A stretch of DNA of 64,000 nt from Comamonas terrae. Lineage in GTDB: Bacteria > Pseudomonadota > Gammaproteobacteria > Burkholderiales > Burkholderiaceae_C. Below, piece by piece: positions 1 through 64,000 of the stretch (position 1 is the stretch's first letter; each line of letters opens with the position of its first letter). A model generated the notes under the pieces. That model did no database searches. It was not told the origin of the DNA and was given only the letters and a program-made list of their open reading frames with translations. The stretch covers positions 248,001 through 312,000 of the forward strand of contig NZ_BCNT01000001.1 in the NCBI RefSeq assembly GCF_001544075.1, in the 5' to 3' direction. The position numbers were made by a program, and so were the translations under genes.

Positions 1-591
1 CCAGCCCAGCTCCTCCCAGTTGGCCGAAGTCAGGCCGCGCAGCGGAAACCACTGCAACTGCCCGCCGAAGATCACCAGCAGCGCCACGCCGAGCACAAAG
101 CCCGGAATCGCATAGCCCACCAGGATCAGCAGCGTGGTGACCAGGTCGAAGCGCGAGCCCGCGCGCACGGCCTTGGCAATGCCCAGCGGCACGGCCACCA
201 GGTAGCTGATGAAGAAGGTCCACAGCCCCAGGCTGGCCGAGACGGGCAGCTTTTCCTTGATCAGCTGCCACACCTCCTTGTTCTGGAAGAAGCTGCGCCC
301 CAGGTCGAACCGCGCGAACTGGCCCAGCATCTGGAAAAAGCGCACATGGGCCGGCTTGTCGAAACCGTACAGCGCCTTGATCTGCTCGATGCGCTGCGGG
401 TCCACCCCCTGGGCGCCGCGATAGGCCATGCCGCCGCCCTCGGCCCCGCGGCCGATGCCGGCCTTGGCCTCGGCCAGATATTGCTCGACCGGGCCGCCCG
501 GCACGAACTGCACGACCACGAAAGTCATGAGCAGCACGCCCAGCAGGGTCGGCACCATCAACAACAAGCGCTTGAGTATGTAAGCCCACAT
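1..591 (-). CDS. yejB: ABC transporter permease, YejB-like (partial, C-terminus off window)
   Basis: Inner-membrane permease of a peptide/microcin C-type ABC importer. Translation from the ATG at 591 begins MWAYILKRLLLMVPTLLG, the typical first membrane helix of DppB/YejB permeases, and continues through a periplasmic loop (PGGPVEQYLAEAKAG) to helices near residues 120-175. 197 residues are present; the rest lies before base 1. It lies 131 bases downstream of the binding-protein gene on the same strand, so the two probably form an operon whose yejE and yejF partners would be further left. YejB is preferred over DppB/OppB because the neighbour is YejA-like. Confidence 0.88.
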   Translation of the reverse strand, partial: MWAYILKRLLLMVPTLLGVLLMTFVVVQFVPGGPVEQYLAEAKAGIGRGAEGGGMAYRGAQGVDPQRIEQIKALYGFDKPAHVRFFQMLGQFARFDLGRSFFQNKEVWQLIKEKLPVSASLGLWTFFISYLVAVPLGIAKAVRAGSRFDLVTTLLILVGYAIPGFVLGVALLVIFGGQLQWFPLRGLTSANWEELGW

Positions 592-722
592 AACATCGCA
601 TTATGTCCAGAGAGCTGCAGGCCACGGCGCAAGCCTGTGACGCTTTGCAACCCTATTGACAAGCTCGGCGGCAGGACGCCCGCCCTGGCCGCCGAGACCA
701 TCACCAGGCGCCACCATGCCGC

Positions 723-2645
723 TCAGGGAGCCGGCGCCGTGCGCGGGGGCATGCGCGCCCACCAGGTATTGATCACCCAGGTCTCGCCCGGCGCATAGGC
801 CGGCACCACGGCCGGGCGCACCAGGCGCCAGGAGTCGTACACCATGCGGTGCGTGCCCGCGCTCCATTGCGGAATCAGATAATGGCCGGCGGCAATGATG
901 CGGTCCAGCGCATGGCAGGCCGGCAGCAGCTCTTGCTCGGACTTGGCCTCGGTCATCTTCTTGATGATGGCATCGACCGCGGGATTCTTCACACCCGGGA
1001 AATTGCCCGCGCCCTCGGTGTCGGCCGAACGACTGCCGAACAGGTCGGCGAACTCCTGGCCGGGGTTGTTCGTGCCCTGGTAGGCGATGGAGATAATGTC
1101 GTAGTCGAACTTGTCCACGCGCTGCTGGTACAGCGCGAAGTCCACGGGACGAAAGCGCAGCCGTATGCCCAGCTTCTCGAGGTTGCGCATCCAGGGCGCC
1201 ACCTGCCGGATGCCGCTTTCGCTGCTGTCCAGGTATTCCAGCTCCATGGCTTCGCCCCGGGCATTGCGCAGCACCCCGTCCTGCACGGCCCAGCCCGCGT
1301 CGCGCAGCAGCTGCTGCGCCTTGCGCAGGTTGTCGCGCAGGGTCTGGCCGCTGTCGGTGCGCGGCGGCTCGGTCATCAGGCCGAAGGCCGCTGCCGGAAT
1401 ATCCTTTTTCCAGGGCTCCATCAGCGCCAGCTCGCGGTCGTCGGGCATGCCATGGGTCTCGCAGGCCGTGTTGCCGAACAAGCCCTGCACGCGCTGGTAG
1501 GAGCCATAGAACATCTGGCGGTTCATCCACTCGAAGTCCAGGGCCAGGCCCAGGGCCTGGCGCACGCGCACGTCCTGCAGCAGGGGCCGGCGCGTATTGA
1601 GCACATAGCTCTGGAAGCCCGAGGGCAGGCGGTTGGCGAATTCGCCCTTGACCAGCTGTCCCGAGTCGAAACGCTTGCCATACAGGCGCCGCGCCCAGTC
1701 GCCGGCGCTGAAAAACCGCATCAGGTCGAACTCGCCGGCCTTGAGCGCCTCCAGGCGGGCCGTGTTGTCGCGGTAGATCTTGACCGTGACATGGTCGAAA
1801 TTGGCGGTACCCACGCGTACCGGCAGCTTTGCGCCCCAGTAGCCCGGGTCGCGCACATAGGTGATGTCCTTGCCGAAGCGCACCGGACCGATCCGGTACG
1901 GGCCGCTGCCGATGGGCACATCCGTCACCACCTGGTCGAAAGGCTTGGGCTTGCCGTTTTCCTGCCCCCAGTCGCGGCTGAAGACGGGCAGTGCGCCCAC
2001 CACCAGCGGCAGCTCGCGGTTGGGCTGCTTGAAGCGAAAGCGCACCGTGCGCTCGTCAAGGACATCGACGCCGTCCACATCAACGAGCAGCGTCTTGTAG
2101 CCGGGCAGCGCATGGGGGCCGGTCAGCGTCTCGTAGCTGTGCCTGACGTCGGCGGCCGTCACCGGCTTGCCGTTGTGAAAGCGCGCCTGGGGCCGCAGCC
2201 GGAAGCTGGCCGACAGCCCGTCGGGCGCCACCGTCACATCCTCGGCCAGCAGGCCGTAGCCCGTGGCCGTTTCGTCCAGCGAAGGCGTCAGCAAGGTATC
2301 GAACATCAGCTCGGCCAGATAGGCCGGGGCCGATCCCTTGATCGTGAACGGGTTGTATTTGTCGAAGGTCGAGATGCGCAGATTGCTCACCAGCCGCAGT
2401 TCGCCGCCCTTGGGCGCCTGCGGATTCACATAGGAGAAATGGGCGAATCCCGGCGGATACAGCGGCTTGCCCCAGAGGGCATAGGCATGGTCCGCCCAGG
2501 CCGGCGTGCCGGCCCAGGCGCCGGCAAGCAGCAGTGCGAGCACCGCACGCGGCCGGCGCAGTCTCGATCCGGGCCGGACTTCCGCCTCCGCCGCACGGCA
2601 GGCATGTCCGCTTGTCTGTGTAAGTCCTGTCAACCAATGGCGCAT
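723..2645 (-). CDS. yejA: Extracellular solute-binding protein family 5, YejA-like
   Basis: Periplasmic binding protein for an oligopeptide (microcin C type) ABC importer, 640 residues. The start chosen is the ATG at 2645; the open frame runs further upstream but would overlap the divergent fabI start. A basic stretch then a hydrophobic segment ending GTPAWA near residue 50 is a signal peptide, with an unusually long n-region; a later start is possible. The mature part opens [15 protein letters not shown] and [15 protein letters not shown], the YejA signature, followed by typical SBP_bac_5 sequence ([17 protein letters not shown]). It precedes yejB in the same orientation. Confidence 0.9.
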
Positions 2646-2767
2646 GCGACAATTCTGCCCCAGACGAGACACCGCCAATCTGGCGGACTCTGACGCCCGC
2701 CGGGCCCCGCATGGGCTGCCCGGCCCGGGCGGAGCCAAATTCCACCTTTCTTTCTTGGAGAACAACA

Positions 2768-3568
2768 ATGGGTTTTCTCGCCGGTAAAAAACTGCTGATC
2801 ACGGGCGTTCTGTCCAACCGCTCCATTGCCTACGGCGTGGCCAAGGCCTGCCACCAGCAAGGCGCCGAGCTGGCTTTCAGCTATGTGGGCGAGCGCTTCA
2901 AGGACCGCATCACCGAATTTGCGGCCGAATTCGATTCCAAGCTGGTGTTCGACTGCGACGTGGGCGACGACGCCCAGATCGAGAAGCTGTTTGCCGACAT
3001 CGGCGCCACCTGGGGCAAGTTCGACGGCTTTCTGCACTCCATCGGCTTTGCGCCGCGCGAGGCCATTGCCGGCAACTTCCTGGACGGCCTGACGCGCGAG
3101 AATTTCAGGATCGCCCACGACATCAGCGCCTACAGCTTCCCGGCCATGGCCAAGGCAGCCCTGCCCTATCTGAACGACAAGTCCTCGCTGCTGACGCTGT
3201 CCTACCTGGGCGCGCTGCGCTCCATCCCCAACTACAACACCATGGGCCTGGCCAAGGCTTCGCTGGAAGCCTCCGTGCGCTACCTGGCCGAAGCCGTCGG
3301 CCGCACCGAGGACGGCCGCGCCATCCGCGCCAACGGCATTTCCGCCGGCCCGATCAAGACCCTGGCCGCCTCGGGCATCAAGGACTTCGGCAAGCTGCTG
3401 GGCCGCGTGGCCGACGCAGCCCCGCTGCGCCGCAACGTGACCATCGAGGACGTGGGCAACGTGGCCGCCTTCCTGTTCTCGGACCTGGCCTCGGGCGTGA
3501 CCGCCGAGATCACCTATGTGGACGGCGGCTTCAGCCAGACAGCCGGCCTGTCCGCTGACCAGGTGTGA
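2768..3568 (+). CDS. fabI: Enoyl-[acyl-carrier-protein] reductase (NADH)
   Basis: Catalyses the last reduction of each fatty-acid elongation cycle in the cytoplasm. The 266-residue protein is a short-chain dehydrogenase of the FabI type, matching the usual length of about 262. The N-terminal dinucleotide site ([17 protein letters not shown]) is clear, and the catalytic Tyr156-x6-Lys163 sits in the characteristic [16 protein letters not shown]. The ATG at 2768 has a GGAG eight bases upstream, which decides against the in-frame start at 2711. It is transcribed away from yejA and followed by hairpins at 3583-3610. Confidence 0.97.
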
Positions 3569-3582
3569 ACTTGTAGCCTCCT

Positions 3583-3720
3583 GAGCCGCTGCGCGGCTCC
3601 CCCGAGGGGGACGGCAGCCTCGCGGCGGGGCGGCCCTTGCTTGCTGCCCCTCGCTGGGGCCGCGCCGGTTTTGGCCTCTCGCCGCATCCCAAGCCCTGCA
3701 ACTGCGGGGCTTTTGCTTTT
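3583..3720 (+). terminator. Hairpins and terminator after fabI
   Basis: Three self-complementary stretches follow fabI: GAGCCGC/GCGGCTC at 3583-3599, CCCCC/GGGGG at 3599-3610, and AAGCCCTGC/GCGGGGCTT at 3691-3712 followed by TTTTGCTTTT. The last looks like a rho-independent terminator. The first two, with the GC-rich text between, resemble intergenic repeat sequence I associate with Comamonadaceae genomes, which is recollection only. Confidence 0.6.
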
Positions 3721-3794
3721 CGGGAAAGACCTGCATCGACAAACCCCAAGGCCCTGCCTAGCATGCGACGCATCACTCACCCCGGAGGGAAGGC

Positions 3795-4694
3795 ATGCAT
3801 TACCGCCACCTGCTGCGCACCATGCTTGCCGCAACGCTGCTCGCCTGCGGTCTGGTTCTGCCCCCCGGCCTTCAAGCGCGGGATGCCGCACCGGTATCGC
3901 CCGCGCTGATGCTGGCCCATGTCTGGCGCCAGGGTCTGCCGCTGCAGGACTACTGGGTCAGCGAGAAATACGACGGCGTGCGCGGCTACTGGGATGGGCA
4001 GCGGCTCATCAGCCGCGGCGGCAACCCGATTGCCGCACCCGCCTGGTTCACCGCCGGCTGGCCCGCCACCCCCATGGACGGCGAGCTCTGGGCCGGGCGC
4101 GGCCAGTTCGCCCATGCCCAGGCCACGACGGCACAGGCAGCACCCGACGATGCGGCCTGGCGCCGCTTGCGGTTCATGGTGTTCGACCTGCCCGCCGCCC
4201 CGGGCAGCTTCGACCAGCGTCTGCCCATGCTGCAGGCCACGGTCAAGACCATCGACCGCCCCTGGGTGCAGGCCGTGGCGCAGCGCAAGCTGGCCGGCGA
4301 AGCCGAGCTGCAGGCCTGGCTCGGCCAGGTGGTGCGCGGTGGCGGCGAAGGCCTGATGCTGCACAAGGGCAGCGCCATCTACCGCAGCGGGCGCAGCGAC
4401 GACCTGCTCAAGCTCAAGCCCTTCGACGATGCCGAGGCCCGGGTGGTCGGCTACAGGAATGGCAAGGGCCAATGGGAAGGCATGACCGGTGCCCTGGTGG
4501 TGCAGACACCCGAGGGCCGGCAGTTTGCGCTCGGCGCGGGCCTCACGGCCGCCCTGCGCAGAAACCCGCCGCCGCTGGGCAGCTGGGTCACCTACCGCTA
4601 CCAGGGCCTGCACGAGAAAAGCGGGCTGCCCCGCTTTGCACGCTTTCTGCGGGTCAGGCAGGAGCTGGACTACCTGCCGGCTGCCGTCCAATGA
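3795..4694 (+). CDS. ATP-dependent DNA ligase, small secreted (LigE-like) type
   Basis: Nucleotidyltransferase-type ligase of 299 residues that seals nicks using ATP. The adenylation motif KYDGVRG places the nucleophilic lysine at residue 58, motif III is DGELW near residue 97, and motif V is LLKLKPF near residue 200; an OB-fold tail follows with no extra domains. The first 28 residues (LLRTMLAATLLACGLVLPPGLQA) are a signal peptide, so the enzyme is probably periplasmic, as known for Lig E of proteobacteria, which has been linked to handling of external or incoming DNA. The start ATG at 3795 is preceded by GGAGGGAAGGC. Confidence 0.9.
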   Translation: MHYRHLLRTMLAATLLACGLVLPPGLQARDAAPVSPALMLAHVWRQGLPLQDYWVSEKYDGVRGYWDGQRLISRGGNPIAAPAWFTAGWPATPMDGELWAGRGQFAHAQATTAQAAPDDAAWRRLRFMVFDLPAAPGSFDQRLPMLQATVKTIDRPWVQAVAQRKLAGEAELQAWLGQVVRGGGEGLMLHKGSAIYRSGRSDDLLKLKPFDDAEARVVGYRNGKGQWEGMTGALVVQTPEGRQFALGAGLTAALRRNPPPLGSWVTYRYQGLHEKSGLPRFARFLRVRQELDYLPAAVQ

Positions 4695-4699
4695 TCACC

Positions 4700-4762
4700 T
4701 TTTGATAGCTGCTTGCGCTTTGCTGGAAAGCGTTCGGGCCGCTTTGGAGCCCAAAGCCACCA
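4700..4762. repeat. Dispersed intergenic repeat, copy 1
   Basis: The gap between the convergent ligase and IclR genes begins TTTTGATAGCTGCTTGCGCT and continues with an imperfect inverted repeat (GCTTTGCTGGAAAGC). Related text with the core ATAG-(A)GC(T/A)GCTTGCGCTT recurs at 23386-23440 and 29090-29140, and more distantly at 62095-62205. It probably serves as a transcription terminator here; the origin of the family is unknown to me. Confidence 0.55.
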
Positions 4763-4765
4763 CGA

Positions 4766-5494
4766 TCAAGGCAGTTGTGCGCCCAGCGCACGCGCGGCTT
4801 CCAGCACGTTCCTTATGTAGCGCTCGTCATAGCGATGCGCCGGCATGGTCAGCGTCAGAGCGGCCGCCAGCGCGCTGTCCTTGCGGAACACCGGCGCCGA
4901 GATGCCGGCGATCTCGCTGTGCCGGTCGCCCACCAGCGCCTCGTAGCCATTGGCACGCACGCGGGCATAGTGCGCCCTGTCCTTCTTCACCCAGTCGCCC
5001 AGCTCGGGATCGAAGGCCACCAGCACCCGCCCGCCCGCCCCCTTGCCCAGCGGCAGCAGGTCGCCCACGCGCGCGTGGTCGCGCACCGGGTGCGGCGAGT
5101 CCACGCGGTACAGGCACAGCCTGTCCCTGCCCTGGCGCACATGGTAGGCCGCGCTCTCGCCCGTGGCCTGCACCAGGGCGCGCAGCGCGGGCATGACCAG
5201 CTTGTCCAGCGAAAAGCTCTGCGCATAGACCGCATGCAGCCGCGCCACGGCCGGGCCCACGGCATAGCGGCCGTCGTCCTGGCGCACCACCCAGCCGCCA
5301 TGCTCCAGCGAGGCCAGCAGCCGCAGCACCGTGCTTTTGTAGAGCCGGGTGCGCTCGGCCAGCTCGGCCAGGCCCAGCGCCACATCGCCATCGCGGAAGG
5401 CGGCAAGCACGCTCAGGGCCCGGTCCACGGCAGCCACGCCGCCAGGCGCTGCATTTTCGTCGGCCACCGACTCGGTCGCGGATTTGCGCGGCAT
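4766..5494 (-). CDS. IclR-family transcriptional regulator
   Basis: Regulator of 242 residues with an N-terminal winged helix (VDRALSVLAAFRDGDVALGLAELAERTRL, then YKSTVLRLLASLEHGGWV as recognition helix) and a C-terminal IclR effector domain (GESAAYHVRQGRDRLCLYRVDSPH; GAGGRVLVAF; SEIAGISAPVFR). The ATG at 5494 has GAGGAG upstream; a longer frame to 5548 lacks such a site. It is divergent from the HMG-CoA-lyase-like gene, and palindromes in the shared 121-base gap fit autoregulation and control of that cluster. The ligand is unknown, probably an organic acid or its CoA ester. Confidence 0.93.
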   Translation of the reverse strand: MPRKSATESVADENAAPGGVAAVDRALSVLAAFRDGDVALGLAELAERTRLYKSTVLRLLASLEHGGWVVRQDDGRYAVGPAVARLHAVYAQSFSLDKLVMPALRALVQATGESAAYHVRQGRDRLCLYRVDSPHPVRDHARVGDLLPLGKGAGGRVLVAFDPELGDWVKKDRAHYARVRANGYEALVGDRHSEIAGISAPVFRKDSALAAALTLTMPAHRYDERYIRNVLEAARALGAQLP

Positions 5495-5547
5495 AGGAAC
5501 TCCTCGCCTGCTTCTTGACAAGGCAGCAAGTCGCAAGCAGTATTTCA

Positions 5548-5578
5548 ATAGAAAGAATTTAGTTCTATCTATTAGAAC
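5548..5578. promoter_or_regulatory. Putative IclR-type operator
   Basis: The AT-rich gap between the iclR-like gene and the lyase gene contains a perfect inverted repeat GTTCTA-N5-TAGAAC at 5562-5578, overlapping a second pair ATAGAA (5548-5553) and TTCTAT (5563-5568). Palindromes of this size are typical IclR-family targets. Position and symmetry are seen; binding is inference. Confidence 0.55.
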
Positions 5579-5615
5579 ACTTTATTCAAGCCAATCCAAG
5601 CCCAGGCGCCGCCCT

Positions 5616-6557
5616 ATGTCATACAAACCCCGTTTCGACGTTCTCATCAGCGAAGTCGGCCCGCGCGACGGCCTGCAGTCCGTGGCTTCCACCATGGCCA
5701 CCGGGCACAAGCTCGCCTGGATCGATGCGCTGGCCGCCTCCGGCCTGCAGGAGATCGAGGTGGGCTCCTTTGTATCGCCCAGGCTGCTGCCGCAGATGGC
5801 CGATGCCGACCGGGTCGTCGCCCATGCCATCCAGCACCCCGGCCTCACCGTCATGGCGCTGGTGCCCAATCTCAAGGGCGCCGAAGCTGCCATGCGTGCC
5901 GGCGCGCACAAGATCACGCTGCCCGTGTCGGCCAGCCCTGCGCACTCCATGGCCAATGTGCGCAAGACACCCCAGCAGATGGTCGACGAGGTGCGCGCCA
6001 TCGCCCGGCTGCGCGACGAGATCGCGCCTCGGGTGCATATCGAGGCCGGCATCTCCACGGCCTTCGGCTGCACCCTGCAGGGCCTGGTGCCCGAGGACGA
6101 GGTGATTGCCCTGGCCGTGGCCTGCGTGGCCGCGGGGGCCGACGAGTCGGGCCTGTCGGACACCACGGGCATGGCCAACCCGGCCCAGGTCAAGCGCCTG
6201 TTCATGCGCTTGCGCGCCGAGCTGGGCGAGCGGGCCGGCGCCGCCCATATGCACAACACGCGCGGCCTGGGCCTGGCCAATTGCCTTGCCGCCTACGAGG
6301 CCGGGGTGCGCACCTTCGATGCCTCGCAGGCGGGGCTGGGCGGCTGCCCCTATGCGCCGGGCGCCTCCGGCAACGTGGTGACCGAGGACCTGGTCTTCAT
6401 GTTCGAGGCCATGGGCATACGCACCGGCGTGGATCTGGAGCGCCTCATCGCCGCGCGCCAGGCGCTGGCCGCCGGCCTGCCCGGCGAGGAGCTTTACGGC
6501 ATGCTGCCGCCGGCCGGCCTGCCCCAGGGCTTCGAGCCCCGCAAATACGCCGCGTAG
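5616..6557 (+). CDS. Hydroxymethylglutaryl-CoA lyase-like enzyme
   Basis: HMGL-like TIM-barrel aldolase of 313 residues. It would cleave a 3-hydroxy-3-methyl-acyl-CoA such as HMG-CoA to acetoacetate plus acetyl-CoA, or a related citramalyl-type substrate. EVGPRDGLQ near residue 12 carries the conserved Arg-Asp of the active site, SDTTGMANP lies mid-protein, HMHNTRGLGLAN holds the metal-binding HxH, and GLGGCPYAPGASGNV is the cysteine-loop signature. The ATG at 5616 is chosen because the longer frame back to 5349 overlaps the IclR gene. It heads a cluster with a CoA transferase and a Bug receptor. Confidence 0.92.
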   Translation: MSYKPRFDVLISEVGPRDGLQSVASTMATGHKLAWIDALAASGLQEIEVGSFVSPRLLPQMADADRVVAHAIQHPGLTVMALVPNLKGAEAAMRAGAHKITLPVSASPAHSMANVRKTPQQMVDEVRAIARLRDEIAPRVHIEAGISTAFGCTLQGLVPEDEVIALAVACVAAGADESGLSDTTGMANPAQVKRLFMRLRAELGERAGAAHMHNTRGLGLANCLAAYEAGVRTFDASQAGLGGCPYAPGASGNVVTEDLVFMFEAMGIRTGVDLERLIAARQALAAGLPGEELYGMLPPAGLPQGFEPRKYAA

Positions 6558-6650
6558 GCAGCCAGCCTGGCCCGGGCCGCCGTCTTCCCAGGGCAGCTCC
6601 GCCAGACCGCAGCCACGCATACAAAAAATTACCTTTTTCCTTTTCTTTTC

Positions 6651-7874
6651 ATGAGCGATTCCACCCTCTCCGGCCTTCCCTCCGCCAGCCCGGCCAGCCT
6701 GCCGTATTCGGGCATCCGCGTGGTCGAGTTCACCCACATGGTCATGGGCCCGAGCTGCGGCCTGATGCTGGCCGACCTGGGCGCCGAAGTCATCAAGGTC
6801 GAGCCCGTGGGCCACGGCCGCAATGGCGACGCCACGCGCAAGCTGCTGGGCTCGGGTGCGGGTTTTTTCCCGCTGTTCAACCGCAACAAGAAAAGCCTCA
6901 CGCTGGACCTGCAGACGCCCGAAGGCAAGCAAGCCGCGCTGCGCCTGATCGCCTCGGCCGACGTGGTGACCGAGAACTTCAAGCCCGGCACCATGCAAAA
7001 GCTGGGCCTGGACTATGAAAGCCTCAGGGAGCGCTTTCCGCGCCTCATCTATGTCAGCCACAAGGGATTCCTGCCCGGCCCCTACGAGCACCGCACCGCG
7101 CTGGATGAAGTGGTGCAGATGATGGGCGGCCTGGCCTACATGACGGGGCGCCCCGGCGACCCCTTGCGCGCCGGCACCAGCGTCAACGACATCATGGGCG
7201 GCATGTTTGGCGCCATGGGCGCCATGGCAGCCCTGGCCCAGCGCGAGAAAACCGGCAGAGGCCAGGAGGTGCAGAGCGCGCTGTTCGAGAACAACGTCTT
7301 CCTGATCGCCCAGCACATGATGCAGTACGCCGTCACCGGCAAGCCCGCGGCGCCCATGCCGGCGCGCATTTCGGCCTGGGCGATCTACGACGTGTTCGAG
7401 GTCCAGGGCGGCGAGCAGATCTTCCTGGCCGTGGTCAGCGACGGCGCCTGGCGCGTCTTCTGCGATGCCTTCGGCCTGGGCGAGTGGCGCGACGATCCGC
7501 GCCTGGCCACCAACAACGACCGCGTGCAGGCCCGCAGCTGGCTCATGCCGCTGCTGCGCGAAAAAATGGCCGGCTACAGCGCCTCCCATATCGCCAAGGT
7601 CTTCGAGGAACAAGGCCTGCCGTTCGCGCCCATCGCGCGTCCCCACGACCTGCTCGAGGACGAGCACCTGAACGCCACGGGTGCGCTGGCCCCCATCGAG
7701 CTGCCCGACGGCCGCGCCAGCAAGACCGTGCTGCTGCCGCTCACGCTGGACGGCAGGCACCTTGAAGTGCGCCTGTCGCCGCCCAAGCTGGGCGAGCACA
7801 GCCTGGAGATCCTGACCGCGCTGGGCTACACGCCCGCGCAGGCCCAGGCGTTGGCCCAGGGCCAGCCACTTTGA
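6651..7874 (+). CDS. CaiB/BaiF (class III) CoA-transferase family protein
   Basis: Family III CoA transferase of 407 residues, moving CoA between carboxylic acids in the cytoplasm. Seen are the N-terminal signature GIRVVEFTHMVMGPSCGLMLADLGAEVIKVEP, FNRNKKSLTLDLQTPEG, the conserved aspartate region GSVNDIMGGMFGAMGAMAAL-like (GTSVNDIMGG), and the C-terminal LGEHSLEILTALGY. It is 93 bases after the lyase gene on the same strand. The natural reading is activation of an imported acid to its CoA ester before lyase cleavage; the substrate cannot be read from sequence. An adenine/pyrimidine-rich leader without a strong ribosome site precedes it. Confidence 0.92.
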   Translation: MSDSTLSGLPSASPASLPYSGIRVVEFTHMVMGPSCGLMLADLGAEVIKVEPVGHGRNGDATRKLLGSGAGFFPLFNRNKKSLTLDLQTPEGKQAALRLIASADVVTENFKPGTMQKLGLDYESLRERFPRLIYVSHKGFLPGPYEHRTALDEVVQMMGGLAYMTGRPGDPLRAGTSVNDIMGGMFGAMGAMAALAQREKTGRGQEVQSALFENNVFLIAQHMMQYAVTGKPAAPMPARISAWAIYDVFEVQGGEQIFLAVVSDGAWRVFCDAFGLGEWRDDPRLATNNDRVQARSWLMPLLREKMAGYSASHIAKVFEEQGLPFAPIARPHDLLEDEHLNATGALAPIELPDGRASKTVLLPLTLDGRHLEVRLSPPKLGEHSLEILTALGYTPAQAQALAQGQPL

Positions 7875-8030
7875 ACCGGCAGGCTGCCCTGCCCCACCGG
7901 TGCAGGCAGCCATACCGACCGCAGCACTGACCACCGCCGGCGCTGCCGAACCCGCCCCGCCACAAGGCGCCTGCGCGCGCCCCGGGGATTGCTTTGCCCG
8001 GCCTTTGCCGGGATTCCAGGAGACAAGACC

Positions 8031-9059
8031 ATGATGAACACGCATTCCATCCAGCCCCTTCAAGCACCCGCAGCCAGCCGCCCGGGCCGCAGAGCCTTTG
8101 CCGCCGGCGCGCTGCTGGCCCTGGCGCTTGCCGCCGGCCATGCCGTGGCCCAGCCCGGCGAGTGGCCGGCCAAGGCCATACGCATGGTCGTGCCCTACAC
8201 GCCGGGTGGCGGCACGGATGTCGTCACCCGCCTGATCAGCGAGCGCGTGGCCAACCTCAACCGCTGGGTGATCGTGGTGGACAACAAGCCGGGCGCGGGC
8301 GGCAACATCGGCCTGGATGCCGTGGCCAAGTCCGCGGCCGACGGCTATACCTTCGGCATGGGCCAGACGGCCAATCTGGCCATCAATCCGGCACTGCTGC
8401 CCAGCATGCCGTTCAATCCCAGGACCGACCTGGTCCCCGTGGCGCTGGTGGCCTCGCAGCCCATGGTGCTGGTCGTGCCCGCAGATTCGCCGTGGAAGTC
8501 GCTGCAGGATCTGATCCAGGCCGCCAAGGCCCAGCCCGGCGGCATCCGCCAGGCTCTGGCTTCCACAGGCACCGTAGGCCACCTGGCCGGAGAAATGCTG
8601 TCCTTCAAGGCCGGAATCCAGGTGCTCAACGTGCCCTACAAAGGCGCTTCGCCGGCCGTCACGGACCTGCTGGGCAGGCAGACGCACTACATGTTCGGTA
8701 CGCCCCAGGCCGTGTATCCGCTGATCAAGGGCCAGCGCCTGCGCGCGCTGGCGGTGACTTCGGCCCAGCGCCTGCCCATACTGCCCCAGGTGCCCACGGT
8801 GGCCGAATCCGGCTTTCCGGGCTTCGAGGCCGTGGACTGGAAGCTGATCGTCGCGCCAAGGAACACGGCCGCGGGCATTGCACAGAAGATGAATGCCGCC
8901 GTGAACCAGGCGCTGCAGGATCCCGGCGTGCTCAAGCAGCTTCAGTCCGAGGGCAGCACGCCCATGGGCGGCAGCCTGCAGCAAGCCCAGGCCTATCTGC
9001 AAAAGGAACAGGCCGGCTGGGCCGCGCTGATCCGCGACGCGAAGATCACGCTGGAATGA
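8031..9059 (+). CDS. Bug-family tripartite tricarboxylate transporter substrate-binding protein
   Basis: Periplasmic TctC/Bug receptor of 342 residues. A signal peptide (RRAFAAGALLALALAAGHAVAQ) is followed by the family's first strand and loop WPAKAIRMVVPYTPGGGTDVVTRL, then NKPGAGGNIGLDAVAKSAADGYT and VPYKGASPAVTDLLGRQ. The ATG at 8031 follows CAGGAGAC. Such receptors are expanded in Burkholderiales and bind carboxylates; here it closes the IclR-lyase-CoA-transferase cluster, so it may deliver the acid that these enzymes degrade. No TctA/TctB membrane genes lie in the window, so any uptake would use components elsewhere, or the protein senses rather than transports. Confidence 0.93.
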   Translation: MMNTHSIQPLQAPAASRPGRRAFAAGALLALALAAGHAVAQPGEWPAKAIRMVVPYTPGGGTDVVTRLISERVANLNRWVIVVDNKPGAGGNIGLDAVAKSAADGYTFGMGQTANLAINPALLPSMPFNPRTDLVPVALVASQPMVLVVPADSPWKSLQDLIQAAKAQPGGIRQALASTGTVGHLAGEMLSFKAGIQVLNVPYKGASPAVTDLLGRQTHYMFGTPQAVYPLIKGQRLRALAVTSAQRLPILPQVPTVAESGFPGFEAVDWKLIVAPRNTAAGIAQKMNAAVNQALQDPGVLKQLQSEGSTPMGGSLQQAQAYLQKEQAGWAALIRDAKITLE

Positions 9060-9155
9060 AGCTATCGTATTGGAAGCAGTCGGCGCTTGCCTTCGCCTGC
9101 TTTCAAGCCGACCACATTGAGAAACCAGGCCAGGCAAGCGCCCGCCGCTATCTTT

Positions 9156-9602
9156 TTATTTAGCAGGCTGGCGCGATGCCAGCAGTTGCCACAGCAGCGC
9201 AGCCAGGCCCGCACCCGTGGCATTGGCCAGCGCATCCAGCCATTCGGCGCCGCGCGTGGCGGTGAACATGGCCTGCAGGATCTCGATCAATCCGCCATAG
9301 GCCGCACACAACAGCACCACGCTTGCGGCATGTGCCGCAGACCATGCCCGGCCCCGGCTGCGCGCGCGCAGCGACCCGGTCCACCACAGCAGCGTGGCCA
9401 GAACGCCATGCAGGCCCGCATGCACCAGCTTGTCCATGTAGCCAAGGCCTTGCAAAAACGGGAACAGCCGCAGCACAAGACCGCCGCTGGCGCCCGTTTC
9501 ATTGAGGCAACCCCACAGCACGAACAGCGCCCATGCCAGGCTGCAGGCGGCCCCGACTCGCCAGAGACGCGATTGGGCAGCGGCCGGGACGATGGAATTC
9601 AT
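9156..9602 (-). CDS. VanZ-like integral membrane protein
   Basis: Small membrane protein of 148 residues with about four hydrophobic segments (near residues 15-32, 58-76, 88-107 and 122-142). The motif DKLVHAGLHGVLATLL in the middle and YGGLIEILQAMFTATRGAEWLDALANATGA near the end are the VanZ-like pattern (conserved D-K-x-x-H and E-x-x-Q...R-x-x-x-x-D-x-x-x-N). Function in this family is poorly defined outside teicoplanin resistance; nothing nearby links it to glycopeptides. It lies downstream of the decarboxylase but is separated from it by a terminator. Confidence 0.85.
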   Translation of the reverse strand: MNSIVPAAAQSRLWRVGAACSLAWALFVLWGCLNETGASGGLVLRLFPFLQGLGYMDKLVHAGLHGVLATLLWWTGSLRARSRGRAWSAAHAASVVLLCAAYGGLIEILQAMFTATRGAEWLDALANATGAGLAALLWQLLASRQPAK

Positions 9603-9615
9603 GGCTTGATTGCGT

Positions 9616-9643
9616 CAAAAAAAGCCCGGCATGCCGGGCTTTG
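9616..9643 (-). terminator. Rho-independent terminator of the decarboxylase gene
   Basis: A perfect palindrome, AGCCCGGCATGCCGGGCT at 9623-9640, is flanked on the left by a run of A, which reads as seven T on the minus strand directly after the stem. It lies 38 bases past the decarboxylase stop codon and separates it from the VanZ-like gene. Confidence 0.85.
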
Positions 9644-9680
9644 TTCCAGTTGCATCCATGTCGGCGGTGCAACTGCTGCC

Positions 9681-12287
9681 TCAGAGCGTGCGGCCGAACG
9701 GGCCGCTGTCGCCGACCTGCACCGGCTTCTTGCCCTTCCTGGGCGGCTTGGCGGCCGTACCGGCCACGCGCACGTCCATGTCGGCGGGCGTTGCGGCCTG
9801 GCCCTTTGCCTTGGACACGGCCTTGCTCGCCTGTTTGGCCGGGGCCTTGGAGGCGGCTTTCGCAGCCGCCTTGGCACCGGCCTTCACGGCGGGCTTGGCC
9901 GCCGTCTGGGCCACAGCCCTGGCGGTTCCAGTCTTGCGGGCTGCAGGAGCCTTCTTAGCAGGCACGGACTTGGCAGGCTCGGATTCGACCACGCAGTCGG
10001 CGTAGTAGCGGATCTCGCCATGCTCGTCCTCCAGCTCCACCAGGCCGTGGATGTCGGTCTCGAAGCCCGGACACTCCTTGGCGAATTCGCGCGCGAACAC
10101 CAGGTAGTCCACGATCTTCTTGTTGAAGACCTCGCCGGGAATCAGCAGCGGGATGCCGGGTGGATAAGGCGTGACCAGGCCCACGGTGGTGCGGCCCACC
10201 AGGTGGTCGATCTCCACGCGCTCGGTCTTGCGCTGAGCGATGTGGGCGTAGGCGTCCGATGGCTTCATCGCGGGCTGCAGGTCCGACAGATACATCTCCG
10301 TCGTCAGGCGCGCGATGTCGTACTTGGCATACAGCTCATGCACGTGCTGGCACAGGTCCTTCAGGCCCATGCGCTCGTAGCGGCGGTGCTGCTGCACGAA
10401 CTCGGGCAGGATGCGCGCCAGCGGCTGGTTGCGGTCGTAGTCGTCCTTGAACTGCTGCAGCGCCGTCAGCATGGTGTTCCAGCGGCCCTTGGTGATGCCG
10501 ATGGTGAACATGATGAAGAACGAGTACAGGCCCGTCTTCTCGACCACCACGCCGTGCTCGGCCAGATACTTGGTGACGATGGAGGCGGGAATGCCGGTGT
10601 CTGCAAAGTCGCCGTCCAGGTCCAGGCCGGGCGTGACGATGGTGGACTTGATCGGATCCAGCATGTTGAAGCCATCGGCCAGATTGCCGAAGCCGTGCCA
10701 GTTGTCGAACTGCTTGCCATTCTTGGCCCTGCCCTTGCGCTGGGGGGCCGCGTCATGGCCGCGGATGATCCAGTCCTGGGCCGTGCCCACGCCCTCTTCG
10801 GCCAGGGCTTCGGGTCCCCAGACCTCGAACCACCAGTCGTCGTCGCCGAACTCGTCTTCCACCTTGCGCATGGCGCGGCGAAAGTCCAGGGCCTCGAGGA
10901 TGGACTCCTCCACCAGGGCCGTACCGCCGGGCGGCTCCATCATGGCCGCGGCCACGTCGCAGCTGGCGATGATGCTGTACTGGGGACTGGTCGAGGTGTG
11001 CATCAGGTACGCCTCGTTGAACAGGTGGTGGTCCAGCTTCTCGGTCTGGCTGTCCTGCACCAGCACATGCGAGGCCTGGCTGATGCCCGCCAGCAGCTTG
11101 TGGATGGACTGGGTCGCATACACCACCGAATGCTTGGGGCGCGCGCGCTTCTTGCCCATGGCGTGATAGCTGCCATAGAAAGGATGGAAGGCCGCATGCG
11201 GCAGCCAGGCCTCGTCGAAGTGCAGGTTGGCCACATAGCCGTCCACCATCTGCTTGATGGTCTCGGTGTTGTAGAGCACGCCGTCGTAGGTGGACTGCGT
11301 CAGCGTCAGCACGCGCGGCTTGACGGACCTGGCGTCCACGCCCTTGAGCAGCGGGTTCGCGGCGATCTTGGCCTGGATGGATTCGACGCTGAACTCGCTT
11401 TGCGGGATCGGGCCGATGATGCCGAAGTGGTTGCGCGTGGGCTTGAGGAACACCGGAATCGCACCCGTCATGATGATGGAGTGCAGGATGGATTTGTGGC
11501 AGTTGCGGTCCACCACCACCACGTCGCCGGGAGCCACCGTGTGGTGCCAGACGATCTTGTTCGAGGTCGAGGTGCCGTTGGTCACGAAGTAGCAGTGGTC
11601 GGCATTGAAAATGCGCGCGGCATTGCGCTCGGACTCGCCGATGGCGCCATTGTGGTCCAGCAGCTGGCCCAGTTCCTCCACGGCATTGCAGACGTCGGCG
11701 CGCAGCATGTTCTCGCCATAGAACTGGTGGTACATCTGGCCCACGGGGCTCTTGAGGAACGCCACGCCGCCCGAGTGTCCCGGGCAGTGCCAGGAATACG
11801 AGCCGTCTTCGGCATAGTCCAGCAGCGCCTTGAAGAACGGCGGCTGCACGCTCTCCAGATAGCTCTTGGCTTCGCGGATGATGTGCTTGGCCACGAACTC
11901 CGGCGTGTCCTCGAACATGTGGATGAAGCCATGCAGCTCGCGCAGGATGTCGTTGGGCAGGTGCCGGCTGGTCTTGGTCTCGCCGTAGATGTAGATCGGT
12001 ACCTCTTCGTTCTTTCGGCGCACCTCGCCGATGAAGTTTCGCAGACTGTGGATGATGGGGTCCTTGTCGCCGCCCAGCGTGAATTCCTCGTCGTCGATCG
12101 ACAGGATGAAGGCACTGGCCCGGCTTTGCTGCTGCGCGAACTGCGACAGGTCGCCATAACTGGTCACGCCCAGGACCTCGAACCCTTCCTGCTCGATGGC
12201 CTGCGCCAAGGCACGGATGCCCAGTCCCGAGGTGTTCTCGGAACGATAGTCCTCGTCTATGATGACGATGGGAAAGCGAAATTTCAT
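9681..12287 (-). CDS. Orn/Lys/Arg PLP decarboxylase with Lys/Ala-rich C-terminal tail
   Basis: Fold-type I PLP decarboxylase of 868 residues, group of AdiA/LdcC/SpeC, turning a basic amino acid into a polyamine or diamine with proton consumption. Domains in order: response-regulator-like wing (FPIVIIDEDYRSEN, residues 4-130), PLP domain (HCPGHSGGVAF; FVTNGTSTSNKIV; FDEAWLPHAAFHPFYG; Schiff-base lysine in ATQSIHKLLAG), and C-terminal domain (PYPPGIPLLIPGE). About 755 residues is usual; here roughly 110 more form an Ala/Lys/Pro tail resembling histone H1 or AlgP. The ATG at 12287 has GGAGG upstream. Substrate is undecided; Arg or Lys fit best. Confidence 0.92.
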   Translation of the reverse strand: MKFRFPIVIIDEDYRSENTSGLGIRALAQAIEQEGFEVLGVTSYGDLSQFAQQQSRASAFILSIDDEEFTLGGDKDPIIHSLRNFIGEVRRKNEEVPIYIYGETKTSRHLPNDILRELHGFIHMFEDTPEFVAKHIIREAKSYLESVQPPFFKALLDYAEDGSYSWHCPGHSGGVAFLKSPVGQMYHQFYGENMLRADVCNAVEELGQLLDHNGAIGESERNAARIFNADHCYFVTNGTSTSNKIVWHHTVAPGDVVVVDRNCHKSILHSIIMTGAIPVFLKPTRNHFGIIGPIPQSEFSVESIQAKIAANPLLKGVDARSVKPRVLTLTQSTYDGVLYNTETIKQMVDGYVANLHFDEAWLPHAAFHPFYGSYHAMGKKRARPKHSVVYATQSIHKLLAGISQASHVLVQDSQTEKLDHHLFNEAYLMHTSTSPQYSIIASCDVAAAMMEPPGGTALVEESILEALDFRRAMRKVEDEFGDDDWWFEVWGPEALAEEGVGTAQDWIIRGHDAAPQRKGRAKNGKQFDNWHGFGNLADGFNMLDPIKSTIVTPGLDLDGDFADTGIPASIVTKYLAEHGVVVEKTGLYSFFIMFTIGITKGRWNTMLTALQQFKDDYDRNQPLARILPEFVQQHRRYERMGLKDLCQHVHELYAKYDIARLTTEMYLSDLQPAMKPSDAYAHIAQRKTERVEIDHLVGRTTVGLVTPYPPGIPLLIPGEVFNKKIVDYLVFAREFAKECPGFETDIHGLVELEDEHGEIRYYADCVVESEPAKSVPAKKAPAARKTGTARAVAQTAAKPAVKAGAKAAAKAASKAPAKQASKAVSKAKGQAATPADMDVRVAGTAAKPPRKGKKPVQVGDSGPFGRTL

Positions 12288-12313
12288 GGACAGCCTCCGT
12301 ACCAATCGGGCCT

Positions 12314-12379
12314 AAAAAACGAAACAGCCGCGAAGTGTAAGGAATATCCTTATTGCGGCTTTGAAACAGGTCGTTTTTT
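12314..12379. promoter_or_regulatory. Nested inverted repeat in a divergent intergenic region
   Basis: Arms AAAAAACG (12314-12321) and CGTTTTTT (12372-12379) enclose arms AGCCGC and GCGGCT, which enclose TAAGGA-ATA-TCCTTA. Read on either strand this is a GC stem followed by a T run, the form of an intrinsic terminator. It lies upstream of both the decarboxylase and the nfeD-like gene, so it would sit in one or both 5' leaders. An attenuator is possible; this is inference. Confidence 0.5.
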
Positions 12380-12427
12380 AACCCAGAATGTGGTGCTCTG
12401 AACACACGCCGAAAAAGGAGACTTGGC

Positions 12428-12853
12428 ATGGAATACTCCACCATCTGGTGGTTGATCGCCGGGGTGCTCGTCATTGCAGAATTGCTGACCGGCACCTTCT
12501 ACCTGCTCATGATGGCCCTGGGTGCCGTTGCCGGCGCCGCAAGCGCGCATCTCGGCATGAGCAATCACACCCAGATCATCGTGGCCGCCGTGCTGGCCGC
12601 GGGAGCTGTGCTGGTCTGCTATCTGGTCCGCAAGCGCCGCCCTGCCCGCCTGCCCGCCACCGGCAACCGCGATGTGAACATGGACGTGGGCGAGACCGTC
12701 ATGGTCGAGCACTGGAATCCTGACGGCACGGCCCAGGTCCGTTACCGCGGCGCCACCTGGACCGTCATCGGCCGCCCTGGCGGGCTGCCCGCTTCCGGCA
12801 TGCACCGCGTCGCCGAAGTCATCGGCAACCGGCTGCTGGTCGACAAGATATGA
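12428..12853 (+). CDS. NfeD-family membrane protein
   Basis: Short NfeD protein of 141 residues. Three hydrophobic helices occupy residues 5-75 (WWLIAGVLVIAELLTGTFYLLMMALGA and IIVAAVLAAGAVLVCYLV), followed by the OB-fold NfeD domain with VNMDVGETVMVEHWNPDGTAQVRYRGATW. Start ATG at 12428 follows AAAAGGAGACTTGGC. NfeD proteins are paired with SPFH/stomatin proteins, as here with the next gene 102 bases downstream, and are thought to organise membrane microdomains or quality control with them. Confidence 0.92.
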   Translation: MEYSTIWWLIAGVLVIAELLTGTFYLLMMALGAVAGAASAHLGMSNHTQIIVAAVLAAGAVLVCYLVRKRRPARLPATGNRDVNMDVGETVMVEHWNPDGTAQVRYRGATWTVIGRPGGLPASGMHRVAEVIGNRLLVDKI

Positions 12854-12955
12854 CGCCGCCGCGCGCTGCCGCGGGCTTGCGCCCGCGCAGGCAGCCGCAT
12901 CCGATCCACCTTCACCACTTGTTATGAGCCAACGCCCTGCGGGGCAGGAGAGACC

Positions 12956-13873
12956 ATGGAAATTGCCATTGCCATCATCGTTATCGCCATCATCTTTGTG
13001 GCCCGCTCGGTCAAGGTCGTCCCGCAGCAGCATGCATGGATCAAGGAGCGCCTGGGCAAATATGCCGGCACGCTGACTCCCGGCCTCAACTTCCTGGTGC
13101 CGTTCGTGGACCGCATCGCCTACAAGCACAGCCTCAAGGAAATCCCGCTGGATGTACCCAGCCAGGTCTGCATCACCCGCGACAACACCCAGCTGACCGT
13201 GGACGGCATTCTGTATTTCCAGGTGACCGACCCCATGCGCGCCAGCTACGGCTCGTCCAACTACATCATGGCGGTGACGCAACTGGCCCAGACCTCGCTG
13301 CGCAGCGTGATCGGCAAGCTCGAACTCGACAAGACCTTCGAGGAGCGCGACATGATCAACGCCCAGGTGGTCTCGGCAATCGACGAAGCCGCGCTCAACT
13401 GGGGCGTGAAAGTGCTGCGCTATGAAATCAAGGACCTGACGCCTCCCTCGGAAATCCTGCGCGCCATGCAGGCCCAGATCACGGCCGAGCGCGAAAAGCG
13501 TGCGCTGATCGCCGCCTCCGAAGGCCGCCGCCAGGAGCAGATCAATATCGCCACGGGCGAGCGCGAGGCCTTCATCGCCCGTTCCGAAGGCGAAAAGCAG
13601 GCGGCCATCAACAAGGCGCAGGGCGAAGCGGCCTCCATCACTGCCGTGGCCGATGCCACGGCCCAGGCGCTCGAGCGCATTGCGGCTGCCATCCGCCAGC
13701 CCGGCGGCGAACAGGCCGTGCAGCTCAAGGTGGCGGAAAGCGCCGTGGATGCCTACAGCAAGGTCGCGGCCGATGCCACGACCACGCTGGTCGTGCCCAG
13801 CAACATGACCGAGGTGACCAGCCTCATCACCTCGGCCATGAAGATGGTCCAGGTGGGCAAGGGCAACGCTTGA
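12956..13873 (+). CDS. SPFH/stomatin-like (paraslipin, QmcA-type) protein
   Basis: Membrane-anchored scaffold protein of 305 residues. One N-terminal helix (IAIAIIVIAIIFVARSVKVV), then the SPFH/Band 7 domain (QQHAWIKERLGKYAGTLTPGLNFLVPFVDRIAYKHSLKE) and an alanine/glutamate-rich coiled region (AQITAEREKRALIAASEGRRQ; EGEKQAAINKAQGEA) that drives oligomerisation. The pairing with nfeD is conserved across bacteria. A ribosome site GGAGAGACC precedes the ATG at 12956, and an intrinsic terminator follows at 13891-13917. Confidence 0.94.
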   Translation: MEIAIAIIVIAIIFVARSVKVVPQQHAWIKERLGKYAGTLTPGLNFLVPFVDRIAYKHSLKEIPLDVPSQVCITRDNTQLTVDGILYFQVTDPMRASYGSSNYIMAVTQLAQTSLRSVIGKLELDKTFEERDMINAQVVSAIDEAALNWGVKVLRYEIKDLTPPSEILRAMQAQITAEREKRALIAASEGRRQEQINIATGEREAFIARSEGEKQAAINKAQGEAASITAVADATAQALERIAAAIRQPGGEQAVQLKVAESAVDAYSKVAADATTTLVVPSNMTEVTSLITSAMKMVQVGKGNA

Positions 13874-13890
13874 ACACGCCATCCCGCCCG

Positions 13891-13917
13891 GCCGCGGCAA
13901 ATTAGCTGCGGCTTTTT
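13891..13917 (+). terminator. Terminator after the SPFH gene
   Basis: Stem GCCGCGGC (13891-13898) and GCTGCGGC (13905-13912), six-base loop AAATTA, then TTTTT. It closes the nfeD-SPFH operon 17 bases past the stop. Confidence 0.8.
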
Positions 13918-13963
13918 CATTTAGCCCATGAAATTTCTGGTTAGAATAGCAGCTTCAGCGCAC

Positions 13964-14054
<91 letters not shown>

Positions 14055-14062
14055 GAAATTCG

Positions 14063-14090
14063 AAAAGGCCTTGGAATCCAAGGCCTTTTT
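14063..14090 (+). terminator. Terminator after tRNA-Ser
   Basis: Stem AAAAGGCCTTGG and CCAAGGCCTTTT with a three-base loop AAT and a T run, nine bases after the tRNA 3' end. It is symmetrical enough to act in both directions. Confidence 0.85.
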
Positions 14091-14160
14091 CGTTTTGGCA
14101 TTTCAGCATTGGAAATGCTTCCTGGATTTGCAGAATGCAAGCCATGGCTTTTCATGACGC

Positions 14161-15507
14161 CTACTTTCCGGATGGATAGGTCTCGGGAGCCTCCCGTTCG
14201 GTGCGCCAGTGCGTGCCCGGCTCCAACGGCTGCACCGCACAGGTGTGGTCGATGTGGATCAATGCATCGAACTGGTCGGGCAGCCGGGCGTGGAAGTAGT
14301 GACTGTGGCGTTCGGTCTCGGGCCGCTAGATCACGCCGATGGCCCGCTCCAGCCGGGGCTCGCGCAAGCCCTGTAGATGTGGCCCCGTACGCAGTGGCAA
14401 GACAAAACACTCCATGCCGGTGGCATGCATGAGATGCTCGTAGCTATCCTGGCGCGCAGGCTGCACCGCCATGCGCCGTGTCGGCGCATCCCAGTCCGAA
14501 GCAGCCGTCACGCTGCCTCCGTGGGTGCTCCAGCCGACCAGGAACGCGTCGCTGCCATGCCGCTCGCGCATCAGCTGGCCGAGGTTGAGTTCGCCGCGCC
14601 GCTCCCCCATCTCCGTGGCCCGTGCGTCGCCCAGATGGGAGTTGTGCGCCCACACCACGATCTTCGGCTGCTCGCCATGCCTGCCAAGATGCCTCTCCAG
14701 CGCCTGCAGGGTTTGTGCCATGTGCGCGTCGCGCAGGTTCCAGGACGACACATCGCTCATGTACATCGAACGATAGTAGGCCTCGGCATTGCCAACCAGC
14801 CGGGCGTTCTGCTCGGCATCGAATGCATCCTCGGCATCGACCTCGCCGGCGCGGGCTGTCTCGTCTATGCGCCGACGCAGATCGAGTAGATTGGCCACGA
14901 CCTGCTCCGCGCAGCCTGCCATGCCGCGCACCCCGGTCAGCAAGCCGTAGAGCTGGCTGTCCTCGCCGAACTGGTCGAAGCAGGCATAGCGCTCGCGCGC
15001 CAGAGCTGCCAGTTCCGGATGCTCGGCTTCCAGATACCTGAGCACCTCCTCCATGGAACTGTGCAGGCTGTACAGGTCCAGGCCATAGAAGCCCGCACGC
15101 AGGGAAGATGGCAGGCTTCGGTTGTGTTCGTGCAGCCAGCCGACGAAGTCCACCACATCGGCATTGCGCCACATCCAGGTGGGAAAGCGCCTGAAGCTCC
15201 GCAATGCCGCCTCGACCGAGGCATCCTGCCCCCGCCCGCGCACGAAGCAGTTGATGCGGTGCGCATCGGGCCAGTCCCCTTCGACCGCCACGGCGTGGAA
15301 GCCCTTGCGCGCGATCAACGCCTGCGTGATGCGGGCGCGGCCCGCATAGAACTCGTGCGTGCCATGCGAGGCTTCGCCCAGCAGCACGAAATGCGCGTCG
15401 CCGATCAGATCAAGCACCGCCTGGCAATCGCCCTCATGATCCAGCGGCAGCGCTGCCGAGCGCACCGCGTCCACCAACGCCTGTTCATTCCTGTCGCTGT
15501 CCATCAT
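14161..15507 (-). pseudogene. Erythromycin esterase-like gene interrupted by an in-frame amber codon
   Basis: Homologue of the erythromycin-esterase superfamily (Ere/EreA-like). The start ATG at 15507 has AGGAG six bases upstream and overlaps the phosphoribosyltransferase end by 23 bases. Family motifs are present: LLGEASHGTHEFY, AVEGDWPDAHRIN, WMWRNADVVDFVGWL, VWAHNSHLGDARATEMG. The frame stops at TAG (14326-14328) after 393 residues, in the family's RAIGVIY-RPETER region, then continues in frame for 54 codons ([20 protein letters not shown] to APETYPSGK) to a TAG at 14161. Full length would be about 448, normal for this family. The TAG most simply replaces a Tyr codon. The short product may be inactive or readthrough may occur. 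Chromosomal homologues usually do not confer macrolide resistance. Confidence 0.8.
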
Positions 15508-16174
15508 CGAAATCTCCTGGTACGTGTCCAGCCAATACGGAACGCGCTTCGGCCAGGCACTGGCGGACTTCATCGTCGGTGGTCTGCTCGAAATGGCCGT
15601 ACCACTGGCCTACGGCGCGAAACGGCTCGGGCGTGTTGGCGCAGATGACCGTATCGGCGTCGGCACGCAAGGCCGCGCATGCCCGCCGCGTGGCCACCGG
15701 CACCGCAACCACGATGCGTGCGGCCCGCTTCAGGCGCAACGCCTTGACCGCTGCCAGCATGGTGGAGCCGGTGGCCAGGCCGTCGTCGACCACGATCACG
15801 GTGCGGCCGCAAACAACCAGCGGCGGCTGCCGGTCGCGGTAAAGCCGCTCGCGCCGTTCGAGTTCCTGCTGCTCGGCGCGTGCCACCACCTCGACCGCCG
15901 CATCCGGAATGCGCAGTTGGCGCACAAGGTCTGCGTTGAGTACCCGGATGCCGCCGCTGGCCAGCGCCCCCATGGCGTACTCCGCGTGGCCCGGCACGCC
16001 GAGCTTGCGCGCCACGATCACGTCCAGCGGGGCATGCAAGGCACGGGCAACCTCGAGGGCCACCGGCACGCCACCGCGCGGCAGCGCCAGAACCAGCAGG
16101 TCCTGCCGATCGGCAAAGGCCATCAAAGCCTGGGCGAGCTCCTGCCCGGCATGTCTTCGGTCGCGAAACACCAT
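15485..16174 (-). CDS. Phosphoribosyltransferase family protein
   Basis: Type I PRTase of 229 residues. MVFRDRRHAGQELAQAL leads into LALPRGGVPVALEVARAL and the PRPP-binding signature VIVVDDGLATGST near residue 125, with LDVIVARKLGVPGHAEYAMGA typical of the stand-alone group that is found beside or fused to dienelactone-hydrolase or erythromycin-esterase-like domains. Start ATG at 16174 has AAGGAG upstream. Its last 23 bases overlap the start of the esterase-like gene, indicating translational coupling. The substrate is unknown. Confidence 0.88.
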   Translation of the reverse strand: MVFRDRRHAGQELAQALMAFADRQDLLVLALPRGGVPVALEVARALHAPLDVIVARKLGVPGHAEYAMGALASGGIRVLNADLVRQLRIPDAAVEVVARAEQQELERRERLYRDRQPPLVVCGRTVIVVDDGLATGSTMLAAVKALRLKRAARIVVAVPVATRRACAALRADADTVICANTPEPFRAVGQWYGHFEQTTDDEVRQCLAEARSVLAGHVPGDFDDGQRQE

Positions 16175-16505
16175 GCTCGGCTCCTTCCTGCTGCATGCAG
16201 CAGTCCGTCCACGTCCGATGCCGTCGAACGAGTGGCCAGGTATGGCGGCTGCGGCAATTGGCATTCCCGCAAACCATGCTCCCGAATCACTGCTCAGGCA
16301 AGCCTGTCTTGGCTACTTTGACCACTGTCTCCAGGTCTATGCCTTGCTTGCTGCAAGCCCTGCCGCAAGGGCTGCAGTGGCACGGATGGTGCCACCAAGC
16401 TGGAACGCAGAGGGCCGCGTGGAGGCCGCCGGGGCGGGATCCTCAGCCCCGGAGGGACTACCGGCAAAAATGGCGGCCCTATGCAGCCGCTCAGAAAGAG
16501 CAGGC
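16175..16505. other. Intergenic region, no gene recognised
   Basis: A 331-base gap upstream of the phosphoribosyltransferase gene and downstream of the monooxygenase stop. It holds a GC hairpin (GCAAGCCCTGCCGC with AGGGCTGC, around 16352-16375) without a T run. Presumably it contains the promoter of the phosphoribosyltransferase operon; no convincing -35/-10 pair or reading frame stands out. Confidence 0.4.
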
Positions 16506-17663
16506 TCAGGATTCGGCCGTCAAGGCCACCTTCCAGGCGTCATAGCCATAGACCCAGTCCGCATTGCCTCCGGCACGCAGCCAGTTGTTGCCCCGCGAGC
16601 CGACCTGGATCTGGCTGGTGCGCTGCTTGCGCATGGCCTCGTAGTTCTGCAAGGCTTGCGGCACGCCGTCGGCACCTGGCGCGGCATCGAGATTGCGGGC
16701 CAGCACCACCGCATCCTCGATCGCCATGCCGGCCCCCTGGGCCATGAAGGGCATCATGGGGTGGCTGGCATCGCCCAGCAGCGATACCCGGCCCTGAGAC
16801 CAGCGCGGCAGCGGATCGCGCTCGTACAAAGCCGTCTTGAGCACACTGTCGCATGCATCGAGCAAGGCCCGTGCATGGGGGTGGAAGCCCGCATAGAAGC
16901 CGCGCAGTTCGGCCACGCTGCCTTCGGTGGTCCAGGACTCCTCGTGCCAGGACTCCTGCGCCGTGGTTGCAAAGATGAAGGTATCGCGGCCCTGGTTGAG
17001 CGGAAAGGTCACGATCTGGCTGTCCGCAGTCGGCCCCCACCACTTGGTGAAGGCACCGATATCGGGAACATCGCGCACGCGCTCGGTGGGCACCACGGTG
17101 CGAAATGCCACCACGCCGGTAAAGCGCGGGCTTTCCGCGCCGAACAAGGCCGTGCGCACCACCGAGTGGATCCCGTCCGCCCCGATCAGCGCGTCCAGCC
17201 CGTCGGCCCGCGTGCCGTCGGCAAATTCAACGGAAACACCGGTGTCGGCTTGGGCAATCCGGGTTACACGCCTGGCGAACTTGACCTGCCTGGAGGGAAA
17301 GGCATCGGCCAGCGCCGCCAGCAGATCGGCGCGGTGGATGGTGAGCTGGGGTGCACCATATTGGCGCTCGGCCTCATCGCCCATGGTCAGGCGCGAGGTT
17401 TCCTCCCCGCTGTCCCAGGTGCGGCTGATGCGGTGCGTGGGGCGGGCAGCCGAAGCCCGTACCGCGGCCGGGATGCCCCCGCCCAGTCCATCCAGGGCGC
17501 GTACGGCATTGGGCGTCAGGTTGATGTCCGCACCCACGCGCAGGTATTGCCGGCTCTGCTCGAACACCGTCACCTCGTGCCCGCTGCGGTGCAGCGCATT
17601 GGCTGCTGCCAGGCCGCCGATGCCGCCTCCCACAATGCCTATTTTCAATCGTGTCTTGGCCAT
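16506..17663 (-). CDS. FAD-dependent monooxygenase, NicC-like (6-hydroxynicotinate 3-monooxygenase type)
   Basis: Class A flavin hydroxylase of 385 residues. The dinucleotide fold IGIVGGGIGGLAAANALHRSGHEVTVFEQ is at the N-terminus, the second FAD motif DALIGADGIHSVVR lies mid-protein, and GRVSLLGDASHPMMPFMAQGAGMAIEDAVVL near residue 290 is the GD motif. The ending NADWVYGYDAWKVAL resembles the WVYGYD end I recall from NicC. It should hydroxylate an aromatic or N-heterocyclic acid using NAD(P)H and O2. Start ATG at 17663. The divergent AraC regulator and a Bug receptor complete a plausible catabolic cluster. Salicylate hydroxylase is the main alternative. Confidence 0.85.
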   Translation of the reverse strand: MAKTRLKIGIVGGGIGGLAAANALHRSGHEVTVFEQSRQYLRVGADINLTPNAVRALDGLGGGIPAAVRASAARPTHRISRTWDSGEETSRLTMGDEAERQYGAPQLTIHRADLLAALADAFPSRQVKFARRVTRIAQADTGVSVEFADGTRADGLDALIGADGIHSVVRTALFGAESPRFTGVVAFRTVVPTERVRDVPDIGAFTKWWGPTADSQIVTFPLNQGRDTFIFATTAQESWHEESWTTEGSVAELRGFYAGFHPHARALLDACDSVLKTALYERDPLPRWSQGRVSLLGDASHPMMPFMAQGAGMAIEDAVVLARNLDAAPGADGVPQALQNYEAMRKQRTSQIQVGSRGNNWLRAGGNADWVYGYDAWKVALTAES

Positions 17664-17804
17664 GCTCGCTCCTTGATATGGGTATGGATTGCTCTGGCCG
17701 GCTGCGCAGGCAGTCCGGCCCGGTGCCCGCCAGTGTCGGCAAAGCTGATCTCCACGTGAAGCGCAAAGCATCCATAAAATGGCACAAATCGTCCCGGATC
17801 CCCC

Positions 17805-18773
17805 ATGAAGCAAAGCAGCGACCATTTGAGCGACGTGCTGGCCATCTGCCGGGCCGAACGAGCGGTGACGGCCAGCTTTTCATTGCGTGCACCCTGGGCG
17901 CTGGCGTCCGAAGGCGTGCCGGGGGCGATGGTCCGGATTGCCCAGGGGCAGCCCTACTGGCTGCAGGTGCAGGGCCAGGCGCCGCTGCAGGTCATGCCCG
18001 GCGATCTGGTGGTGCTGCCGCTGGGCAGCCCGCACGTGATCGCATCCGACCTGGCGCTGGCTCCGGTTCCGTTCGCCCGCATGATCGAACGCTTTGCGCA
18101 AGGTCCCAAGGATGAGAATCCGCTGACCTTCGAGCACGGCGGCAGCGGGCCTGCGACCCGCATCGATTCGGTACTGCTGTGGATATCGGCCCACGGCCGG
18201 CACACCATACTGAATCTGCTGCCGCCGCTGCTGCACATACCCGCCGCGCAGGCCGCCCCGCCGGCCATGCTGGGCAGCATGCTGCAGGCGCTGATAGAAG
18301 ACTCGCTGGCGCGACGTGCGGGCTGGCGTCTCGCGGCAGCCCGCATGGGCGAACTGGTCCTGGTCCATGTGCTCAGCAACCATTTCGCCACGCAGCAGCA
18401 CGGGCAGGGCTGGGTGCGCGGCCTGGCCGATGTGCAGATTGCCAGGGCCATGGCTGCCATTCATGGCCGCCCCCGCCATGAATGGAGCCTGCAGGCCCTG
18501 GCGCGGGAAGCCGCCATGTCGCGCTCGCGGTTTGCCGAGAAATTCAAGATGCTGGTGGGCGAATCGCCCATGGCCTACCTGCTGCAGCAGCGCATGGCGC
18601 ATGCCGCACAGCAGCTCGAATCGGGCCTGCCGCTGGCGCAGGTCGCCGAGGATTGCGGCTACGAATCGGAGCGCGTGTTTGCCCGCGCCTTCAAGCGCTG
18701 GTGCGGCCTGCCGCCACGCGCCTACCAGCGCAGCACCCGGGCGCTCAGAGAGGAATTCGCCGCGCTGAGATGA
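17805..18773 (+). CDS. AraC-family transcriptional regulator (cupin_6 type)
   Basis: Regulator of 322 residues with an N-terminal cupin-like sensor (VRIAQGQPYWLQVQGQAPLQVMPGDLVVLPLGSPHVI) and a C-terminal double helix-turn-helix: WSLQALAREAAMSRSRFAEKF is the first, LPLAQVAEDCGYESERVFARAFKRWCGLPPRAYQR the second. It is divergent from the NicC-like gene across 141 bases and lies upstream of a Bug receptor gene in the same direction, so it probably controls both. The effector is unknown. Confidence 0.94.
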   Translation: MKQSSDHLSDVLAICRAERAVTASFSLRAPWALASEGVPGAMVRIAQGQPYWLQVQGQAPLQVMPGDLVVLPLGSPHVIASDLALAPVPFARMIERFAQGPKDENPLTFEHGGSGPATRIDSVLLWISAHGRHTILNLLPPLLHIPAAQAAPPAMLGSMLQALIEDSLARRAGWRLAAARMGELVLVHVLSNHFATQQHGQGWVRGLADVQIARAMAAIHGRPRHEWSLQALAREAAMSRSRFAEKFKMLVGESPMAYLLQQRMAHAAQQLESGLPLAQVAEDCGYESERVFARAFKRWCGLPPRAYQRSTRALREEFAALR

Positions 18774-18965
18774 AGCCCCCCGCCGCCGGGCCGCCCATTA
18801 GGCAAGACTACGTAGGTATTGGCCGCCTGCCGCCCTGCGCGCCTGGCGATTAACTTGCTCGGCTCGCAGGCGTGGCAGAAACGCCATGCCACTGCCCGGC
18901 CCTGCTTCAGGCAAAGCTTCGGGCAGCGATTTCCCTCGCTTCCACAGAATCCACAAGGAGACTTC

Positions 18966-19940
18966 ATGCACCGCCGCCAGATTCTTGCCTCTCTTGCCGC
19001 GCTGGGTGCGTTCGCCGGCATGGCAAGCGCTTATGCCGAAACGGGCTTTCCGCAAAAACCCATCACCTTCGTCGTCCCCTACCTGGCCGGCGGCACGACC
19101 GATCTGGTGGCCCGTGTCGTGGGCGAGCACATGGCCCGCACGCTGGGCCAGCCCGTGGTGATCGAGAACCGGCCCGGCGCCGGCGGCAACATCGGCATGG
19201 ATGCCGTGGCCAAGGCCAGGCCCGACGGCTACACCATAGGCTTCGGAGCCATCTCCACCAATGCACTCAACCCGCATATCTACCAATCGATGGCCTTCGA
19301 TCCGCGCAAGGACTTCACTGCCATTTCCATGCTGGGCTACTCGACCATCGTGCTGGAGGTCGGCAGGAATTTCCCCGCCGGCAACGTGCAGGAGTTCATC
19401 GCCTACATCAAGGCCCATCCGGGCCAGCAGTACGGTACGGCCGGTGCCGGCACCAGCATGCATCTGGCCGGCGTGATGTTTGCCCAGATGGCAGGGCTGG
19501 ACATGACGCATGTGCCCTACAAGGGCAGCGTACCGGGAATCACCGACATGCTGGGCGGCCATCTGCCCGCCATGTTCGACAATCTGCCGGCCTCGCTGCC
19601 GCATATCCAGGCAGGCAAGCTCAAGGCCCTGGCAGTGGCCGGCAGCGAACGCAGCCCCTCGCTGCCCAATGTGCCGACCATCGCGGAAAGCGGCCTCAAG
19701 GGCTATGCGGTCGATCCTTGGTTCGGCGTCTACGGACCGGCCAAGGTGGACCCTGCCATCGTCGCCAGGCTCAATGCGGCCATCAACCGGGCACTGAGCG
19801 ATCCGGCCGTCAAGGACAAGCTGGTGCAGGCCGGCTTCACGCCCAAGGGCTCCACGGCGCAGGATTTCGAGGCGTTGACGCAGTCCGAATACAGGCGGCT
19901 GGGCGATGCGGCACGCAAGGCCCAGATGCAGGTCAACTGA
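18966..19940 (+). CDS. Bug-family tripartite tricarboxylate transporter substrate-binding protein
   Basis: Second periplasmic Bug receptor, 324 residues. Signal peptide MHRRQILASLAALGAFAGMASAYA is followed by FPQKPITFVVPYLAGGTTDLVARVVGEHMARTLGQ, then ENRPGAGGNIGMDAVAKARPDGYT and HVPYKGSVPGITDMLGG. The ATG at 18966 has AAGGAG nine bases upstream, ruling out the longer frame from 18819. Associated with the AraC/NicC-like pair, it may bind an aromatic carboxylate. It faces the ABC ATPase gene across only 27 bases. Confidence 0.93.
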   Translation: MHRRQILASLAALGAFAGMASAYAETGFPQKPITFVVPYLAGGTTDLVARVVGEHMARTLGQPVVIENRPGAGGNIGMDAVAKARPDGYTIGFGAISTNALNPHIYQSMAFDPRKDFTAISMLGYSTIVLEVGRNFPAGNVQEFIAYIKAHPGQQYGTAGAGTSMHLAGVMFAQMAGLDMTHVPYKGSVPGITDMLGGHLPAMFDNLPASLPHIQAGKLKALAVAGSERSPSLPNVPTIAESGLKGYAVDPWFGVYGPAKVDPAIVARLNAAINRALSDPAVKDKLVQAGFTPKGSTAQDFEALTQSEYRRLGDAARKAQMQVN

Positions 19941-19967
19941 GGGGCCCGTCCCGCCTGCGGCACGTAT

Positions 19968-20747
19968 TCACAGCAGTTCGTCGGGCAGGAACTCGATCAG
20001 AGGCTTGCCGGTGCGTGGACTGGGCTGCACCAGGGCGCGCACGCCATAGACCTCGGCAATGGTGTCAGGCGTCAGCACTTGCGCCGGCGTGCCCCGGGCC
20101 ACCAGGGCACCCTCCTTGAGCAGGTACAGCCGGTCGCAGTAATGCGCGGCCAGCGGCAGCTCATGCAATGCGGCCAGCGTGGTCAGGCCCAGGCCGCGGA
20201 TCAGGTTCAGCAGCTCGAACTGGTGGCGCACGTCCAGATGGTTCGTGGGCTCGTCCAGCACCAGCAGCGGTGCTTGCTGGGCCAGGGCACGGGCCATGAG
20301 CACACGCTGTTTTTCCCCGCCCGACAGCGTGGAGAACAGGCGTTCGGCCAGCGCCTGGGCGTTCATGCGCCGCAGCGCCTGGTCCACGAGATGCAGGTCC
20401 TGCTCGCTGTCGCGCGCAAACGGCGACTGGTGCGGTGTGCGGCCCATGAGCACCACGTCGCGCACGCGCATTTCGAATTCGCTGCCGTTTTCCTGCGCCA
20501 GCACCGCCATGGCCCGGGCATTGTCGCGCGCACCGGACTGCCACACGTCGCGGCCTTCCACGCTCACCTGGCCGCTGGCGGGGCGCAGTACCCGGTAGAT
20601 CATGCGCAGCAATGTGGATTTGCCGCTGCCGTTGGGTCCCAGCAGCCCCACGAACTCCCCCGGGGCCACATACAGGCTGACATCGCGCACGATATGCGCG
20701 GCGGCCGCCTGCCAGCACAGCCGCTGCGTGCGCAGTTCCACGGTCAT
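19968..20747 (-). CDS. btuD: ABC transporter ATP-binding protein, BtuD/FecE type
   Basis: ATPase of 259 residues for a type II importer of cobalamin or ferric siderophore. Walker A is GPNGSGKST near residue 37, the signature is LSGGEKQRVLMARAL, Walker B is LLVLDEPTNHLD, and the switch histidine lies in LAALHELPLAAHYCDR. The ATG at 20747 overlaps the permease stop codon (ATGA), so the genes are co-translated. A cobalamin riboswitch upstream of the pair argues for vitamin B12 rather than iron as the cargo. Confidence 0.9.
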   Translation of the reverse strand: MTVELRTQRLCWQAAAAHIVRDVSLYVAPGEFVGLLGPNGSGKSTLLRMIYRVLRPASGQVSVEGRDVWQSGARDNARAMAVLAQENGSEFEMRVRDVVLMGRTPHQSPFARDSEQDLHLVDQALRRMNAQALAERLFSTLSGGEKQRVLMARALAQQAPLLVLDEPTNHLDVRHQFELLNLIRGLGLTTLAALHELPLAAHYCDRLYLLKEGALVARGTPAQVLTPDTIAEVYGVRALVQPSPRTGKPLIEFLPDELL

Positions 20748-21829
20748 GCGGGCCGCCTTTCACCGCCGCCCTGGCGGCACAGCATCCAGACGAAGAAAGG
20801 GCCGCCCAGCAGCGAGGTGATGACGCCCACGGGAACCTCCGCCGGCGCAAAGGCGATGCGCGACAGCACATCCACCCAGACCAGGAAGATCGCTCCGACC
20901 AGCGCCGCCACGGGCAGCACGCGGCGGTGCTCGGAGCCCACCAGCATGCGCGCCGCATGCGGCACCATCAGGCCGACAAAGCCTATGGGACCGCACACCG
21001 CCACCAAGGTGCCGGTCACCAGCGAAACCAGCAGGAACAGCCGGCGCCGCGTGCGTGTGGTGTCCACGCCCAGCGTGGCCGCGCTTTCCTCGCCGGCCAG
21101 CAATGCATTGAGCGCGCGCGCCTGGCCCAGCAGCAAGGCAATGCCGGCCAGCAGCAGAGCGGCAGGCAGGCCCAGTACATCCCAGCGGGCGCCGGCCAGG
21201 CTGCCCAGCGTCCAGTTCAGCACGGAGCCGGCCAGTTCGCGCTGGCCGGCAGTGAGCACGATGAGGCTGGTCAGCCCGCCCAGGCAGTAGGCGATGGCCA
21301 CGCCGCCCAGGATCAGCCGCGAAGCCAGAATCCGCCCGCTTGCGTGGGCCAGCAGGTAGACGGCCACACAGGCTGCCAGTGCGCCGCCGAAGGCACCCAG
21401 CGGCAGGGCCAGCTCGCCCGCAAAGGCCAGGGCACCAAAGGCCAGCACCGTGACGGCGCCGACCGAAGCGCCCGAGGAAACGCCCAGCAGGTACGGATCG
21501 GCCAGCGGATTGCGCACCATGGCCTGCATGGCCACGCCGACCAGCGCCAGCCCCGCCCCGGCCAGTGCAGCCAGCAGCACGCGCGGCAGGCGTATGCGCC
21601 AGACGATCTGGTACTGCGCCGGGCTCCAGTCCCCTGCAGCGAGATCGAGCCCCAGCCGCCAGCCCAGCTCATGCAGCGCGATCTGCCATGCCTTGCAAGG
21701 TTCCACATGCGCAGGCCCCAGCGTGATGGACAGCGCCAACGACAGCAGCAGCAAGGCCAGCAGTGCCGCCAGCCAGCCGGCAAGCCGGCGGCGCTGCTGC
21801 CGGAATGCGGACATCGCGCCGGAGGTCAT
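20744..21829 (-). CDS. btuC: ABC transporter permease, BtuC/FecCD type
   Basis: Integral membrane subunit of 361 residues with about ten hydrophobic segments. Family motifs include IRLPRVLLAALAGAGLALVGVAMQAMVRNPLADPYLLGVSSGASVGA and VCGPIGFVGLMVPHAARMLVG. The start is uncertain: ATG at 21829 is used, while frames to 21871 or from 21814 are possible and none has a strong ribosome site. Its message would carry the cobalamin riboswitch at 22117-22329, about 290 bases upstream. The probable binding protein is encoded divergently at 22486. Confidence 0.88.
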   Translation of the reverse strand: MTSGAMSAFRQQRRRLAGWLAALLALLLLSLALSITLGPAHVEPCKAWQIALHELGWRLGLDLAAGDWSPAQYQIVWRIRLPRVLLAALAGAGLALVGVAMQAMVRNPLADPYLLGVSSGASVGAVTVLAFGALAFAGELALPLGAFGGALAACVAVYLLAHASGRILASRLILGGVAIAYCLGGLTSLIVLTAGQRELAGSVLNWTLGSLAGARWDVLGLPAALLLAGIALLLGQARALNALLAGEESAATLGVDTTRTRRRLFLLVSLVTGTLVAVCGPIGFVGLMVPHAARMLVGSEHRRVLPVAALVGAIFLVWVDVLSRIAFAPAEVPVGVITSLLGGPFFVWMLCRQGGGERRPA

Positions 21830-22116
21830 GGCATTCGCCCCCCCGCGCAGCCGGATCCCCGGGCCGGGCATCCAACACGGCTGCCGCTGCCGTCCGCAGG
21901 GACCATGGTCCTTGGCATGGCAAGGGGTATGGCAGAAAGATGAAGCAATTCAAGAGGCCCATGGAGTCGGCCGCCTGCCTGCGGCTGGCGGACTCATGCT
22001 GCGGCACCGGGCACCGCCAGGGTCCCGCCGCCAAGCCTGTTGCCGCCACGCTGCGCCCCGCAGACGGTCGTTGCAATGCCGCAGGGCATGCTCTTATGCA
22101 CATGCCACGCGGCGCC

Positions 22117-22329
22117 CAACAGGCCGGTATCCGGGCTGGCAGATGGCTGGGAGCCGCCGCTTCGCCTTCCCGATGCCATCGCGCGCCCGCCGGGCCACGT
22201 GGGACATCAGTGGCCGGCCCTTGCGTTGCAAGGCGCCCTGAAGCGGCTTTCTCTGCTTACCGTTGCGGGGGCAGCCAGGGCTTTGCACCCTGTTCCCGTT
22301 GAACCCGGGCATCGCCCGGGCACCTGTTG
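22117..22329 (-). promoter_or_regulatory. Cobalamin (B12) riboswitch upstream of btuCD
   Basis: Read on the minus strand, the element starts with a P1 arm CAACAGG (22323-22329) and ends with its complement CCTGTTG (22117-22123). Between them are the expected blocks: GGTGCCCGGG, AACGGGAACAGGGTGC, GGCTGCCCCCGCAACGGTAA, GCCACTG, GGGAAGGCGAAG and CAGCCCGGATACCGGCC (B12 box; usual form GCCCGGAGACC). This matches the proteobacterial cobalamin riboswitch in order and spacing. It should lower btuC/btuD expression when adenosylcobalamin is plentiful. Confidence 0.93.
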
Positions 22330-22485
22330 CATGCATGCCGAAGCAGCGGCCCGTCCTGGACAAAGCCGCCGGCGTTCTGCAATGCGCCGCACAGTATAGG
22401 GCAGCAAGCCAGGCCGCCCGGCGGCTGCCGTCCCGACTTGCTGACATAGAATCCGGCCCTTCTCTCCTGAGCTTGCGGCTGCGAC

Positions 22486-23394
22486 ATGAGCGACTACCTC
22501 AAGGCCTTGGCACTGACCTCGGCCATTTCCCTGCTGGCGCAGCCCGTTCAAGCCGCCGCGCAGGGGGCCATTGAGCTGGTCGATGCCCGCCAGAAAGCCA
22601 TCGCCCTGGCAGGGCCGGCACGCCGCATCGTTTCCCTGCAGCCGTCCTTTACCGAAGCCATCTGCGCGCTGGGCGGCTGCGATGCGCTGGTGGGCGTGGA
22701 CCGGTATTCGACCTGGCCGCAGCAGGCCGCCGCCATCCCCAAGGTGGGCAGCTTGAGAGACCCCGATATCGAGCGCATCGTGGCGCTGCGCCCCGACGTG
22801 GTGCTGGCACGCCCCAACCACAAGGTGGACGAACGGCTGGAAAGCCTGGGCATCCCGGTGCTGACGCTCAATGCCCAGACCTATGACGACATGGCGCAGG
22901 AACTGGAGACCCTGGCCATGCTGCTGGGCCGGCCGGGCCGGGGCACCAGGCTGTGGCAGCAGACCCGCGACCGGCTCGATGCGCTGCGACGCCAGGTGCC
23001 GCGCCAGTGGCAGGGCCGAAAGGTCTATTTCGAACTGCACAGCGGCATGGCCGCAGCGGGCGAGGCATCGTTCATCGGGCAGACCCTGCAAGGCCTGGGC
23101 CTGGTCAATATTGCGGGGCGGGATCTGCCCATGTATCCCAGGCTCAGCCCCGAGTACGTGGTGCGCGCCAATCCGGACGTGATCATCACCATGGCCGACA
23201 TGCCGGTGCCGCCTCCCGCACGCCAGGGCTGGAGCCTCCTGCCGGCCCTGAAAGGCAATCGCTACTGCCGTATTCCCAATGCCGATTTCGAGGTGATGGT
23301 ACGGCCCGGCCCGCGCATCGACGAGGCGGCCCGGCAGATACTGCTATGCCTGCAGCAATTGCCGCCGCCCGGAACAGAATCATCAAAAAGATAG
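22486..23394 (+). CDS. btuF: Periplasmic ABC substrate-binding protein, BtuF-like
   Basis: Helical-backbone binding protein of 302 residues. A cleavable leader (LKALALTSAISLLAQPVQAAAQ) precedes RRIVSLQPSFTEAICALGGCDALVGVDRYSTWP, the usual start of BtuF/HemT proteins, then RDPDIERIVALRPDVVLA and a C-terminal lobe with LGLVNIAG and PEYVVRANPDVIITM. It is divergent from the btuC-like gene and likely supplies cobalamin or a cobinamide to that transporter. Its own message would not contain the riboswitch, which is encoded on the other strand. The coding end runs into repeat copy 2. Confidence 0.88.
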   Translation: MSDYLKALALTSAISLLAQPVQAAAQGAIELVDARQKAIALAGPARRIVSLQPSFTEAICALGGCDALVGVDRYSTWPQQAAAIPKVGSLRDPDIERIVALRPDVVLARPNHKVDERLESLGIPVLTLNAQTYDDMAQELETLAMLLGRPGRGTRLWQQTRDRLDALRRQVPRQWQGRKVYFELHSGMAAAGEASFIGQTLQGLGLVNIAGRDLPMYPRLSPEYVVRANPDVIITMADMPVPPPARQGWSLLPALKGNRYCRIPNADFEVMVRPGPRIDEAARQILLCLQQLPPPGTESSKR

Positions 23395-23440
23395 CTGCCT
23401 TCGCTTGTTACACCTGGGCTGCAGCCATATTTGGCCTGAA
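23386..23440. repeat. Dispersed intergenic repeat, copy 2
   Basis: The text starting AAAAAGATAGCTGCCTTCGC at the end of the btuF-like gene and reaching ATATTTGGCCTGAAATT resembles the repeat at 4700-4762. It fills the whole gap between two convergent genes, as expected of a terminator-like intergenic repeat. Confidence 0.5.
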
Positions 23441-23442
23441 AT

Positions 23443-24072
23443 TCACCAGGGCAGCCTCAGCCGCACGGCACAGCTCCAGGCATCCGCCAGGCGCCCGGCG
23501 CCGCCAAAGGGCCGGCCGCCATGGGCAGCAGGCTCGCAATCGACCAGCACATGGGCCAGCGGGGGGACACGCTCCCGCACCAGGGCCAGGACATCGGGGC
23601 TGCGGAAATCGCTGAGCACCCAGAGTTGGGGCTGCATTTCGGGCCACCGGGCCAGCATCTGCCATGCTGCCTGGAAGGCCTGGGCCAGGGGCGTGCCGCC
23701 CCCCCCGGGCAGCGGGTCGATCCATTCCGCATTCCAGCGCGGCGCCCGGCGCGGCGGCAGCTGCCATTGCACCTGGCCTGCGCCGAAGCACAGCAGCGCC
23801 ACGGGCATGCGCTGCAGATAGGCCCGGCACAGCCATTGCAGCAGCAATCCCTTGGCGCGGGCGAAGGCGCCGCTGTCCAGCATCGAGGCCGAGCAGTCGA
23901 GCGCGAACACCTGCAGCCCCTGGGGCTGGCCCAGGCCCTGGCGCCAGCGCAGGTGCCCGGCCGCCAGCGGCTGGCCGCGGCGCGCGCGCAGCGTGGCGGG
24001 CCAGTCGAGCACGGCGCCCGGCCGGCGCTGCGCCACGGGCTGCGCAGGGCTGGCCAGCGCAGCCCCGGCCAT
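23443..24072 (-). CDS. chlD: ChlD-type VWA domain, read by -1 frameshift from the upstream AAA+ frame
   Basis: C-terminal half of a medium chelatase subunit. The MIDAS motif is FALDCSASMLDSG (DxSxS), with GGGGTPLAQAF and LWVLSDFRSPDVLALV supplying the other metal contacts. If translated alone, the first ATG is at 24072 (209 residues), with only a weak GGGGG upstream. The frame is open back through the A7 run at 24132-24138, where it is -1 relative to the AAA+ frame. Frameshifting there would give a 607-residue AAA+/proline-rich/VWA protein ending at 23443, the normal architecture and size of ChlD. I favour the fused product; an independently started VWA protein cannot be excluded. Confidence 0.85.
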   Translation of the reverse strand: MAGAALASPAQPVAQRRPGAVLDWPATLRARRGQPLAAGHLRWRQGLGQPQGLQVFALDCSASMLDSGAFARAKGLLLQWLCRAYLQRMPVALLCFGAGQVQWQLPPRRAPRWNAEWIDPLPGGGGTPLAQAFQAAWQMLARWPEMQPQLWVLSDFRSPDVLALVRERVPPLAHVLVDCEPAAHGGRPFGGAGRLADAWSCAVRLRLPW

Positions 24073-24104
24073 GGGCACTGCGGTGCGCCCCCGGCCAGGG
24101 CGCG

Positions 24105-25265
24105 TCAGCGCCCCCGGCCGGGGGCGCGGGCTTTTTTTGCGGCCAGGGCCTCCAGGGCGGCCTGCGCCAGCGCGTCGGCCTGCAGCGCCGCGACCGGCGC
24201 GCTGGCCAGGGGCTGCGGCCGGCCCCAGTCGGCGGGCGGCTGCTGCAGGCCCTGCGCCGCGGCCCCGGCCGGGCCGGGGCTGGGCGTCGGGTTCGTCTGG
24301 CCCGCGTTCCCCGCCGGGGTGGGCGATGGAGGCGGCACCGGTGTTGATGCCGGTGCTGGTGCCGGTATTGGCGCCGGCGACGGGGCCGGGCGCTGCGCGG
24401 TGTCGGCGGGCGCCTGGCTGGCACGGTGCAGCAGCACCAGGGGCGCCACCGCAGCCACATGGCGCGCGCCGATGCCCTCGCTGCCTTCCCAGGCGGCCAG
24501 GGCGCGCGCCGCGCGCAGCATCACGAGGTCGGCGCGCAGGCCGTCCACCCGGGCATCTATGCACTGCTGCGCGACCTCGCCGTGCACGGCATCGCTCCAC
24601 GGCAGCTGGCCGGCATCGGCGCAGCGCAGCCGCGCCTGCCGCAGGCGTTCTGCCAGGCGCGCCTGCTCGGCCGCGTGGGCCTGCGCAAAGCCCGCGGGGT
24701 CGAGGTCGAAGCGCAGCCGCGCCTTGACGATGGCGCTGCGCAGCTGCGGGTCCTGCGCATTGGCCAGTTGCACGCACAGGCCCAGCCGGTCGAGCAGCTG
24801 CGGGCGCAGCATGCCCTCCTCGGGGTTCATGGTGCCGATCAGCACGAAGCGCGCCGCGTGGCTGTGCGAGATGCCGTCGCGCTCCACGCGGTTCACGCCC
24901 GAGGCGGCCACGTCCAGCAGCACATCGACGATGGCATCGGGCAGCAGGTTGATCTCGTCGACGTAGAGCACGCCACCGTGCGCCCGGGCCAGCAGGCCGG
25001 GCGCAAAGGCCACCTCGCTGCCGGCCAGGGCCTTGGCCAGGTCGAGGCTGCCCACCACATGCTCGATGGACGCGCCCAGCGGCAGCGTGACGAAGGGCGC
25101 GGGCGCCAGCACGTCGGCCAGCGCGCGCGCGGCCGTGGACTTGGCCGTGCCGCGCGGGCCCTGGACCAGCACGCCGCCGAGCGCCGGCTCGATGGCCGCC
25201 AGCAGCAGCGCCTGCACCAGCTGCGGCTGGCCCTGGATCGCCGATAAAGGGAATGTCGGTGTCAT
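24105..25265 (-). CDS. chlI: AAA+ chelatase subunit (ChlI/CobS-like), zero-frame product of the chlD gene
   Basis: Motor ATPase of 386 residues for cobalt insertion together with CobN. Walker A is GPRGTAKST (residues 36-44), Walker B VLYVDE (99-104), and NRVERDGISHSHAARFVLIGTMNPEEG is the Mg/Co-chelatase family insertion and sensor region. The AAA+ domain ends near residue 280 and is followed by a proline-rich linker (PAPSPAPIPAPAPAS and on), which is a feature of ChlD, not of small subunits, and supports the idea that this is the front half of chlD. It stops at TGA 24105-24107, just after the slippery run. The ATG at 25265 overlaps the cobN stop (ATGA). Confidence 0.9.
   Translation of the reverse strand: MTPTFPLSAIQGQPQLVQALLLAAIEPALGGVLVQGPRGTAKSTAARALADVLAPAPFVTLPLGASIEHVVGSLDLAKALAGSEVAFAPGLLARAHGGVLYVDEINLLPDAIVDVLLDVAASGVNRVERDGISHSHAARFVLIGTMNPEEGMLRPQLLDRLGLCVQLANAQDPQLRSAIVKARLRFDLDPAGFAQAHAAEQARLAERLRQARLRCADAGQLPWSDAVHGEVAQQCIDARVDGLRADLVMLRAARALAAWEGSEGIGARHVAAVAPLVLLHRASQAPADTAQRPAPSPAPIPAPAPASTPVPPPSPTPAGNAGQTNPTPSPGPAGAAAQGLQQPPADWGRPQPLASAPVAALQADALAQAALEALAAKKARAPGRGR
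24108..24153 (-). promoter_or_regulatory. Putative -1 programmed ribosomal frameshift signal in chlD
   Basis: On the minus strand: SD-like GGAGG (24149-24153), ten bases, then codons GCA AAA AAA GCC holding the slippery heptamer A-AAA-AAA (24132-24138), four bases, then the perfect palindrome GCGCCCCCGGCCGGGGGCGC (24108-24127), an 8-bp all-GC stem with a four-base loop. The zero-frame TGA follows the stem at once. The arrangement is that of E. coli dnaX. A -1 slip continues as KK-SPRPRPGALTRPGRGR into the VWA domain. A second GGCCGGGGGCGC at about 24086-24097 could pair alternatively with the 5' arm. Confidence 0.85.
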
Positions 25266-28200
25266 TGCTGCGCTCGTCCTTCCATGAATTCCTCCTGCTC
25301 CAGCATGCGCGCCAGCAGCGCCTCGTGCAGCGCGCCGGGCTGCTCCCACATGCCGCGGTCGATGGCCTCGAGCAGCCGGTGCACGATGTCGCCCAGGGCC
25401 TGGGGATTGTGCGCGCGCAGGAAGCGGCGCACGGCCTCGTCCTGCACATAGGCCTCGGCCACCAGCGCGTAGTGCGTGTCGGACACCAGCTGCGTGGTGG
25501 CGTCGAAGCCGAACAGGTAATCCACCGTGGCCGCCATCTCGAACGCGCCCTTGTAGCCGTGGCGCATGGCGCCGGCGATCCACTTGGGGTTGGTGACGCG
25601 GGCGCGCACCACGCGGCCGATCTCCTCGGCCAGCGAACGGATCTTCGCCGACTGCGGGTTGCCATGGTCGCCATGGTAGACCGCGGGCTCGGCCCTCCCG
25701 ATAAGTGTGCCCAGGTGGCGCACGGCGGCCACCATGCCGCCCTGGTGCTGGTAGTACTCGCTGGAGTCGAGCAGGTCGTGCTCGCGGCTGTCCTGGTTCT
25801 GCAGCACCACGTCCAGCGCCTGCAGGCGCTGCTCGAGCGCCTGGCGCGCGGGCACGCCGTCGGCCTGCCGGCCGTAGGCGAACGCGCCCCAGTGCAGGTA
25901 GTGGCGCGCAAAGTCGCCGGCATCGCTCCACTGGCCCGAGCGCAGCAGCGTGTGCATGCTGGCGCCATAGCTGCCCGCGGGCGCGCCGAACACGCGCCAC
26001 AGCGCCTGCTCGCGGGCCCGGGCCGGGTCCATGCCCTGCCCGGCCCACGCGGCGGCATCGCGCAGCACCCGGGCGCGGATGGGGTTGTCGTCGGCGTCCT
26101 CGTCCTGCTCGGCCACGGCGCGCACGGCGGCGTCGAACATCTGCACCACGCCCGGAAACGCATCGCGGAAGAAGCCGCTGATGCGCAGCGTCACGTCCAC
26201 GCGCGGGCGGCGCAGGCCCACGGCGGGGATGACCTCGAAGTCCACCACGCGCTGGCTGCCCGGCGCCCACCGGGGGCGCACGCCGATCAGCGCAAAGGCC
26301 TGGGCGATGTCGTCGCCGCCGGTGCGCATGGTGGCCGTGCCCCAGACCGAGATGCCGATGGCCGCCGGGTACTCGCCGTGCTCCTGCAGGTAGCGCGCCA
26401 GCAGCCGGTCGCAGGACTGCTGGCCCAGCGCCCACGCGGTCTGCGTGGGGATGGCGCGCGTATCCACGGTGTAGAAGTTGCGCCCCGTGGGCAGGGTGTC
26501 GCAGCGCCCGCGCGAGGGCGAGCCGCTGGGCCCCGGCGGCACGAAGCGGCCCTGCAGCGCGCGCGAGAACTGGCGCAGCTCCTCGCGGCCGCAGGCGTCG
26601 AGCGCGGGCGCGATCTGCGAATGGATGCGCGCCAGCGCCTGCCGGGTCTGCGGCCAGTCCTGGGCGGTTTCTGGCCGTCCCAGCACGCGCAGCGCGAGCA
26701 GCTCCAGCCGCTCGCGCGTGTCGCCGCCGTGGCGCCAGGCGCTGGCGTCGATCTGCGCCAGCACCGGCGGGCGCGGGCCCGTCCAGGGCGCGGCGGCATC
26801 CATGTCCAGCGGGTTCCAGTCGCCGCCCCGCAGCAGGTCGGCGGCCAGCGCGTTCAGCAGGCCCTGCTCGCCCGCCGCGGGGTAGCGCGCCAGGGCCAGC
26901 AGGGTGCTGTCGCGCAGCGCGCCCTCGGGCGAGCGGCCGAAGATGTGCAGGCCGTCGCGGATCTGGGTTTCCTTGAGCTCGCACAGGTAGGCGTCGATGC
27001 GCTCCAGGATCTGCTCGTCCGGCGCGCGCCCGGCATCCACGCCCAGCTCGCGCAGCAGGTCCTGGCCGCGGGCGGTGTCGAGGATCTGGCGGCGCAGCAT
27101 TGCGGCGCGGCGCTGGTCCACCAGCAGCGCGTCGTAGTACTCGTCCACCAGCCGCTCCAGCTCCTGCAGGGGGCCGTGGTTCTCGGCGCGCGTGAGCGGC
27201 GGCATCAGGTGGTCGATGATCACCGCCTGGCTGCGGCGCTTGGCCTGCGCACCCTCGCCGGGGTCGTTGACGATGAAGGGGTAGACATGCGGCAGCGGCC
27301 CCAGGATGGCATCGGGCCAGCACTGCTGCGACAGCGCCAGGCTCTTGCCCGGCAGCCATTCGAGGTTGCCGTGCTTGCCCACGTGCACGACGGCGTCGAC
27401 GGCGAAGGCGTCGCGCAGCCAGAAATAGAACGCCAGGTAGTGGTGCGGCGGCACGAGCTCGGCATCGTGGTATTGGGCATAGTCGTTGCGGCCATCGAGA
27501 GAGCGCGCCGGCTGGATGCCGACGAAGACGTTGCCCAGCTGCAGCCCGCCCACCATGAACCAGCCCTCGCGCAGCATGGGGTCCTGCTCGGGCGCGCCCC
27601 ATCGGGCGGTGACCGCCTCGGCCATGCCCTCGGGTAGTTGCGCGAGGCGCTGGCGGTAGGCCTGCAGCGAATAGCCCTGGCGGGCAGCGCGCAGCGGCCA
27701 TTGAGCGGGGTCGTTGGCAATGCCTTGCTGCAGCCGCTCCATCAGCGCCTGGCCATCGGCGGGGCGCTCGCCCGCATCGCCCAGGTTCCAGCCGTCGCGC
27801 TCCAGCTGCGCCAGCAGTGCGATCACCGAGGCGGGCGTGTCCAGCCCCACGCCGCTGCCCAGGCGCGCCTCGCTGCCCGGGTAGTTGGCCAGCACCAGCG
27901 CGGCGCGCTTGGCCGCCGCGGGCTTGCTGCGCAGCAGGCACCAGCGCCGGGCCAGCTCGGCAATCCATTGCACGCGGTCGGGCTCGGCCTGGTAGGCGAC
28001 CACGTCGGTCTGCGTCAGCTCGCAGCGGTGGGCCAGGCCCTTGAAGCTCATGGCGCGCGTCATGATGCGGCCGTCCATCTCGGGCAGAACCACCTGCATG
28101 GCGATGTCGCGCGGGCGCAGGCCCTGGGTATCGGCCAGCCAGTCGTCGCGGTTGGTGCCGCTGGCGATCACCTGCAGCACCGGGATGTCGCCGGCCAGCG

Positions 28201-29083
28201 CATCGGCCTCCGCGCCGCCGCGCGCATGCTCGCCCAGCGCGGCGAAGGCCGTGGTGTTGAGGATGAGCTGCACGCCCTGCGCCGCGCACAGCGCGCGCAG
28301 CGTCTGCAGGCACAACGCGTCCTTCAGCGACTCGAGCGCCAGCGGCAGCGGGTTCAGGCCCTCGGCCAGCAGCGCCTCGGCCAGGGCATCGAAGGCCTCG
28401 GTATTGGCCGCCAGCAGGTGCGAGCGGTAGAACACCAGCATGACCACCGGCGCGCCCGGCTGCCAGCGCGCCTTCAGGTCGTCCAGGCCCGGGATGCGGC
28501 CCGAGGCCGGATCCATCCAGGCCAGCGGCACATGCACGGCCACGGGCGGCAGCACGCGCACCGGCGCGCCTTCCACGCTGCGGCCCAGCCCCCAGGCCGC
28601 GCCCATGCGCAGGAACTCGCGCGCATTGGCCAGGCCGCCGGCGCGCAGGTACTGCCACAGCGCGCGGCTGTGCGCCGGCGCCAGCGTGCCCTTGGCCAGC
28701 AGCTCGGCATCCTCCTGGCTGTCGCCCGAGAACATGGCCAGCTGCTGGCCGCGCCGCTGCGCGAGCTTGCGCAGCTGCTCGATGCCATAGGGCCAGGCCG
28801 ATTCGGCGCCCAGGTGGTCGACGATGACCAGCCGGGCATGCTGCAGCACCTCGTCGATGTACAGGTCCAGCGAGGCGCTCTGGCGCAGGTGCAGCAGGTT
28901 GGCCAGGCGCAGCGTGGGGGCGTCGGGCTCGGCCTGCTGCCAGAGCCGGTAGGCATCGGCCAGCAGCGACAGCGTGGTGTCGGCCGAGCTGAGCACCACC
29001 ATCTCGGCGGGCGTCTGGTCGAGCCGGGTGATGATGCTGTCGTCTTCGACAAAGCCGCCGGGGCGGGTGCTGAGCAGGTGCAT
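25262..29083 (-). CDS. cobN: Cobaltochelatase large subunit CobN
   Basis: Porphyrin-type substrate-binding subunit of aerobic-type cobalt chelatase, 1273 residues, the usual CobN length. Recognisable blocks are LSSADTTLSLLADAYR at the N-terminus, VYPFIVNDPGEGAQAKRRSQAVIIDHLMPPLTRAENHG in the middle, VVHVGKHGNLEWLPGKSLALS, NFYTVDTRAIPTQTAWALG, and the C-terminal WIAGAMRHGYKGAFEMAATVDYLFGFDATT. ATP-driven insertion of Co2+ into hydrogenobyrinate a,c-diamide needs AAA+ and VWA partners, supplied by the overlapping chlD-type gene rather than by cobS and cobT. ATG at 29083; 58 bases separate it from cobW. Confidence 0.97.
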   Translation of the reverse strand: MHLLSTRPGGFVEDDSIITRLDQTPAEMVVLSSADTTLSLLADAYRLWQQAEPDAPTLRLANLLHLRQSASLDLYIDEVLQHARLVIVDHLGAESAWPYGIEQLRKLAQRRGQQLAMFSGDSQEDAELLAKGTLAPAHSRALWQYLRAGGLANAREFLRMGAAWGLGRSVEGAPVRVLPPVAVHVPLAWMDPASGRIPGLDDLKARWQPGAPVVMLVFYRSHLLAANTEAFDALAEALLAEGLNPLPLALESLKDALCLQTLRALCAAQGVQLILNTTAFAALGEHARGGAEADALAGDIPVLQVIASGTNRDDWLADTQGLRPRDIAMQVVLPEMDGRIMTRAMSFKGLAHRCELTQTDVVAYQAEPDRVQWIAELARRWCLLRSKPAAAKRAALVLANYPGSEARLGSGVGLDTPASVIALLAQLERDGWNLGDAGERPADGQALMERLQQGIANDPAQWPLRAARQGYSLQAYRQRLAQLPEGMAEAVTARWGAPEQDPMLREGWFMVGGLQLGNVFVGIQPARSLDGRNDYAQYHDAELVPPHHYLAFYFWLRDAFAVDAVVHVGKHGNLEWLPGKSLALSQQCWPDAILGPLPHVYPFIVNDPGEGAQAKRRSQAVIIDHLMPPLTRAENHGPLQELERLVDEYYDALLVDQRRAAMLRRQILDTARGQDLLRELGVDAGRAPDEQILERIDAYLCELKETQIRDGLHIFGRSPEGALRDSTLLALARYPAAGEQGLLNALAADLLRGGDWNPLDMDAAAPWTGPRPPVLAQIDASAWRHGGDTRERLELLALRVLGRPETAQDWPQTRQALARIHSQIAPALDACGREELRQFSRALQGRFVPPGPSGSPSRGRCDTLPTGRNFYTVDTRAIPTQTAWALGQQSCDRLLARYLQEHGEYPAAIGISVWGTATMRTGGDDIAQAFALIGVRPRWAPGSQRVVDFEVIPAVGLRRPRVDVTLRISGFFRDAFPGVVQMFDAAVRAVAEQDEDADDNPIRARVLRDAAAWAGQGMDPARAREQALWRVFGAPAGSYGASMHTLLRSGQWSDAGDFARHYLHWGAFAYGRQADGVPARQALEQRLQALDVVLQNQDSREHDLLDSSEYYQHQGGMVAAVRHLGTLIGRAEPAVYHGDHGNPQSAKIRSLAEEIGRVVRARVTNPKWIAGAMRHGYKGAFEMAATVDYLFGFDATTQLVSDTHYALVAEAYVQDEAVRRFLRAHNPQALGDIVHRLLEAIDRGMWEQPGALHEALLARMLEQEEFMEGRAQQ

Positions 29084-29089
29084 GATTCA

Positions 29090-29140
29090 GAAAATAGAGC
29101 AGCTTGCGCTTGGTGGATAAGGGCTGGAGGCTGATTTCAT
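29090..29140. repeat. Dispersed intergenic repeat, copy 3
   Basis: The cobW-cobN gap holds AAAATAGAGCAGCTTGCGCT followed by TGGTGGATAAGGGCTGGAGG, alignable with copy 1 (shared core GCTTGCGCTT). Unlike copies 1 and 2 it lies inside an operon, so it may act as an mRNA processing or attenuation site instead of a full terminator. Confidence 0.45.
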
Positions 29141-29141
29141 C

Positions 29142-30197
29142 TCAAGCCTCTGCCGCCGCCAGCGCCGTGCGCAGCCGCTCCGCATCCAGGCCCTGGCCGA
29201 TGAACACCAGGCGCGTGGCCGGGGCTTCGCCGGCCGTCCAGGCGCGGTCGAAGTAGGCGTCGAAGCGCCGCCCCACGCCCTGCACCAGCAGCCGCATCTT
29301 CTTGCCCGGCAGCGCGGCGAAGCCCTTGACGCGCAGCACCGCGTGCTGCTGCACGATGGCCTGCAGCGCCTGCAGCAGGCGCTCGCGGTCCACCGCGCCC
29401 AGGTCGATGTGCAGCGCGTCGAAGGCGTCGTGGTCATGGTCCTCGTCGTGGTCGTGGTGGGAGTGCCGCTCGTCGATATGGGCCTCGGCCGCGCGCTGCT
29501 GGCCCAGCAGCACGGACAGCGGCACGCGGCCCTGCTCGGCCTCGACCATCTTGACCTCGGCCGGCACCTCGCCCGCGACCAGCGCGCGCACCAGGGCCAG
29601 TTCGGCGGGCGAAACCAGGTCGGCCTTGGACAGCACGACCAGGTCGGCGGCCGAGAGCTGGTCCTCGAACAGCTCATGCAGGCTGGCCTCGTGGTCGAGG
29701 TTGGGATCGGCCTGGCGCTGCTCGTCGACGGCATGCGGATCGTGAGCGAACTGGCCAGCGGCGGTGGCCGGCGTATCGACCACGGTGACCACCGAGTCCA
29801 CGGTGAAGACGCTGGCGATCTCGGGCCACTGGAATGCCTGCACCAGCGGCTTGGGCAGGGCCAGGCCGCTGGTCTCGATCAGCAGCACGTCGATGTCGGC
29901 GCGGCGCTCGGCCAGCGCCTGCATCACCGGAAAGAACTCCTCCTGCACGGTGCAGCACATGCAGCCATTGGCCAGTTCGTAGATGCGGCCTTCGGGCGCG
30001 TCGGCGCCGCCCTCCTCCCGGCAGCCGATGGCGCAGGTCCGGAGGATCTCGCCGTCTATGCCCAGCTCACCGAACTCGTTGACGATGACGGCCACGCGCA
30101 GCCCCTTGGCTTCTTGCAGGATGTGGCGCATCAGCGTGGTCTTGCCGCTGCCCAGAAAGCCGGTAACGATGGTGGCGGGGATCTTGGTGGTTTGCAT
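29142..30197 (-). CDS. cobW: Cobalamin biosynthesis GTPase CobW
   Basis: G3E-family P-loop GTPase metallochaperone of 351 residues, expected to deliver Co2+ to the chelatase. Walker A is GFLGSGKT (13-20), the metal-binding CxCC is Cys79-Met-Cys81-Cys82 in ANGCMCCTV, the guanine motif is SKAD in VVLSKADLVSP, and a His/Asp-rich loop (HSHHDHDEDHDHD) lies near residue 235, ahead of the CobW C-terminal domain. ATG at 30197 with GGAGAT upstream; four bases from the previous stop. Position between the ferredoxin-fusion gene and cobN fits its role. Confidence 0.96.
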   Translation of the reverse strand: MQTTKIPATIVTGFLGSGKTTLMRHILQEAKGLRVAVIVNEFGELGIDGEILRTCAIGCREEGGADAPEGRIYELANGCMCCTVQEEFFPVMQALAERRADIDVLLIETSGLALPKPLVQAFQWPEIASVFTVDSVVTVVDTPATAAGQFAHDPHAVDEQRQADPNLDHEASLHELFEDQLSAADLVVLSKADLVSPAELALVRALVAGEVPAEVKMVEAEQGRVPLSVLLGQQRAAEAHIDERHSHHDHDEDHDHDAFDALHIDLGAVDRERLLQALQAIVQQHAVLRVKGFAALPGKKMRLLVQGVGRRFDAYFDRAWTAGEAPATRLVFIGQGLDAERLRTALAAAEA

Positions 30198-30200
30198 GGA

Positions 30201-31019
30201 TCAATCTCCGGAAGGGTAAGCAGGAATTCGAAAAGGGGCCAGGATTTGCGGCCCGTGGACGCGCAGCTGCGCGTCCACGCGGCCATGCAGCACATGCTCG
30301 GCGAGCACGCGCCCGATGTCGGCCTCGGCCAGCGGCCCGTACCAGACACCGTCGGGATAGACGATCATCAGCGGGCCATGGTTGCAAGGGTACTGGCACT
30401 GGGTCTGCAGCGGCATGACCTGCTTCTTGAGGCCAGGCGTGTCATGCACCGCCTGCGCCAGCCGCGGCCACAGTTGCACCGAGCCCCTGGCCGCGCAGCG
30501 CGGCCCCACGCACCACAGCACATGGTGCCGGTGCTCGGGCACGCCGGACCAGCCGGCGGGATCGCGCTCCCAGGCCTCTTCGCCCACCACGGCAGGCACG
30601 TCGGGCGCCTCAAGCGATTGCAGCACCGCATGGGCCAGCAGGTCGGCCAGCCGTGGCGCCTGCAGCAGCGGTTCGGCAAAAACCAGGCGCGGACCGTGCA
30701 TGTGCGCTGCGCGCCCGGCACGCCAGCGCATGACGAGCTTGTGCAGCCAGCGCCGCAGCGAAGGCTCGTCAGGCACCATCACGGGCACGATGACCACGGT
30801 CTGCGCGGTGGCACAGGCGTCCAGCGCCTGGGGCAGCGCCGGCTCGCGGCGGTCCGTGAAAGCGGGTTGCACGCGCAGCGGCGCCATGCCCTGGTCGGCC
30901 ATGGCGGCCTGCACGCGCGCGGCCAGTTGCGCCAGCTCGGCGCTGCCCGCGGCGCAGGCGGCCCCCCGGCTCAGCAAAATGACGGCCAGCGACATTTCCG
31001 GGGTCAGGGCGGCGGTCAA
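30201..31019 (-). CDS. CbiX-like domain fused to a thioredoxin-like [2Fe-2S] ferredoxin
   Basis: Protein of 272 residues. Residues 1-110 look like a degenerate CbiX/SirB chelatase half (SLAVILLSRGAACAAGSAEL, TAQTVVIVPVMVPDEPSLRRWL) in which the usual GHGSR histidine is not seen. Residues 165-255 form a thioredoxin-like [2Fe-2S] ferredoxin (LWCVGPRCAARGS, then TQCQYPCNHGPLMIVYPDGVWY, four plausible Fe-S cysteines). The likely start is TTG at 31019, overlapping the previous stop (TTGA), because AAGGAGGT sits seven bases upstream; ATG at 30995 has no such site. It may pass electrons during cobalt or corrin-ring reduction; this is inference from context. Confidence 0.75.
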   Translation of the reverse strand: MTAALTPEMSLAVILLSRGAACAAGSAELAQLAARVQAAMADQGMAPLRVQPAFTDRREPALPQALDACATAQTVVIVPVMVPDEPSLRRWLHKLVMRWRAGRAAHMHGPRLVFAEPLLQAPRLADLLAHAVLQSLEAPDVPAVVGEEAWERDPAGWSGVPEHRHHVLWCVGPRCAARGSVQLWPRLAQAVHDTPGLKKQVMPLQTQCQYPCNHGPLMIVYPDGVWYGPLAEADIGRVLAEHVLHGRVDAQLRVHGPQILAPFRIPAYPSGD

Positions 31020-32068
31020 TGCACCACCTCCTTGCTGAATTGCACCGGCGCGACCGTGATGTGCCGCTCGGGATGCAGGGCCGCAGCCAGCCTCTGCGCG
31101 GTCTCCACATTGCGCGGGCCCGGCGTGGCCTCGGCATAGCTCATGACGAAAAACCGGCGCTGCCGGATGGCGCTCACCGCCTCGAGCTCCTTTTTCTGCA
31201 GCAGAAAGTCGATCTTGCCCCGGGCATTGGGCGTGCCGTAGTCCACGATGACGATCCACTCGGGATCGCGCTGCACCACATCCTCCCAGTTGCCCTGGGG
31301 CCAGTTGCTTGGCAGGTCGGCAAAGATGTTGACCGCCCCGGCCTCGTCCAGCATGGCCTGGGGCATGCCGAAGCGGCCTGCGGTCGTGGGGATTCTCTCG
31401 CCGCTGTCGTACACGAATACCCGCGGGCGTTGCTCCACGCCGTGCATCTGCTGCCGCAGCTGCGCGATGGACGCGCGCAGTCCGTCGATGCGTGGACGGA
31501 CCTGCCGCTCCACACCGAAGATGCCGGCGACGTTCTCCATGTCCTTCAACGCATCATCCAGCGCCACGCGTTCGCGCTGCTGCACGCGGATGCAGGACTC
31601 GGACAGCACATAGGAGTCGATGCCATGGTCGGCCAGCCGCTGCGGGGTGACGCCGCCCGGGCGAAAGCCATAGCTCCAGCCCCCGAAGACAAAGTCCGCC
31701 TGCTGGCTGAGCAGCGCCTCCATCTCCAGGCCCTGGGCCAACAGATCGGGCACGCGCTCCAGCCAGGCAGCAAGCTGCGGGCTGGCGGCCTTTTGCGACG
31801 GAATGCCCGCGTAGCCGGCCAGCCGGTCGCCCAGGCCCAGGAACAGGAACATCTCGGCGATGTTCACGTCATAGGTCACGGCGCGCTGCGGCACGCGGTC
31901 ATACCGGGTGGGCTGACCGCAGACGTCGACGACCACGGCAGGTTCATGCCGCAGGACAGGCACTGCGGCAGATTGCGACGGTGCCGGCGCCTGCCGCTCG
32001 GAGCAGGCCGCCGCCAGCAGGGCCAGCGGCACAATGCAGGCGGTGAGCAGGTTCGCGCGCATTGCCAT
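31016..32068 (-). CDS. Periplasmic-binding lipoprotein of an ABC importer, BtuF-like
   Basis: Binding lipoprotein of 350 residues. The leader LLTACIVPLALLAAACS has lipobox LAAAC at about residue 23. The body has AVTYDVNIAEMFLFLGLGDRLAGYAG and DYGTPNARGKIDFLLQKKELEAVSAIRQRRFFVM, typical of siderophore/cobalamin binding proteins. The ATG at 32068 overlaps the TonB-receptor stop (TGATG), so the two are coupled and fall under the B12 riboswitch at 34349. No permease gene adjoins it; it might use the BtuCD pair at 19968-21829 or capture another corrinoid or cobalt chelate. Confidence 0.85.
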   Translation of the reverse strand: MAMRANLLTACIVPLALLAAACSERQAPAPSQSAAVPVLRHEPAVVVDVCGQPTRYDRVPQRAVTYDVNIAEMFLFLGLGDRLAGYAGIPSQKAASPQLAAWLERVPDLLAQGLEMEALLSQQADFVFGGWSYGFRPGGVTPQRLADHGIDSYVLSESCIRVQQRERVALDDALKDMENVAGIFGVERQVRPRIDGLRASIAQLRQQMHGVEQRPRVFVYDSGERIPTTAGRFGMPQAMLDEAGAVNIFADLPSNWPQGNWEDVVQRDPEWIVIVDYGTPNARGKIDFLLQKKELEAVSAIRQRRFFVMSYAEATPGPRNVETAQRLAAALHPERHITVAPVQFSKEVVH

Positions 32069-34200
32069 CAGAAGTGCATCCGGGCCGTCAGTTCCACGCT
32101 GCGGCGCGCACCCAGAAACCACTGCGTGTTGTACGCGGAGGTGGCGTAGACACGCTGGGTCAGATTGCGGCCGATCAGGCTCAGCGTGGTCCTGGGGTTC
32201 ACGTTCCAGCTCAGCACCGCATCCACCACCGTGTAGCCGGGCATGCGCTCGGAATTGGCTTCATCGGCAAAGCGGCCGCCCACATGGCGCAGCCCCAGCG
32301 ATCCGCGCCAGTCGTCGATGCGGTAGTGCCCCCACAGGTTGGCCGTCACACGCGGCACATTGGCCGGGCGGTTGCCCGCGCGGTTGACGGTGCCGCGCAT
32401 CAGCTCGTCGTACCTGGCATGGGTATAGGCGGCATTGGCCTCCAGGCGGAAAGCCTTGTTCACGCTGAAGGCGCCTGCCAGCTCCAGCCCACGCGACGAT
32501 TGCCTGCCGCCCTGGATGGACTGGGCCGGGTTGCCGGGATCGCTGGTGACGATGTCGTTCTTGACGATGTGGAACAGCGCGGCCGTCCATTCGCCGCGCC
32601 CTTCGGGCAATTGCTGCTTGAAGCCGACCTCCTGCTGGCGCCCCTTGCTCAAGGTGTAGCCGGTGGACGACCTGGACAGGGACAGCAGGCTGGTGACCGG
32701 ATCATGGCCGGTGCTGACCTGGGCATAGACGCTGGAGCGCTCCGTCAGTTGTCGCGTAAGGCCCAGGCGCCATGAGGTAGCGTTCAGCGCCTTGTCGAGC
32801 GCGGCGCCGCTGACCAGATCCAGCCGCGAGAATTCATACCAGTCGCGGCGGATGCCGCCCATCAGCAGCCACTGGGCGCCGATCTTCCACGCATCCTCGA
32901 TGAACAGCGCGTTCTGCCTGAGCTGCGAGCTGGTGCGGGGCAGATAGGGATCGGTGCTGTCCCAGTAGCCATTGACCGGATTGAAGGCCGACACGGTGGA
33001 GCCGCCGGTATAGGGCGAATTGCTGTAGCTGCTGAAATTGGCCTGCGAGGCATCCCAGCCCATGGCGACCTGGTGGTTGGCGGGCTTGAACTCCAGCGCC
33101 ATGCGATTGCCGTTTTGCTGGACTGCGTGGCCGATCTCCAGATAGTCGTAGCGATCCACCGTGCCTGCGCCGGGGTTGTAGCCATAGCCCTCGATGTTCT
33201 TCCAGTGGCGATCGGCGCTGAAGTGGTAGAGCGCGTTGCGTACGGTGATCAGGTCGTTCACCCGCCACTCGGCCCCGGCCTTGAAGCGGCGATCCTGGAA
33301 GTGGAGGTCGCTGTCGCTCACGTTGTAGTTCATGTTGCGCAGTTCGCGCACCACGCGTCCATCCACCGTCGGCGTGCCGAAGTAGCGCGACGGAGCCTGG
33401 TTGCTGATGTCCGCCGTCAGATCGACGGTCACATCGCTGCGCGGTGTCCAGCGCAACGCACTCATCAGCTTGCCGCTTTGGGAGTTGTCGAGCGGGCGCT
33501 CGCCATCGGAGCGCTCGCCATAGGCGTCCAGGCGGTAGCTTAGCGTATCGCCGATGGCGCCGGAGCTGCCCAGGCCTGCACGTACCGTGCCACGGCTGCC
33601 GGCGCCCAGCAGCAGCTCGGCCGAGTGCTCGCGCTCGGGCTGCTTGCGCACGGCATTGACGGTGGCGCCCATGGTGCCGCTGCCATACATCAGCGATGCC
33701 GGGCCGCGCAGGACGTCAAGGCGTTCGTACCCCCAGCTGCTGTCGGGATAAGCGATGGTGCCGGCCGCCACGCCCAGCATGATGCCGTCCTCGGCCACGC
33801 CCACCGAATTCGGGCCCGCAAAACCGCGGCTGGAGAACGACAGGCCGCCATTGCCCGGCTCGCTGGATGCCGACAGGCCCACGGTACGCGTCGCGGCTTC
33901 CACCACGCCATGGTCCGCACGCTCGGCCATCTGCACGGCCGATACACCGCTGACGCTGGCGGGCAGTTCCAGGACCCGCACATCCACATGCGCTGCCGAT
34001 AGGGCCCGGCGGTCCGTTTCCAGCGGGGCGTCGGCCTGCCGGGTTTCCTGCACCGTCACTTCGGGCAGGGTCTGTTGCGCCAGCGCGGCGGCCGGCCACA
34101 GCAGGGCCAGTTGCAGCGCAGTGCCGCGGGCACGCAGGACAGACGGAGGATGGAAAGGGGAAGAGGCAAACGCCGGAAAGCGTGTTGATGTGTTGCGCAT
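32068..34200 (-). CDS. TonB-dependent outer-membrane receptor, B12-riboswitch controlled
   Basis: 22-stranded barrel receptor of 710 residues. After a long leader ending WPAAALAQ comes a TonB-box-like LPEVTVQE, a plug domain (VEAATRTVGLSASSEPGNGGLSFSSRGF, YPDSSWGYERLDVLRGPASLMYGSGTMGATVNAVRKQP) and a C-terminal barrel ending in phenylalanine (SVELTARMHF). In sequence style it is nearer FhuA/FecA-type receptors than E. coli BtuB, yet the riboswitch in its leader and its operon with cobW and cobN indicate uptake of a corrinoid or cobalt complex. ATG at 34200 gives the credible signal peptide; the frame is open upstream through riboswitch sequence. Confidence 0.9.
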   Translation of the reverse strand: MRNTSTRFPAFASSPFHPPSVLRARGTALQLALLWPAAALAQQTLPEVTVQETRQADAPLETDRRALSAAHVDVRVLELPASVSGVSAVQMAERADHGVVEAATRTVGLSASSEPGNGGLSFSSRGFAGPNSVGVAEDGIMLGVAAGTIAYPDSSWGYERLDVLRGPASLMYGSGTMGATVNAVRKQPEREHSAELLLGAGSRGTVRAGLGSSGAIGDTLSYRLDAYGERSDGERPLDNSQSGKLMSALRWTPRSDVTVDLTADISNQAPSRYFGTPTVDGRVVRELRNMNYNVSDSDLHFQDRRFKAGAEWRVNDLITVRNALYHFSADRHWKNIEGYGYNPGAGTVDRYDYLEIGHAVQQNGNRMALEFKPANHQVAMGWDASQANFSSYSNSPYTGGSTVSAFNPVNGYWDSTDPYLPRTSSQLRQNALFIEDAWKIGAQWLLMGGIRRDWYEFSRLDLVSGAALDKALNATSWRLGLTRQLTERSSVYAQVSTGHDPVTSLLSLSRSSTGYTLSKGRQQEVGFKQQLPEGRGEWTAALFHIVKNDIVTSDPGNPAQSIQGGRQSSRGLELAGAFSVNKAFRLEANAAYTHARYDELMRGTVNRAGNRPANVPRVTANLWGHYRIDDWRGSLGLRHVGGRFADEANSERMPGYTVVDAVLSWNVNPRTTLSLIGRNLTQRVYATSAYNTQWFLGARRSVELTARMHF

Positions 34201-34348
34201 TTCGACAAAAGGCTGAAACCGCCTGATGGGAAAGCTGCGCAGGCAACGGCCTTGCCGCGGGCGGCAAAGTCTGTTGCATTCCGGCTGCCATCCGCACCCC
34301 GCAGACAGTTGTAGCAAGCACCGACGCATGCGCCGGCACAGGAAGTCA

Positions 34349-34586
34349 TCGGCGGGCCGGTCTCCGGGCTCGCAGGCGATCCATCGCTGAATCCACATCC
34401 CGCCTTCCCGGGGGCTCAGGCATTCGCGAAGCGAAAGAAGAGCCGGTCCAGTGGCTGCAAGCGCCTGCGGCGTCTTGCTGGGGGTGCTTTCCTGCATACC
34501 GTTGCGGGGGCAGCCAAGGCATGCGGTCATGGGCGACCGGACCTTGTTCCCGTTTCACTCGCTCCAAGAAGCGAGCACCTGCCGAA
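34349..34586 (-). promoter_or_regulatory. Cobalamin (B12) riboswitch heading the receptor-cobN-chlD operon
   Basis: On the minus strand the blocks appear in order: GGTGCTCGCTTC, AACGGGAACAAGGTCC, GGCTGCCCCCGCAACGGTAT, GCCACTGG, CCCGGGAAGGCGGGATG and GAGCCCGGAGACCGGCC (canonical B12 box), with CGGC/GCCG closing P1. It ends about 150 bases before the receptor start. Adenosylcobalamin binding should repress receptor, binding lipoprotein, cobW, cobN and the chlD gene together, if they form one transcript as their spacing suggests. Confidence 0.95.
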
Positions 34587-34717
34587 ACGAAGCGCCCTTG
34601 CGGGCGCGGGCAGATTCTAGCAGCCGGCCGGACTGCAGCGATCCACACGCCACCGGCAGCCAGGGCGTCCAGCGGCGGGCCACCGTGGCAGTTGGCGCTC
34701 TTTCGCCTGCATATGAG

Positions 34718-34752
34718 AAAAGGGCTTGCATGATGGCTCCTGCAAGCCCTTT
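34718..34752 (-). terminator. Terminator of the chemoreceptor gene
   Basis: Stem AAAGGGCTTGCA and TGCAAGCCCTTT with a ten-base loop; on the minus strand the 3' arm runs into TTTTCTC. It lies 59 bases past the chemoreceptor stop and shields the B12 riboswitch operon from read-through. Confidence 0.8.
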
Positions 34753-34810
34753 GTCCTGGCATTGACGGAGTGCTTTGCCTGGGCCGCAAAGCATGGTCGG
34801 GCAGAGCGCT

Positions 34811-36544
34811 TCAGAAAACTTCCCAGTTCTCCTCTTCCTTTCCGGCTGCCTGTGCAACGCTTCGCACAGGCTCGGAAACGCTGGCGGGGCGGCGCAGCAC
34901 AGCCTGTGCTGCAGGGGCGGGGTTTGGCGGCGTGCGCATGGGCTTTGCAGGCACCTTCGCCCTGTCGCGAGAAGGCGCAATGGCTGCGGTTCGCGGTTGC
35001 TCGTCTGCAGACAGCTTGAATACCGCCACGGCCTGTACCAGCGATTGCGCCTGGCCATTGAGGCTGCTGGCAGCGGCAGCCATCTCCTCCACCAGCGCGG
35101 CGTTCTGCTGCGTGGTCTGGTCCATCTGGGTGACGGCCTCGCCGATCTGGGCCATGCCGGTGCTCTGCTCATGGCTGGCGGCACTGATTTCACCCATGAT
35201 GTCGGTCACGCGGCGGATGGCCGTGACGACTTCCGCCATGGTGTCCCCCGCCTTGCCGACCAGTTGCGAACCCCGCTCCACGCGTTCCACGCTGGTATTG
35301 ATGAGCTGCTTGATTTCCTTGGCTGCCTCGGCGCTGCGCTGGGCGAGGGCGCGCACCTCGCCGGCCACCACGGCAAAGCCACGGCCCTGCTCGCCGGCAC
35401 GGGCCGCTTCGACGGCGGCATTCAGGGCCAGGATATTGGTCTGGAAGGCAATGCCGTCGATCACACCGATGATGTCGGCAATCCGGTGGCTGCTGTCATC
35501 GATGCTCTTCATGGTCTCGACCACTTCAGCCACGACCTCGCCGCCTTGCGCCGCCACGGACGAGGCATTCACGGCCATCTGGTTGGCCTGGCGTGCATTG
35601 TCGGCGTTCTGCTTGACCGTGGAGCCCAGCTGCTCCATGGAGGCAGCAGTTTCCTCCAGCGCGCTGGCCTGCTCTTCGGTACGGCCGGACAGGTCGTTGT
35701 TGCCCTCGGCAATCTGGGTGCTGGCCGATGCCACGCCCTGGGCATTGCCGCGCACGGCGGTCACCGTCTTCACCAGGCTCTGCTGCATGCGCTGCAAAGC
35801 GGCCAGCAAAAGACCCATCTCGTCCTTGGATTGCACTTCGATCCGACCGCTCAAGTCGCCATTGGCCACGCGGTCCGCGACCGCCACGGCCTGGGCCAGG
35901 GGACGCGAGATAGAACGAATGATGCCAAGCGCCAGAAAGACGGCCAAGGCAAGGGCCACGGCACCGGTGATCAGGACATTTCGCCACAGGCCGTGGGCCG
36001 CAGCTTCCGCTTCCTGGCTGGCCAGTTCCGAGGCCTTGGTCTGGAGATCCAGCAATTCACGGATCGTGCCCTGGTATTCGAGCTGGGCCGGGCGCAGCCG
36101 GTTTTCCAGCAGTGCCTGTGCTTCCTCCCGCCGGTCCTGTTCCAGCAGGGCGAGGAACTCGTCGCCCGACCTGATGAACACAGTGCGCCGCTGCTTCAGT
36201 TGCTGCAGCAAGGCCTTGCCTTGCTCGGAACGAATGAGCTGGTCCACGGCGTCGATCTCCGCCACGACTTCGCTGCGGGTTTTCTGGATGACTGCACGTG
36301 CGGATTTCTGGATTTTTTCGGTAGTGAACAGCGCGAGATTGCGAAACTGGATGGCCTGCTCATTTGCCCCGTCCGTGATGTTGTTCAGCATCCGGATGAT
36401 GGGAATACGCCTCTGGGTGATTTCGCCAAGTGCCGAGCGCTGAGCAGACGAGCCATGAAGCGCGACACCGCCCAGCACTACCAGAAGCAGCATCATGACC
36501 ATGAATGAGATGGCCAGCCTTGTGGAAATTTTCAGTTGATTCAT
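34811..36544 (-). CDS. Methyl-accepting chemotaxis protein with C-terminal NWEVF
   Basis: Chemoreceptor of 577 residues. TM1 is about residues 10-30, a periplasmic four-helix-bundle sensor ([21 protein letters not shown] onward) spans 35-185, TM2 is near 188-210, HAMP follows ([24 protein letters not shown]), then the cytoplasmic signalling domain with hairpin tip [36 protein letters not shown] flexible Pro/Ala linker ends in NWEVF, close to the NWETF tether that recruits CheR and CheB in enterobacterial Tar/Tsr. No che genes are nearby. Ligand unknown. Confidence 0.95.
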
Positions 36545-36978
36545 CTCTGTCCCTCGTGGATGGTTGACTGTTTGTGCTGCAACAAGAACTGTGAAGTTTT
36601 TTATTGTTATTTTGCAAAGTGTAACTTCATTGTTACTAACAAAGATCTCACTTCGCTTTTGTTGCCAGGACGTCAGTTCCAGAGGCGGCCATTGCGCACT
36701 TCAATGGGGTTCGTGAAGCTCCCACACCGGCTCGTACATTTGCTGATCGCCGCCAGATACAAGCGATTGCACCGAAAAACCACTCGCATGCGGATTAAGT
36801 GAATGCAATCCCTGGATTGCAAACAATTGTCATCGCCCAATACCATCTTCGTGAAACGGGCTTTATCTGCAAATAGTGCAGTCGTAATGCCGGGAATGCG
36901 TTGCATTTCCGAATTCGGAAGCAACGCATGGCCTGCAGGCAGGCATTTCAAATGGAGCACGACTCATGCGCATACCAT
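36545..36978. other. AT-richer intergenic region, no gene recognised
   Basis: About 430 bases upstream of the chemoreceptor and downstream of the H-NS-like gene. Base composition is visibly poorer in G+C than the surroundings. Short frames here show no family resemblance or ribosome sites. The part near 36545-36650 is A/T-rich (TTTTTTATTGTTATTTTGCA) and probably carries the chemoreceptor promoter; no sigma-28 pattern was found. Confidence 0.4.
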
Positions 36979-37005
36979 GAAAAAGTGGCCTCCGGGGGCC
37001 ACTTT
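36979..37005 (-). terminator. Terminator of the H-NS-like gene
   Basis: Stem AAAGTGGCC (36982-36990) and GGCCACTTT (36997-37005), loop TCCGGG, followed on the minus strand by TTTTTC. It lies 19 bases past the stop of the H-NS-like gene. Confidence 0.85.
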
Positions 37006-37023
37006 GCTTTGCGTTCACTTTGC

Positions 37024-37317
37024 TCATTTGATTTCAAATTGCGCGCGATCCTTGTCCTTGATCCAGGCGGGCGGCTTGCCGCGCCCCGTCCAGGTCTGCC
37101 CGGTTGCAGGATCACGGTACTTTGGAGCCACAGCCGTTGTCGAACGTTTCTTGCCGGAGGGGAAAACGTCTTCCGGGGTCAGGCCAAAGGTTGCAACCAG
37201 CGCCTGGATCTTCTGTACCGCATTGGCCACCTCTTCCTTGCGGGCGGCAGCAATCTGCTGCTCCAAAGCTTCGCGCTGCGCCAGCAGTTCCTGATATGAG
37301 GCTGTACGTGTGTTCAT
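37024..37317 (-). CDS. H-NS histone-like nucleoid protein (Bv3F/HvrA type)
   Basis: Nucleoid-associated protein of 97 residues. An N-terminal coiled-coil (ELLAQREALEQQIAAARKEEVANAVQKIQALV) mediates oligomerisation; the C-terminal DNA-binding loop is YRDPATGQTWTGRGKPPAWI, the beta-proteobacterial version of the H-NS AT-hook-like motif. ATG at 37317 with AAGGAG upstream. Such proteins silence AT-rich horizontally acquired DNA; this copy is itself embedded in the AT-richest stretch of the window. Confidence 0.94.
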   Translation of the reverse strand: MNTRTASYQELLAQREALEQQIAAARKEEVANAVQKIQALVATFGLTPEDVFPSGKKRSTTAVAPKYRDPATGQTWTGRGKPPAWIKDKDRAQFEIK

Positions 37318-37979
37318 TTACGCTCCTTGGCTAGTGAGAAGATAGGAATCCGAACCCATATTCAATATCTATTTTCTTTGTAAAAAGCATACAAGCATAT
37401 TGTTTCATGGAGTAATTCTTGGTATCAGAAGAATTTTCCGCAGCCAATATAGCTTCTTCTGAACATGGAATCCCCGGAAAGAGAGATAGGCAAGGGTTCA
37501 CCCAAACTCCAATAGGCGTCCCTTGCCATGTAATGCCCTCCTCTTCCTGCTGGTTCCCGGCGCTGCCCACGCTGTCCCATGGCGTAGCCACAGAAGCGAT
37601 AGGTATTTCATGGGGTGCAGTCGAAACTGAGGTTTCTCTCGCTCACTCAGGGCAAACCACAGCAGATCCCTTACTGCCGAACTGTTTCAACCACAATATG
37701 TAACAAGGCGATAAGAGATGCCGAGCAGGCATTTGCAGGCCGGCTTCTTCCTCCACGGCCAATATCCGGGGTCCTGCTGATGCAGACAGCAGGGCTTTCT
37801 GATTCCCACACCGGCTCGCGACTGCGACGGTATTGTGGCTCCATCAGAAACCGGAATGAAAACCGGCCGTCTGCATTGCCACTCTCCCATGGGCAATATG
37901 CGGCTACGGCAATCCGCTGAGTCAGGGTCGGGTTTCTTTGGAGCCAGCCGCCGCGCAAGTGTATGGATACGGCAATGCC
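37318..37979. other. AT-richer region with no supported gene
   Basis: About 660 bases between the H-NS-like gene and the phosphoethanolamine-transferase-like gene. Open frames up to 95 codons exist on both strands (for example 37331-37591 minus, containing EGITWQGTPIGVWVNP), but none has a good ribosome site or family match known to me. The lower GC content and codon disorder suggest decayed or foreign DNA. A 14-base text CCCACACCGGCTCG here (about 37804) also occurs at about 36720. Confidence 0.4.
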
Positions 37980-39608
37980 TTAGTGGTCGTACCGTGCCAT
38001 GGATATGGCCAGCTGGGGAGCTTGCCAGTCATAAGCTGGATCGAGCACATTGCGGCTCCGGTCCATTCCTGCCCAGCTCAATCCCATCAGGTCAGCCAGT
38101 ACCCAACCGCTCCAGTCGGCGCGAAAAGGACGCCGTGCCAGTTCGTGGTCAAAAGGCTTTCCCTGGCGCCAGAGCAGCGTGGGAATCCGGTAGCCGGCCA
38201 TCGTGCCGGGGCTGTGGCCCGCGTGATCGATATCGTGGCCGACTTCCTGGCCATGATCGGACAGGAACATCCAGGCTGCATGCCCATGCTGCGGCGCATG
38301 CAGCCGCGCCAGGCGCAAGGTCTGGGCCACCACCGAATCGTGGTATCGGATGGCCCGGTCATAGGTACGGCGCATGGAGCGCAGCCAGGCCGGGCGCTGT
38401 TCGCTCAGCATTTCCGCATCCACGGCATCTGGAGCATCGGGAAAAGGCCGCATCGCTTCCGGAATCCGCAGATGGTAGTGCGGGTGCGCTCCCAGAAGAT
38501 GAACCACGATCAGCTTGTGGGACGCCTTGTCCTGCAATGCCGCATCGAGATCGTCCAGAAGCTCCCCGTCCAGGCTCGATGAAGACCGTCCCGGTTCACG
38601 GTTGTTCATCGCCACGAAGTCGGCCAATCGGGCATGCTGCTGGTCGATGGCAATGTCGTCATGGTTGCTCAGCCACCAGACCCGGTAGCCTGCAGCGCGC
38701 GCCAAGGCCAGCAGGTGATGGGTGTCGCGTACCGGATCGTCCTGGTCGCGTGCACCGAAACTGAAAATCCCGCTCAGGGAGGCCACCGTGCTGGGCTCCA
38801 CAGACCATGCATGGCGCAAGACCAGCAGGTGATCGCGCTCCGATTGCCGCAAGGCCTGCAGCTCGGGCGTGGTATCACGCGGATAGCCGTACAGGCTCAT
38901 GTTGTCGCGGTTCACACTGTCGGTCAGAACCAGTACCACCGTGGAAGGCGCTGCCAGGGTGATGCGCGCTGCAGCCGAATGTGCGTTGGCAAGCAGCGCG
39001 CCGCGTTGCTCCCGCTGGTCGGACCAGGAATGCTGCAATGCTTGTACCGACTGTACCCAGGCCGGCCAGAACAGCAGCGGATGGTGGCGCCGCCAGGGCT
39101 TGCTGGCCAAGCCCACCAGGCACACCAGTGCGAGCAGCACCATGGCCCAGCGCCCCGCCCTTCCCACCGCTGCCCCGTGACGGTTGCATGCCGCGGCCAG
39201 CCATGTGGCAGCAACCCATGCCAGAAGCAACGCCAGGCCGGCCACGAGCAGACCGCTCTTCTGTGAAGACACATATTCGGCAATTTCGCGGGGAGTCGTA
39301 TTGGCCACCGCAGCCAGGACCAGCGAGCTGTCAGGCAAGGCGCGATAGCCGGCCTGGAGAAAGGCCCGCACTGCACCGTCCACCAGAAAAAGCCCCATGG
39401 TGCCACTCACGACAAGCAATCGGCATATGCGCCAGCAACGGCTCTTCAGCGGGAAACGCAGGCAAAGCAAGGCAGGCAGCGCCAAGACCGCAAGCTGTGC
39501 TACGCGGTGTCCTTCATGTCCTGCAGCAATGCCGGCCAGCAGCAAGATCGACAGCAGCGCCGCCGCAACGGCCGGCGATGGCTGCAAGGCAGAAAACCGA
39601 ATGTGCAT
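37980..39608 (-). CDS. Sulfatase-fold phosphoethanolamine transferase-like membrane protein
   Basis: Inner-membrane enzyme of 542 residues in the EptA/CptA/OpgE group, expected to move phosphoethanolamine to lipid A, core sugar or a periplasmic glucan. Five hydrophobic helices lie in residues 15-185, then a periplasmic alkaline-phosphatase-like domain: VVLVLTDSVNRDNMSLYGYPRDTTPEL, VWWLSNHDD, KLIVVHLLGAHPHYHLR, MFLSDHGQEVGHD. CptA/EptA normally carry GE(T/S) at the nucleophile; here it is TDS, so Asp replaces the Glu metal ligand and Ser would be the nucleophile. ATG at 39608 is chosen; no strong ribosome site is seen. Confidence 0.85.
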   Translation of the reverse strand: MHIRFSALQPSPAVAAALLSILLLAGIAAGHEGHRVAQLAVLALPALLCLRFPLKSRCWRICRLLVVSGTMGLFLVDGAVRAFLQAGYRALPDSSLVLAAVANTTPREIAEYVSSQKSGLLVAGLALLLAWVAATWLAAACNRHGAAVGRAGRWAMVLLALVCLVGLASKPWRRHHPLLFWPAWVQSVQALQHSWSDQREQRGALLANAHSAAARITLAAPSTVVLVLTDSVNRDNMSLYGYPRDTTPELQALRQSERDHLLVLRHAWSVEPSTVASLSGIFSFGARDQDDPVRDTHHLLALARAAGYRVWWLSNHDDIAIDQQHARLADFVAMNNREPGRSSSSLDGELLDDLDAALQDKASHKLIVVHLLGAHPHYHLRIPEAMRPFPDAPDAVDAEMLSEQRPAWLRSMRRTYDRAIRYHDSVVAQTLRLARLHAPQHGHAAWMFLSDHGQEVGHDIDHAGHSPGTMAGYRIPTLLWRQGKPFDHELARRPFRADWSGWVLADLMGLSWAGMDRSRNVLDPAYDWQAPQLAISMARYDH

Positions 39609-39815
39609 GGGAAGGGAAAGCGGAAGAAAGCGAATCCGGTCAGCCCGCCCTGAAGGGGGAGATCCGCAATTCGCAAGGGTTACCAGAATTGTTCTTGAGG
39701 CCGCAAGCACGGCAGGCCCTGAGCGGGCCGGATCTGGTTATTGTGTTTTTTCAGTCTGCCTGACAGCGGGTCGCAGTCTAGCGTCCCTGGCCATCCCCGG
39801 GCAATGGAAATAGCC

Positions 39816-40295
39816 CTAGCCGCGACGTGCGGCCTCGATCGTCGCGATGTCGATCTTCGTCATCTGCATCATGGCTTCGAAGGCCCTCTTGGCGGCGGCA
39901 GGATCGGGATCGGCGATCGCCTCGGACAGGATGCGCGGCGTGATCTGCCAGGACAGCCCCCATTTGTCCTTGCACCAGCCACACGCGCTCTCCTGCCCGC
40001 CGTTGTCCACGATGGCATTCCACAGCCTGTCCGTCTCGTCCTGATCCTCGGTTGCGACCTGGAACGAGAACGCCTCGCTGTGCTTGAACGCCGGGCCGCC
40101 GTTCAAGCCAAGACAGGGAATGCCCATGACGGTGAATTCGACCGTCAGCACATCCCCCTGCTTGCCGGCGGGATAGTCGCCCGGCGCACGGTGGATAGCC
40201 TTCACGGCACTGCCAGGGAACGTCTTCGCATAGAACTGCGCGGCCTCCAGGGCCGTGCCGTCGTACCAGAGACAAATCGTATTCTTGCTGGTCAC
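39816..40295 (-). CDS. VOC-family protein (PhnB / 3-demethylubiquinone methyltransferase-like)
   Basis: Small glyoxalase-fold protein of 159 residues. The pattern ICLWYDGTALEAAQFYAKTFPGSAV, LTVEFTVMGIPCLGLNGGPAFKHSEAFSFQV, and CGWCKDKWGLSWQITPRIL is the PhnB-like group. The start is GTG at 40295 with GGGAGA six bases upstream. These proteins are widespread, and catalytic activity is unproven; despite the domain name it is unlikely to be a methyltransferase. Confidence 0.9.
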   Translation of the reverse strand: MTSKNTICLWYDGTALEAAQFYAKTFPGSAVKAIHRAPGDYPAGKQGDVLTVEFTVMGIPCLGLNGGPAFKHSEAFSFQVATEDQDETDRLWNAIVDNGGQESACGWCKDKWGLSWQITPRILSEAIADPDPAAAKRAFEAMMQMTKIDIATIEAARRG

Positions 40296-40464
40296 TTTCG
40301 TTCTCCCTTCATGGCAAGTGGATGCTCAGCGCAATGCCGTGCGCTGCGCGATCCATTGTCATGTTTTCCCCCGCGAAGGCCTTGAGAAAAGATACTGACG
40401 CATCCGGGTCAATAGGCCGGTGGCCTCCCAAGATCCCCTCCACCGAAAGCCTGGCAGCGAGGGA

Positions 40465-41538
40465 TCAATCCGGCTGGCGCCGCTTGCGGAATGCAAGCCA
40501 GGCCGCCACGACGGTGAAACCTGCAACCAGCGAAACCACGATCCAGAAGCCGTGCGGATGCTCGGCCAGCGGGATGCCTCCGACATTCATGCCGAACAGG
40601 CCCGCAAGAATATTGATGGGTAGCGCCAGCACGGTCACGACGGTCAGCACGAACAGGCTGTTGCTGTTGTCCTCGTTCACCGCCGCCGCCACTTCTTCCT
40701 GCAGCAGCTTGATGCGGTCCTGCAAGGTCTGCATATCGCGCAGCATGAGCGAGAACTCCTCGCTGGCGGCCGCCAGTCCCCTGCGGTCGTCCTCGCCCAT
40801 CCAGTGCGGAGGCTGCTGCAGCAGGCGGAAAAGTGCCGCCGGCTCCGGGGCCAGCAGACGCTGCAGCCGCACCAGCAGCCGCCGCAAGCTTCCCAGGCGG
40901 GCCCGTGGATGGTGGTAGCGCTGCGCCAGGACGGCGTCCTCGATATCGTCCACACGCACCGTGGTCTCGCGCACCACCTTGACCAGAACATCCGCCTGCG
41001 TTCGCATCAGATGCTCCAGCAGCTCTGCGGTGCTTGCCGGGCTGTCGCCCTCGCGCACGGCGGCGCGCAGCGCATCCACCGTGCGCAGCGGCTGCGTGCG
41101 CGCGGTGATGACCAGGTGCTCGTCAAGGCAGATCCACAACGTCGCAATGTCGGCAGAATCGAAGTTGAATTCGAAATTCACATCGTTGAGCACGGCCACC
41201 AGCGAATCGTCGGCCCGTTCGATCCGCGTGGAAGTGAGTCCTTCCCGCAAGGCCGCATAGAAGACAGGAGGCAGCGCCGCGTGGCGCTGCAGCCAGCGCA
41301 GGGACTGGGTGTTGGCCAAGTTGAAATGCAGCCATAGAAAATCCCGGCGCCCGCCGGCGTGCATCGGGCCACTGTCCGATCCGGCAGATGCGCTCTTGCC
41401 GGATGATGCAAGCCACGCGGCAGCAGACTGGGCCGTCATGGCCTGCGCGGGCTGCTGGGTTTCGCAGAAGAAGCGCCAACCGCAGATCAGCCCTGCGTCA
41501 TCAGCAGCCAGTGGCGCAGAGGCAACCGCATCACTCAT
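40465..41538 (-). CDS. CorA-family divalent cation transporter, ZntB-like
   Basis: Pentameric channel-type transporter subunit of 357 residues. A large cytoplasmic funnel (FLWLHFNLANTQSLRWLQRHAALPP; LWICLDEHLVITARTQPLRTVDALRAAV) is followed by a long stalk helix and two C-terminal membrane helices flanking the GMN motif in AGLFGMNVGGIPLAEHPHGFW. GMNVGGIP is more typical of ZntB-type zinc transporters than of the YGMNF of magnesium CorA, so zinc transport is favoured. The ATG at 41538 is used; a frame to 41559 exists. Confidence 0.9.
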   Translation of the reverse strand: MSDAVASAPLAADDAGLICGWRFFCETQQPAQAMTAQSAAAWLASSGKSASAGSDSGPMHAGGRRDFLWLHFNLANTQSLRWLQRHAALPPVFYAALREGLTSTRIERADDSLVAVLNDVNFEFNFDSADIATLWICLDEHLVITARTQPLRTVDALRAAVREGDSPASTAELLEHLMRTQADVLVKVVRETTVRVDDIEDAVLAQRYHHPRARLGSLRRLLVRLQRLLAPEPAALFRLLQQPPHWMGEDDRRGLAAASEEFSLMLRDMQTLQDRIKLLQEEVAAAVNEDNSNSLFVLTVVTVLALPINILAGLFGMNVGGIPLAEHPHGFWIVVSLVAGFTVVAAWLAFRKRRQPD

Positions 41539-41698
41539 GGCCCAGCCCCGCCCCCGCAAGCACGAGACGCCTCAATGAAAGTGGATGACACGCAAACTGC
41601 CCCGCACAGAACAAAGGAGCCATTGTTTGCGGCCAGCGTGTCAAAAAGATGACAGGCATACCCCCCATACCATGGGTCTGCTTGCGCCGAAGGTGCCT

Positions 41699-42619
41699 TC
41701 AATAGGTCTGCGGAACAATCATGTCCTGCGGCACAGGATGGCGGATGTAATCGGCATTGCGCACGCGCTCCGGCAGCCTCACCTCGGGGCGCGCCACCTC
41801 CTCGTAGGGAAACTGCGACAGCAGATGGCTGATGCAATTGAGCCTGGCCTGCTTCTTGTTGTCGGCGGGAACCACCCACCAAGGAGCTTCCGGAATATGC
41901 GTCTGGTCGAGCATGGCTTCCTTGGCGCGCGTGTAGTCTTCCCAGCGGCGGCGCGATTCCAGGTCCATGGGGCTGAGTTTCCACTGCTTGAGCGGATCAT
42001 GGATGCGCCCCAGGAAACGCAGGTGCTGCTCCTCGTTGGTGATGGAAAACCAGTACTTGATCAGCTTGATGCCCGAACGCACCAGCATGCGCTCGAACTC
42101 CGGTACCGAACGAAAGAACTCCTCATAGTCTTCGTCCGAACAAAAGCCCATGACCCGCTCCACGCCGGCGCGGTTGTACCAGCTGCGGTCGAACAGCACC
42201 ATTTCCCCTGCCGCCGGCAGGTGTGCGGCATAGCGCTGGAAGTACCACTGCGTGCGCTCCCTGTCGTTCGGAGCCGGCAACGCCACCACGCGGCACACGC
42301 GCGGATTCAGCCGCTGGGTGATCCGCTTGATGACCCCGCCCTTGCCTGCCGCATCACGGCCTTCGAAGATGATGACCGCCTTTTGCTTGGCGCAAGCCAC
42401 CCAGTCCTGCAGCTTGACCAGTTCGCCCTGGAGCCGGAACAGCTCCTTGAAATAGGACACGCGCTGCGCATGGCTTTCGCGGCTGGCCTTCACGTCGCCA
42501 TCGACTCCGGCCAGTTCATAGGTGCGATCTTCGATTTCCAGTTCCAGCTCTTCGTCCAGGCTGTCCAGCAGATCGTTCTCGATGCGACGAACCAGCTCCT
42601 CGCGGTCTTCGAAACTCAT
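41699..42619 (-). CDS. ppk2: Polyphosphate kinase 2 (PPK2)
   Basis: Class PPK2 enzyme of 306 residues, using polyphosphate to phosphorylate nucleoside diphosphates. Walker A is GRDAAGKGG (87-95), Walker B is LFDRSWYNR (142-150), the lid region contains YFQRYAAHLPAAGEM, and WWVVPADNKKQARLN is near the C-terminus. Size and single domain match class I PPK2, which favours GTP or ATP formation from the diphosphate. ATG at 42619. The flanking genes are ion transporters in the same orientation, without evident functional link. Confidence 0.95.
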   Translation of the reverse strand: MSFEDREELVRRIENDLLDSLDEELELEIEDRTYELAGVDGDVKASRESHAQRVSYFKELFRLQGELVKLQDWVACAKQKAVIIFEGRDAAGKGGVIKRITQRLNPRVCRVVALPAPNDRERTQWYFQRYAAHLPAAGEMVLFDRSWYNRAGVERVMGFCSDEDYEEFFRSVPEFERMLVRSGIKLIKYWFSITNEEQHLRFLGRIHDPLKQWKLSPMDLESRRRWEDYTRAKEAMLDQTHIPEAPWWVVPADNKKQARLNCISHLLSQFPYEEVARPEVRLPERVRNADYIRHPVPQDMIVPQTY

Positions 42620-42691
42620 GGCATCACTTTCTTCACAATTGCCGGCAGCCTAGCCGGCACTGGTGAATATTTGATGACGCACCGTTGCCTG

Positions 42692-43954
42692 TCAAAGCAG
42701 CATGAAGGCGGCAATGGCGACGGCCGTGGGCCCCAGCGCGCCCAGCAGCAATCCTGCAGCGCCAACGGTTTCATCGGCAAATCCGCGCTTGAGCAGGGCC
42801 ACGCCCGCGGGATTGGGGGCATTGGCAATCACGGTCAGCCCGCCACCGGCCACGGCGCCAGCCACCAGCATGTACTTGGACTGCTCGGGAATATCCGCAA
42901 TCAGGGAGCCGAGATAGGTCAGGGCTGCATTGTCCGTGATGGCCGTCAAGCCGACTGCGCCAATGAACAGGGCCAGCGGCTGCAGCCCCGAGACAATGGG
43001 CTGCAGCCACCATTGCTGCATGCCGCCCAGCACCACCAGGCCGGCCAGGAAGAAGCCCACCAGCAGCGCTTCCTTGATGATGAGCGGGCTCTGGTGCCTG
43101 TCATAGGCCTGCGTGAAGCCCAGGAACAGCAGGAACAGCCCCAGGAAAGCCACCGGGTGGTGCGCCAGCAGCACCACGGCCGCCAGCAGGACCAGATGCA
43201 CCAGGACCACCGGCAGCGGCACGCGCTCGGTGGAGGACAGGTCTTCATTGCCGGGCAATGCGGGGCGCAGGTGGTTGCGCAGCAGCACGGTGGCAACCGT
43301 TGCGTTCACCAGCACGGCAACAGCGGCTTTCCAGCCGAAGTTGGCAAACATGAAGGCACTGTCCCATTGCCAGGTCGACGCCACCATGAGCACGGGGGGA
43401 GCGGCATAAGAGGTCAGCGTGCCGCCGATGGAAACGTTCACGAACAGCACGCCCAGTGCAAAGTATTTCAGCCCCTCCGGAACATGGGGCCTGAAGATCT
43501 GCGGAGCGAGCATGAGCGCTGCAATCGTCATGGCCGCCGGCTCGGTGACCAGCGAGCCCAGCAAAGGCACAGCCGCCAGACCCAGCCATGCCGTGGCAAG
43601 CGAAGTCTGCACCGGCAACAGGCGGGCAATGGCATTGACCAGGGACATGACGGTCGCCAGCACCGGCTTCGACGCGGCGATCACCATCACCACGAACACG
43701 AACAGGGGTTCCGTGTAGTTGCGGCTTTCCGCATATTGCAGGGCCTGGCTGCCGCCGGAAGACAGCGCCATGAGCACGATCAGCACCATGGCCCAGAAGC
43801 CGAAGACGATCTCCACCTCGCCCAATAGATGAAACAGGCCCGCGTGGCGCGGGAAACGGTGGGAAAGCCGCTCGAACTGCTTGGCGGCAAAGGTATGCGC
43901 CAGGGCAACCGCAAAAATGCCTGCGGCAATCGCTTCGATGGTAATGTCGATCAT
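42692..43954 (-). CDS. Putative Na+/H+ antiporter (ion transporter superfamily)
   Basis: Polytopic membrane protein of 420 residues with about eleven hydrophobic segments. The start region IEAIAAGIFAVALAHTFAAKQFERLSHRFPRHAGLFHLLGEVEIVFGFWAMVL, the centre LLGSLVTEPAAMTIAALMLAP and NVSIGGTLTSYAAPPVLMVA, and the end LTAITDNAALTYLGSLIAD and VIANAPNPAGVALL fit the group annotated as putative Na+/H+ antiporters. ATG at 43954 is chosen because the preceding in-frame residues are not membrane-like, although no clear ribosome site precedes it. The transported ion is unproven. Confidence 0.85.
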   Translation of the reverse strand: MIDITIEAIAAGIFAVALAHTFAAKQFERLSHRFPRHAGLFHLLGEVEIVFGFWAMVLIVLMALSSGGSQALQYAESRNYTEPLFVFVVMVIAASKPVLATVMSLVNAIARLLPVQTSLATAWLGLAAVPLLGSLVTEPAAMTIAALMLAPQIFRPHVPEGLKYFALGVLFVNVSIGGTLTSYAAPPVLMVASTWQWDSAFMFANFGWKAAVAVLVNATVATVLLRNHLRPALPGNEDLSSTERVPLPVVLVHLVLLAAVVLLAHHPVAFLGLFLLFLGFTQAYDRHQSPLIIKEALLVGFFLAGLVVLGGMQQWWLQPIVSGLQPLALFIGAVGLTAITDNAALTYLGSLIADIPEQSKYMLVAGAVAGGGLTVIANAPNPAGVALLKRGFADETVGAAGLLLGALGPTAVAIAAFMLL

Positions 43955-44157
43955 GAGGGGGACGTCATCAAGCAGCGAGGCGGCCCGACCTTCGCTGCTT
44001 TCCTGGAACGCCACCATGACGCGCCACCCAGCCGGCATTGTAAGCGCGACGAAAAAACCTTTGGCCGCCCAAGCGCTATCAAAAACTTCGGCGACCGGCG
44101 CACCAGGCATGCGTCGGCACGGACTTGGGCCCCCGCGAAAAACGGATCGTGGAAACA

Positions 44158-44193
44158 GAAAGCCTGCCGCTGGCAAGCCGGCGGCAGGCTTTC
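44158..44193 (-). terminator. Hairpin terminator after the RND operon
   Basis: A 13-bp stem, GAAAGCCTGCCGC and GCGGCAGGCTTTC, with a ten-base loop, lies 12 bases past the outer-membrane factor stop. The T run on the minus strand is short (TGTTTCC), so termination may be partial. Confidence 0.65.
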
Positions 44194-44204
44194 ACGGGGA
44201 GGCC

Positions 44205-45647
44205 TCACAGCGCCTTAGCTGCGCAGATCTTCGCAGCGTTCCAGCCGCCGCCCAAGGCCTTGAACAAGGCGGCCAACGCCATCTGGCGCTGGGTTGCCAC
44301 CTCGATCACGGCCATCTGGCTGGCAAAGTTGCTGCGCTCGGCGTCCAGATACCGCAGATGGCTGTCCACCCCACCGCGATAGCGTACCGCGGCCAGGCGC
44401 AGGCTTTCTGCGCTTGTGGCGGCCAGCTTGCGCCGGGAGACCTCTTCGCGCCGCAGCGTGTCGATGGCAGCCAATGCGTCGGCCACCTCCCGGAACGCCG
44501 TCTGGATGCTCTTCTCATAGGCAGCCACGGCCATGTCCTTGCGCACCCTGGCCAGGTCCAGAGAGGCCTGGTTGCGGCCACCATCGAACAGCGGCAGCTG
44601 AAGCTGCGGCAAAAAAGACCAGCTGCGCTGGCCGCCGCCGAACAGGTCCGACAGTTGAGTGCTGGAACTGCCGAAAGAGCCTGTCAGCGTGATGCGCGGA
44701 AAGAATGCCGCGCGCGCCGCGCCGATGCTGGCATGGCGGGCCCGCAGCTGTCGTTCGGCCGCCCGGATGTCCGGCCTATGGATCAGCAATTCGGCGGGCG
44801 TGCCGGCACCAATGTCCTGTACCAGTGGCAGGGCATCGAGGGCACGCTCCCTGTCCGCAGGACGCTGACCCAGCAGCAGCTCCAGCGCATTGCCCGCCTG
44901 CCGGTACTCCCGCTCGGCACGCTCCAGCTCGGCGCGGGCCTGCTCGGCCAGCCCCTCCGCCTCGTTCTGGTCCAGCGCGGTGTCCACCCCCATCTGGCGG
45001 CGCTGCTTCACCAGCTGCAGCGCCGCTTCGCGCGAAGCCAGCGTGCGCAGTGCCAGCTCCACACGTTGGCGTGCACCGTCATGTGCCAGCGAGGCCTGGA
45101 TGACTTCCGCCACCAGGCTGATCTGCACGCTGCGGGCTACCTCCTCGGTTGCCAGGTATTCCTGCAGGGCAGCCTCCGACAGGTTGCGCACCCGGCCGAA
45201 GAGGTCCAGCTCGAAGGACGCCAGCCCCACGCCCGCCTGGTAGCTGCTCTGAACCATGGGCTGGCCCGTGGCGCTCAGGTCGCCAGGCAGGCGCTGGCGG
45301 CTGCCCGAGGCCTGCAGATCCAGGCCTGGCAGGCGGTCGGCTCTTTGCACGCCGTACTGGGCTCGCGCAGCTTCGACATCGAGCACTGCCTGGCGCAGGT
45401 CGCGGTTGTGCGCCAGCGCCTGGGCGATGCGCGCCCGCACGACCTCATCGGTCACAAAGGACTGCCATTGCAGCGTGGCGGCAGAGGGTCTGTCCGGCAC
45501 GGCCTCGGCATCGGCAGGCCATTCACCCGGAACAGGCGCCATGGGACGCTCGTAGACCGGCGCCAGCGAGGCGCAGCCGGCCAGCACCAAGCCTGCGGCC
45601 AGAGCAGCCAGGCGGCAGGAAAGAGAGGAAACAAGGCCTTGCGTCAC
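44205..45647 (-). CDS. RND efflux outer-membrane lipoprotein (NodT/OprM family)
   Basis: Trimeric outer-membrane channel subunit of 480 residues. The lipobox LVLAGC ends a signal sequence near residue 25; the sequence continues SLAPVYERPMAPVPGEW and two repeated coiled/barrel halves (LEVARAQYGVQRADRLPGLDLQASGSRQ-like in the first; LRARHASIGAARAAFFPRITLTGSFG in the second), as in OprM. The start is GTG at 45647, overlapping the permease TGA, with AAGGAG seven bases upstream. Last gene of the efflux operon. Confidence 0.94.
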   Translation of the reverse strand: MTQGLVSSLSCRLAALAAGLVLAGCASLAPVYERPMAPVPGEWPADAEAVPDRPSAATLQWQSFVTDEVVRARIAQALAHNRDLRQAVLDVEAARAQYGVQRADRLPGLDLQASGSRQRLPGDLSATGQPMVQSSYQAGVGLASFELDLFGRVRNLSEAALQEYLATEEVARSVQISLVAEVIQASLAHDGARQRVELALRTLASREAALQLVKQRRQMGVDTALDQNEAEGLAEQARAELERAEREYRQAGNALELLLGQRPADRERALDALPLVQDIGAGTPAELLIHRPDIRAAERQLRARHASIGAARAAFFPRITLTGSFGSSSTQLSDLFGGGQRSWSFLPQLQLPLFDGGRNQASLDLARVRKDMAVAAYEKSIQTAFREVADALAAIDTLRREEVSRRKLAATSAESLRLAAVRYRGGVDSHLRYLDAERSNFASQMAVIEVATQRQMALAALFKALGGGWNAAKICAAKAL

Positions 45648-48600
45648 GCGGACTCTCCTTGGCGAGCTGCTGCAGCGCCCGCCTCAACGGTTTCATGGCG
45701 GCGCCACAGCGACAGCACCCAGACAAAAAAGATGGGAACAAAGATCACCCCCAGCAAGGTGGCGCTGAGCATGCCGCCGATCACGCCGATGCCGATGGCC
45801 GCCTGGCTGGAGGCGCCCGCGCCGGTGGCCAGCGCCAGCGGCACCACGCCCAGGATGAAGGCCAGCGAGGTCATCACGATGGGACGGAATCGCAGGCGGG
45901 CCGCCTGCAGTGCCGCGTCCGCCAGCGAATGGCCGCGCTCGTGCAGGTCCTTGGCGAACTCCACGATCAGGATGGCGTTCTTTGCCGCCAGGCCGATGAT
46001 GGTGATCAGGCCGACCTTGAAGTACACGTCGTTGGCCAGGCCCACGGCCGATGTGGCCAGCACCGAGCCCAGCGCGCCGATGGGCACGATCAGCATCACG
46101 GCCGCGGGAATGCTCCAGCTTTCGTACAGCGCCACCAGCAGCAGGAAGACCACGACGATGGCCAGGGCGAACAGCTTGGGAGCCTGCGCGCCGGCGGCCT
46201 TTTCCTGGTAGGAAAGTGCGGTCCATTCGTAGCCTATGCCCTGCGGCAACTCTCCCATGATGCGCTCCAGCTCGGCCATGGCCTCGCCGGTGGTATGGCC
46301 GGGCCTGGCGTCGCCCGCGATGCGGAAGGCCGGGTAGCCGTTGTAGCGCGAGATCTGCACCGGCCCCATTTCCCAGGCCACAGAGGCAAATGACGACAGC
46401 GGAACCTGCTCGCCCCGCTCGTTGGGTACGTACAGGCTCAGGATGTCCTCGGGCCGCATGCGCGCCGCCGTGTCGGCCTGCACCACCACGCGCTGCAGGC
46501 GCCCGGCATTCGGAAACTCGTTGATCACGGCCGAGCCATAGGCCGTGGACAGCGCCGTGCTGATGGTCGCGAAGTTCACGCCCTGGGCCTGGGCCTTGCG
46601 CCGGTCGATGTCCAGGCGCAGCTGCGGCGCATCCTCGAGGTTCTCCATCATCGCGTAGGCGATCACCGGCGAGGCATTGGCCTTCTTCAGCAATTCGTCG
46701 CGCGCGGCGACCAGGGCCTCGCGGCCGAGGTTGGCACGGTCCTGCAGCCGCAGCGCAAAGCCGCCCGAATTGCCCAGGCCGTCGATGGGCGGTGGATCCA
46801 CCGCCATGGCCGTGCCGTCGGCCAGGCTGGCAAAGCGCTGGTTGAAGGCCTGGACCTCGTCCCACGAGGCCTGTCCGGCGCCGCGTACCGACCAGTCCTT
46901 GAGCGTGACGAAGGCCAGGGCCGCGTTCTGTCCCATGCCCGAGAAGCTGTAGCCCATCAGGAACTCGGCCTGCGCCGTGGCGGGGCGGCTCTGGACGTAG
47001 GCCTCCATGTCGCGCACCATGGCTTCGGTACGGGCCTCGGTCGCACCCGGCGGAAGCTGCACGCTCACGATGTAATAGCCCATGTCCTCGTAGGGCACGA
47101 AGGACTCCGGCATGCGCGTGTAGGCAAAGCCCAGGCCGCCCACAATGGCCGCATAGATGACCATGTAGCGGCCCGTGCGTTTGACCAGCCGCTGGTTCAG
47201 GCCCGAGAAGCGCTCGGTCAATTGCGCAAACCGGCGATTGAACCAGCCGAAGAAGCCTTTCTTCTCGTCATGATGACCCTGGGCGATGGGCTTGAGCAGC
47301 GTGGCGCACAGTGCCGGCGTGAAGGTCAGAGCCAGCAGGCCCGAAAACAGGATGGACACCGCCAGCGACAGCGAGAACTGGCGGTAGATCACGCCCACCG
47401 AGCCGCTCATGAAGGCCAGCGGCAGGAACACCGCCACCAGCACCAGGGTGATGCCGACAATGGCCCCCGACACCTGCTGCATGGCTTTCACGGTGGCAGC
47501 CAGCGGCGACAGCCCCTCCTCTGCCATGATGCGCTCGACGTTCTCCACCACCACGATGGCATCGTCCACCAGGATGCCGATGGCCAGCACCATGCCGAAC
47601 ATGGTCATCATGTTGACCGAAAAGCCCAGCGCATACATCACCCCCAGCGTACCGGCCAGGCACACCGGCACCACGATGGTGGGAATCAGCGTGTAGCGCA
47701 GGTTCTGCAGGAACAGCCACATCACCAGGAACACCAGCACCACGGCCTCCACCAGGGTCTGGATCACCTTGCCGATGGCCACCTCCACGAAGCGCGATGT
47801 GTCGTAGGGCACGGCGTACTGGATATCGCTGGGGAAGTTCTGCGACAGCTCGGCCAGCCTGGCCTTGACGGCCTTGGCCGTCTGCATGGCGTTGGCCCCC
47901 GGTGCCAATTGCACGGCTGCCGCCACGCCCTTGCGTCCGTCCTCGCGCGACGAGAAGCTGTAGTCCAGCTGGCCCACCTCCAGCCGCGCCACATCGGCCA
48001 GATGCACCACCGAGCCGTTGGCATGGGCGCGCAGCACGATCCGGCCGAACTCCTCGGGCGAACTCAGCGTGCCCTTGACCGCGATGGTGGCGCTCAGCTC
48101 CTGCTCGGCAGAACCGGGCTGGCTGCCGAAGCTGCCAGCCGGGACCTGGGCGTTCTGCGCGGCGATGGCCGCATTCACGTCGGCGATCGACAGCCCGTAG
48201 CCCAGCAGCTTGCGCGGATCGACCCAGACCCGCATGGCCACGTCGGCACCGAAGAACTGCACCTTGCCCACGCCAGGCACGCGGCGGATCTCGTTGTTGA
48301 TGTTGCGCACGGCGAAGTCGGACAGCCGGACCTCGTTCTTGCCGGTGTCATCGCCCTTGTAGGTGAGCGAGTAGATCAGCAGGAAATTGGCGCTGGCCTG
48401 TTCGACCTGCAGGCCCATCTGCATCACCGCGGCGGGCAGCCGCGCCTCGGCCTTCTTGATGCGGTTCTGCACCTCGACCTGGGCCAGTGCGGGATCGGTG
48501 CCCGGCGCGAAGGTGGCGGTGATCTCGGCCAGGCCGGTGGAGCCGCTGGAGGAGTCGAAGTACAGCAGGCCCTTGGTGCCGTTGAGCTCCTCCTCGATCA

Positions 48601-48790
48601 CGCTGGTCACCGACTCCATCACCGTGGTGGCCGATGCTCCCGGATAGGTGGCCGAGATGGAGATCTGCGGCGGCGCCACGTTGGGGAACTGCGAGACCGG
48701 CAGCACCGGTATCGCCAGCAGCCCTGCAAGCAGGATGAAGATTGCAACCACCCAGGCGAAATTGGGGCGGTTGATGAAAAATCTGGACAT
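45644..48790 (-). CDS. RND multidrug efflux permease, HAE1 family (AcrB/MexB-like)
   Basis: Proton-driven inner-membrane pump of 1048 residues, the normal HAE1 length. MSRFFINRPNFAWVVAIFILLAGLLAIPVLP is the standard first helix; the TM4 motif LAIGILVDDAIVVVENVERIM holds the proton-relay Asp pair, VFLPLAFMSGSVGVIYRQFSLSLAVSILFSGLLALTFTPALCATLL is conserved, and GLITIIGLAAKNAILIVEFAK marks the second half. ATG at 48790 with AAGGAA upstream; 23 bases from the adaptor stop. Substrates are likely hydrophobic drugs or aromatics. Confidence 0.97.
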   Translation of the reverse strand: MSRFFINRPNFAWVVAIFILLAGLLAIPVLPVSQFPNVAPPQISISATYPGASATTVMESVTSVIEEELNGTKGLLYFDSSSGSTGLAEITATFAPGTDPALAQVEVQNRIKKAEARLPAAVMQMGLQVEQASANFLLIYSLTYKGDDTGKNEVRLSDFAVRNINNEIRRVPGVGKVQFFGADVAMRVWVDPRKLLGYGLSIADVNAAIAAQNAQVPAGSFGSQPGSAEQELSATIAVKGTLSSPEEFGRIVLRAHANGSVVHLADVARLEVGQLDYSFSSREDGRKGVAAAVQLAPGANAMQTAKAVKARLAELSQNFPSDIQYAVPYDTSRFVEVAIGKVIQTLVEAVVLVFLVMWLFLQNLRYTLIPTIVVPVCLAGTLGVMYALGFSVNMMTMFGMVLAIGILVDDAIVVVENVERIMAEEGLSPLAATVKAMQQVSGAIVGITLVLVAVFLPLAFMSGSVGVIYRQFSLSLAVSILFSGLLALTFTPALCATLLKPIAQGHHDEKKGFFGWFNRRFAQLTERFSGLNQRLVKRTGRYMVIYAAIVGGLGFAYTRMPESFVPYEDMGYYIVSVQLPPGATEARTEAMVRDMEAYVQSRPATAQAEFLMGYSFSGMGQNAALAFVTLKDWSVRGAGQASWDEVQAFNQRFASLADGTAMAVDPPPIDGLGNSGGFALRLQDRANLGREALVAARDELLKKANASPVIAYAMMENLEDAPQLRLDIDRRKAQAQGVNFATISTALSTAYGSAVINEFPNAGRLQRVVVQADTAARMRPEDILSLYVPNERGEQVPLSSFASVAWEMGPVQISRYNGYPAFRIAGDARPGHTTGEAMAELERIMGELPQGIGYEWTALSYQEKAAGAQAPKLFALAIVVVFLLLVALYESWSIPAAVMLIVPIGALGSVLATSAVGLANDVYFKVGLITIIGLAAKNAILIVEFAKDLHERGHSLADAALQAARLRFRPIVMTSLAFILGVVPLALATGAGASSQAAIGIGVIGGMLSATLLGVIFVPIFFVWVLSLWRRHETVEAGAAAARQGESA

Positions 48791-48813
48791 GTTGATTCCT
48801 TGCAAGCCGCAGC

Positions 48814-50040
48814 TCAGGCTCCGGCCTGCGGCGTCGCTGCTGCATCAGCATCGGCAGCGGGACTGGCCGGCGAGCACGCACCGGCATGGGCTGCATCTGC
48901 GGAGACCACATTGGCTTTCACCTTGGCTCCGGGCTGTACGGCCGCCATGCGGCCGGTCACCACGCGCTCGCCGGGCTTCAGGCCCTCGGTGATATGCCAT
49001 TGCGCGCCGTGCATGGTTCCGGTCTGCACGGCACGCGCCTGCACCGTATCCTGCGCATCGACCACCAGCACCTGGGCCTTGCCGTCCGCGCCGCGCTGCA
49101 CGGCGCGCTGCGGCACGAGGATCGCTGCCGGGTCCACGCCCTGCCCCACCGTCACGCGCACGTACATGCCGGGCAGCAGCATGCCGTCGCGGTTGTCGAA
49201 CTGGCCGCGCAAGGCCATCTGCCCCGTGTTGCGGTCCACCGTCACGTCGGAAAACATCAGCCGCCCCTGGCGCCGCTGGCCGCTGCCCTCCACCGTCAGC
49301 GCAATCTCCGCACCCTTGTCCTGGTGCTGCGACAGTCGCCCCTCTGCCAAGGCTGCCCGCAAGCGCTGCACCTCGGCCACCGACTGCTGGAAATCGGCGT
49401 AGACGGGGCTCAGTTGCTGGATGAGTGCCATGGGCGTGGCTTCGCCCTGGCCGACCAGCGCACCTTCGGTCACCAGTGCGCGTCCAATGCGCCCCGAAAT
49501 CGGGGCCCTGACCGTGGCGTAGTCCAGACTCAGCCTGGCTGCATCCACTTCGGCCTGGGCCGACTGGCGCGCTGCCCGGGCACTGCGCAAGGCGGCCTGG
49601 GCCGCTTCGAAGTCCTGCCGGCTCACGGCCTCGACTTCCACCAGCGGCTGGTAACGGCGCACCAGCGCCTGCGACTCACCCAGGGCCGCTTCAGCCCTGG
49701 CCAGCTCCCCTTGTGCACGTGAAAGCGCCACGCGCAGCGGAGCCGGGTCGATGCGAAACAGCACGTCGCCCGCCTTGACGTCCGAGCCTTCCTCGAAATG
49801 CCGGCTCAGCACAATGCCCGCCACCCGTGCGCGCACCTCGGCCACACGTACCGGCTCGATACGTCCCGGCAGCTCGCTGCGCAGCTCCAGCCGCTGCGCC
49901 TGCACCGCCATCACGTCCACTGCCACGGGCTTCTCGTCCTGTCCGCCCCCGGATGCCTGGTGCTGACCGCAGCCAGCCATCAGCACCACCATGGCTGCCG
50001 CAGCGATGGGCCGCCACAGTCTCTCTTGATGCATTGCCAT
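48814..50040 (-). CDS. RND efflux periplasmic adaptor lipoprotein (AcrA/MexA-like)
   Basis: Membrane-fusion protein of 408 residues. Signal and lipobox LMAGC are followed by a beta-barrel/lipoyl half (ELRSELPGRIEPVRVAEVRARVAGIVLSRHFEEGSDVKAGDVLFRID), an alpha-hairpin (LARAEAALGESQALVRRYQPLVEVEAVSRQDFEAA) and the returning lipoyl half (VRAPISGRIGRALVTEGALVG). ATG at 50040 has GGGTGG upstream. It heads the adaptor-pump-channel operon, divergent from a TetR regulator. Confidence 0.95.
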   Translation of the reverse strand: MAMHQERLWRPIAAAAMVVLMAGCGQHQASGGGQDEKPVAVDVMAVQAQRLELRSELPGRIEPVRVAEVRARVAGIVLSRHFEEGSDVKAGDVLFRIDPAPLRVALSRAQGELARAEAALGESQALVRRYQPLVEVEAVSRQDFEAAQAALRSARAARQSAQAEVDAARLSLDYATVRAPISGRIGRALVTEGALVGQGEATPMALIQQLSPVYADFQQSVAEVQRLRAALAEGRLSQHQDKGAEIALTVEGSGQRRQGRLMFSDVTVDRNTGQMALRGQFDNRDGMLLPGMYVRVTVGQGVDPAAILVPQRAVQRGADGKAQVLVVDAQDTVQARAVQTGTMHGAQWHITEGLKPGERVVTGRMAAVQPGAKVKANVVSADAAHAGACSPASPAADADAAATPQAGA

Positions 50041-50101
50041 TGTTGCCACCCTTTTCGGTTCAAGAAATTCCACAAAGGATGCAATGATATACAAAAATAC
50101 C

Positions 50102-50196
50102 AATTGAATCTAAATTGATTCAATTTTCCGAAACTGAATTTTTAACAGGACACAAATCTAGGCAATGCACTCAGGAACTCGTTCCTGTCTAGATTT
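50102..50196. promoter_or_regulatory. Two palindromes in the RND/TetR divergent promoter region
   Basis: AATTGAATC-TAAATT-GATTCAATT (50102-50125) has nine-base arms. CAGGAAC-TC-GTTCCTG (50172-50187) lies inside wider arms AAATCTAG (50154-50161) and CTAGATTT (50189-50196). Both sit in the AT-rich gap between the adaptor and tetR genes and are good candidates for the TetR operator; which one is bound is unknown. Confidence 0.55.
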
Positions 50197-50243
50197 GAAT
50201 CTTCTCTGTTCCAATAACTACATCTCACGCAAGGACGACTTCC

Positions 50244-50807
50244 ATGGCTGCAGCAAGCGCCCCACAAGACAACAGCATCCTGTCCGCACTGGCCCTCGCC
50301 ATGGTCAACCATCCCCGCGCCTCGCTGCAGGAGCTGGCCAAGGCCATCGGCATCAGCAAGGCCACGCTCTACCGCTTCTGCCGCACCCGGGAGCAACTGG
50401 TCGACCGCCTCATAGATCACGGGCTGAAAGCCATGGACAGTGCGCTGGCCCAGGCCAGACTCGAGGAAGGCACTCCGCGTGAGGCCCTGCAGCGCCTGAC
50501 CGCGCTCCAGCTCGAGCACAGGGAACTTGCCGCGTTTCTGACCTATTACTGGAACAATGCCGAGGCATCCGAAGACTCGTACACGGATTGGGAGCAGCGG
50601 CTGGACGCTTTTTTCCTGCGTGGGCAGCAGCAAGGGGTCTTTCGCATCGATTTCAGTGCGGCCGCATTGACCGAGATCTGGCTTTCCACGTTCCTGGGCC
50701 TGGCCGATGCCGAGCGGCGCGGCCGCGTGGCCCGGGCGGGACTGGCCTCGCTGGTGGAGCGCGCCTTCCTGCAAGGCGCTCAGGCCCAGCCGCAGGCCGG
50801 CACCTAG
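50244..50807 (+). CDS. TetR-family regulator of the RND operon
   Basis: Regulator of 187 residues. The helix-turn-helix is SLQELAKAIGISKATLYRFCRTREQLVDRLI near residues 27-57; the rest is an alpha-helical ligand domain with FLTYYWNNAEASEDSYTDWEQRLDAFFLRGQQQGVFR and an ending typical of AcrR-type C-terminal domains. ATG at 50244. Divergent placement against the efflux operon, with palindromes between, suggests repression relieved by a pump substrate. Confidence 0.93.
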   Translation: MAAASAPQDNSILSALALAMVNHPRASLQELAKAIGISKATLYRFCRTREQLVDRLIDHGLKAMDSALAQARLEEGTPREALQRLTALQLEHRELAAFLTYYWNNAEASEDSYTDWEQRLDAFFLRGQQQGVFRIDFSAAALTEIWLSTFLGLADAERRGRVARAGLASLVERAFLQGAQAQPQAGT

Positions 50808-50847
50808 ACCATGGGTACTGGCCGCAGGAAGCTGGGCAGGCGCGCCC

Positions 50848-51753
50848 TCAGATCGAACGGCCCAAGCGCCGGGTCAGAAAATCCAGGAACACCCGTGTCT
50901 TGACCGGCAGATGCGCGCGCTGCGGGTAGTAGGCGTAAAAGCCCGGAAAAATGGCGCAATAGGGAGCAAGCACCTCCACCAGCTCGCCGCTTTGCAGCAG
51001 CGGCGCCATCGACTCGCTCCAGCCGATGGTCAGGCCCACGCCGTCCAGCGCGGCGCGCAGGCCGGCCTCCCAGTGGTTGACCACCAGCGGTCCGTGCACG
51101 GACCGCTCGGTCAGTTGGCCATCCACCATGAACTCCCATTTGTAGACCGCGCCGCTGCTGCGCATGCGGTAGTTGATGCAGCGGTGCGCGGCCAGCTCAT
51201 CGGGGTGCTGCGGCCGCCCGTGCGCCTGCAGGTAGGCGGGCGTGGCCGCGCAGCACATGCGGAATTCGTGCGTCAGCCGCACCGCGATCATGTCGCCCTC
51301 CAGCGAATCGCCTATGCGTATGCCCAGGTCGAAGCCCTCGCGCACGATGTCGACGAAGCCGTCGTCGTAGACCAGCTCCAGCGCGATGTGCGGGTGCCGG
51401 GCGAAGAACTCGGCCAGCAGCGGCTCCACCAGCACGCGGCCCGCGGGGTGGGCCAGGGTCAGGCGCAGCGTGCCGCCTTCCACGCCGGCGCTGGTCTGCA
51501 GGTCCTCGGTGGCGCTCTGCAGGCTGGCCAGCGCCGGGGCCACGCGCTCCAGGTAGGCGCGGCCCGCCTCGGTCAGGTTCACGCTGCGCGTGGTGCGCTC
51601 GAACAGGCGCACCTGCAGCCGCGCTTCCAGCTTCTTGATGGTCTGCGACAGCGCGGCCGGCGTCACGCCCAGCGCATGCGCGGCATAGGTCAGGCTGCGG
51701 TGCAGGGCCACCTGCTCGAAGGCGGCCAGCGAGGCCAGGATCTCGGGCTTCAT
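50848..51753 (-). CDS. LysR-family transcriptional regulator
   Basis: Regulator of 301 residues. The N-terminal winged helix is EILASLAAFEQVALHRSLTYAAHALGVTPAALSQTIKKLEARLQVRLFERTTRSVNLTEAGRAYLERV, followed by a periplasmic-binding-like effector domain (GTLRLTLAHPAGRVLVEPLLAEFFARHPHIALELVYDDGFVDIVREGFDLGIRIG). ATG at 51753. It is divergent from the IorAB-like oxidoreductase across 143 bases of AT-rich sequence and is its probable regulator. Confidence 0.95.
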   Translation of the reverse strand: MKPEILASLAAFEQVALHRSLTYAAHALGVTPAALSQTIKKLEARLQVRLFERTTRSVNLTEAGRAYLERVAPALASLQSATEDLQTSAGVEGGTLRLTLAHPAGRVLVEPLLAEFFARHPHIALELVYDDGFVDIVREGFDLGIRIGDSLEGDMIAVRLTHEFRMCCAATPAYLQAHGRPQHPDELAAHRCINYRMRSSGAVYKWEFMVDGQLTERSVHGPLVVNHWEAGLRAALDGVGLTIGWSESMAPLLQSGELVEVLAPYCAIFPGFYAYYPQRAHLPVKTRVFLDFLTRRLGRSI

Positions 51754-51896
51754 GCCTTCGATTGTTAAGCAAAATTTGATAACTTAGATAGATAGGCTAT
51801 ATTTTTCTTTCAAACGGACTGCGGCACACTGCTCGCCACCCCCGCGCGCGATGTGTGCCGGGGCCCCGCAACCCGCGAGAAGAAAGAGAACGCCCC

Positions 51897-52358
51897 ATGC
51901 CCGTGAAATTCACCCTCAACGGCAAGCCGACCTCGGTCGATGTCGACCCCTCCACCCCCATCCTCTGGACGCTGCGCGACACGCTGGGCCTGCAGGGCAC
52001 CAAGTTCGGCTGCGGCATGGCCATGTGCGGCGCCTGCACCGTGCACCTGAACGGGCAGGCCATCCGCTCGTGCATCACGCCCATCTCGGCCGCCGAGGGG
52101 CAGAAGCTCAGCACCATCGAGGCCCAGGCTTCCGACAAGGTGGGCAAGGCCGTCGAGGACGCCTGGGTGCGCCACGACGTGGCCCAGTGCGGCTACTGCC
52201 AGAGCGGCCAGATCATGAGCGCCACCGCGCTGCTCAAGGGCAACAAGGCGCCGAGCGACGCCGACATCGACGCCGCCATGGCCGGCAACATCTGCCGCTG
52301 CGGCACCTACGCGCGTATCCGCGCCGCCATCCACGACGCCGCCAAGACCCTGGCCTGA
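51897..52358 (+). CDS. (2Fe-2S) small subunit of an aldehyde/isoquinoline oxidoreductase (IorA-like)
   Basis: Electron-transfer subunit of 153 residues in the xanthine oxidase family. The plant-type ferredoxin cluster is bound by Cys39, 44, 47 and 59 (FGCGMAMCGACTVH), the second cluster by Cys98, 101, 133 and 135 (QCGYCQSGQ and ICRCGTY). It partners the large subunit that begins 18 bases downstream. ATG at 51897; the frame back to 51855 lacks support. Confidence 0.95.
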   Translation: MPVKFTLNGKPTSVDVDPSTPILWTLRDTLGLQGTKFGCGMAMCGACTVHLNGQAIRSCITPISAAEGQKLSTIEAQASDKVGKAVEDAWVRHDVAQCGYCQSGQIMSATALLKGNKAPSDADIDAAMAGNICRCGTYARIRAAIHDAAKTLA

Positions 52359-52375
52359 CCCGAGGAGCACCCACC

Positions 52376-54637
52376 ATGCACATCACCACCGACATGCTCC
52401 ACGACATGCCGCAAGGCCTGCGCACGCTGATGGACGATTCCGGCACGGCCGGCGGAACCTCACGCCGCAGTTTCCTCAAGATCGCCACCGCCTCAGGCTT
52501 TGCGCTCGGCGCCTTTCCCGCCGCCGTGCTGGCCCAGGCCGGCGGCGAGGCCGCGAGTGGCGCGAATGCGGGCCTCAGGCCCACGCAGCAGCCGGCCGCG
52601 TTCGTCCACATCGACCGCGACGGCATCGTCACCGTCACCATCAACCGCCTCGATTTCGGCCAGGGCGTGCAGACCGGCTTGCCCATGGTGCTGGCCGAGG
52701 AGCTGGACGCCGACTGGTCCAAGGTGCGCAGCATGCACGGCAATGCCGACCCGGCCTACGTGGATCCGGTGATGGGCTTTCACCTCACCGGCGGCTCCAC
52801 CGCGATCAAGCACTCGTACACGCAGTACCGCGAGCTGGGCGCCCGCACCCGCGCCATGCTGCTGGCGGCCGCGGCCCAGCGCTGGAACGTGCCGGCCGAC
52901 ACGCTAAGCACGCAGGCCGGCCAGGTGATCGGCCCGCGCGGCAGGAAGCTCGGCTACGGCGAGCTGGCCGACGCCGCGATGAAGCTGCCCGTGCCGCAGG
53001 CCGTGGCGCTCAAGGACCCCAAGGACTTCCGCATCATCGGCCGGGCCACCGGCCGCATCGACGCGCGCGCCAAGTCCAGCGGCATGCAGGCTTACGGCAT
53101 CGACACCCGGCTGCCGGGCATGCTCACCGCCGTGGTCGCGCACCCGCCCGTCTTCGGCGCCAAGCCGGCCTCGGTCGATGACAGCGCCGCCAAGGCCATC
53201 CGGGGCGTGCGCGCCGTGCTGCGCGTGCCCAGCGTGCATGGCGGCGAGACCGTGGCCGTGCTGGCCGACGGCTACTGGCCCGCCAAGCAGGGGCGCGATG
53301 CGCTCAAGATCGAATGGGACAGCGCAGGCGTCGGCAAGGTCGATTCGGCGCAGCAGCTCGCCCAGTACCGCGAGCTGGCGCAGAAGCCCGGCGCACTCAA
53401 GTACGACGCCGACGTTTCCAAACTTGGCAGCGCACCGCACAAGATCAGCGCGGAATACCTCTTCCCCTACCTGGCGCACACACCCATGGAGCCGCTCAAC
53501 TGCACCGTGCGCCTCTCGGGCCAGGGCGCGGCCACCCGGGCCGAACTGTGGCTGGGTACGCAGGCGCCGGGCTGGGAGGCCGCGACGGCTGCGCGCATCC
53601 TCGGCGTGGAGCCGAAGAACGTGCAGGTGAACGTGCAGATGGCGGGCGGCGGCTTCGGGCGCCGCGCCACGCCCACCAGCGACTACGTGGCCGAGGCCTG
53701 CCAGATCGCCAGGGCCGCGCGCGCGGCCGGCCTGGATGCGCCGGTGCGCATGGTCTGGAGCCGCGAGGACGATGTGAAGGGCGGCTACTACCGCCCCATG
53801 CACCTGCACCGCGCCGAGATCGGCTTCGACGACCAGGGCCGGGTGCTGGCCTGGGACCATGTCCTCGTCGGCCAGTCCATCGCCCACGGCACGGCCTTCG
53901 AGGGCTTCATGGTCAAGAACGGCGTGGACGGCACGGCCGTCGAGGGCATGAAGGAGCCCTACGACCTGCCCATGCGCCTGTCGGTGCACCACCCGGTGCT
54001 CAATGCACCGGTGCTCTGGTGGCGCAGCGTGGGCTCGACCCACACGGCCTTCGTGATGGAGACGCTGATCGACGAGATCGCCCGCACCACGAACCAGGAC
54101 CCGGTCGAGTACCGCCTCAAGCAGTTCGGCGACAAGCATGCGCGCCATGCCGCCGCGCTGAAGCTGGCCGTGGACAAATCCGGCTACGGCAAGCGCCAGC
54201 TGGCGCAAGGCCGCGCCTGGGGCGTGGCGGTGCACGAGTCCTTCGAGTCGGTCGTGGCCTACGTGGTCGAGGCCTCGGTGCAGGACGGCGTGCCCAAACT
54301 GCATGCCGTCACCGCCGGCGTGCACTGCAACCTCGCGGTCAACCCCAAGAGCGTGGAGGCCCAGGTGCAGGGCGGCGCGCTGATGGGCCTGGGCATGTGC
54401 CTGCCGGGCGCGGCCATCACCTTCAAGGACGGCGTGGTCGAACAGGGCAACTTCAACGACTACACCGTGGCCCGCCTGACCGACATGCCCACGTTGGCCG
54501 TGCACATCGTTCCCAGCGCCGATGCGCCCACGGGCATGGGTGAGCCGGGGGTACCGCCGCTGGCGCCAGCCTTTGCCAATGCCGTGGCGCGACTCACGGG
54601 CAAGCCGCTGCGCGAGCTGCCGTTCAAGCTGGCTTAA
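52376..54637 (+). CDS. Molybdopterin-binding large subunit of an aldehyde/isoquinoline oxidoreductase (IorB-like)
   Basis: Molybdenum hydroxylase large subunit of 753 residues. A twin-arginine signal SRRSFLKIATASGFALGAF (Arg30-Arg31) directs export of the folded heterodimer, as known for IorAB-type enzymes. Typical blocks are NRLDFGQGVQTGLPMVLAEELDADW, MEPLNCTVRL, QMAGGGFGRRATPTSDYVAEA (cofactor loop) and GEPGVPPLAPAFANAVARLTG with the catalytic glutamate of GEPG. It oxidises an aldehyde or N-heterocycle with water as oxygen donor; substrate unknown. No FAD subunit is present, so electrons probably pass to a cytochrome. Confidence 0.93.
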   Translation: MHITTDMLHDMPQGLRTLMDDSGTAGGTSRRSFLKIATASGFALGAFPAAVLAQAGGEAASGANAGLRPTQQPAAFVHIDRDGIVTVTINRLDFGQGVQTGLPMVLAEELDADWSKVRSMHGNADPAYVDPVMGFHLTGGSTAIKHSYTQYRELGARTRAMLLAAAAQRWNVPADTLSTQAGQVIGPRGRKLGYGELADAAMKLPVPQAVALKDPKDFRIIGRATGRIDARAKSSGMQAYGIDTRLPGMLTAVVAHPPVFGAKPASVDDSAAKAIRGVRAVLRVPSVHGGETVAVLADGYWPAKQGRDALKIEWDSAGVGKVDSAQQLAQYRELAQKPGALKYDADVSKLGSAPHKISAEYLFPYLAHTPMEPLNCTVRLSGQGAATRAELWLGTQAPGWEAATAARILGVEPKNVQVNVQMAGGGFGRRATPTSDYVAEACQIARAARAAGLDAPVRMVWSREDDVKGGYYRPMHLHRAEIGFDDQGRVLAWDHVLVGQSIAHGTAFEGFMVKNGVDGTAVEGMKEPYDLPMRLSVHHPVLNAPVLWWRSVGSTHTAFVMETLIDEIARTTNQDPVEYRLKQFGDKHARHAAALKLAVDKSGYGKRQLAQGRAWGVAVHESFESVVAYVVEASVQDGVPKLHAVTAGVHCNLAVNPKSVEAQVQGGALMGLGMCLPGAAITFKDGVVEQGNFNDYTVARLTDMPTLAVHIVPSADAPTGMGEPGVPPLAPAFANAVARLTGKPLRELPFKLA

Positions 54638-54648
54638 GGCACCTTGAA

Positions 54649-54674
54649 ACATAGCCCATGCGCATGGGCTATGT
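54649..54674. terminator. Perfect palindrome between convergent genes
   Basis: ACATAGCCCATG followed by CGCATGGGCTATGT forms a 26-base perfect palindrome between the oxidoreductase stop and the anti-sigma stop. It can form a long hairpin on both transcripts, though without a T run. Confidence 0.55.
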
Positions 54675-54679
54675 CCTGC

Positions 54680-55477
54680 TCAATCCAGCTGCCGATAAAT
54701 GGCCTCGGCCAGCGCATGAAGCTGGTCGCGGGGCAAGGCCGCACTCACGGCATAGCCCTGCCGCCCGTCCACCCAGTAAAAGCCGTGCGTCGCGCCCTCC
54801 TCGGTCCACTGGAAGCTTGCCGGCGCTTTCACACTACCCGTCCGGGCCAGCACCGACACATACAGCGTCACACGCTGGCCGGCCGCATCCTCGTACATGA
54901 ACTGTGCCCGCGACTGCCCCGCCTCTCCGGGCAGCAGGCGCCCGCCGACCAGGTGGTAGCCCAGTGCGTCAAGCGCGGGCACCTTGAGCGGCACGCCCAG
55001 GCGCATGGACAGCCACTGCACCAGATGGACCTGCTGCTGCGCGGCAACCTCTACCGGATGGCGCTGCTCGGGTACATAGACCGCATGCGCAGCCACCGCC
55101 TCGCGCGCGAAAGCCGGCACGGCGCGCGCCCGAGTCGCCATATCGGCATGCTCTCTTCCGCCCAGGCCGTAGCCCATGCCCAAACCCACACCCAGCATCA
55201 GGCCGGCGGCCAGCGCATGCGGCCACTGCCATTGCAGCGGCCTGCGCAGCGCGCGGCGCAGCTGGGGGGGAACGGGCTCATCCAGCAGCTGGGCATGCAG
55301 GGCCTGAAGGCCGGCGCGCTGGGCCTGAATGGCGGCCATGCGTGCCGCCTCGTCGGGGTTCTCCGCCAGCCACTGCGCCACTTCCGAAGCGCTTGCCGGT
55401 GCAAGTTCTCCGTCCACCCAGGCATGGAGCATGGTTTCATCAGGGCGGCCCGCGGTCATTGATAGATTCCCCGTCAT
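54680..55477 (-). CDS. Anti-sigma factor, membrane-anchored
   Basis: Protein of 265 residues. A zinc-finger-like/ASD N-terminus (TMLHAWVDGELAPASASEVAQWLAENPDEAARMA) binds the sigma factor; one membrane helix is near residues 85-107 (WPHALAAGLMLGVGLGMGYGLG), and the periplasmic part (VEVAAQQQVHLVQWLSMRLGVPLKVPALDALGYHLVGGRLLPGEAGQSRAQFMYED) resembles RskA/YlaC-type sensors. ATG at 55477 overlaps the sigma-factor TGA (ATGA); ATG at 55459 is an alternative. It should hold the neighbouring ECF sigma factor inactive. Confidence 0.9.
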   Translation of the reverse strand: MTGNLSMTAGRPDETMLHAWVDGELAPASASEVAQWLAENPDEAARMAAIQAQRAGLQALHAQLLDEPVPPQLRRALRRPLQWQWPHALAAGLMLGVGLGMGYGLGGREHADMATRARAVPAFAREAVAAHAVYVPEQRHPVEVAAQQQVHLVQWLSMRLGVPLKVPALDALGYHLVGGRLLPGEAGQSRAQFMYEDAAGQRVTLYVSVLARTGSVKAPASFQWTEEGATHGFYWVDGRQGYAVSAALPRDQLHALAEAIYRQLD

Positions 55478-56001
55478 TTGACAGCTTTCAACACAGTCCG
55501 GGAAGGTGCGGCCCCTTCCATCAGGCGCCTAAGCTGTTCACGTGCACGCGCGAGGCGCGACATCACGGTTCCTATCGGAATGCCCAGCATCTGCGCCGTT
55601 TCGGCATAGCTCAGCTGCTCCATCCCCACCAGCAGCAGCACTTCGCGCGCCTGCGGCGCCAACAGCGCCAGCGCACGCTCCAGGTCCAGGCGCAGCGCCA
55701 TCTGCGATGTGGGATCGTGCCCGCCGTCCCAGGCATCGTCCCAGTCCACCGTGCGCTGGCGCGCCGCCTGCTGCCACTGGTTGGCGTACAGGTTGTGCAT
55801 CAGCGTGAGCAGCCAGCTGCGCAGCGCTGCCTGGACTTCGGTGGCAGAACCGGCCTCGGGCGGGCACCATAGTGCCCACTTCTGGCAGGCGCGCTCCAGA
55901 GTGTCCTGCACCAGATCGTCGGCACGGGCGGCATCCCCCACCAGCGCCCGTGCATAGCGGCGCAGGCGGGGAATATGGGCAATGGCGGCTTCTACCTGCA
56001 C
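55474..56001 (-). CDS. ECF RNA polymerase sigma factor
   Basis: Sigma-70 factor of 175 residues with only regions 2 and 4. Region 2 includes RYARALVGDAARADDLVQDTLERACQKW and LLTLMHNLYANQW; region 4 is ALALLAPQAREVLLLVGMEQLSYAETAQMLGIPIGTVMSRLARAREQLRRLM. The start is GTG at 56001, eight bases past the lipoprotein stop. Together with the overlapping anti-sigma gene and the upstream lipoprotein this is one operon, probably an envelope or oxidative stress response. Confidence 0.93.
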   Translation of the reverse strand: MQVEAAIAHIPRLRRYARALVGDAARADDLVQDTLERACQKWALWCPPEAGSATEVQAALRSWLLTLMHNLYANQWQQAARQRTVDWDDAWDGGHDPTSQMALRLDLERALALLAPQAREVLLLVGMEQLSYAETAQMLGIPIGTVMSRLARAREQLRRLMEGAAPSRTVLKAVK

Positions 56002-56007
56002 GCAGGC

Positions 56008-56400
56008 TCAGGGCTTGGCGACATGCCATGCGTTGTTGAGAAAGCCGTCGCCCGTCCTGTCGCCCGGCTTGGCGTCCTTGCTCCAGTAGTAGAGCGGGCG
56101 CCCCTTGTAGGCCCATTGCCGGCCCCCGTCGTCGCGCGTCACCACGCTCCAGTCGCCAATGGCCGAGGCGCTGGCAGGCGCCATCAGCGGCGGCCAGTTG
56201 GTGGCGCAGCCGCCGTTGCAGACGCTCTTGCCTGCACCGGCTGCCGCATCGCGGTCGAATACATAGAGCGTCATCTGGCTGGGGCCGACCAGCACGCCGT
56301 TCAAAGTCGTGGCCGGGGAGCTGGGCTGGCCGACATAGGCGCTCGAGCAGGCTGCCAGCAGGGCCGAAGCAAGAACGGAAAGAGAAGCAAGGCGGGTCAT
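56008..56400 (-). CDS. Predicted lipoprotein with YxxD-type secreted repeat (COG4315 family)
   Basis: Secreted protein of 130 residues. Signal with lipobox LLAACS at about residue 18, then the repeat LYVFDRDAAAGAGKSVCNGGCATNWPPL, and a second half LYYWSKDAKPGDRTGDGFLNNAWHV, the pattern of this family of unknown function. ATG at 56400 has AAGGAG upstream. First gene of the sigma/anti-sigma operon; in related bacteria the same lipoprotein often adjoins ECF sigma genes. Confidence 0.88.
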   Translation of the reverse strand: MTRLASLSVLASALLAACSSAYVGQPSSPATTLNGVLVGPSQMTLYVFDRDAAAGAGKSVCNGGCATNWPPLMAPASASAIGDWSVVTRDDGGRQWAYKGRPLYYWSKDAKPGDRTGDGFLNNAWHVAKP

Positions 56401-56531
56401 GGAATGTCTCCTTGGTGTTGACCTGCAGTAAACAGCCGGGCGAGGCGATTTATTCCATCGGATTTTCCTGCCGCCTCCTGCGGAGGGCGGATTGTCCTGC
56501 ATGGCAACAGGGACGGCTTCAGCCTATTAAT

Positions 56532-56548
56532 ATAGTCCCCCATACTAT
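56532..56548. promoter_or_regulatory. Putative DmeR/RcnR-type operator
   Basis: ATAGT-CCCCCAT-ACTAT is an inverted repeat with a C-rich centre, 17 bases before dmeR. RcnR/CsoR-family regulators recognise AT-rich arms around a G/C tract, so this is the expected site for autoregulation of dmeR-dmeF. Confidence 0.7.
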
Positions 56549-56565
56549 TTTTCATCCCATCTGCC

Positions 56566-56838
56566 ATGTCCCACACCGCTCGCCAGAAAGACAAATTGAT
56601 TGCCCGCGTGCGCCGCATCAAGGGGCAACTGGAAGGCATCGAACGTGCACTGGAAACCGATGCAGCCTGCATCGAGGTGCTGCGCCAGATTGCATCGGTG
56701 CGCGGCGCGGTCGGCGGGCTGACCGTGGAAGTGATGGAAGACCATTTGCGCGAGCATGTGCTGGAAGCCACCGACGACGCCGGGCGCCGCCACGGCGGCG
56801 AAGAGATGATCGAGGTCATCCGCTCCTACATGAAATGA
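56566..56838 (+). CDS. dmeR: CsoR/RcnR-family metal-responsive repressor DmeR
   Basis: All-helical repressor of 90 residues. The RcnR metal-site residues are all present at the same numbers: His3, Cys35, His60 and His64, indicating Ni(II)/Co(II) sensing rather than copper (CsoR) or formaldehyde (FrmR). RIKGQLEGIERALE is the family core. It lies 25 bases upstream of the cation efflux gene and behind a matching operator, so metal binding should derepress efflux. Confidence 0.92.
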   Translation: MSHTARQKDKLIARVRRIKGQLEGIERALETDAACIEVLRQIASVRGAVGGLTVEVMEDHLREHVLEATDDAGRRHGGEEMIEVIRSYMK

Positions 56839-56863
56839 AGGCATCGGCATCAGGAACCCGGCC

Positions 56864-57835
56864 ATGAGCATGCATGCAACCTCCTCCGCGGTGGCCTCCG
56901 GCCACGACCACGTCTTTCTCGGCAGCGACCACGGGCGCAACGAGCGCAAGGTCTGGATGGTGATCGCCCTGACCACCGCCATGATGCTGGCCGAGATCAC
57001 GGCTGGCACGGTCTATGGCTCCATGGCCCTCGTGGCCGACGGCTGGCACATGTCCACCCATGCGGGGGCCATGCTGATTGCCGCCCTGGCCTATCGCTTT
57101 GCCAGCCGCCACTCCGGCAACCCCCGCTTCACCTTCGGCACCGGCAAGCTCGGCGATCTGGCCGGATTTGCCAGTGCCATCGTCCTGGCGCTGATCGCGC
57201 TGCTGATCGGCTGGGAAAGCCTGGTGCGGCTCACCCAGCCCATTTCTATCGATTTCGACCAGGCCATCGCCGTGGCTGCAGCGGGCCTGCTCGTCAACCT
57301 GGCCTGTGCCTGGCTGCTCAAGGACGACCACGCGCACCACGGGCATCACCACCACGCCCATCACCATCATGACCATGATCACCATGGCGGCCACCATGGC
57401 AAGGGCCGGGACAACAATCTGCGCGCGGCCTATCTGCATGTGCTGGCCGATGCGCTGACTTCGGTCCTGGCCATCGCTGCCCTGCTGCTGGGTCGCAGCT
57501 ATGGATGGGCCTGGGCCGATCCTGCCATGGGCGTGGTCGGCGCCCTGGTCATTGCGCGGTGGTCATGGGGCCTGGTCCAGGATGCGGGCAGCGTGCTGCT
57601 GGACGCCGGCCGCGAAGGGCAGCAGGTACAGCAGGAAATCCGGGAGGCCCTGGCCGCATCCGAAAGTCAGCTCACCGATCTGCATGTATGGCAGGTAGGG
57701 CCGGGACATTTCGCGGCCATCGTGGCGCTGACCGCCCCCAACCCGAAAGAGCCCGCCCACTACAAGGCGCAGCTGGCCCATATCCACGAGCTTTCGCATC
57801 TCACCGTCGAAGTGCAGCCCCTGCGCCAACCATGA
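56864..57835 (+). CDS. dmeF: CDF-family Co(II)/Ni(II) efflux transporter DmeF
   Basis: Cation diffusion facilitator of 323 residues, exporting Co2+/Ni2+ from the cytoplasm. Six membrane helices are visible; site A ligands lie in MALVADGWHMSTHAGAM and YLHVLADALTSVLAI. A histidine-rich cytoplasmic loop between TM4 and TM5 (around residues 155-180, HHGHHHHAHHHHDHDHH) and an N-terminal HDHVFLG segment are DmeF hallmarks. ATG at 56864. In a strain that makes cobalamin and carries cobN and cobW, it balances cobalt supply against toxicity. Confidence 0.95.
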   Translation: MSMHATSSAVASGHDHVFLGSDHGRNERKVWMVIALTTAMMLAEITAGTVYGSMALVADGWHMSTHAGAMLIAALAYRFASRHSGNPRFTFGTGKLGDLAGFASAIVLALIALLIGWESLVRLTQPISIDFDQAIAVAAAGLLVNLACAWLLKDDHAHHGHHHHAHHHHDHDHHGGHHGKGRDNNLRAAYLHVLADALTSVLAIAALLLGRSYGWAWADPAMGVVGALVIARWSWGLVQDAGSVLLDAGREGQQVQQEIREALAASESQLTDLHVWQVGPGHFAAIVALTAPNPKEPAHYKAQLAHIHELSHLTVEVQPLRQP

Positions 57836-58221
57836 GCATCGGCAATACCCTCAAGACCTGGGCAAGGCGTGTCAAACGCGACGGCATCACGCTCTGGTTC
57901 GCCGGCAGGCATCCCCGCACGCCCTGGTATGCCAAGGCACTGGGCCTGTTCGTGGTGGCCTATGCGCTGAGCCCCATCGATCTGATTCCGGACTTCATTC
58001 CCGTGCTCGGCTATGTGGACGATGTCCTGCTGCTGCCGGCCCTGATCTGGTTGACCGTCAGGCTGCTGCCACCCGATGTGCTGACGGCATGCCGCCAGCA
58101 GGCCGACGCCTGGATGCAGGCCGAGGGCGCCAAGCCCCAAAGCCGGGCCGGCGCCGTGCTCATCGTCATTCTGTGGCTGCTGATGGGCCTGGCACTGTGG
58201 GCCTGGCTCAAGCCACAGTGA
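57832..58221 (+). CDS. DUF1232 (YkvA-like) small membrane protein
   Basis: Protein of 129 residues. The DUF1232 signature YALSPIDLIPDFIPVLGYVDDVLLLPALIW is complete, and a second hydrophobic helix ends the protein (AGAVLIVILWLLMGLALWAWL). The ATG at 57832 overlaps the dmeF stop (ATGA), so it is co-translated with the transporter. Function unknown; a role connected to metal efflux is only a guess from position. Confidence 0.88.
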   Translation: MSIGNTLKTWARRVKRDGITLWFAGRHPRTPWYAKALGLFVVAYALSPIDLIPDFIPVLGYVDDVLLLPALIWLTVRLLPPDVLTACRQQADAWMQAEGAKPQSRAGAVLIVILWLLMGLALWAWLKPQ

Positions 58222-58241
58222 CAAAGCGTCATCCGAAAACA

Positions 58242-58267
58242 AAAAGGCTCCCGCAGGAGCCTTTTTT
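58242..58267 (+). terminator. Terminator of the dmeRF operon
   Basis: Stem AAAAGGCTCC and GGAGCCTTTT with loop CGCA and a T run. It lies between convergent genes and can work for both. Confidence 0.9.
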
Positions 58268-58284
58268 TGCGCGCATGAAGCCGC

Positions 58285-58704
58285 TTACTGGTTCACGGGC
58301 ACCTGCTGGGTGTACTCCATCAGCGTGCCGCCACCTTCGACGGAGCCGCTGGTCTGGCCGTTCTGGATGCGGCCCACGCAGGCCTGGCGGTCCAGGTCGG
58401 TCTTGAAGACATTGCAGCGTGCCAGGGCGTTTTGCTCATACTGGCTGGCGCTCTTGCCATCGCCCAGGCGGCCGCGGCGGGCTTCTTCCTTGACGGCGGC
58501 AGCTTCGCGTTCCGCGGGGCTGGCATAGTTGCGCTTCTTGTGCTGGTGGTGCTTTTGCGCCTTGGGTGCGGGCTTGGCCGCAGCCGCCTCGGGTGCCGAT
58601 GCCGGAGCCGCAGTGTCGGCAGCCTGTGCCCCGGCCCAGCCAGCCACTGTCAGCGCCAGCGCACCAATCGCCAATTGAAAAGTACGAATTCCAAAGCCGG
58701 TCAT
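58285..58704 (-). CDS. Small secreted protein of unknown function
   Basis: Predicted periplasmic protein of 139 residues. Signal peptide FQLAIGALALTVAGWAGAQA, then an Ala/Pro/Lys stretch (APEAAAAKPAPKAQKHHQHKKRN) and a compact tail with two cysteines (ARCNVFKTDLDRQACVGRIQNGQTSGSVEGGGTLMEYTQ). ATG at 58704 is favoured because GGAG lies six bases upstream; ATG at 58716 is possible. I know similar unnamed proteins from Comamonadaceae but no function. Confidence 0.75.
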   Translation of the reverse strand: MTGFGIRTFQLAIGALALTVAGWAGAQAADTAAPASAPEAAAAKPAPKAQKHHQHKKRNYASPAEREAAAVKEEARRGRLGDGKSASQYEQNALARCNVFKTDLDRQACVGRIQNGQTSGSVEGGGTLMEYTQQVPVNQ

Positions 58705-58862
58705 CTGTAACTCCATTCTCATTGGGTGAACAACGCAATCAAGCATGCGGGTTTTCCTGGGCCGCTTTTATCGGCACACCCCATCAGCCCATGCAGGCCT
58801 CGGCCTACAGCTGCGTTCACGCACAGCATGCCGGCATTGCCGGTGCAATGCCTTGAGATAGC

Positions 58863-60377
58863 TCAGGTTCCGGCGCCCGCCTCCCGGGCGAACCATTGCG
58901 ACACGCCCTTCGCCAGCCGGGCAAACACCTGCTCCAGGCTGGGGGCGCCCTGGCCGAACAGCGCATGGATGACGGCAGCGTTCTCGAACAGTCCATGCAG
59001 ATAGGTGCCCAGCACGGCGCCATCGCCGCTTTGCCAGAGCATGCCGGTCAGCAGTTCCCGGGCCTGGGCCGACGCCCCGGCCTGCATGTCGGCTCGCAAC
59101 TGGGTCCGGCCGTGGTGGATCTCGTAGCCCTGCACCCGCACGCCCGACAGCGCCTGCCAGGGCGCGCGCAGGGCCGGCAGTTCGTGCCCGGCCGGCTGCA
59201 CGGTCTTGGCGGGCTCGAACAGCGTGGCCAGCGGCAGCAGGCCCAGGCCCGCGGCATTGCCGTCCACGCCGTGCAGGTCGACCAGCGCCTCGCCCAGCAT
59301 CTGCAGGCCGCCGCAGATACCCAGCACGCGCCGGCCGGCCCCGGCATGCTGCACCACGGCGGCATCCAGCCCCTGGGCGCGCATCCAGGCGAGATCCGCC
59401 GCCGTGGCCTTGGAGCCCGGCAGGATCACCCAGTCCGCACCGGCCAGCTGGGCCGGGCTGCGCGCCCAGACCACGCGCACGCCCGGCACCTGCAGCAGCG
59501 GTTGGAATTCGTCGAGGTTGCTGATGCGCGGGTAGGCCACGATGGCGATCGTGGTGTGCACGGCCTGCCCGCCGCCCGCGCTGCCGCGGTCGTCGAACAC
59601 GCCGTCCTCTTCCGGCAGGCCGTGCTGGAACTGCATGGGGATGGTCGCCACGGTGGGCACGCCCGTCAGCTCTTGCAGCATCTGCGGCGCCGGCGCGAGC
59701 AGGCTCGCGTCGCCGCGGAACTTGTTGAGCACAAAGCCCTGGATGAGTTGCCGCTCGCCTTCCGGCAGCAGCGCCCAGGTGCCGTACAGGTGGGCAAACG
59801 CGCCGCCGCGGTCGATGTCGGCCACCAGCAGGCAGTGCGCGCCGCCGTGCTTGGCCACGCGCATGTTGACCACGTCGCTGGCATGCAGGTTGATCTCGGC
59901 CGGCGAGCCCGCGCCCTCGATCACCACCACGTCGTTCTCGGCGCGCAGCTCGTCCAGCGCCTGCGCGATCTGCGGCCAGACCTGGAGGCTGCGGCCGCGC
60001 CAGGGCATGCGGCTGAGGGCTTCGTCCACCCGGCCGAACAGCACGACCTGGCTGTGCGTGTCGGCCTCGGGCTTGAGCAGCAGCGGGTTCATGCGCACGT
60101 CGGGCACGGCGCCCGCGGCCAGCGCCTGCAGGTACTGCGCGGTGCCGATCTCGCCCCATTGGCCATCGGGCGTGGCGACGACACGCGCGTTGTTGCTCAT
60201 GTTCTGCGCCTTGAAGGGCGCGACCTTGTAGCCCTGCGCCCGGTACCAGGCGCACAGCGCCGTGGCCACCCAGCTCTTGCCCGCGCCGCTGCTGGTGCCC
60301 AGCACCATCACGCACAGCGCCGGGCGCCGGCCCGGCAGGGGCCGGGGGGGCCGGGGCAGTTGGATCCTGTCGTTCAT
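58863..60377 (-). CDS. cobQ: Cobyric acid synthase CobQ (CbiP)
   Basis: Glutamine-dependent amidase of 504 residues that amidates positions b, d, e and g of adenosylcobyrinate a,c-diamide. The N-terminal dethiobiotin-synthetase-like domain has LGTSSGAGKSWVATALCAWY and FKAQNMSNNARV; the middle has VIEGAGSPAEINL; the C-terminal GATase1 domain holds the nucleophile in GICGGLQMLG and the histidine in GTYLHGLFE. ATG at 60377 overlaps the previous gene's stop (ATGA). Last gene of the second cobalamin cluster. Confidence 0.97.
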   Translation of the reverse strand: MNDRIQLPRPPRPLPGRRPALCVMVLGTSSGAGKSWVATALCAWYRAQGYKVAPFKAQNMSNNARVVATPDGQWGEIGTAQYLQALAAGAVPDVRMNPLLLKPEADTHSQVVLFGRVDEALSRMPWRGRSLQVWPQIAQALDELRAENDVVVIEGAGSPAEINLHASDVVNMRVAKHGGAHCLLVADIDRGGAFAHLYGTWALLPEGERQLIQGFVLNKFRGDASLLAPAPQMLQELTGVPTVATIPMQFQHGLPEEDGVFDDRGSAGGGQAVHTTIAIVAYPRISNLDEFQPLLQVPGVRVVWARSPAQLAGADWVILPGSKATAADLAWMRAQGLDAAVVQHAGAGRRVLGICGGLQMLGEALVDLHGVDGNAAGLGLLPLATLFEPAKTVQPAGHELPALRAPWQALSGVRVQGYEIHHGRTQLRADMQAGASAQARELLTGMLWQSGDGAVLGTYLHGLFENAAVIHALFGQGAPSLEQVFARLAKGVSQWFAREAGAGT

Positions 60378-61354
60378 ATCGCTTGGTTCTCGATGGCTTT
60401 CCAGGCCTGCTCCAGCGCGGCCTGCGATGCGGGAGGCAGCACGCCCATGCGCACGTGGCCGGGCAGCCCGAAACTCGTGCAGTCGCGCAGCTTGATGCCC
60501 TGCGCGCGCAGGTGGGCCAGGCGCTGCTGCAGGTGCGCTTCGGTCAAGGGCAGCCGCGCCACGAAGTAATTGGCCTGGTGGCCGGCAACGACCTGGCAGC
60601 CCAGCCGCTCGCACAGCGCGAGCTGCCGGCGCTTCCAGTCGCGCAAGGTCTGCAGGCTGCCCGCCAGCCATTGCTGCGCCTGCTTGGTCGTCCAGGCCTC
60701 GAGCAGGGCCACGCCATGCGCGCCCACCACCCAGGACGGCGCCAGCGCGCGCAGCGCGCCCAGTTCGTCGTCCGTGGCATGCAGCGGCGCAATCGCATAC
60801 GCGGCGCGCACGCCCGTCATGCCCAGGGCCTTGTTGGGCGTCCATATTTGCCACAGGTGATCCAGGCCGCGCTGCGGCGGCCCGCCGTCCAGCCACAGCG
60901 GTCGGTAGGCGCAGTCCAGCACCTGCCAGCCATCGCCGGTCGGCTCGGGGAATGACTCCAGTTGCCCCAGCGGGCTCGACGGTTCGCAGAGCCAATGCAG
61001 TTCGCCCTGCGCCGACGGCTTCAGACTCCAGACGCGCGCCGCCTGCGCGTAGTCGCCATAGTGGTGCCGCGGCAGCGCGACGGCCTGGGCGCCGCTGCGC
61101 GCCGCATGCTGCGTGAGGCGGTGGATCAGCTCGCTGCTGCTGCCACCGACCAGGATGCGCCGCCCTTCCACCGCGTGGAAGGCCGCGAGCCGTGCGCGCA
61201 GGTGGGTGTAGAGCGGATCGGGATACTGCGCCGCATGCGCGGCCTGCAGCGCGGCCAGGGCCACGGGGCAGGGTCCGCAGGCGTTGCGGTTGGTGGAAAA
61301 GTCGTGCGCGGGCACGCCCAGCGCATCGGTGCCGCCGTGCATGCCCTCAGCCAT
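60374..61354 (-). CDS. cobD: Threonine-phosphate decarboxylase-like aminotransferase (CobD/CobC)
   Basis: PLP enzyme of 326 residues that would supply (R)-1-amino-2-propanol phosphate for the nucleotide loop. FSTNRNACGPCPVALAAL is the N-terminal histidinol-phosphate-aminotransferase-like start, VGGSSSELIHRLTQHAA the cofactor phosphate site, WTPNKALGMTGVRAAYAI the Schiff-base lysine, and HVRMGVLP the carboxylate-binding arginine. The naming differs: CobD in Salmonella, CobC in Pseudomonas. ATG at 61354 overlaps the cbiB end by eight bases; the next gene overlaps its stop. Confidence 0.93.
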   Translation of the reverse strand: MAEGMHGGTDALGVPAHDFSTNRNACGPCPVALAALQAAHAAQYPDPLYTHLRARLAAFHAVEGRRILVGGSSSELIHRLTQHAARSGAQAVALPRHHYGDYAQAARVWSLKPSAQGELHWLCEPSSPLGQLESFPEPTGDGWQVLDCAYRPLWLDGGPPQRGLDHLWQIWTPNKALGMTGVRAAYAIAPLHATDDELGALRALAPSWVVGAHGVALLEAWTTKQAQQWLAGSLQTLRDWKRRQLALCERLGCQVVAGHQANYFVARLPLTEAHLQQRLAHLRAQGIKLRDCTSFGLPGHVRMGVLPPASQAALEQAWKAIENQAI

Positions 61355-62423
61355 GGAGCATCACTCGCCATAGCGCCATCACAACGATGGCTGCCAGCGC
61401 ACACCCCGCCTGCGCCGCAATCACCCTGGATGCCAGATGCACGGCCCGCCGCAGGTCGGCGGAACCGGGCGCCGCGCCCTGCGGGTTCAGCTGGTAGACC
61501 CCGGGCTTGGACAAATGCACGCCCAGCGCCAGCGCCATTGCCCCCATGGGCCAGCCGCCGTTGGGCGACGGGGTGGCGCACGCATCGCGCCGCAGCACCT
61601 GCCAGGGCACGCCGCCGGCCACCAGGGCCAGCCACGCGGCCGTGAGGCGTGCCGGAATCCAGTTGAGCACATCGTCGGCCCGCGCCGCCCATTTGCCGGC
61701 CCACTGCCAGTGGCGGCGGTCGCTGCCCTGCCCTCGCCAGCCCGGGTAGCCCCACATGGCATCGGCCGTGTTGGCCAGCCGGTACACGGCCGCGCCCGGC
61801 AGGCCGGCGACGGCAAACCAGAACAGCGGCGCGACGACCGAGTCGCTGAGATTCTCGGCCAGGGTCTCGATGGCGCTTTCGCGTACCGTGCCCGCATCGA
61901 GCTGCGCGGTATCGCGGCTGACCAGCCACGACAGCCGCTCGCGGCCCGCGGGCAATGACTGCTGCAGCGCGGCCTCGACGGCCAGCACCTCATCCCGCAG
62001 CATGCGCCAGGACAGCAGCGGCTTGAGCAGCACGCCCATGCACACGCCGGCCAACCACCAGGGCTGGTAGGGCAATAAGAAGAGGATCAGCCAGTAGACG
62101 GCAAAAACCATAGCTGCCAGCGCGCACCACGCAATCATTCCGAATACAAATCGCACCCAATCCCTTGGATGACAAGCGCGAGGCGCTATTCTTTTCCCTA
62201 TCGCCCCCAGCGCCTTGCCCATGTAGACCACGGGGTGCAGCCATGCGGGCGGCTCGCCCCAGAGCCGGTCGAGCAGCAAGGCCACCAGCACGGCGATCAG
62301 CGCGCACAGCACGTTCTGCGACCACAGGATGGCCGCCTCCGGCGCGGCCATGAGCGCCCGGTACAGCCAGCCCAGCGGGCTGAACGACCAGGCCAGCAGT
62401 TCCGTCCAGGTGATCGTCGTCAT
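61347..62423 (-). CDS. cbiB: Adenosylcobinamide-phosphate synthase CbiB
   Basis: Membrane enzyme of 358 residues attaching the aminopropanol arm to adenosylcobyric acid. ALLLDRLWGEPPAWLHPVVYMGKALG is the family start; LVSRDTAQLDAGTVRESAIETLAENLSDSVVAPLFWFAVAGLPGAAVYRLANTADAMWGY is its hallmark block; RADDVLNWIPARLTA and SPNGGWPMGAMALALGVHLSKPGVY follow. ATG at 62423 overlaps the bluB stop. The stretch encoding RIAPRACHPRDWVRFVFG uses rare A/T-rich codons and resembles repeat sequence (see findings). Called cobD in some nomenclatures. Confidence 0.95.
   Translation of the reverse strand: MTTITWTELLAWSFSPLGWLYRALMAAPEAAILWSQNVLCALIAVLVALLLDRLWGEPPAWLHPVVYMGKALGAIGKRIAPRACHPRDWVRFVFGMIAWCALAAMVFAVYWLILFLLPYQPWWLAGVCMGVLLKPLLSWRMLRDEVLAVEAALQQSLPAGRERLSWLVSRDTAQLDAGTVRESAIETLAENLSDSVVAPLFWFAVAGLPGAAVYRLANTADAMWGYPGWRGQGSDRRHWQWAGKWAARADDVLNWIPARLTAAWLALVAGGVPWQVLRRDACATPSPNGGWPMGAMALALGVHLSKPGVYQLNPQGAAPGSADLRRAVHLASRVIAAQAGCALAAIVVMALWRVMLHG
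62095..62205. repeat. Repeat-like inverted pair inside cbiB
   Basis: Two texts in opposite orientation flank about 45 bases: AAAAACCATAGCTGCCAGCG on the plus strand (62103-62122) and AAAAGAATAGCGCCTCGCGC on the minus strand (ending near 62200). Both resemble the dispersed intergenic repeat (ATAGCTGC-TTGCGCTT) and both are translated within CbiB. Resemblance was judged by eye. Confidence 0.4.
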
Positions 62424-63118
62424 GCCGCGGGCGGCTCCTCGGTCCAGACATCGTCCATCAGCATGTCCTGCAGTGGTGCGCGGCAGGCCCATTTCTCCTG
62501 CTGCAGCATGGGCTCCGCATAGTAGGCTTCGACGGGCCCCAGGCACAGCACGCCCAGCGGGTGCGCGCCGGCGGGCATGCGCAGCAGCGCGGCCAGCGCC
62601 TGCGGTTCGAAGATAGACACCCAGCCCATGCCCAGCCCCTCGGCGCGCACGGCCAGCCACAGGTTCTCGATGGCGCAAGCGGTGCTGGCGATGTCCATCT
62701 CGGGCAGCGTGCGGCGGCCGAAGATATGCGCCTCGCGCCCCGGCGGCATGGCCACCACCAGCACCTCGGCCGCATCGAGCACGCCCTGCACCTTGAGCTT
62801 CATGAAATCCTGCTCGCGCTCGCCCAGCGCCTGGGCGGTGCGCACGCGCTCCTCCTCGACCAGCGCATGGATGCCCTCGCGCAGCGCGCGGCTCTTGACG
62901 CGGATAAAGCGCCACGGCTGCATGAAGCCCACGCTGGGCGCATGGTGCGCGGCGCGCAGCAGGCGCAGCAGCACCTCCTCGGCTACGGTGCCGCCGGCAA
63001 AGTGGCGCATGTCGCGCCGCTCGTAGATGGCGCGGTAGACGGCGGCGCGCTCGGCCTCGGTGAAGGGCGTGGCGGCGATCATGCCGGCATGCCTGGCGGG
63101 GGTGGTGTTGTCGGCCAT
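62420..63118 (-). CDS. bluB: 5,6-Dimethylbenzimidazole synthase BluB
   Basis: Flavin-destructase of the nitroreductase fold, 232 residues, converting FMNH2 to the lower ligand dimethylbenzimidazole with O2. Seen are YRAIYERRDMRHFAGG, AAHHAPSVGFMQPWRFI and the BluB-typical AIENLWLAVRAEGLGMGWVSIFEP with LCLGPVEAYYAEPMLQQEKWACR. Its presence implies synthesis of true vitamin B12 under aerobic conditions. ATG at 63118; stop overlaps the cbiB start (ATGA). Confidence 0.95.
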   Translation of the reverse strand: MADNTTPARHAGMIAATPFTEAERAAVYRAIYERRDMRHFAGGTVAEEVLLRLLRAAHHAPSVGFMQPWRFIRVKSRALREGIHALVEEERVRTAQALGEREQDFMKLKVQGVLDAAEVLVVAMPPGREAHIFGRRTLPEMDIASTACAIENLWLAVRAEGLGMGWVSIFEPQALAALLRMPAGAHPLGVLCLGPVEAYYAEPMLQQEKWACRAPLQDMLMDDVWTEEPPAA

Positions 63119-63151
63119 GGTTCGATTGTGAGCCTTTATGGCGCCTGCCGC

Positions 63152-63685
63152 TCAGCCGGCATCCGCGATCCAGTCGCGCTGCACCGCACCGCCCTCCAGC
63201 GCCAGCAGCGCCTGCTTGCGCGGCAGGCCGCCGCCAAAGCCGGTGAGGCTGCCGTCGCTGCCGATCACGCGGTGGCAGGGCACGACGATGGAGACCTTGT
63301 TCTGCCCGTTGGCCGCCGCCACGGCGCGCGTGGCCGTGGGCCGGCCGATGGCGCGCGCCTGCTCGGCATAGCTGCGCGTGTGGCCATAGGGAATCTGCAG
63401 CAGCGCCTGCCAGGCCGCGAGCTGGAACGGCGTGCCCACCAGGTCCAGCGGCACGCCGAAGCGCTGCCGCCGCCCCGCAAAATACTCGGCCAGCTCCACG
63501 GCCAGCTGGTCATGAGTGGCGTTCCTGCCTTCCTGCGCCGGGCCGCCGCGCGCGGCCTCGACCTGTGCCAATTCCCGACCTATACGCTGCTGGGTGTCGA
63601 ACTCGAGCAGGCACAGGCCCCGGTCCGACGCCACGGCCAGCATCTCGCCCAGCGGCGTGGGCAGGTGGCAGCAGAGCAATGCCAC
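63152..63685 (-). CDS. ogt: Methylated-DNA--protein-cysteine methyltransferase (Ogt)
   Basis: Suicide repair enzyme of about 177 residues removing methyl groups from O6-methylguanine. The active-site cysteine is in VSIVVPCHRVIGSDGSLTGFGGGLPRKQALLALEG; the recognition helix region is LVGTPFQLAAWQALLQIPYGHTRSYAEQARAIG. The start is taken as GTG at 63685, five bases past the cobO stop, with GAGG upstream; an ATG at 63736 would overlap cobO by 47 bases. A repair gene between cobO and bluB looks like an operon hitch-hiker. Confidence 0.92.
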   Translation of the reverse strand: MALLCCHLPTPLGEMLAVASDRGLCLLEFDTQQRIGRELAQVEAARGGPAQEGRNATHDQLAVELAEYFAGRRQRFGVPLDLVGTPFQLAAWQALLQIPYGHTRSYAEQARAIGRPTATRAVAAANGQNKVSIVVPCHRVIGSDGSLTGFGGGLPRKQALLALEGGAVQRDWIADAG

Positions 63686-63689
63686 AGCC

Positions 63690-64000
63690 TCAGTCCTCGA
63701 TGCCGCGCTGGGCCGGAATGCCGGCCTGGAAGGCATGCTTGACCAGCTTCATCTCGGTCACCGTGTCGGCGACATCGATGATCTCCTGCGGGCAGCGCCG
63801 GCCGGTCAGGCAGACATGCACCCCCCTGGGCCGCGCGGCCAGCGTGTCCAGCACCTCCTGCAGCGGCAGCCAGCCGTAGATCAGCGGATAGGTGATTTCG
63901 TCGAGCACGACCAGGAAATACTCGCCGCCCAGGATCGCGGCCCTGGCCTTTTCCCAGCCGTCTCGCGCCAGCTGGCCCGACTGCTCCAGGTCCTTGCTCT
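63690..64000 (-). CDS. cobO: Cob(I)yrinic acid a,c-diamide adenosyltransferase CobO (partial, N-terminus off window)
   Basis: C-terminal 102 residues of the CobA/CobO-type corrinoid adenosyltransferase, which transfers the 5'-deoxyadenosyl group from ATP to cobalt. LVVLDEITYPLIYGWLPLQEVLDTLAARPRGVHVCLTGRRCPQEIIDVADTVTEMKLVKHAFQAGIPAQRGIE is the diagnostic ending, ending at the stop 63690-63692. The Walker A end of the protein lies beyond base 64000. Further cobalamin genes are likely upstream. Confidence 0.96.
   Translation of the reverse strand, partial: SKDLEQSGQLARDGWEKARAAILGGEYFLVVLDEITYPLIYGWLPLQEVLDTLAARPRGVHVCLTGRRCPQEIIDVADTVTEMKLVKHAFQAGIPAQRGIED

Follow-up and report, generated by a model that had tools for sequence, protein, structure and literature searches.

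A cobN-linked chlD-type gene of Comamonas terrae as a candidate for −1 frameshifting that supplies two cobaltochelatase subunits

How can a single chlD-type gene beside cobN supply both the small and the medium subunit of aerobic cobaltochelatase, when its two halves lie in different reading frames? The question is raised by Comamonas terrae, in whose 64-kb stretch of DNA analysed here (the window) the AAA+ and the VWA portion of a ChlD-type protein stand in a −1 relation to each other, the arrangement that marks fs-chlD genes. Comparison of sequences makes it probable (about 0.88) that this one gene gives rise to both subunits by part-time −1 slippage. Antonov, in Molecular Biology and Evolution in 2020, is said to have proposed the same two-subunit frameshift idea for cobalamin producers. 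Ribosomes would slip back one base at A-AAA-AAA part of the time, presumably by a tandem shift of two Lys-tRNAs, and the slip would be stimulated by pairing of an upstream GGAGG with 16S rRNA and by a hairpin downstream. One mRNA would then yield a small subunit (AAA+ only, 386 aa) and a medium subunit (AAA+/linker/VWA, 607 aa), which would assemble with CobN as its ChlI/CobS-like and ChlD/CobT-like partners. The observations that bear on this proposal are the two frames, the in-phase heptamer, the GGAGG at ten bases, a stem that changes on both sides and the linkage to cobN.

The AAA+ frame begins with an ATG that overlaps the stop codon of cobN as ATGA on the minus strand (Table 1), and its translation contains a Walker A motif (GPRGTAKST) and a Walker B motif (VLYVDE). 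An initial annotation had read this frame as ending at 24105 and the VWA domain as continuing in the −1 frame, open to 23443. These coordinates were borne out, and translation reproduced both predicted lengths, 607 residues after a −1 slip at the A7 run and 386 residues without a slip. The elements described at the junction (A-AAA-AAA, a GGAGG ten bases 5' of it, a palindrome four bases 3' of it, and then TGA) are all in place, and the central claim of −1 programmed frameshifting in a chlD-type gene fits both the comparative evidence and a published family. The A7 run is one of three 7-long runs of A or T in the window, which holds none longer; in 18 hand-picked genes of the window, lysine is encoded by AAG 242 times and by AAA 29 times.

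Table 1. Features of the chlD-type locus in the window, and a CobS/CobT-like gene pair in the same genome.
Feature	Position	Strand	Remarks
cobW, upstream of cobN	29142..30197	−	TIGR02475 488.9 bits, cut-off 332.1
cobN, cobaltochelatase large subunit, 1273 aa	25262..29083	−	TIGR02257 1494.9 bits, cut-off 822.05
Zero-frame ORF, ChlI/ChlD-like AAA+ ATPase and Pro-rich linker, 386 aa	24105..25265	−	profile matches, translation
SD-like GGAGG	24149..24153	−	ten bases 5' of A7
Slippery heptamer A-AAA-AAA	24132..24138	−	phased GCC GCA AAA AAA GCC
Predicted stimulatory hairpin	24085..24127	−	5' arm 24112-24127, 3' arm 24085-24100, TGA in apical loop
20-nt perfect palindrome	24108..24127	−	starts four bases after A7
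Zero-frame stop TGA	24105..24107	−	end 27 nt past heptamer
−1-frame continuation, linker and VWA domain, MIDAS DCSAS	23443..24132	−	runs to stop at 23443
CobS/CobT-like pair, outside the window	G000:C7:243346-245989 (= L095 7347-10023)		

Both parts of the gene match TIGR02442, a putative cobaltochelatase of the fused form, the AAA+ part with 373.3 bits and the VWA part, against the C-terminal part of the model, with 50.9 bits. That model describes a protein read in a single frame, and its cut-off of 779.45 bits is not attained by either part by itself. The VWA part also matches the C-terminal part of TIGR02031 (51.4 bits), and it scores 23.7 bits against Pfam VWA_2, under the cut-off of 27 bits.

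The window gene is a member of the published fs-chlD family, with which it shares the gene itself, the −1 direction, an A-rich slippery site, a downstream RNA structure, the cobN partner and the proposal that small and medium subunits come from one gene. According to Antonov et al. (NAR 2013, PMC3711429), there are 23 magnesium-chelatase fs-genes of the −1 type in six genera, including Delftia and Burkholderia; in E. coli reporters, three cassettes shifted frame at 63, 40 and 10%, the lowest value coming from the one with A7. Kuznetsov et al. (2022, PMC9227772) regard fs-chlD as a known class able to supply both aerobic cobalt chelatase subunits. Delftia and Burkholderia are already covered by the published signal. 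There is also a likeness to enterobacterial dnaX (tau/gamma), which has an A-rich heptamer, an SD-like stimulator upstream and a hairpin downstream (the dnaX elements as given in PMC3711429). The slip proposed here would, in contrast to that in dnaX, yield the long product, and the genes are unrelated. In dnaX the SD-like stimulator has a spacing of ten bases, and it is the short product that arises by frameshifting.

Is the −1 relation peculiar to this genome? Relatives were collected from species genomes with the AAA+ part alone as query, and the best 80 of 494 encoding places were kept; because the query held only this part, the frame of the VWA domain was not selected for. A VWA match follows downstream in 72 of the best 80, in the −1 frame in 65, fused in frame in five (L013, L067, L079, L080, L083) and in the +1 frame in two, namely L031, which has A6, and L086, which has masked sequence and a distant VWA. 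Three of the eight places without a VWA match proved to be fused on translation (L073, L074, L078), giving eight fused genes in 80; three run into a contig end (L033, L077, L081) and two have a stop behind the AAA+ part (L082, L084). All 65 relatives with a −1 VWA carry an in-phase A-AAA-AAN no more than 120 nt before the zero-frame stop, a recurrence beyond what chance would give; the GGAGG named in the initial annotation is general only within the clade of the window. Behind the first A, 59 of these relatives have the codon pair AAA-AAA, five have AAA-AAG and one has AAA-AAC. Elsewhere in the AAA+ part, 59 loci with a GC content of at least 55% encode lysine by AAG 178 times and by AAA 78 times. 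Walker B is present in 65/65 and Walker A in 64/65, the exception being L085, which begins inside the motif at a contig end. The −1 relatives come from beta- and gammaproteobacteria and from one metagenome-assembled genome (MAG) labelled Aquificaceae, so that conservation extends beyond close kin. In the tree, the fs-chlD gene of that MAG (L055) groups with Thiotrichaceae, which points to gene transfer or a mislabelled bin.

A second sample comprised 150 genomes of the family to which the window belongs, in 17 of which the CobN match falls into the top score class (1233-1301 bits). Among the matches listed, TIGR02442 AAA+ and VWA matches adjoin the top-class cobN in all 17. Read on the DNA, the two parts stand in −1 relation beside cobN in the window and 16 others, each with an A7 in phase (17/17); four of the 16 non-window loci duplicate loci of the first sample. 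The listed matches also include partial ones that were left uncounted, in G097 (near a contig start) and G014 (in pieces). Together with the first sample, which was not chosen by frame, this makes it likely that supply of two subunits by one gene is the arrangement across betaproteobacterial B12 producers.

Two loci have an irregular layout. In Acidovorax sp. SUPP3334 (L013, 4001-5554) the chlD gene is fused in frame and lacks a run of A6; next to it, the cobN match switches frame in a draft contig, so the locus is possibly decaying or mis-assembled. At G014:C54:52124-52738, pieces of a chlD-type AAA+ domain lie in overlapping, different stretches with no VWA among the matches listed, and resemble a decayed gene or a poor assembly.

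The signal itself was compared over 77 sites. Seven had been dropped from an initial set of 84: L031 (A6), L077 (not a site), L072 (N's) and the duplicates L136, L137, L143 and L147 (of L044, L014, L007 and L048, respectively). Counts over the 77 are not independent, because near-copies remain among them (L050/L057, L048/L051/L056 and a Variovorax set). All 77 have a MIDAS DxSxS motif in the −1 frame after the slip.

What lies downstream of the heptamer? In the 77-site comparison the 5' arm of a stem starts directly behind the usual position of the stop codon. With a 9-nt arm at fixed distance, eight or nine of the nine positions pair downstream in 60/77 sites, the share among 539 control positions being 19%; all nine pair in 34/77, compared with 2.2% of the controls. 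At stem positions 4, 7 and 8 the pair types change on both sides; the figures for pairing and change count related sequences and not events. The downstream stimulatory RNA structure is a predicted one, backed by these two-sided changes. The folding energy behind the slippery site is only moderately unusual across sites, with a median z of −1.7 compared with −0.17 in control stretches of the same genes, and z falls below −2 in 28/77. In the window, the 75 nt behind A7 have an MFE of −61.2 kcal/mol and z = −3.58. Values above 0 were obtained for L008 (0.20) and L140 (0.60), both of which belong to the clade of the window and have arms pairing 9/9, and also for L040, L041, L062, L064, L065, L070, L071 and L085. 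At six AT-rich sites of gammaproteobacterial type (L055, L064, L070, L071, L075, L085) the fold is weaker than −12 kcal/mol.

The palindrome that had been noted at the junction is present at 24108-24127, but it is not conserved, and the stem that has been kept is of longer range. As a conserved element the local 20-nt palindrome was rejected: when six of the seven clade members were aligned, only its 5' half was kept, and the same alignment showed both arms of the longer stem, the 5' one and its partner further downstream, to be retained. What makes the palindrome perfect is a duplicate of the 3' arm sequence directly behind the 5' arm. To judge by eye, the 3' arm has no T run behind it, which speaks against an intrinsic terminator at the hairpin, and an Rfam scan of 23900-24500 gave no match at E ≤ 1.

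The position of the zero-frame stop sets one clade apart. In 69/77 sites the last base of the stop lies 6 nt past the heptamer, a typical site being A AAA AAA GCC TGA; in seven the distance is 27 nt and in one (L040) 18 nt. The seven with the late stop are the window, L007 (Acidovorax sp. MR-S7), L008-L011 (Comamonas) and L140, and a tree of the AAA+ part unites them with 100/99 support, so that a single change explains the late stop. Where most other fs-chlD genes have a stop, one codon behind the slippery site, this clade has an Arg codon (CGC, CGA or CGG), and termination occurs 27 nt on, at TGA or, in L140, at TAG; in the window that stop falls within the loop of the predicted hairpin. A further difference from the usual fs-chlD gene is the GGAGG at a spacing of ten bases, found in 7/7 clade members. 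Of the 70 other sites, 11 have a GGAG-type motif at a distance of nine or ten bases, three Delftia among them, which makes the element lineage-specific. As a family-wide feature an SD-like element is unsupported: 31/77 sites reach −5 kcal/mol or lower compared with 22% of 1232 control positions, with medians of −3.4 and −2.8, respectively. The late stop and the GGAGG together count as one observation, because the clade is one lineage.

We tentatively suggest, at somewhat less than even odds, that the signal was rebuilt in this clade (the window, Comamonas and Acidovorax MR-S7): a single loss of the adjacent stop would have shifted termination into the hairpin, and the GGAGG and the hairpin would set the product ratio in place of competition with that stop. 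Unshifted ribosomes would have to unwind the 5' arm before stopping, and hence these two elements would set the ratio. If this is true, the clade offers a natural experiment on the role of a nearby stop in bacterial −1 frameshifting. In the literature covered, no further publication on the fs-chlD signal was found, and the late stop may already be in print. What this study adds to the published family is the definition of a conserved stem and of a clade with a moved stop.

Could the long protein be made without a change of frame by the ribosome? If RNA polymerase added or dropped an A at A7, some mRNAs would encode the fused protein. According to PMC3711429, homopolymeric A runs can slip in transcription, but this takes more than seven A. 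Longer runs do occur in some relatives (nine A in L055, L064, L070, L071, L075 and L085, eight in L063), whereas 6/65 have just A6 followed by G or C. Since the A-AAA-AAN phase is fixed and, in most GC-rich members, a stem changing on both sides comes after it, neither of which transcriptional slippage needs, this explanation is very unlikely. It is also very unlikely that two separate proteins are made with no frameshift at all, the VWA part being started on its own after termination by coupled reinitiation. A separately started VWA protein is possible in the window, where a GTG stands 18 and an ATG 20 codons past the slip, both ahead of the VWA domain, and where the SD-like match of the GTG is strong (−8.6); an ATG at least 35 codons before the MIDAS motif is present in 19/77 sites. 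As a general rule, an independent start was rejected on account of the sites that lack one: in 22/77 the −1 frame contains no ATG, GTG or TTG between the slip (or a point 30 nt earlier) and ten codons before MIDAS, and in 18/77 it contains none even when the open frame is traced upstream for as much as 300 nt. Reinitiation would, moreover, leave A7 and the stem unexplained. There is a practically negligible chance that the gene is an ordinary fused chlD that has lost one base in its A run, by sequencing error or decay. Homopolymers are prone to error, and L031, which has A6 in place of A7, is a possible instance; the −1 relation with an in-phase A6 heptamer is nevertheless found in 65/72 relatives, an agreement that makes an assembly error unlikely, and in 17/17 of the partly overlapping second sample, and the domains on both sides of the junction are intact. 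Genes of the fs-chlD type should not be labelled pseudogenes by annotators.

Are there other genes from which the subunits might come? The cobN of the window is the only CobN-like match in the genome. The initial annotation had seen no separate small-subunit gene in the window, and a ChlI check of the genome gave no second strong match: besides one match of 21 bits, TIGR02030 recovered only the gene itself, with 254.5 and 55.1 bits, and no stand-alone ChlI. With the looser PF01078 the best match has 318 bits and lies in a 536-aa frame at G000:C4; the domain also occurs in YifB/ComM proteins. A ChlI search in the genomes of 45 of the 80 relatives, many of them possibly incomplete MAGs, gave a single strong locus in 44 among the matches listed, presumed to be the chlD gene itself. 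The remaining genome, G184 (that of the fused L067), has two further strong ChlI loci among those listed. Five fused genes were included in this search, and the other four (L013, L079, L080, L083) have no second strong ChlI among the matches listed; the short product may therefore not be needed everywhere.

The absence of cobS and cobT that had been noted is true for the window, but a CobS/CobT-like pair is present elsewhere in the genome, where it apparently belongs to a sulfonate cluster. Such a pair makes a second source of subunits possible. In this alternative the frameshift would be real, but the pair would serve CobN and the fs-chlD products would act elsewhere, which is very improbable. 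The pair is present and its CobS-like member scores 494.5 bits against the CobS model, yet both members lie under the curated cut-offs (TIGR01650, 494.5 of 558.55; TIGR01651, 300.4 of 759.05 bits). CobS-like genes and top-class CobN occur together slightly above chance in the family (5/15 versus 12/135, p = 0.015). Among the matches listed, however, the CobS-like gene stands beside Xsc in 15/15 cases and fs-chlD beside top-class CobN in 17/17, and supply of both subunits by the frameshifted gene remains the preferred reading. Ten of the 15 genomes with a CobS-like gene lack the top CobN class, eight of them have no CobN-like match at all (including G115, the sole other genome in the sample from the genus of the window), and 12 of the 17 top-CobN genomes lack a CobS-like gene. 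For annotators, the presence of a CobS/CobT-like pair elsewhere in a genome does not prove a classical CobNST enzyme.

What, then, might the CobS/CobT-like pair do? Full-length CobS-like genes (495-532 bits) occur in 15/150 family genomes, adjoined in each by Xsc, a sulfoacetaldehyde acetyltransferase, among the matches listed. Xsc itself exceeds its cut-off in 17/150, 15 of which have the CobS-like gene, and 133/150 have neither (p = 8e-19), again among the matches listed. Within the same limits a CobT-like partner is found at 14/15 CobS-like loci, an IclR-type regulator at 13 and a Pta-like gene at 10, the loci being L095 and L150-L163 and the names of the neighbours coming from the genome of the window alone. 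Because the pair is linked to Xsc and mostly occurs without top-class CobN, it is likely to belong to sulfonate metabolism, as judged by gene neighbourhood. No publication joining Xsc with cobaltochelatase or CobST in the sense of an activase or chaperone was found in the portions of the literature covered by the search. CbbQ/CbbO provide a precedent of the activase or chaperone type for Rubisco and, by analogy, the CobS/CobT-like AAA+ pair may serve Xsc, or another sulfonate enzyme, as a dedicated activase or chaperone.
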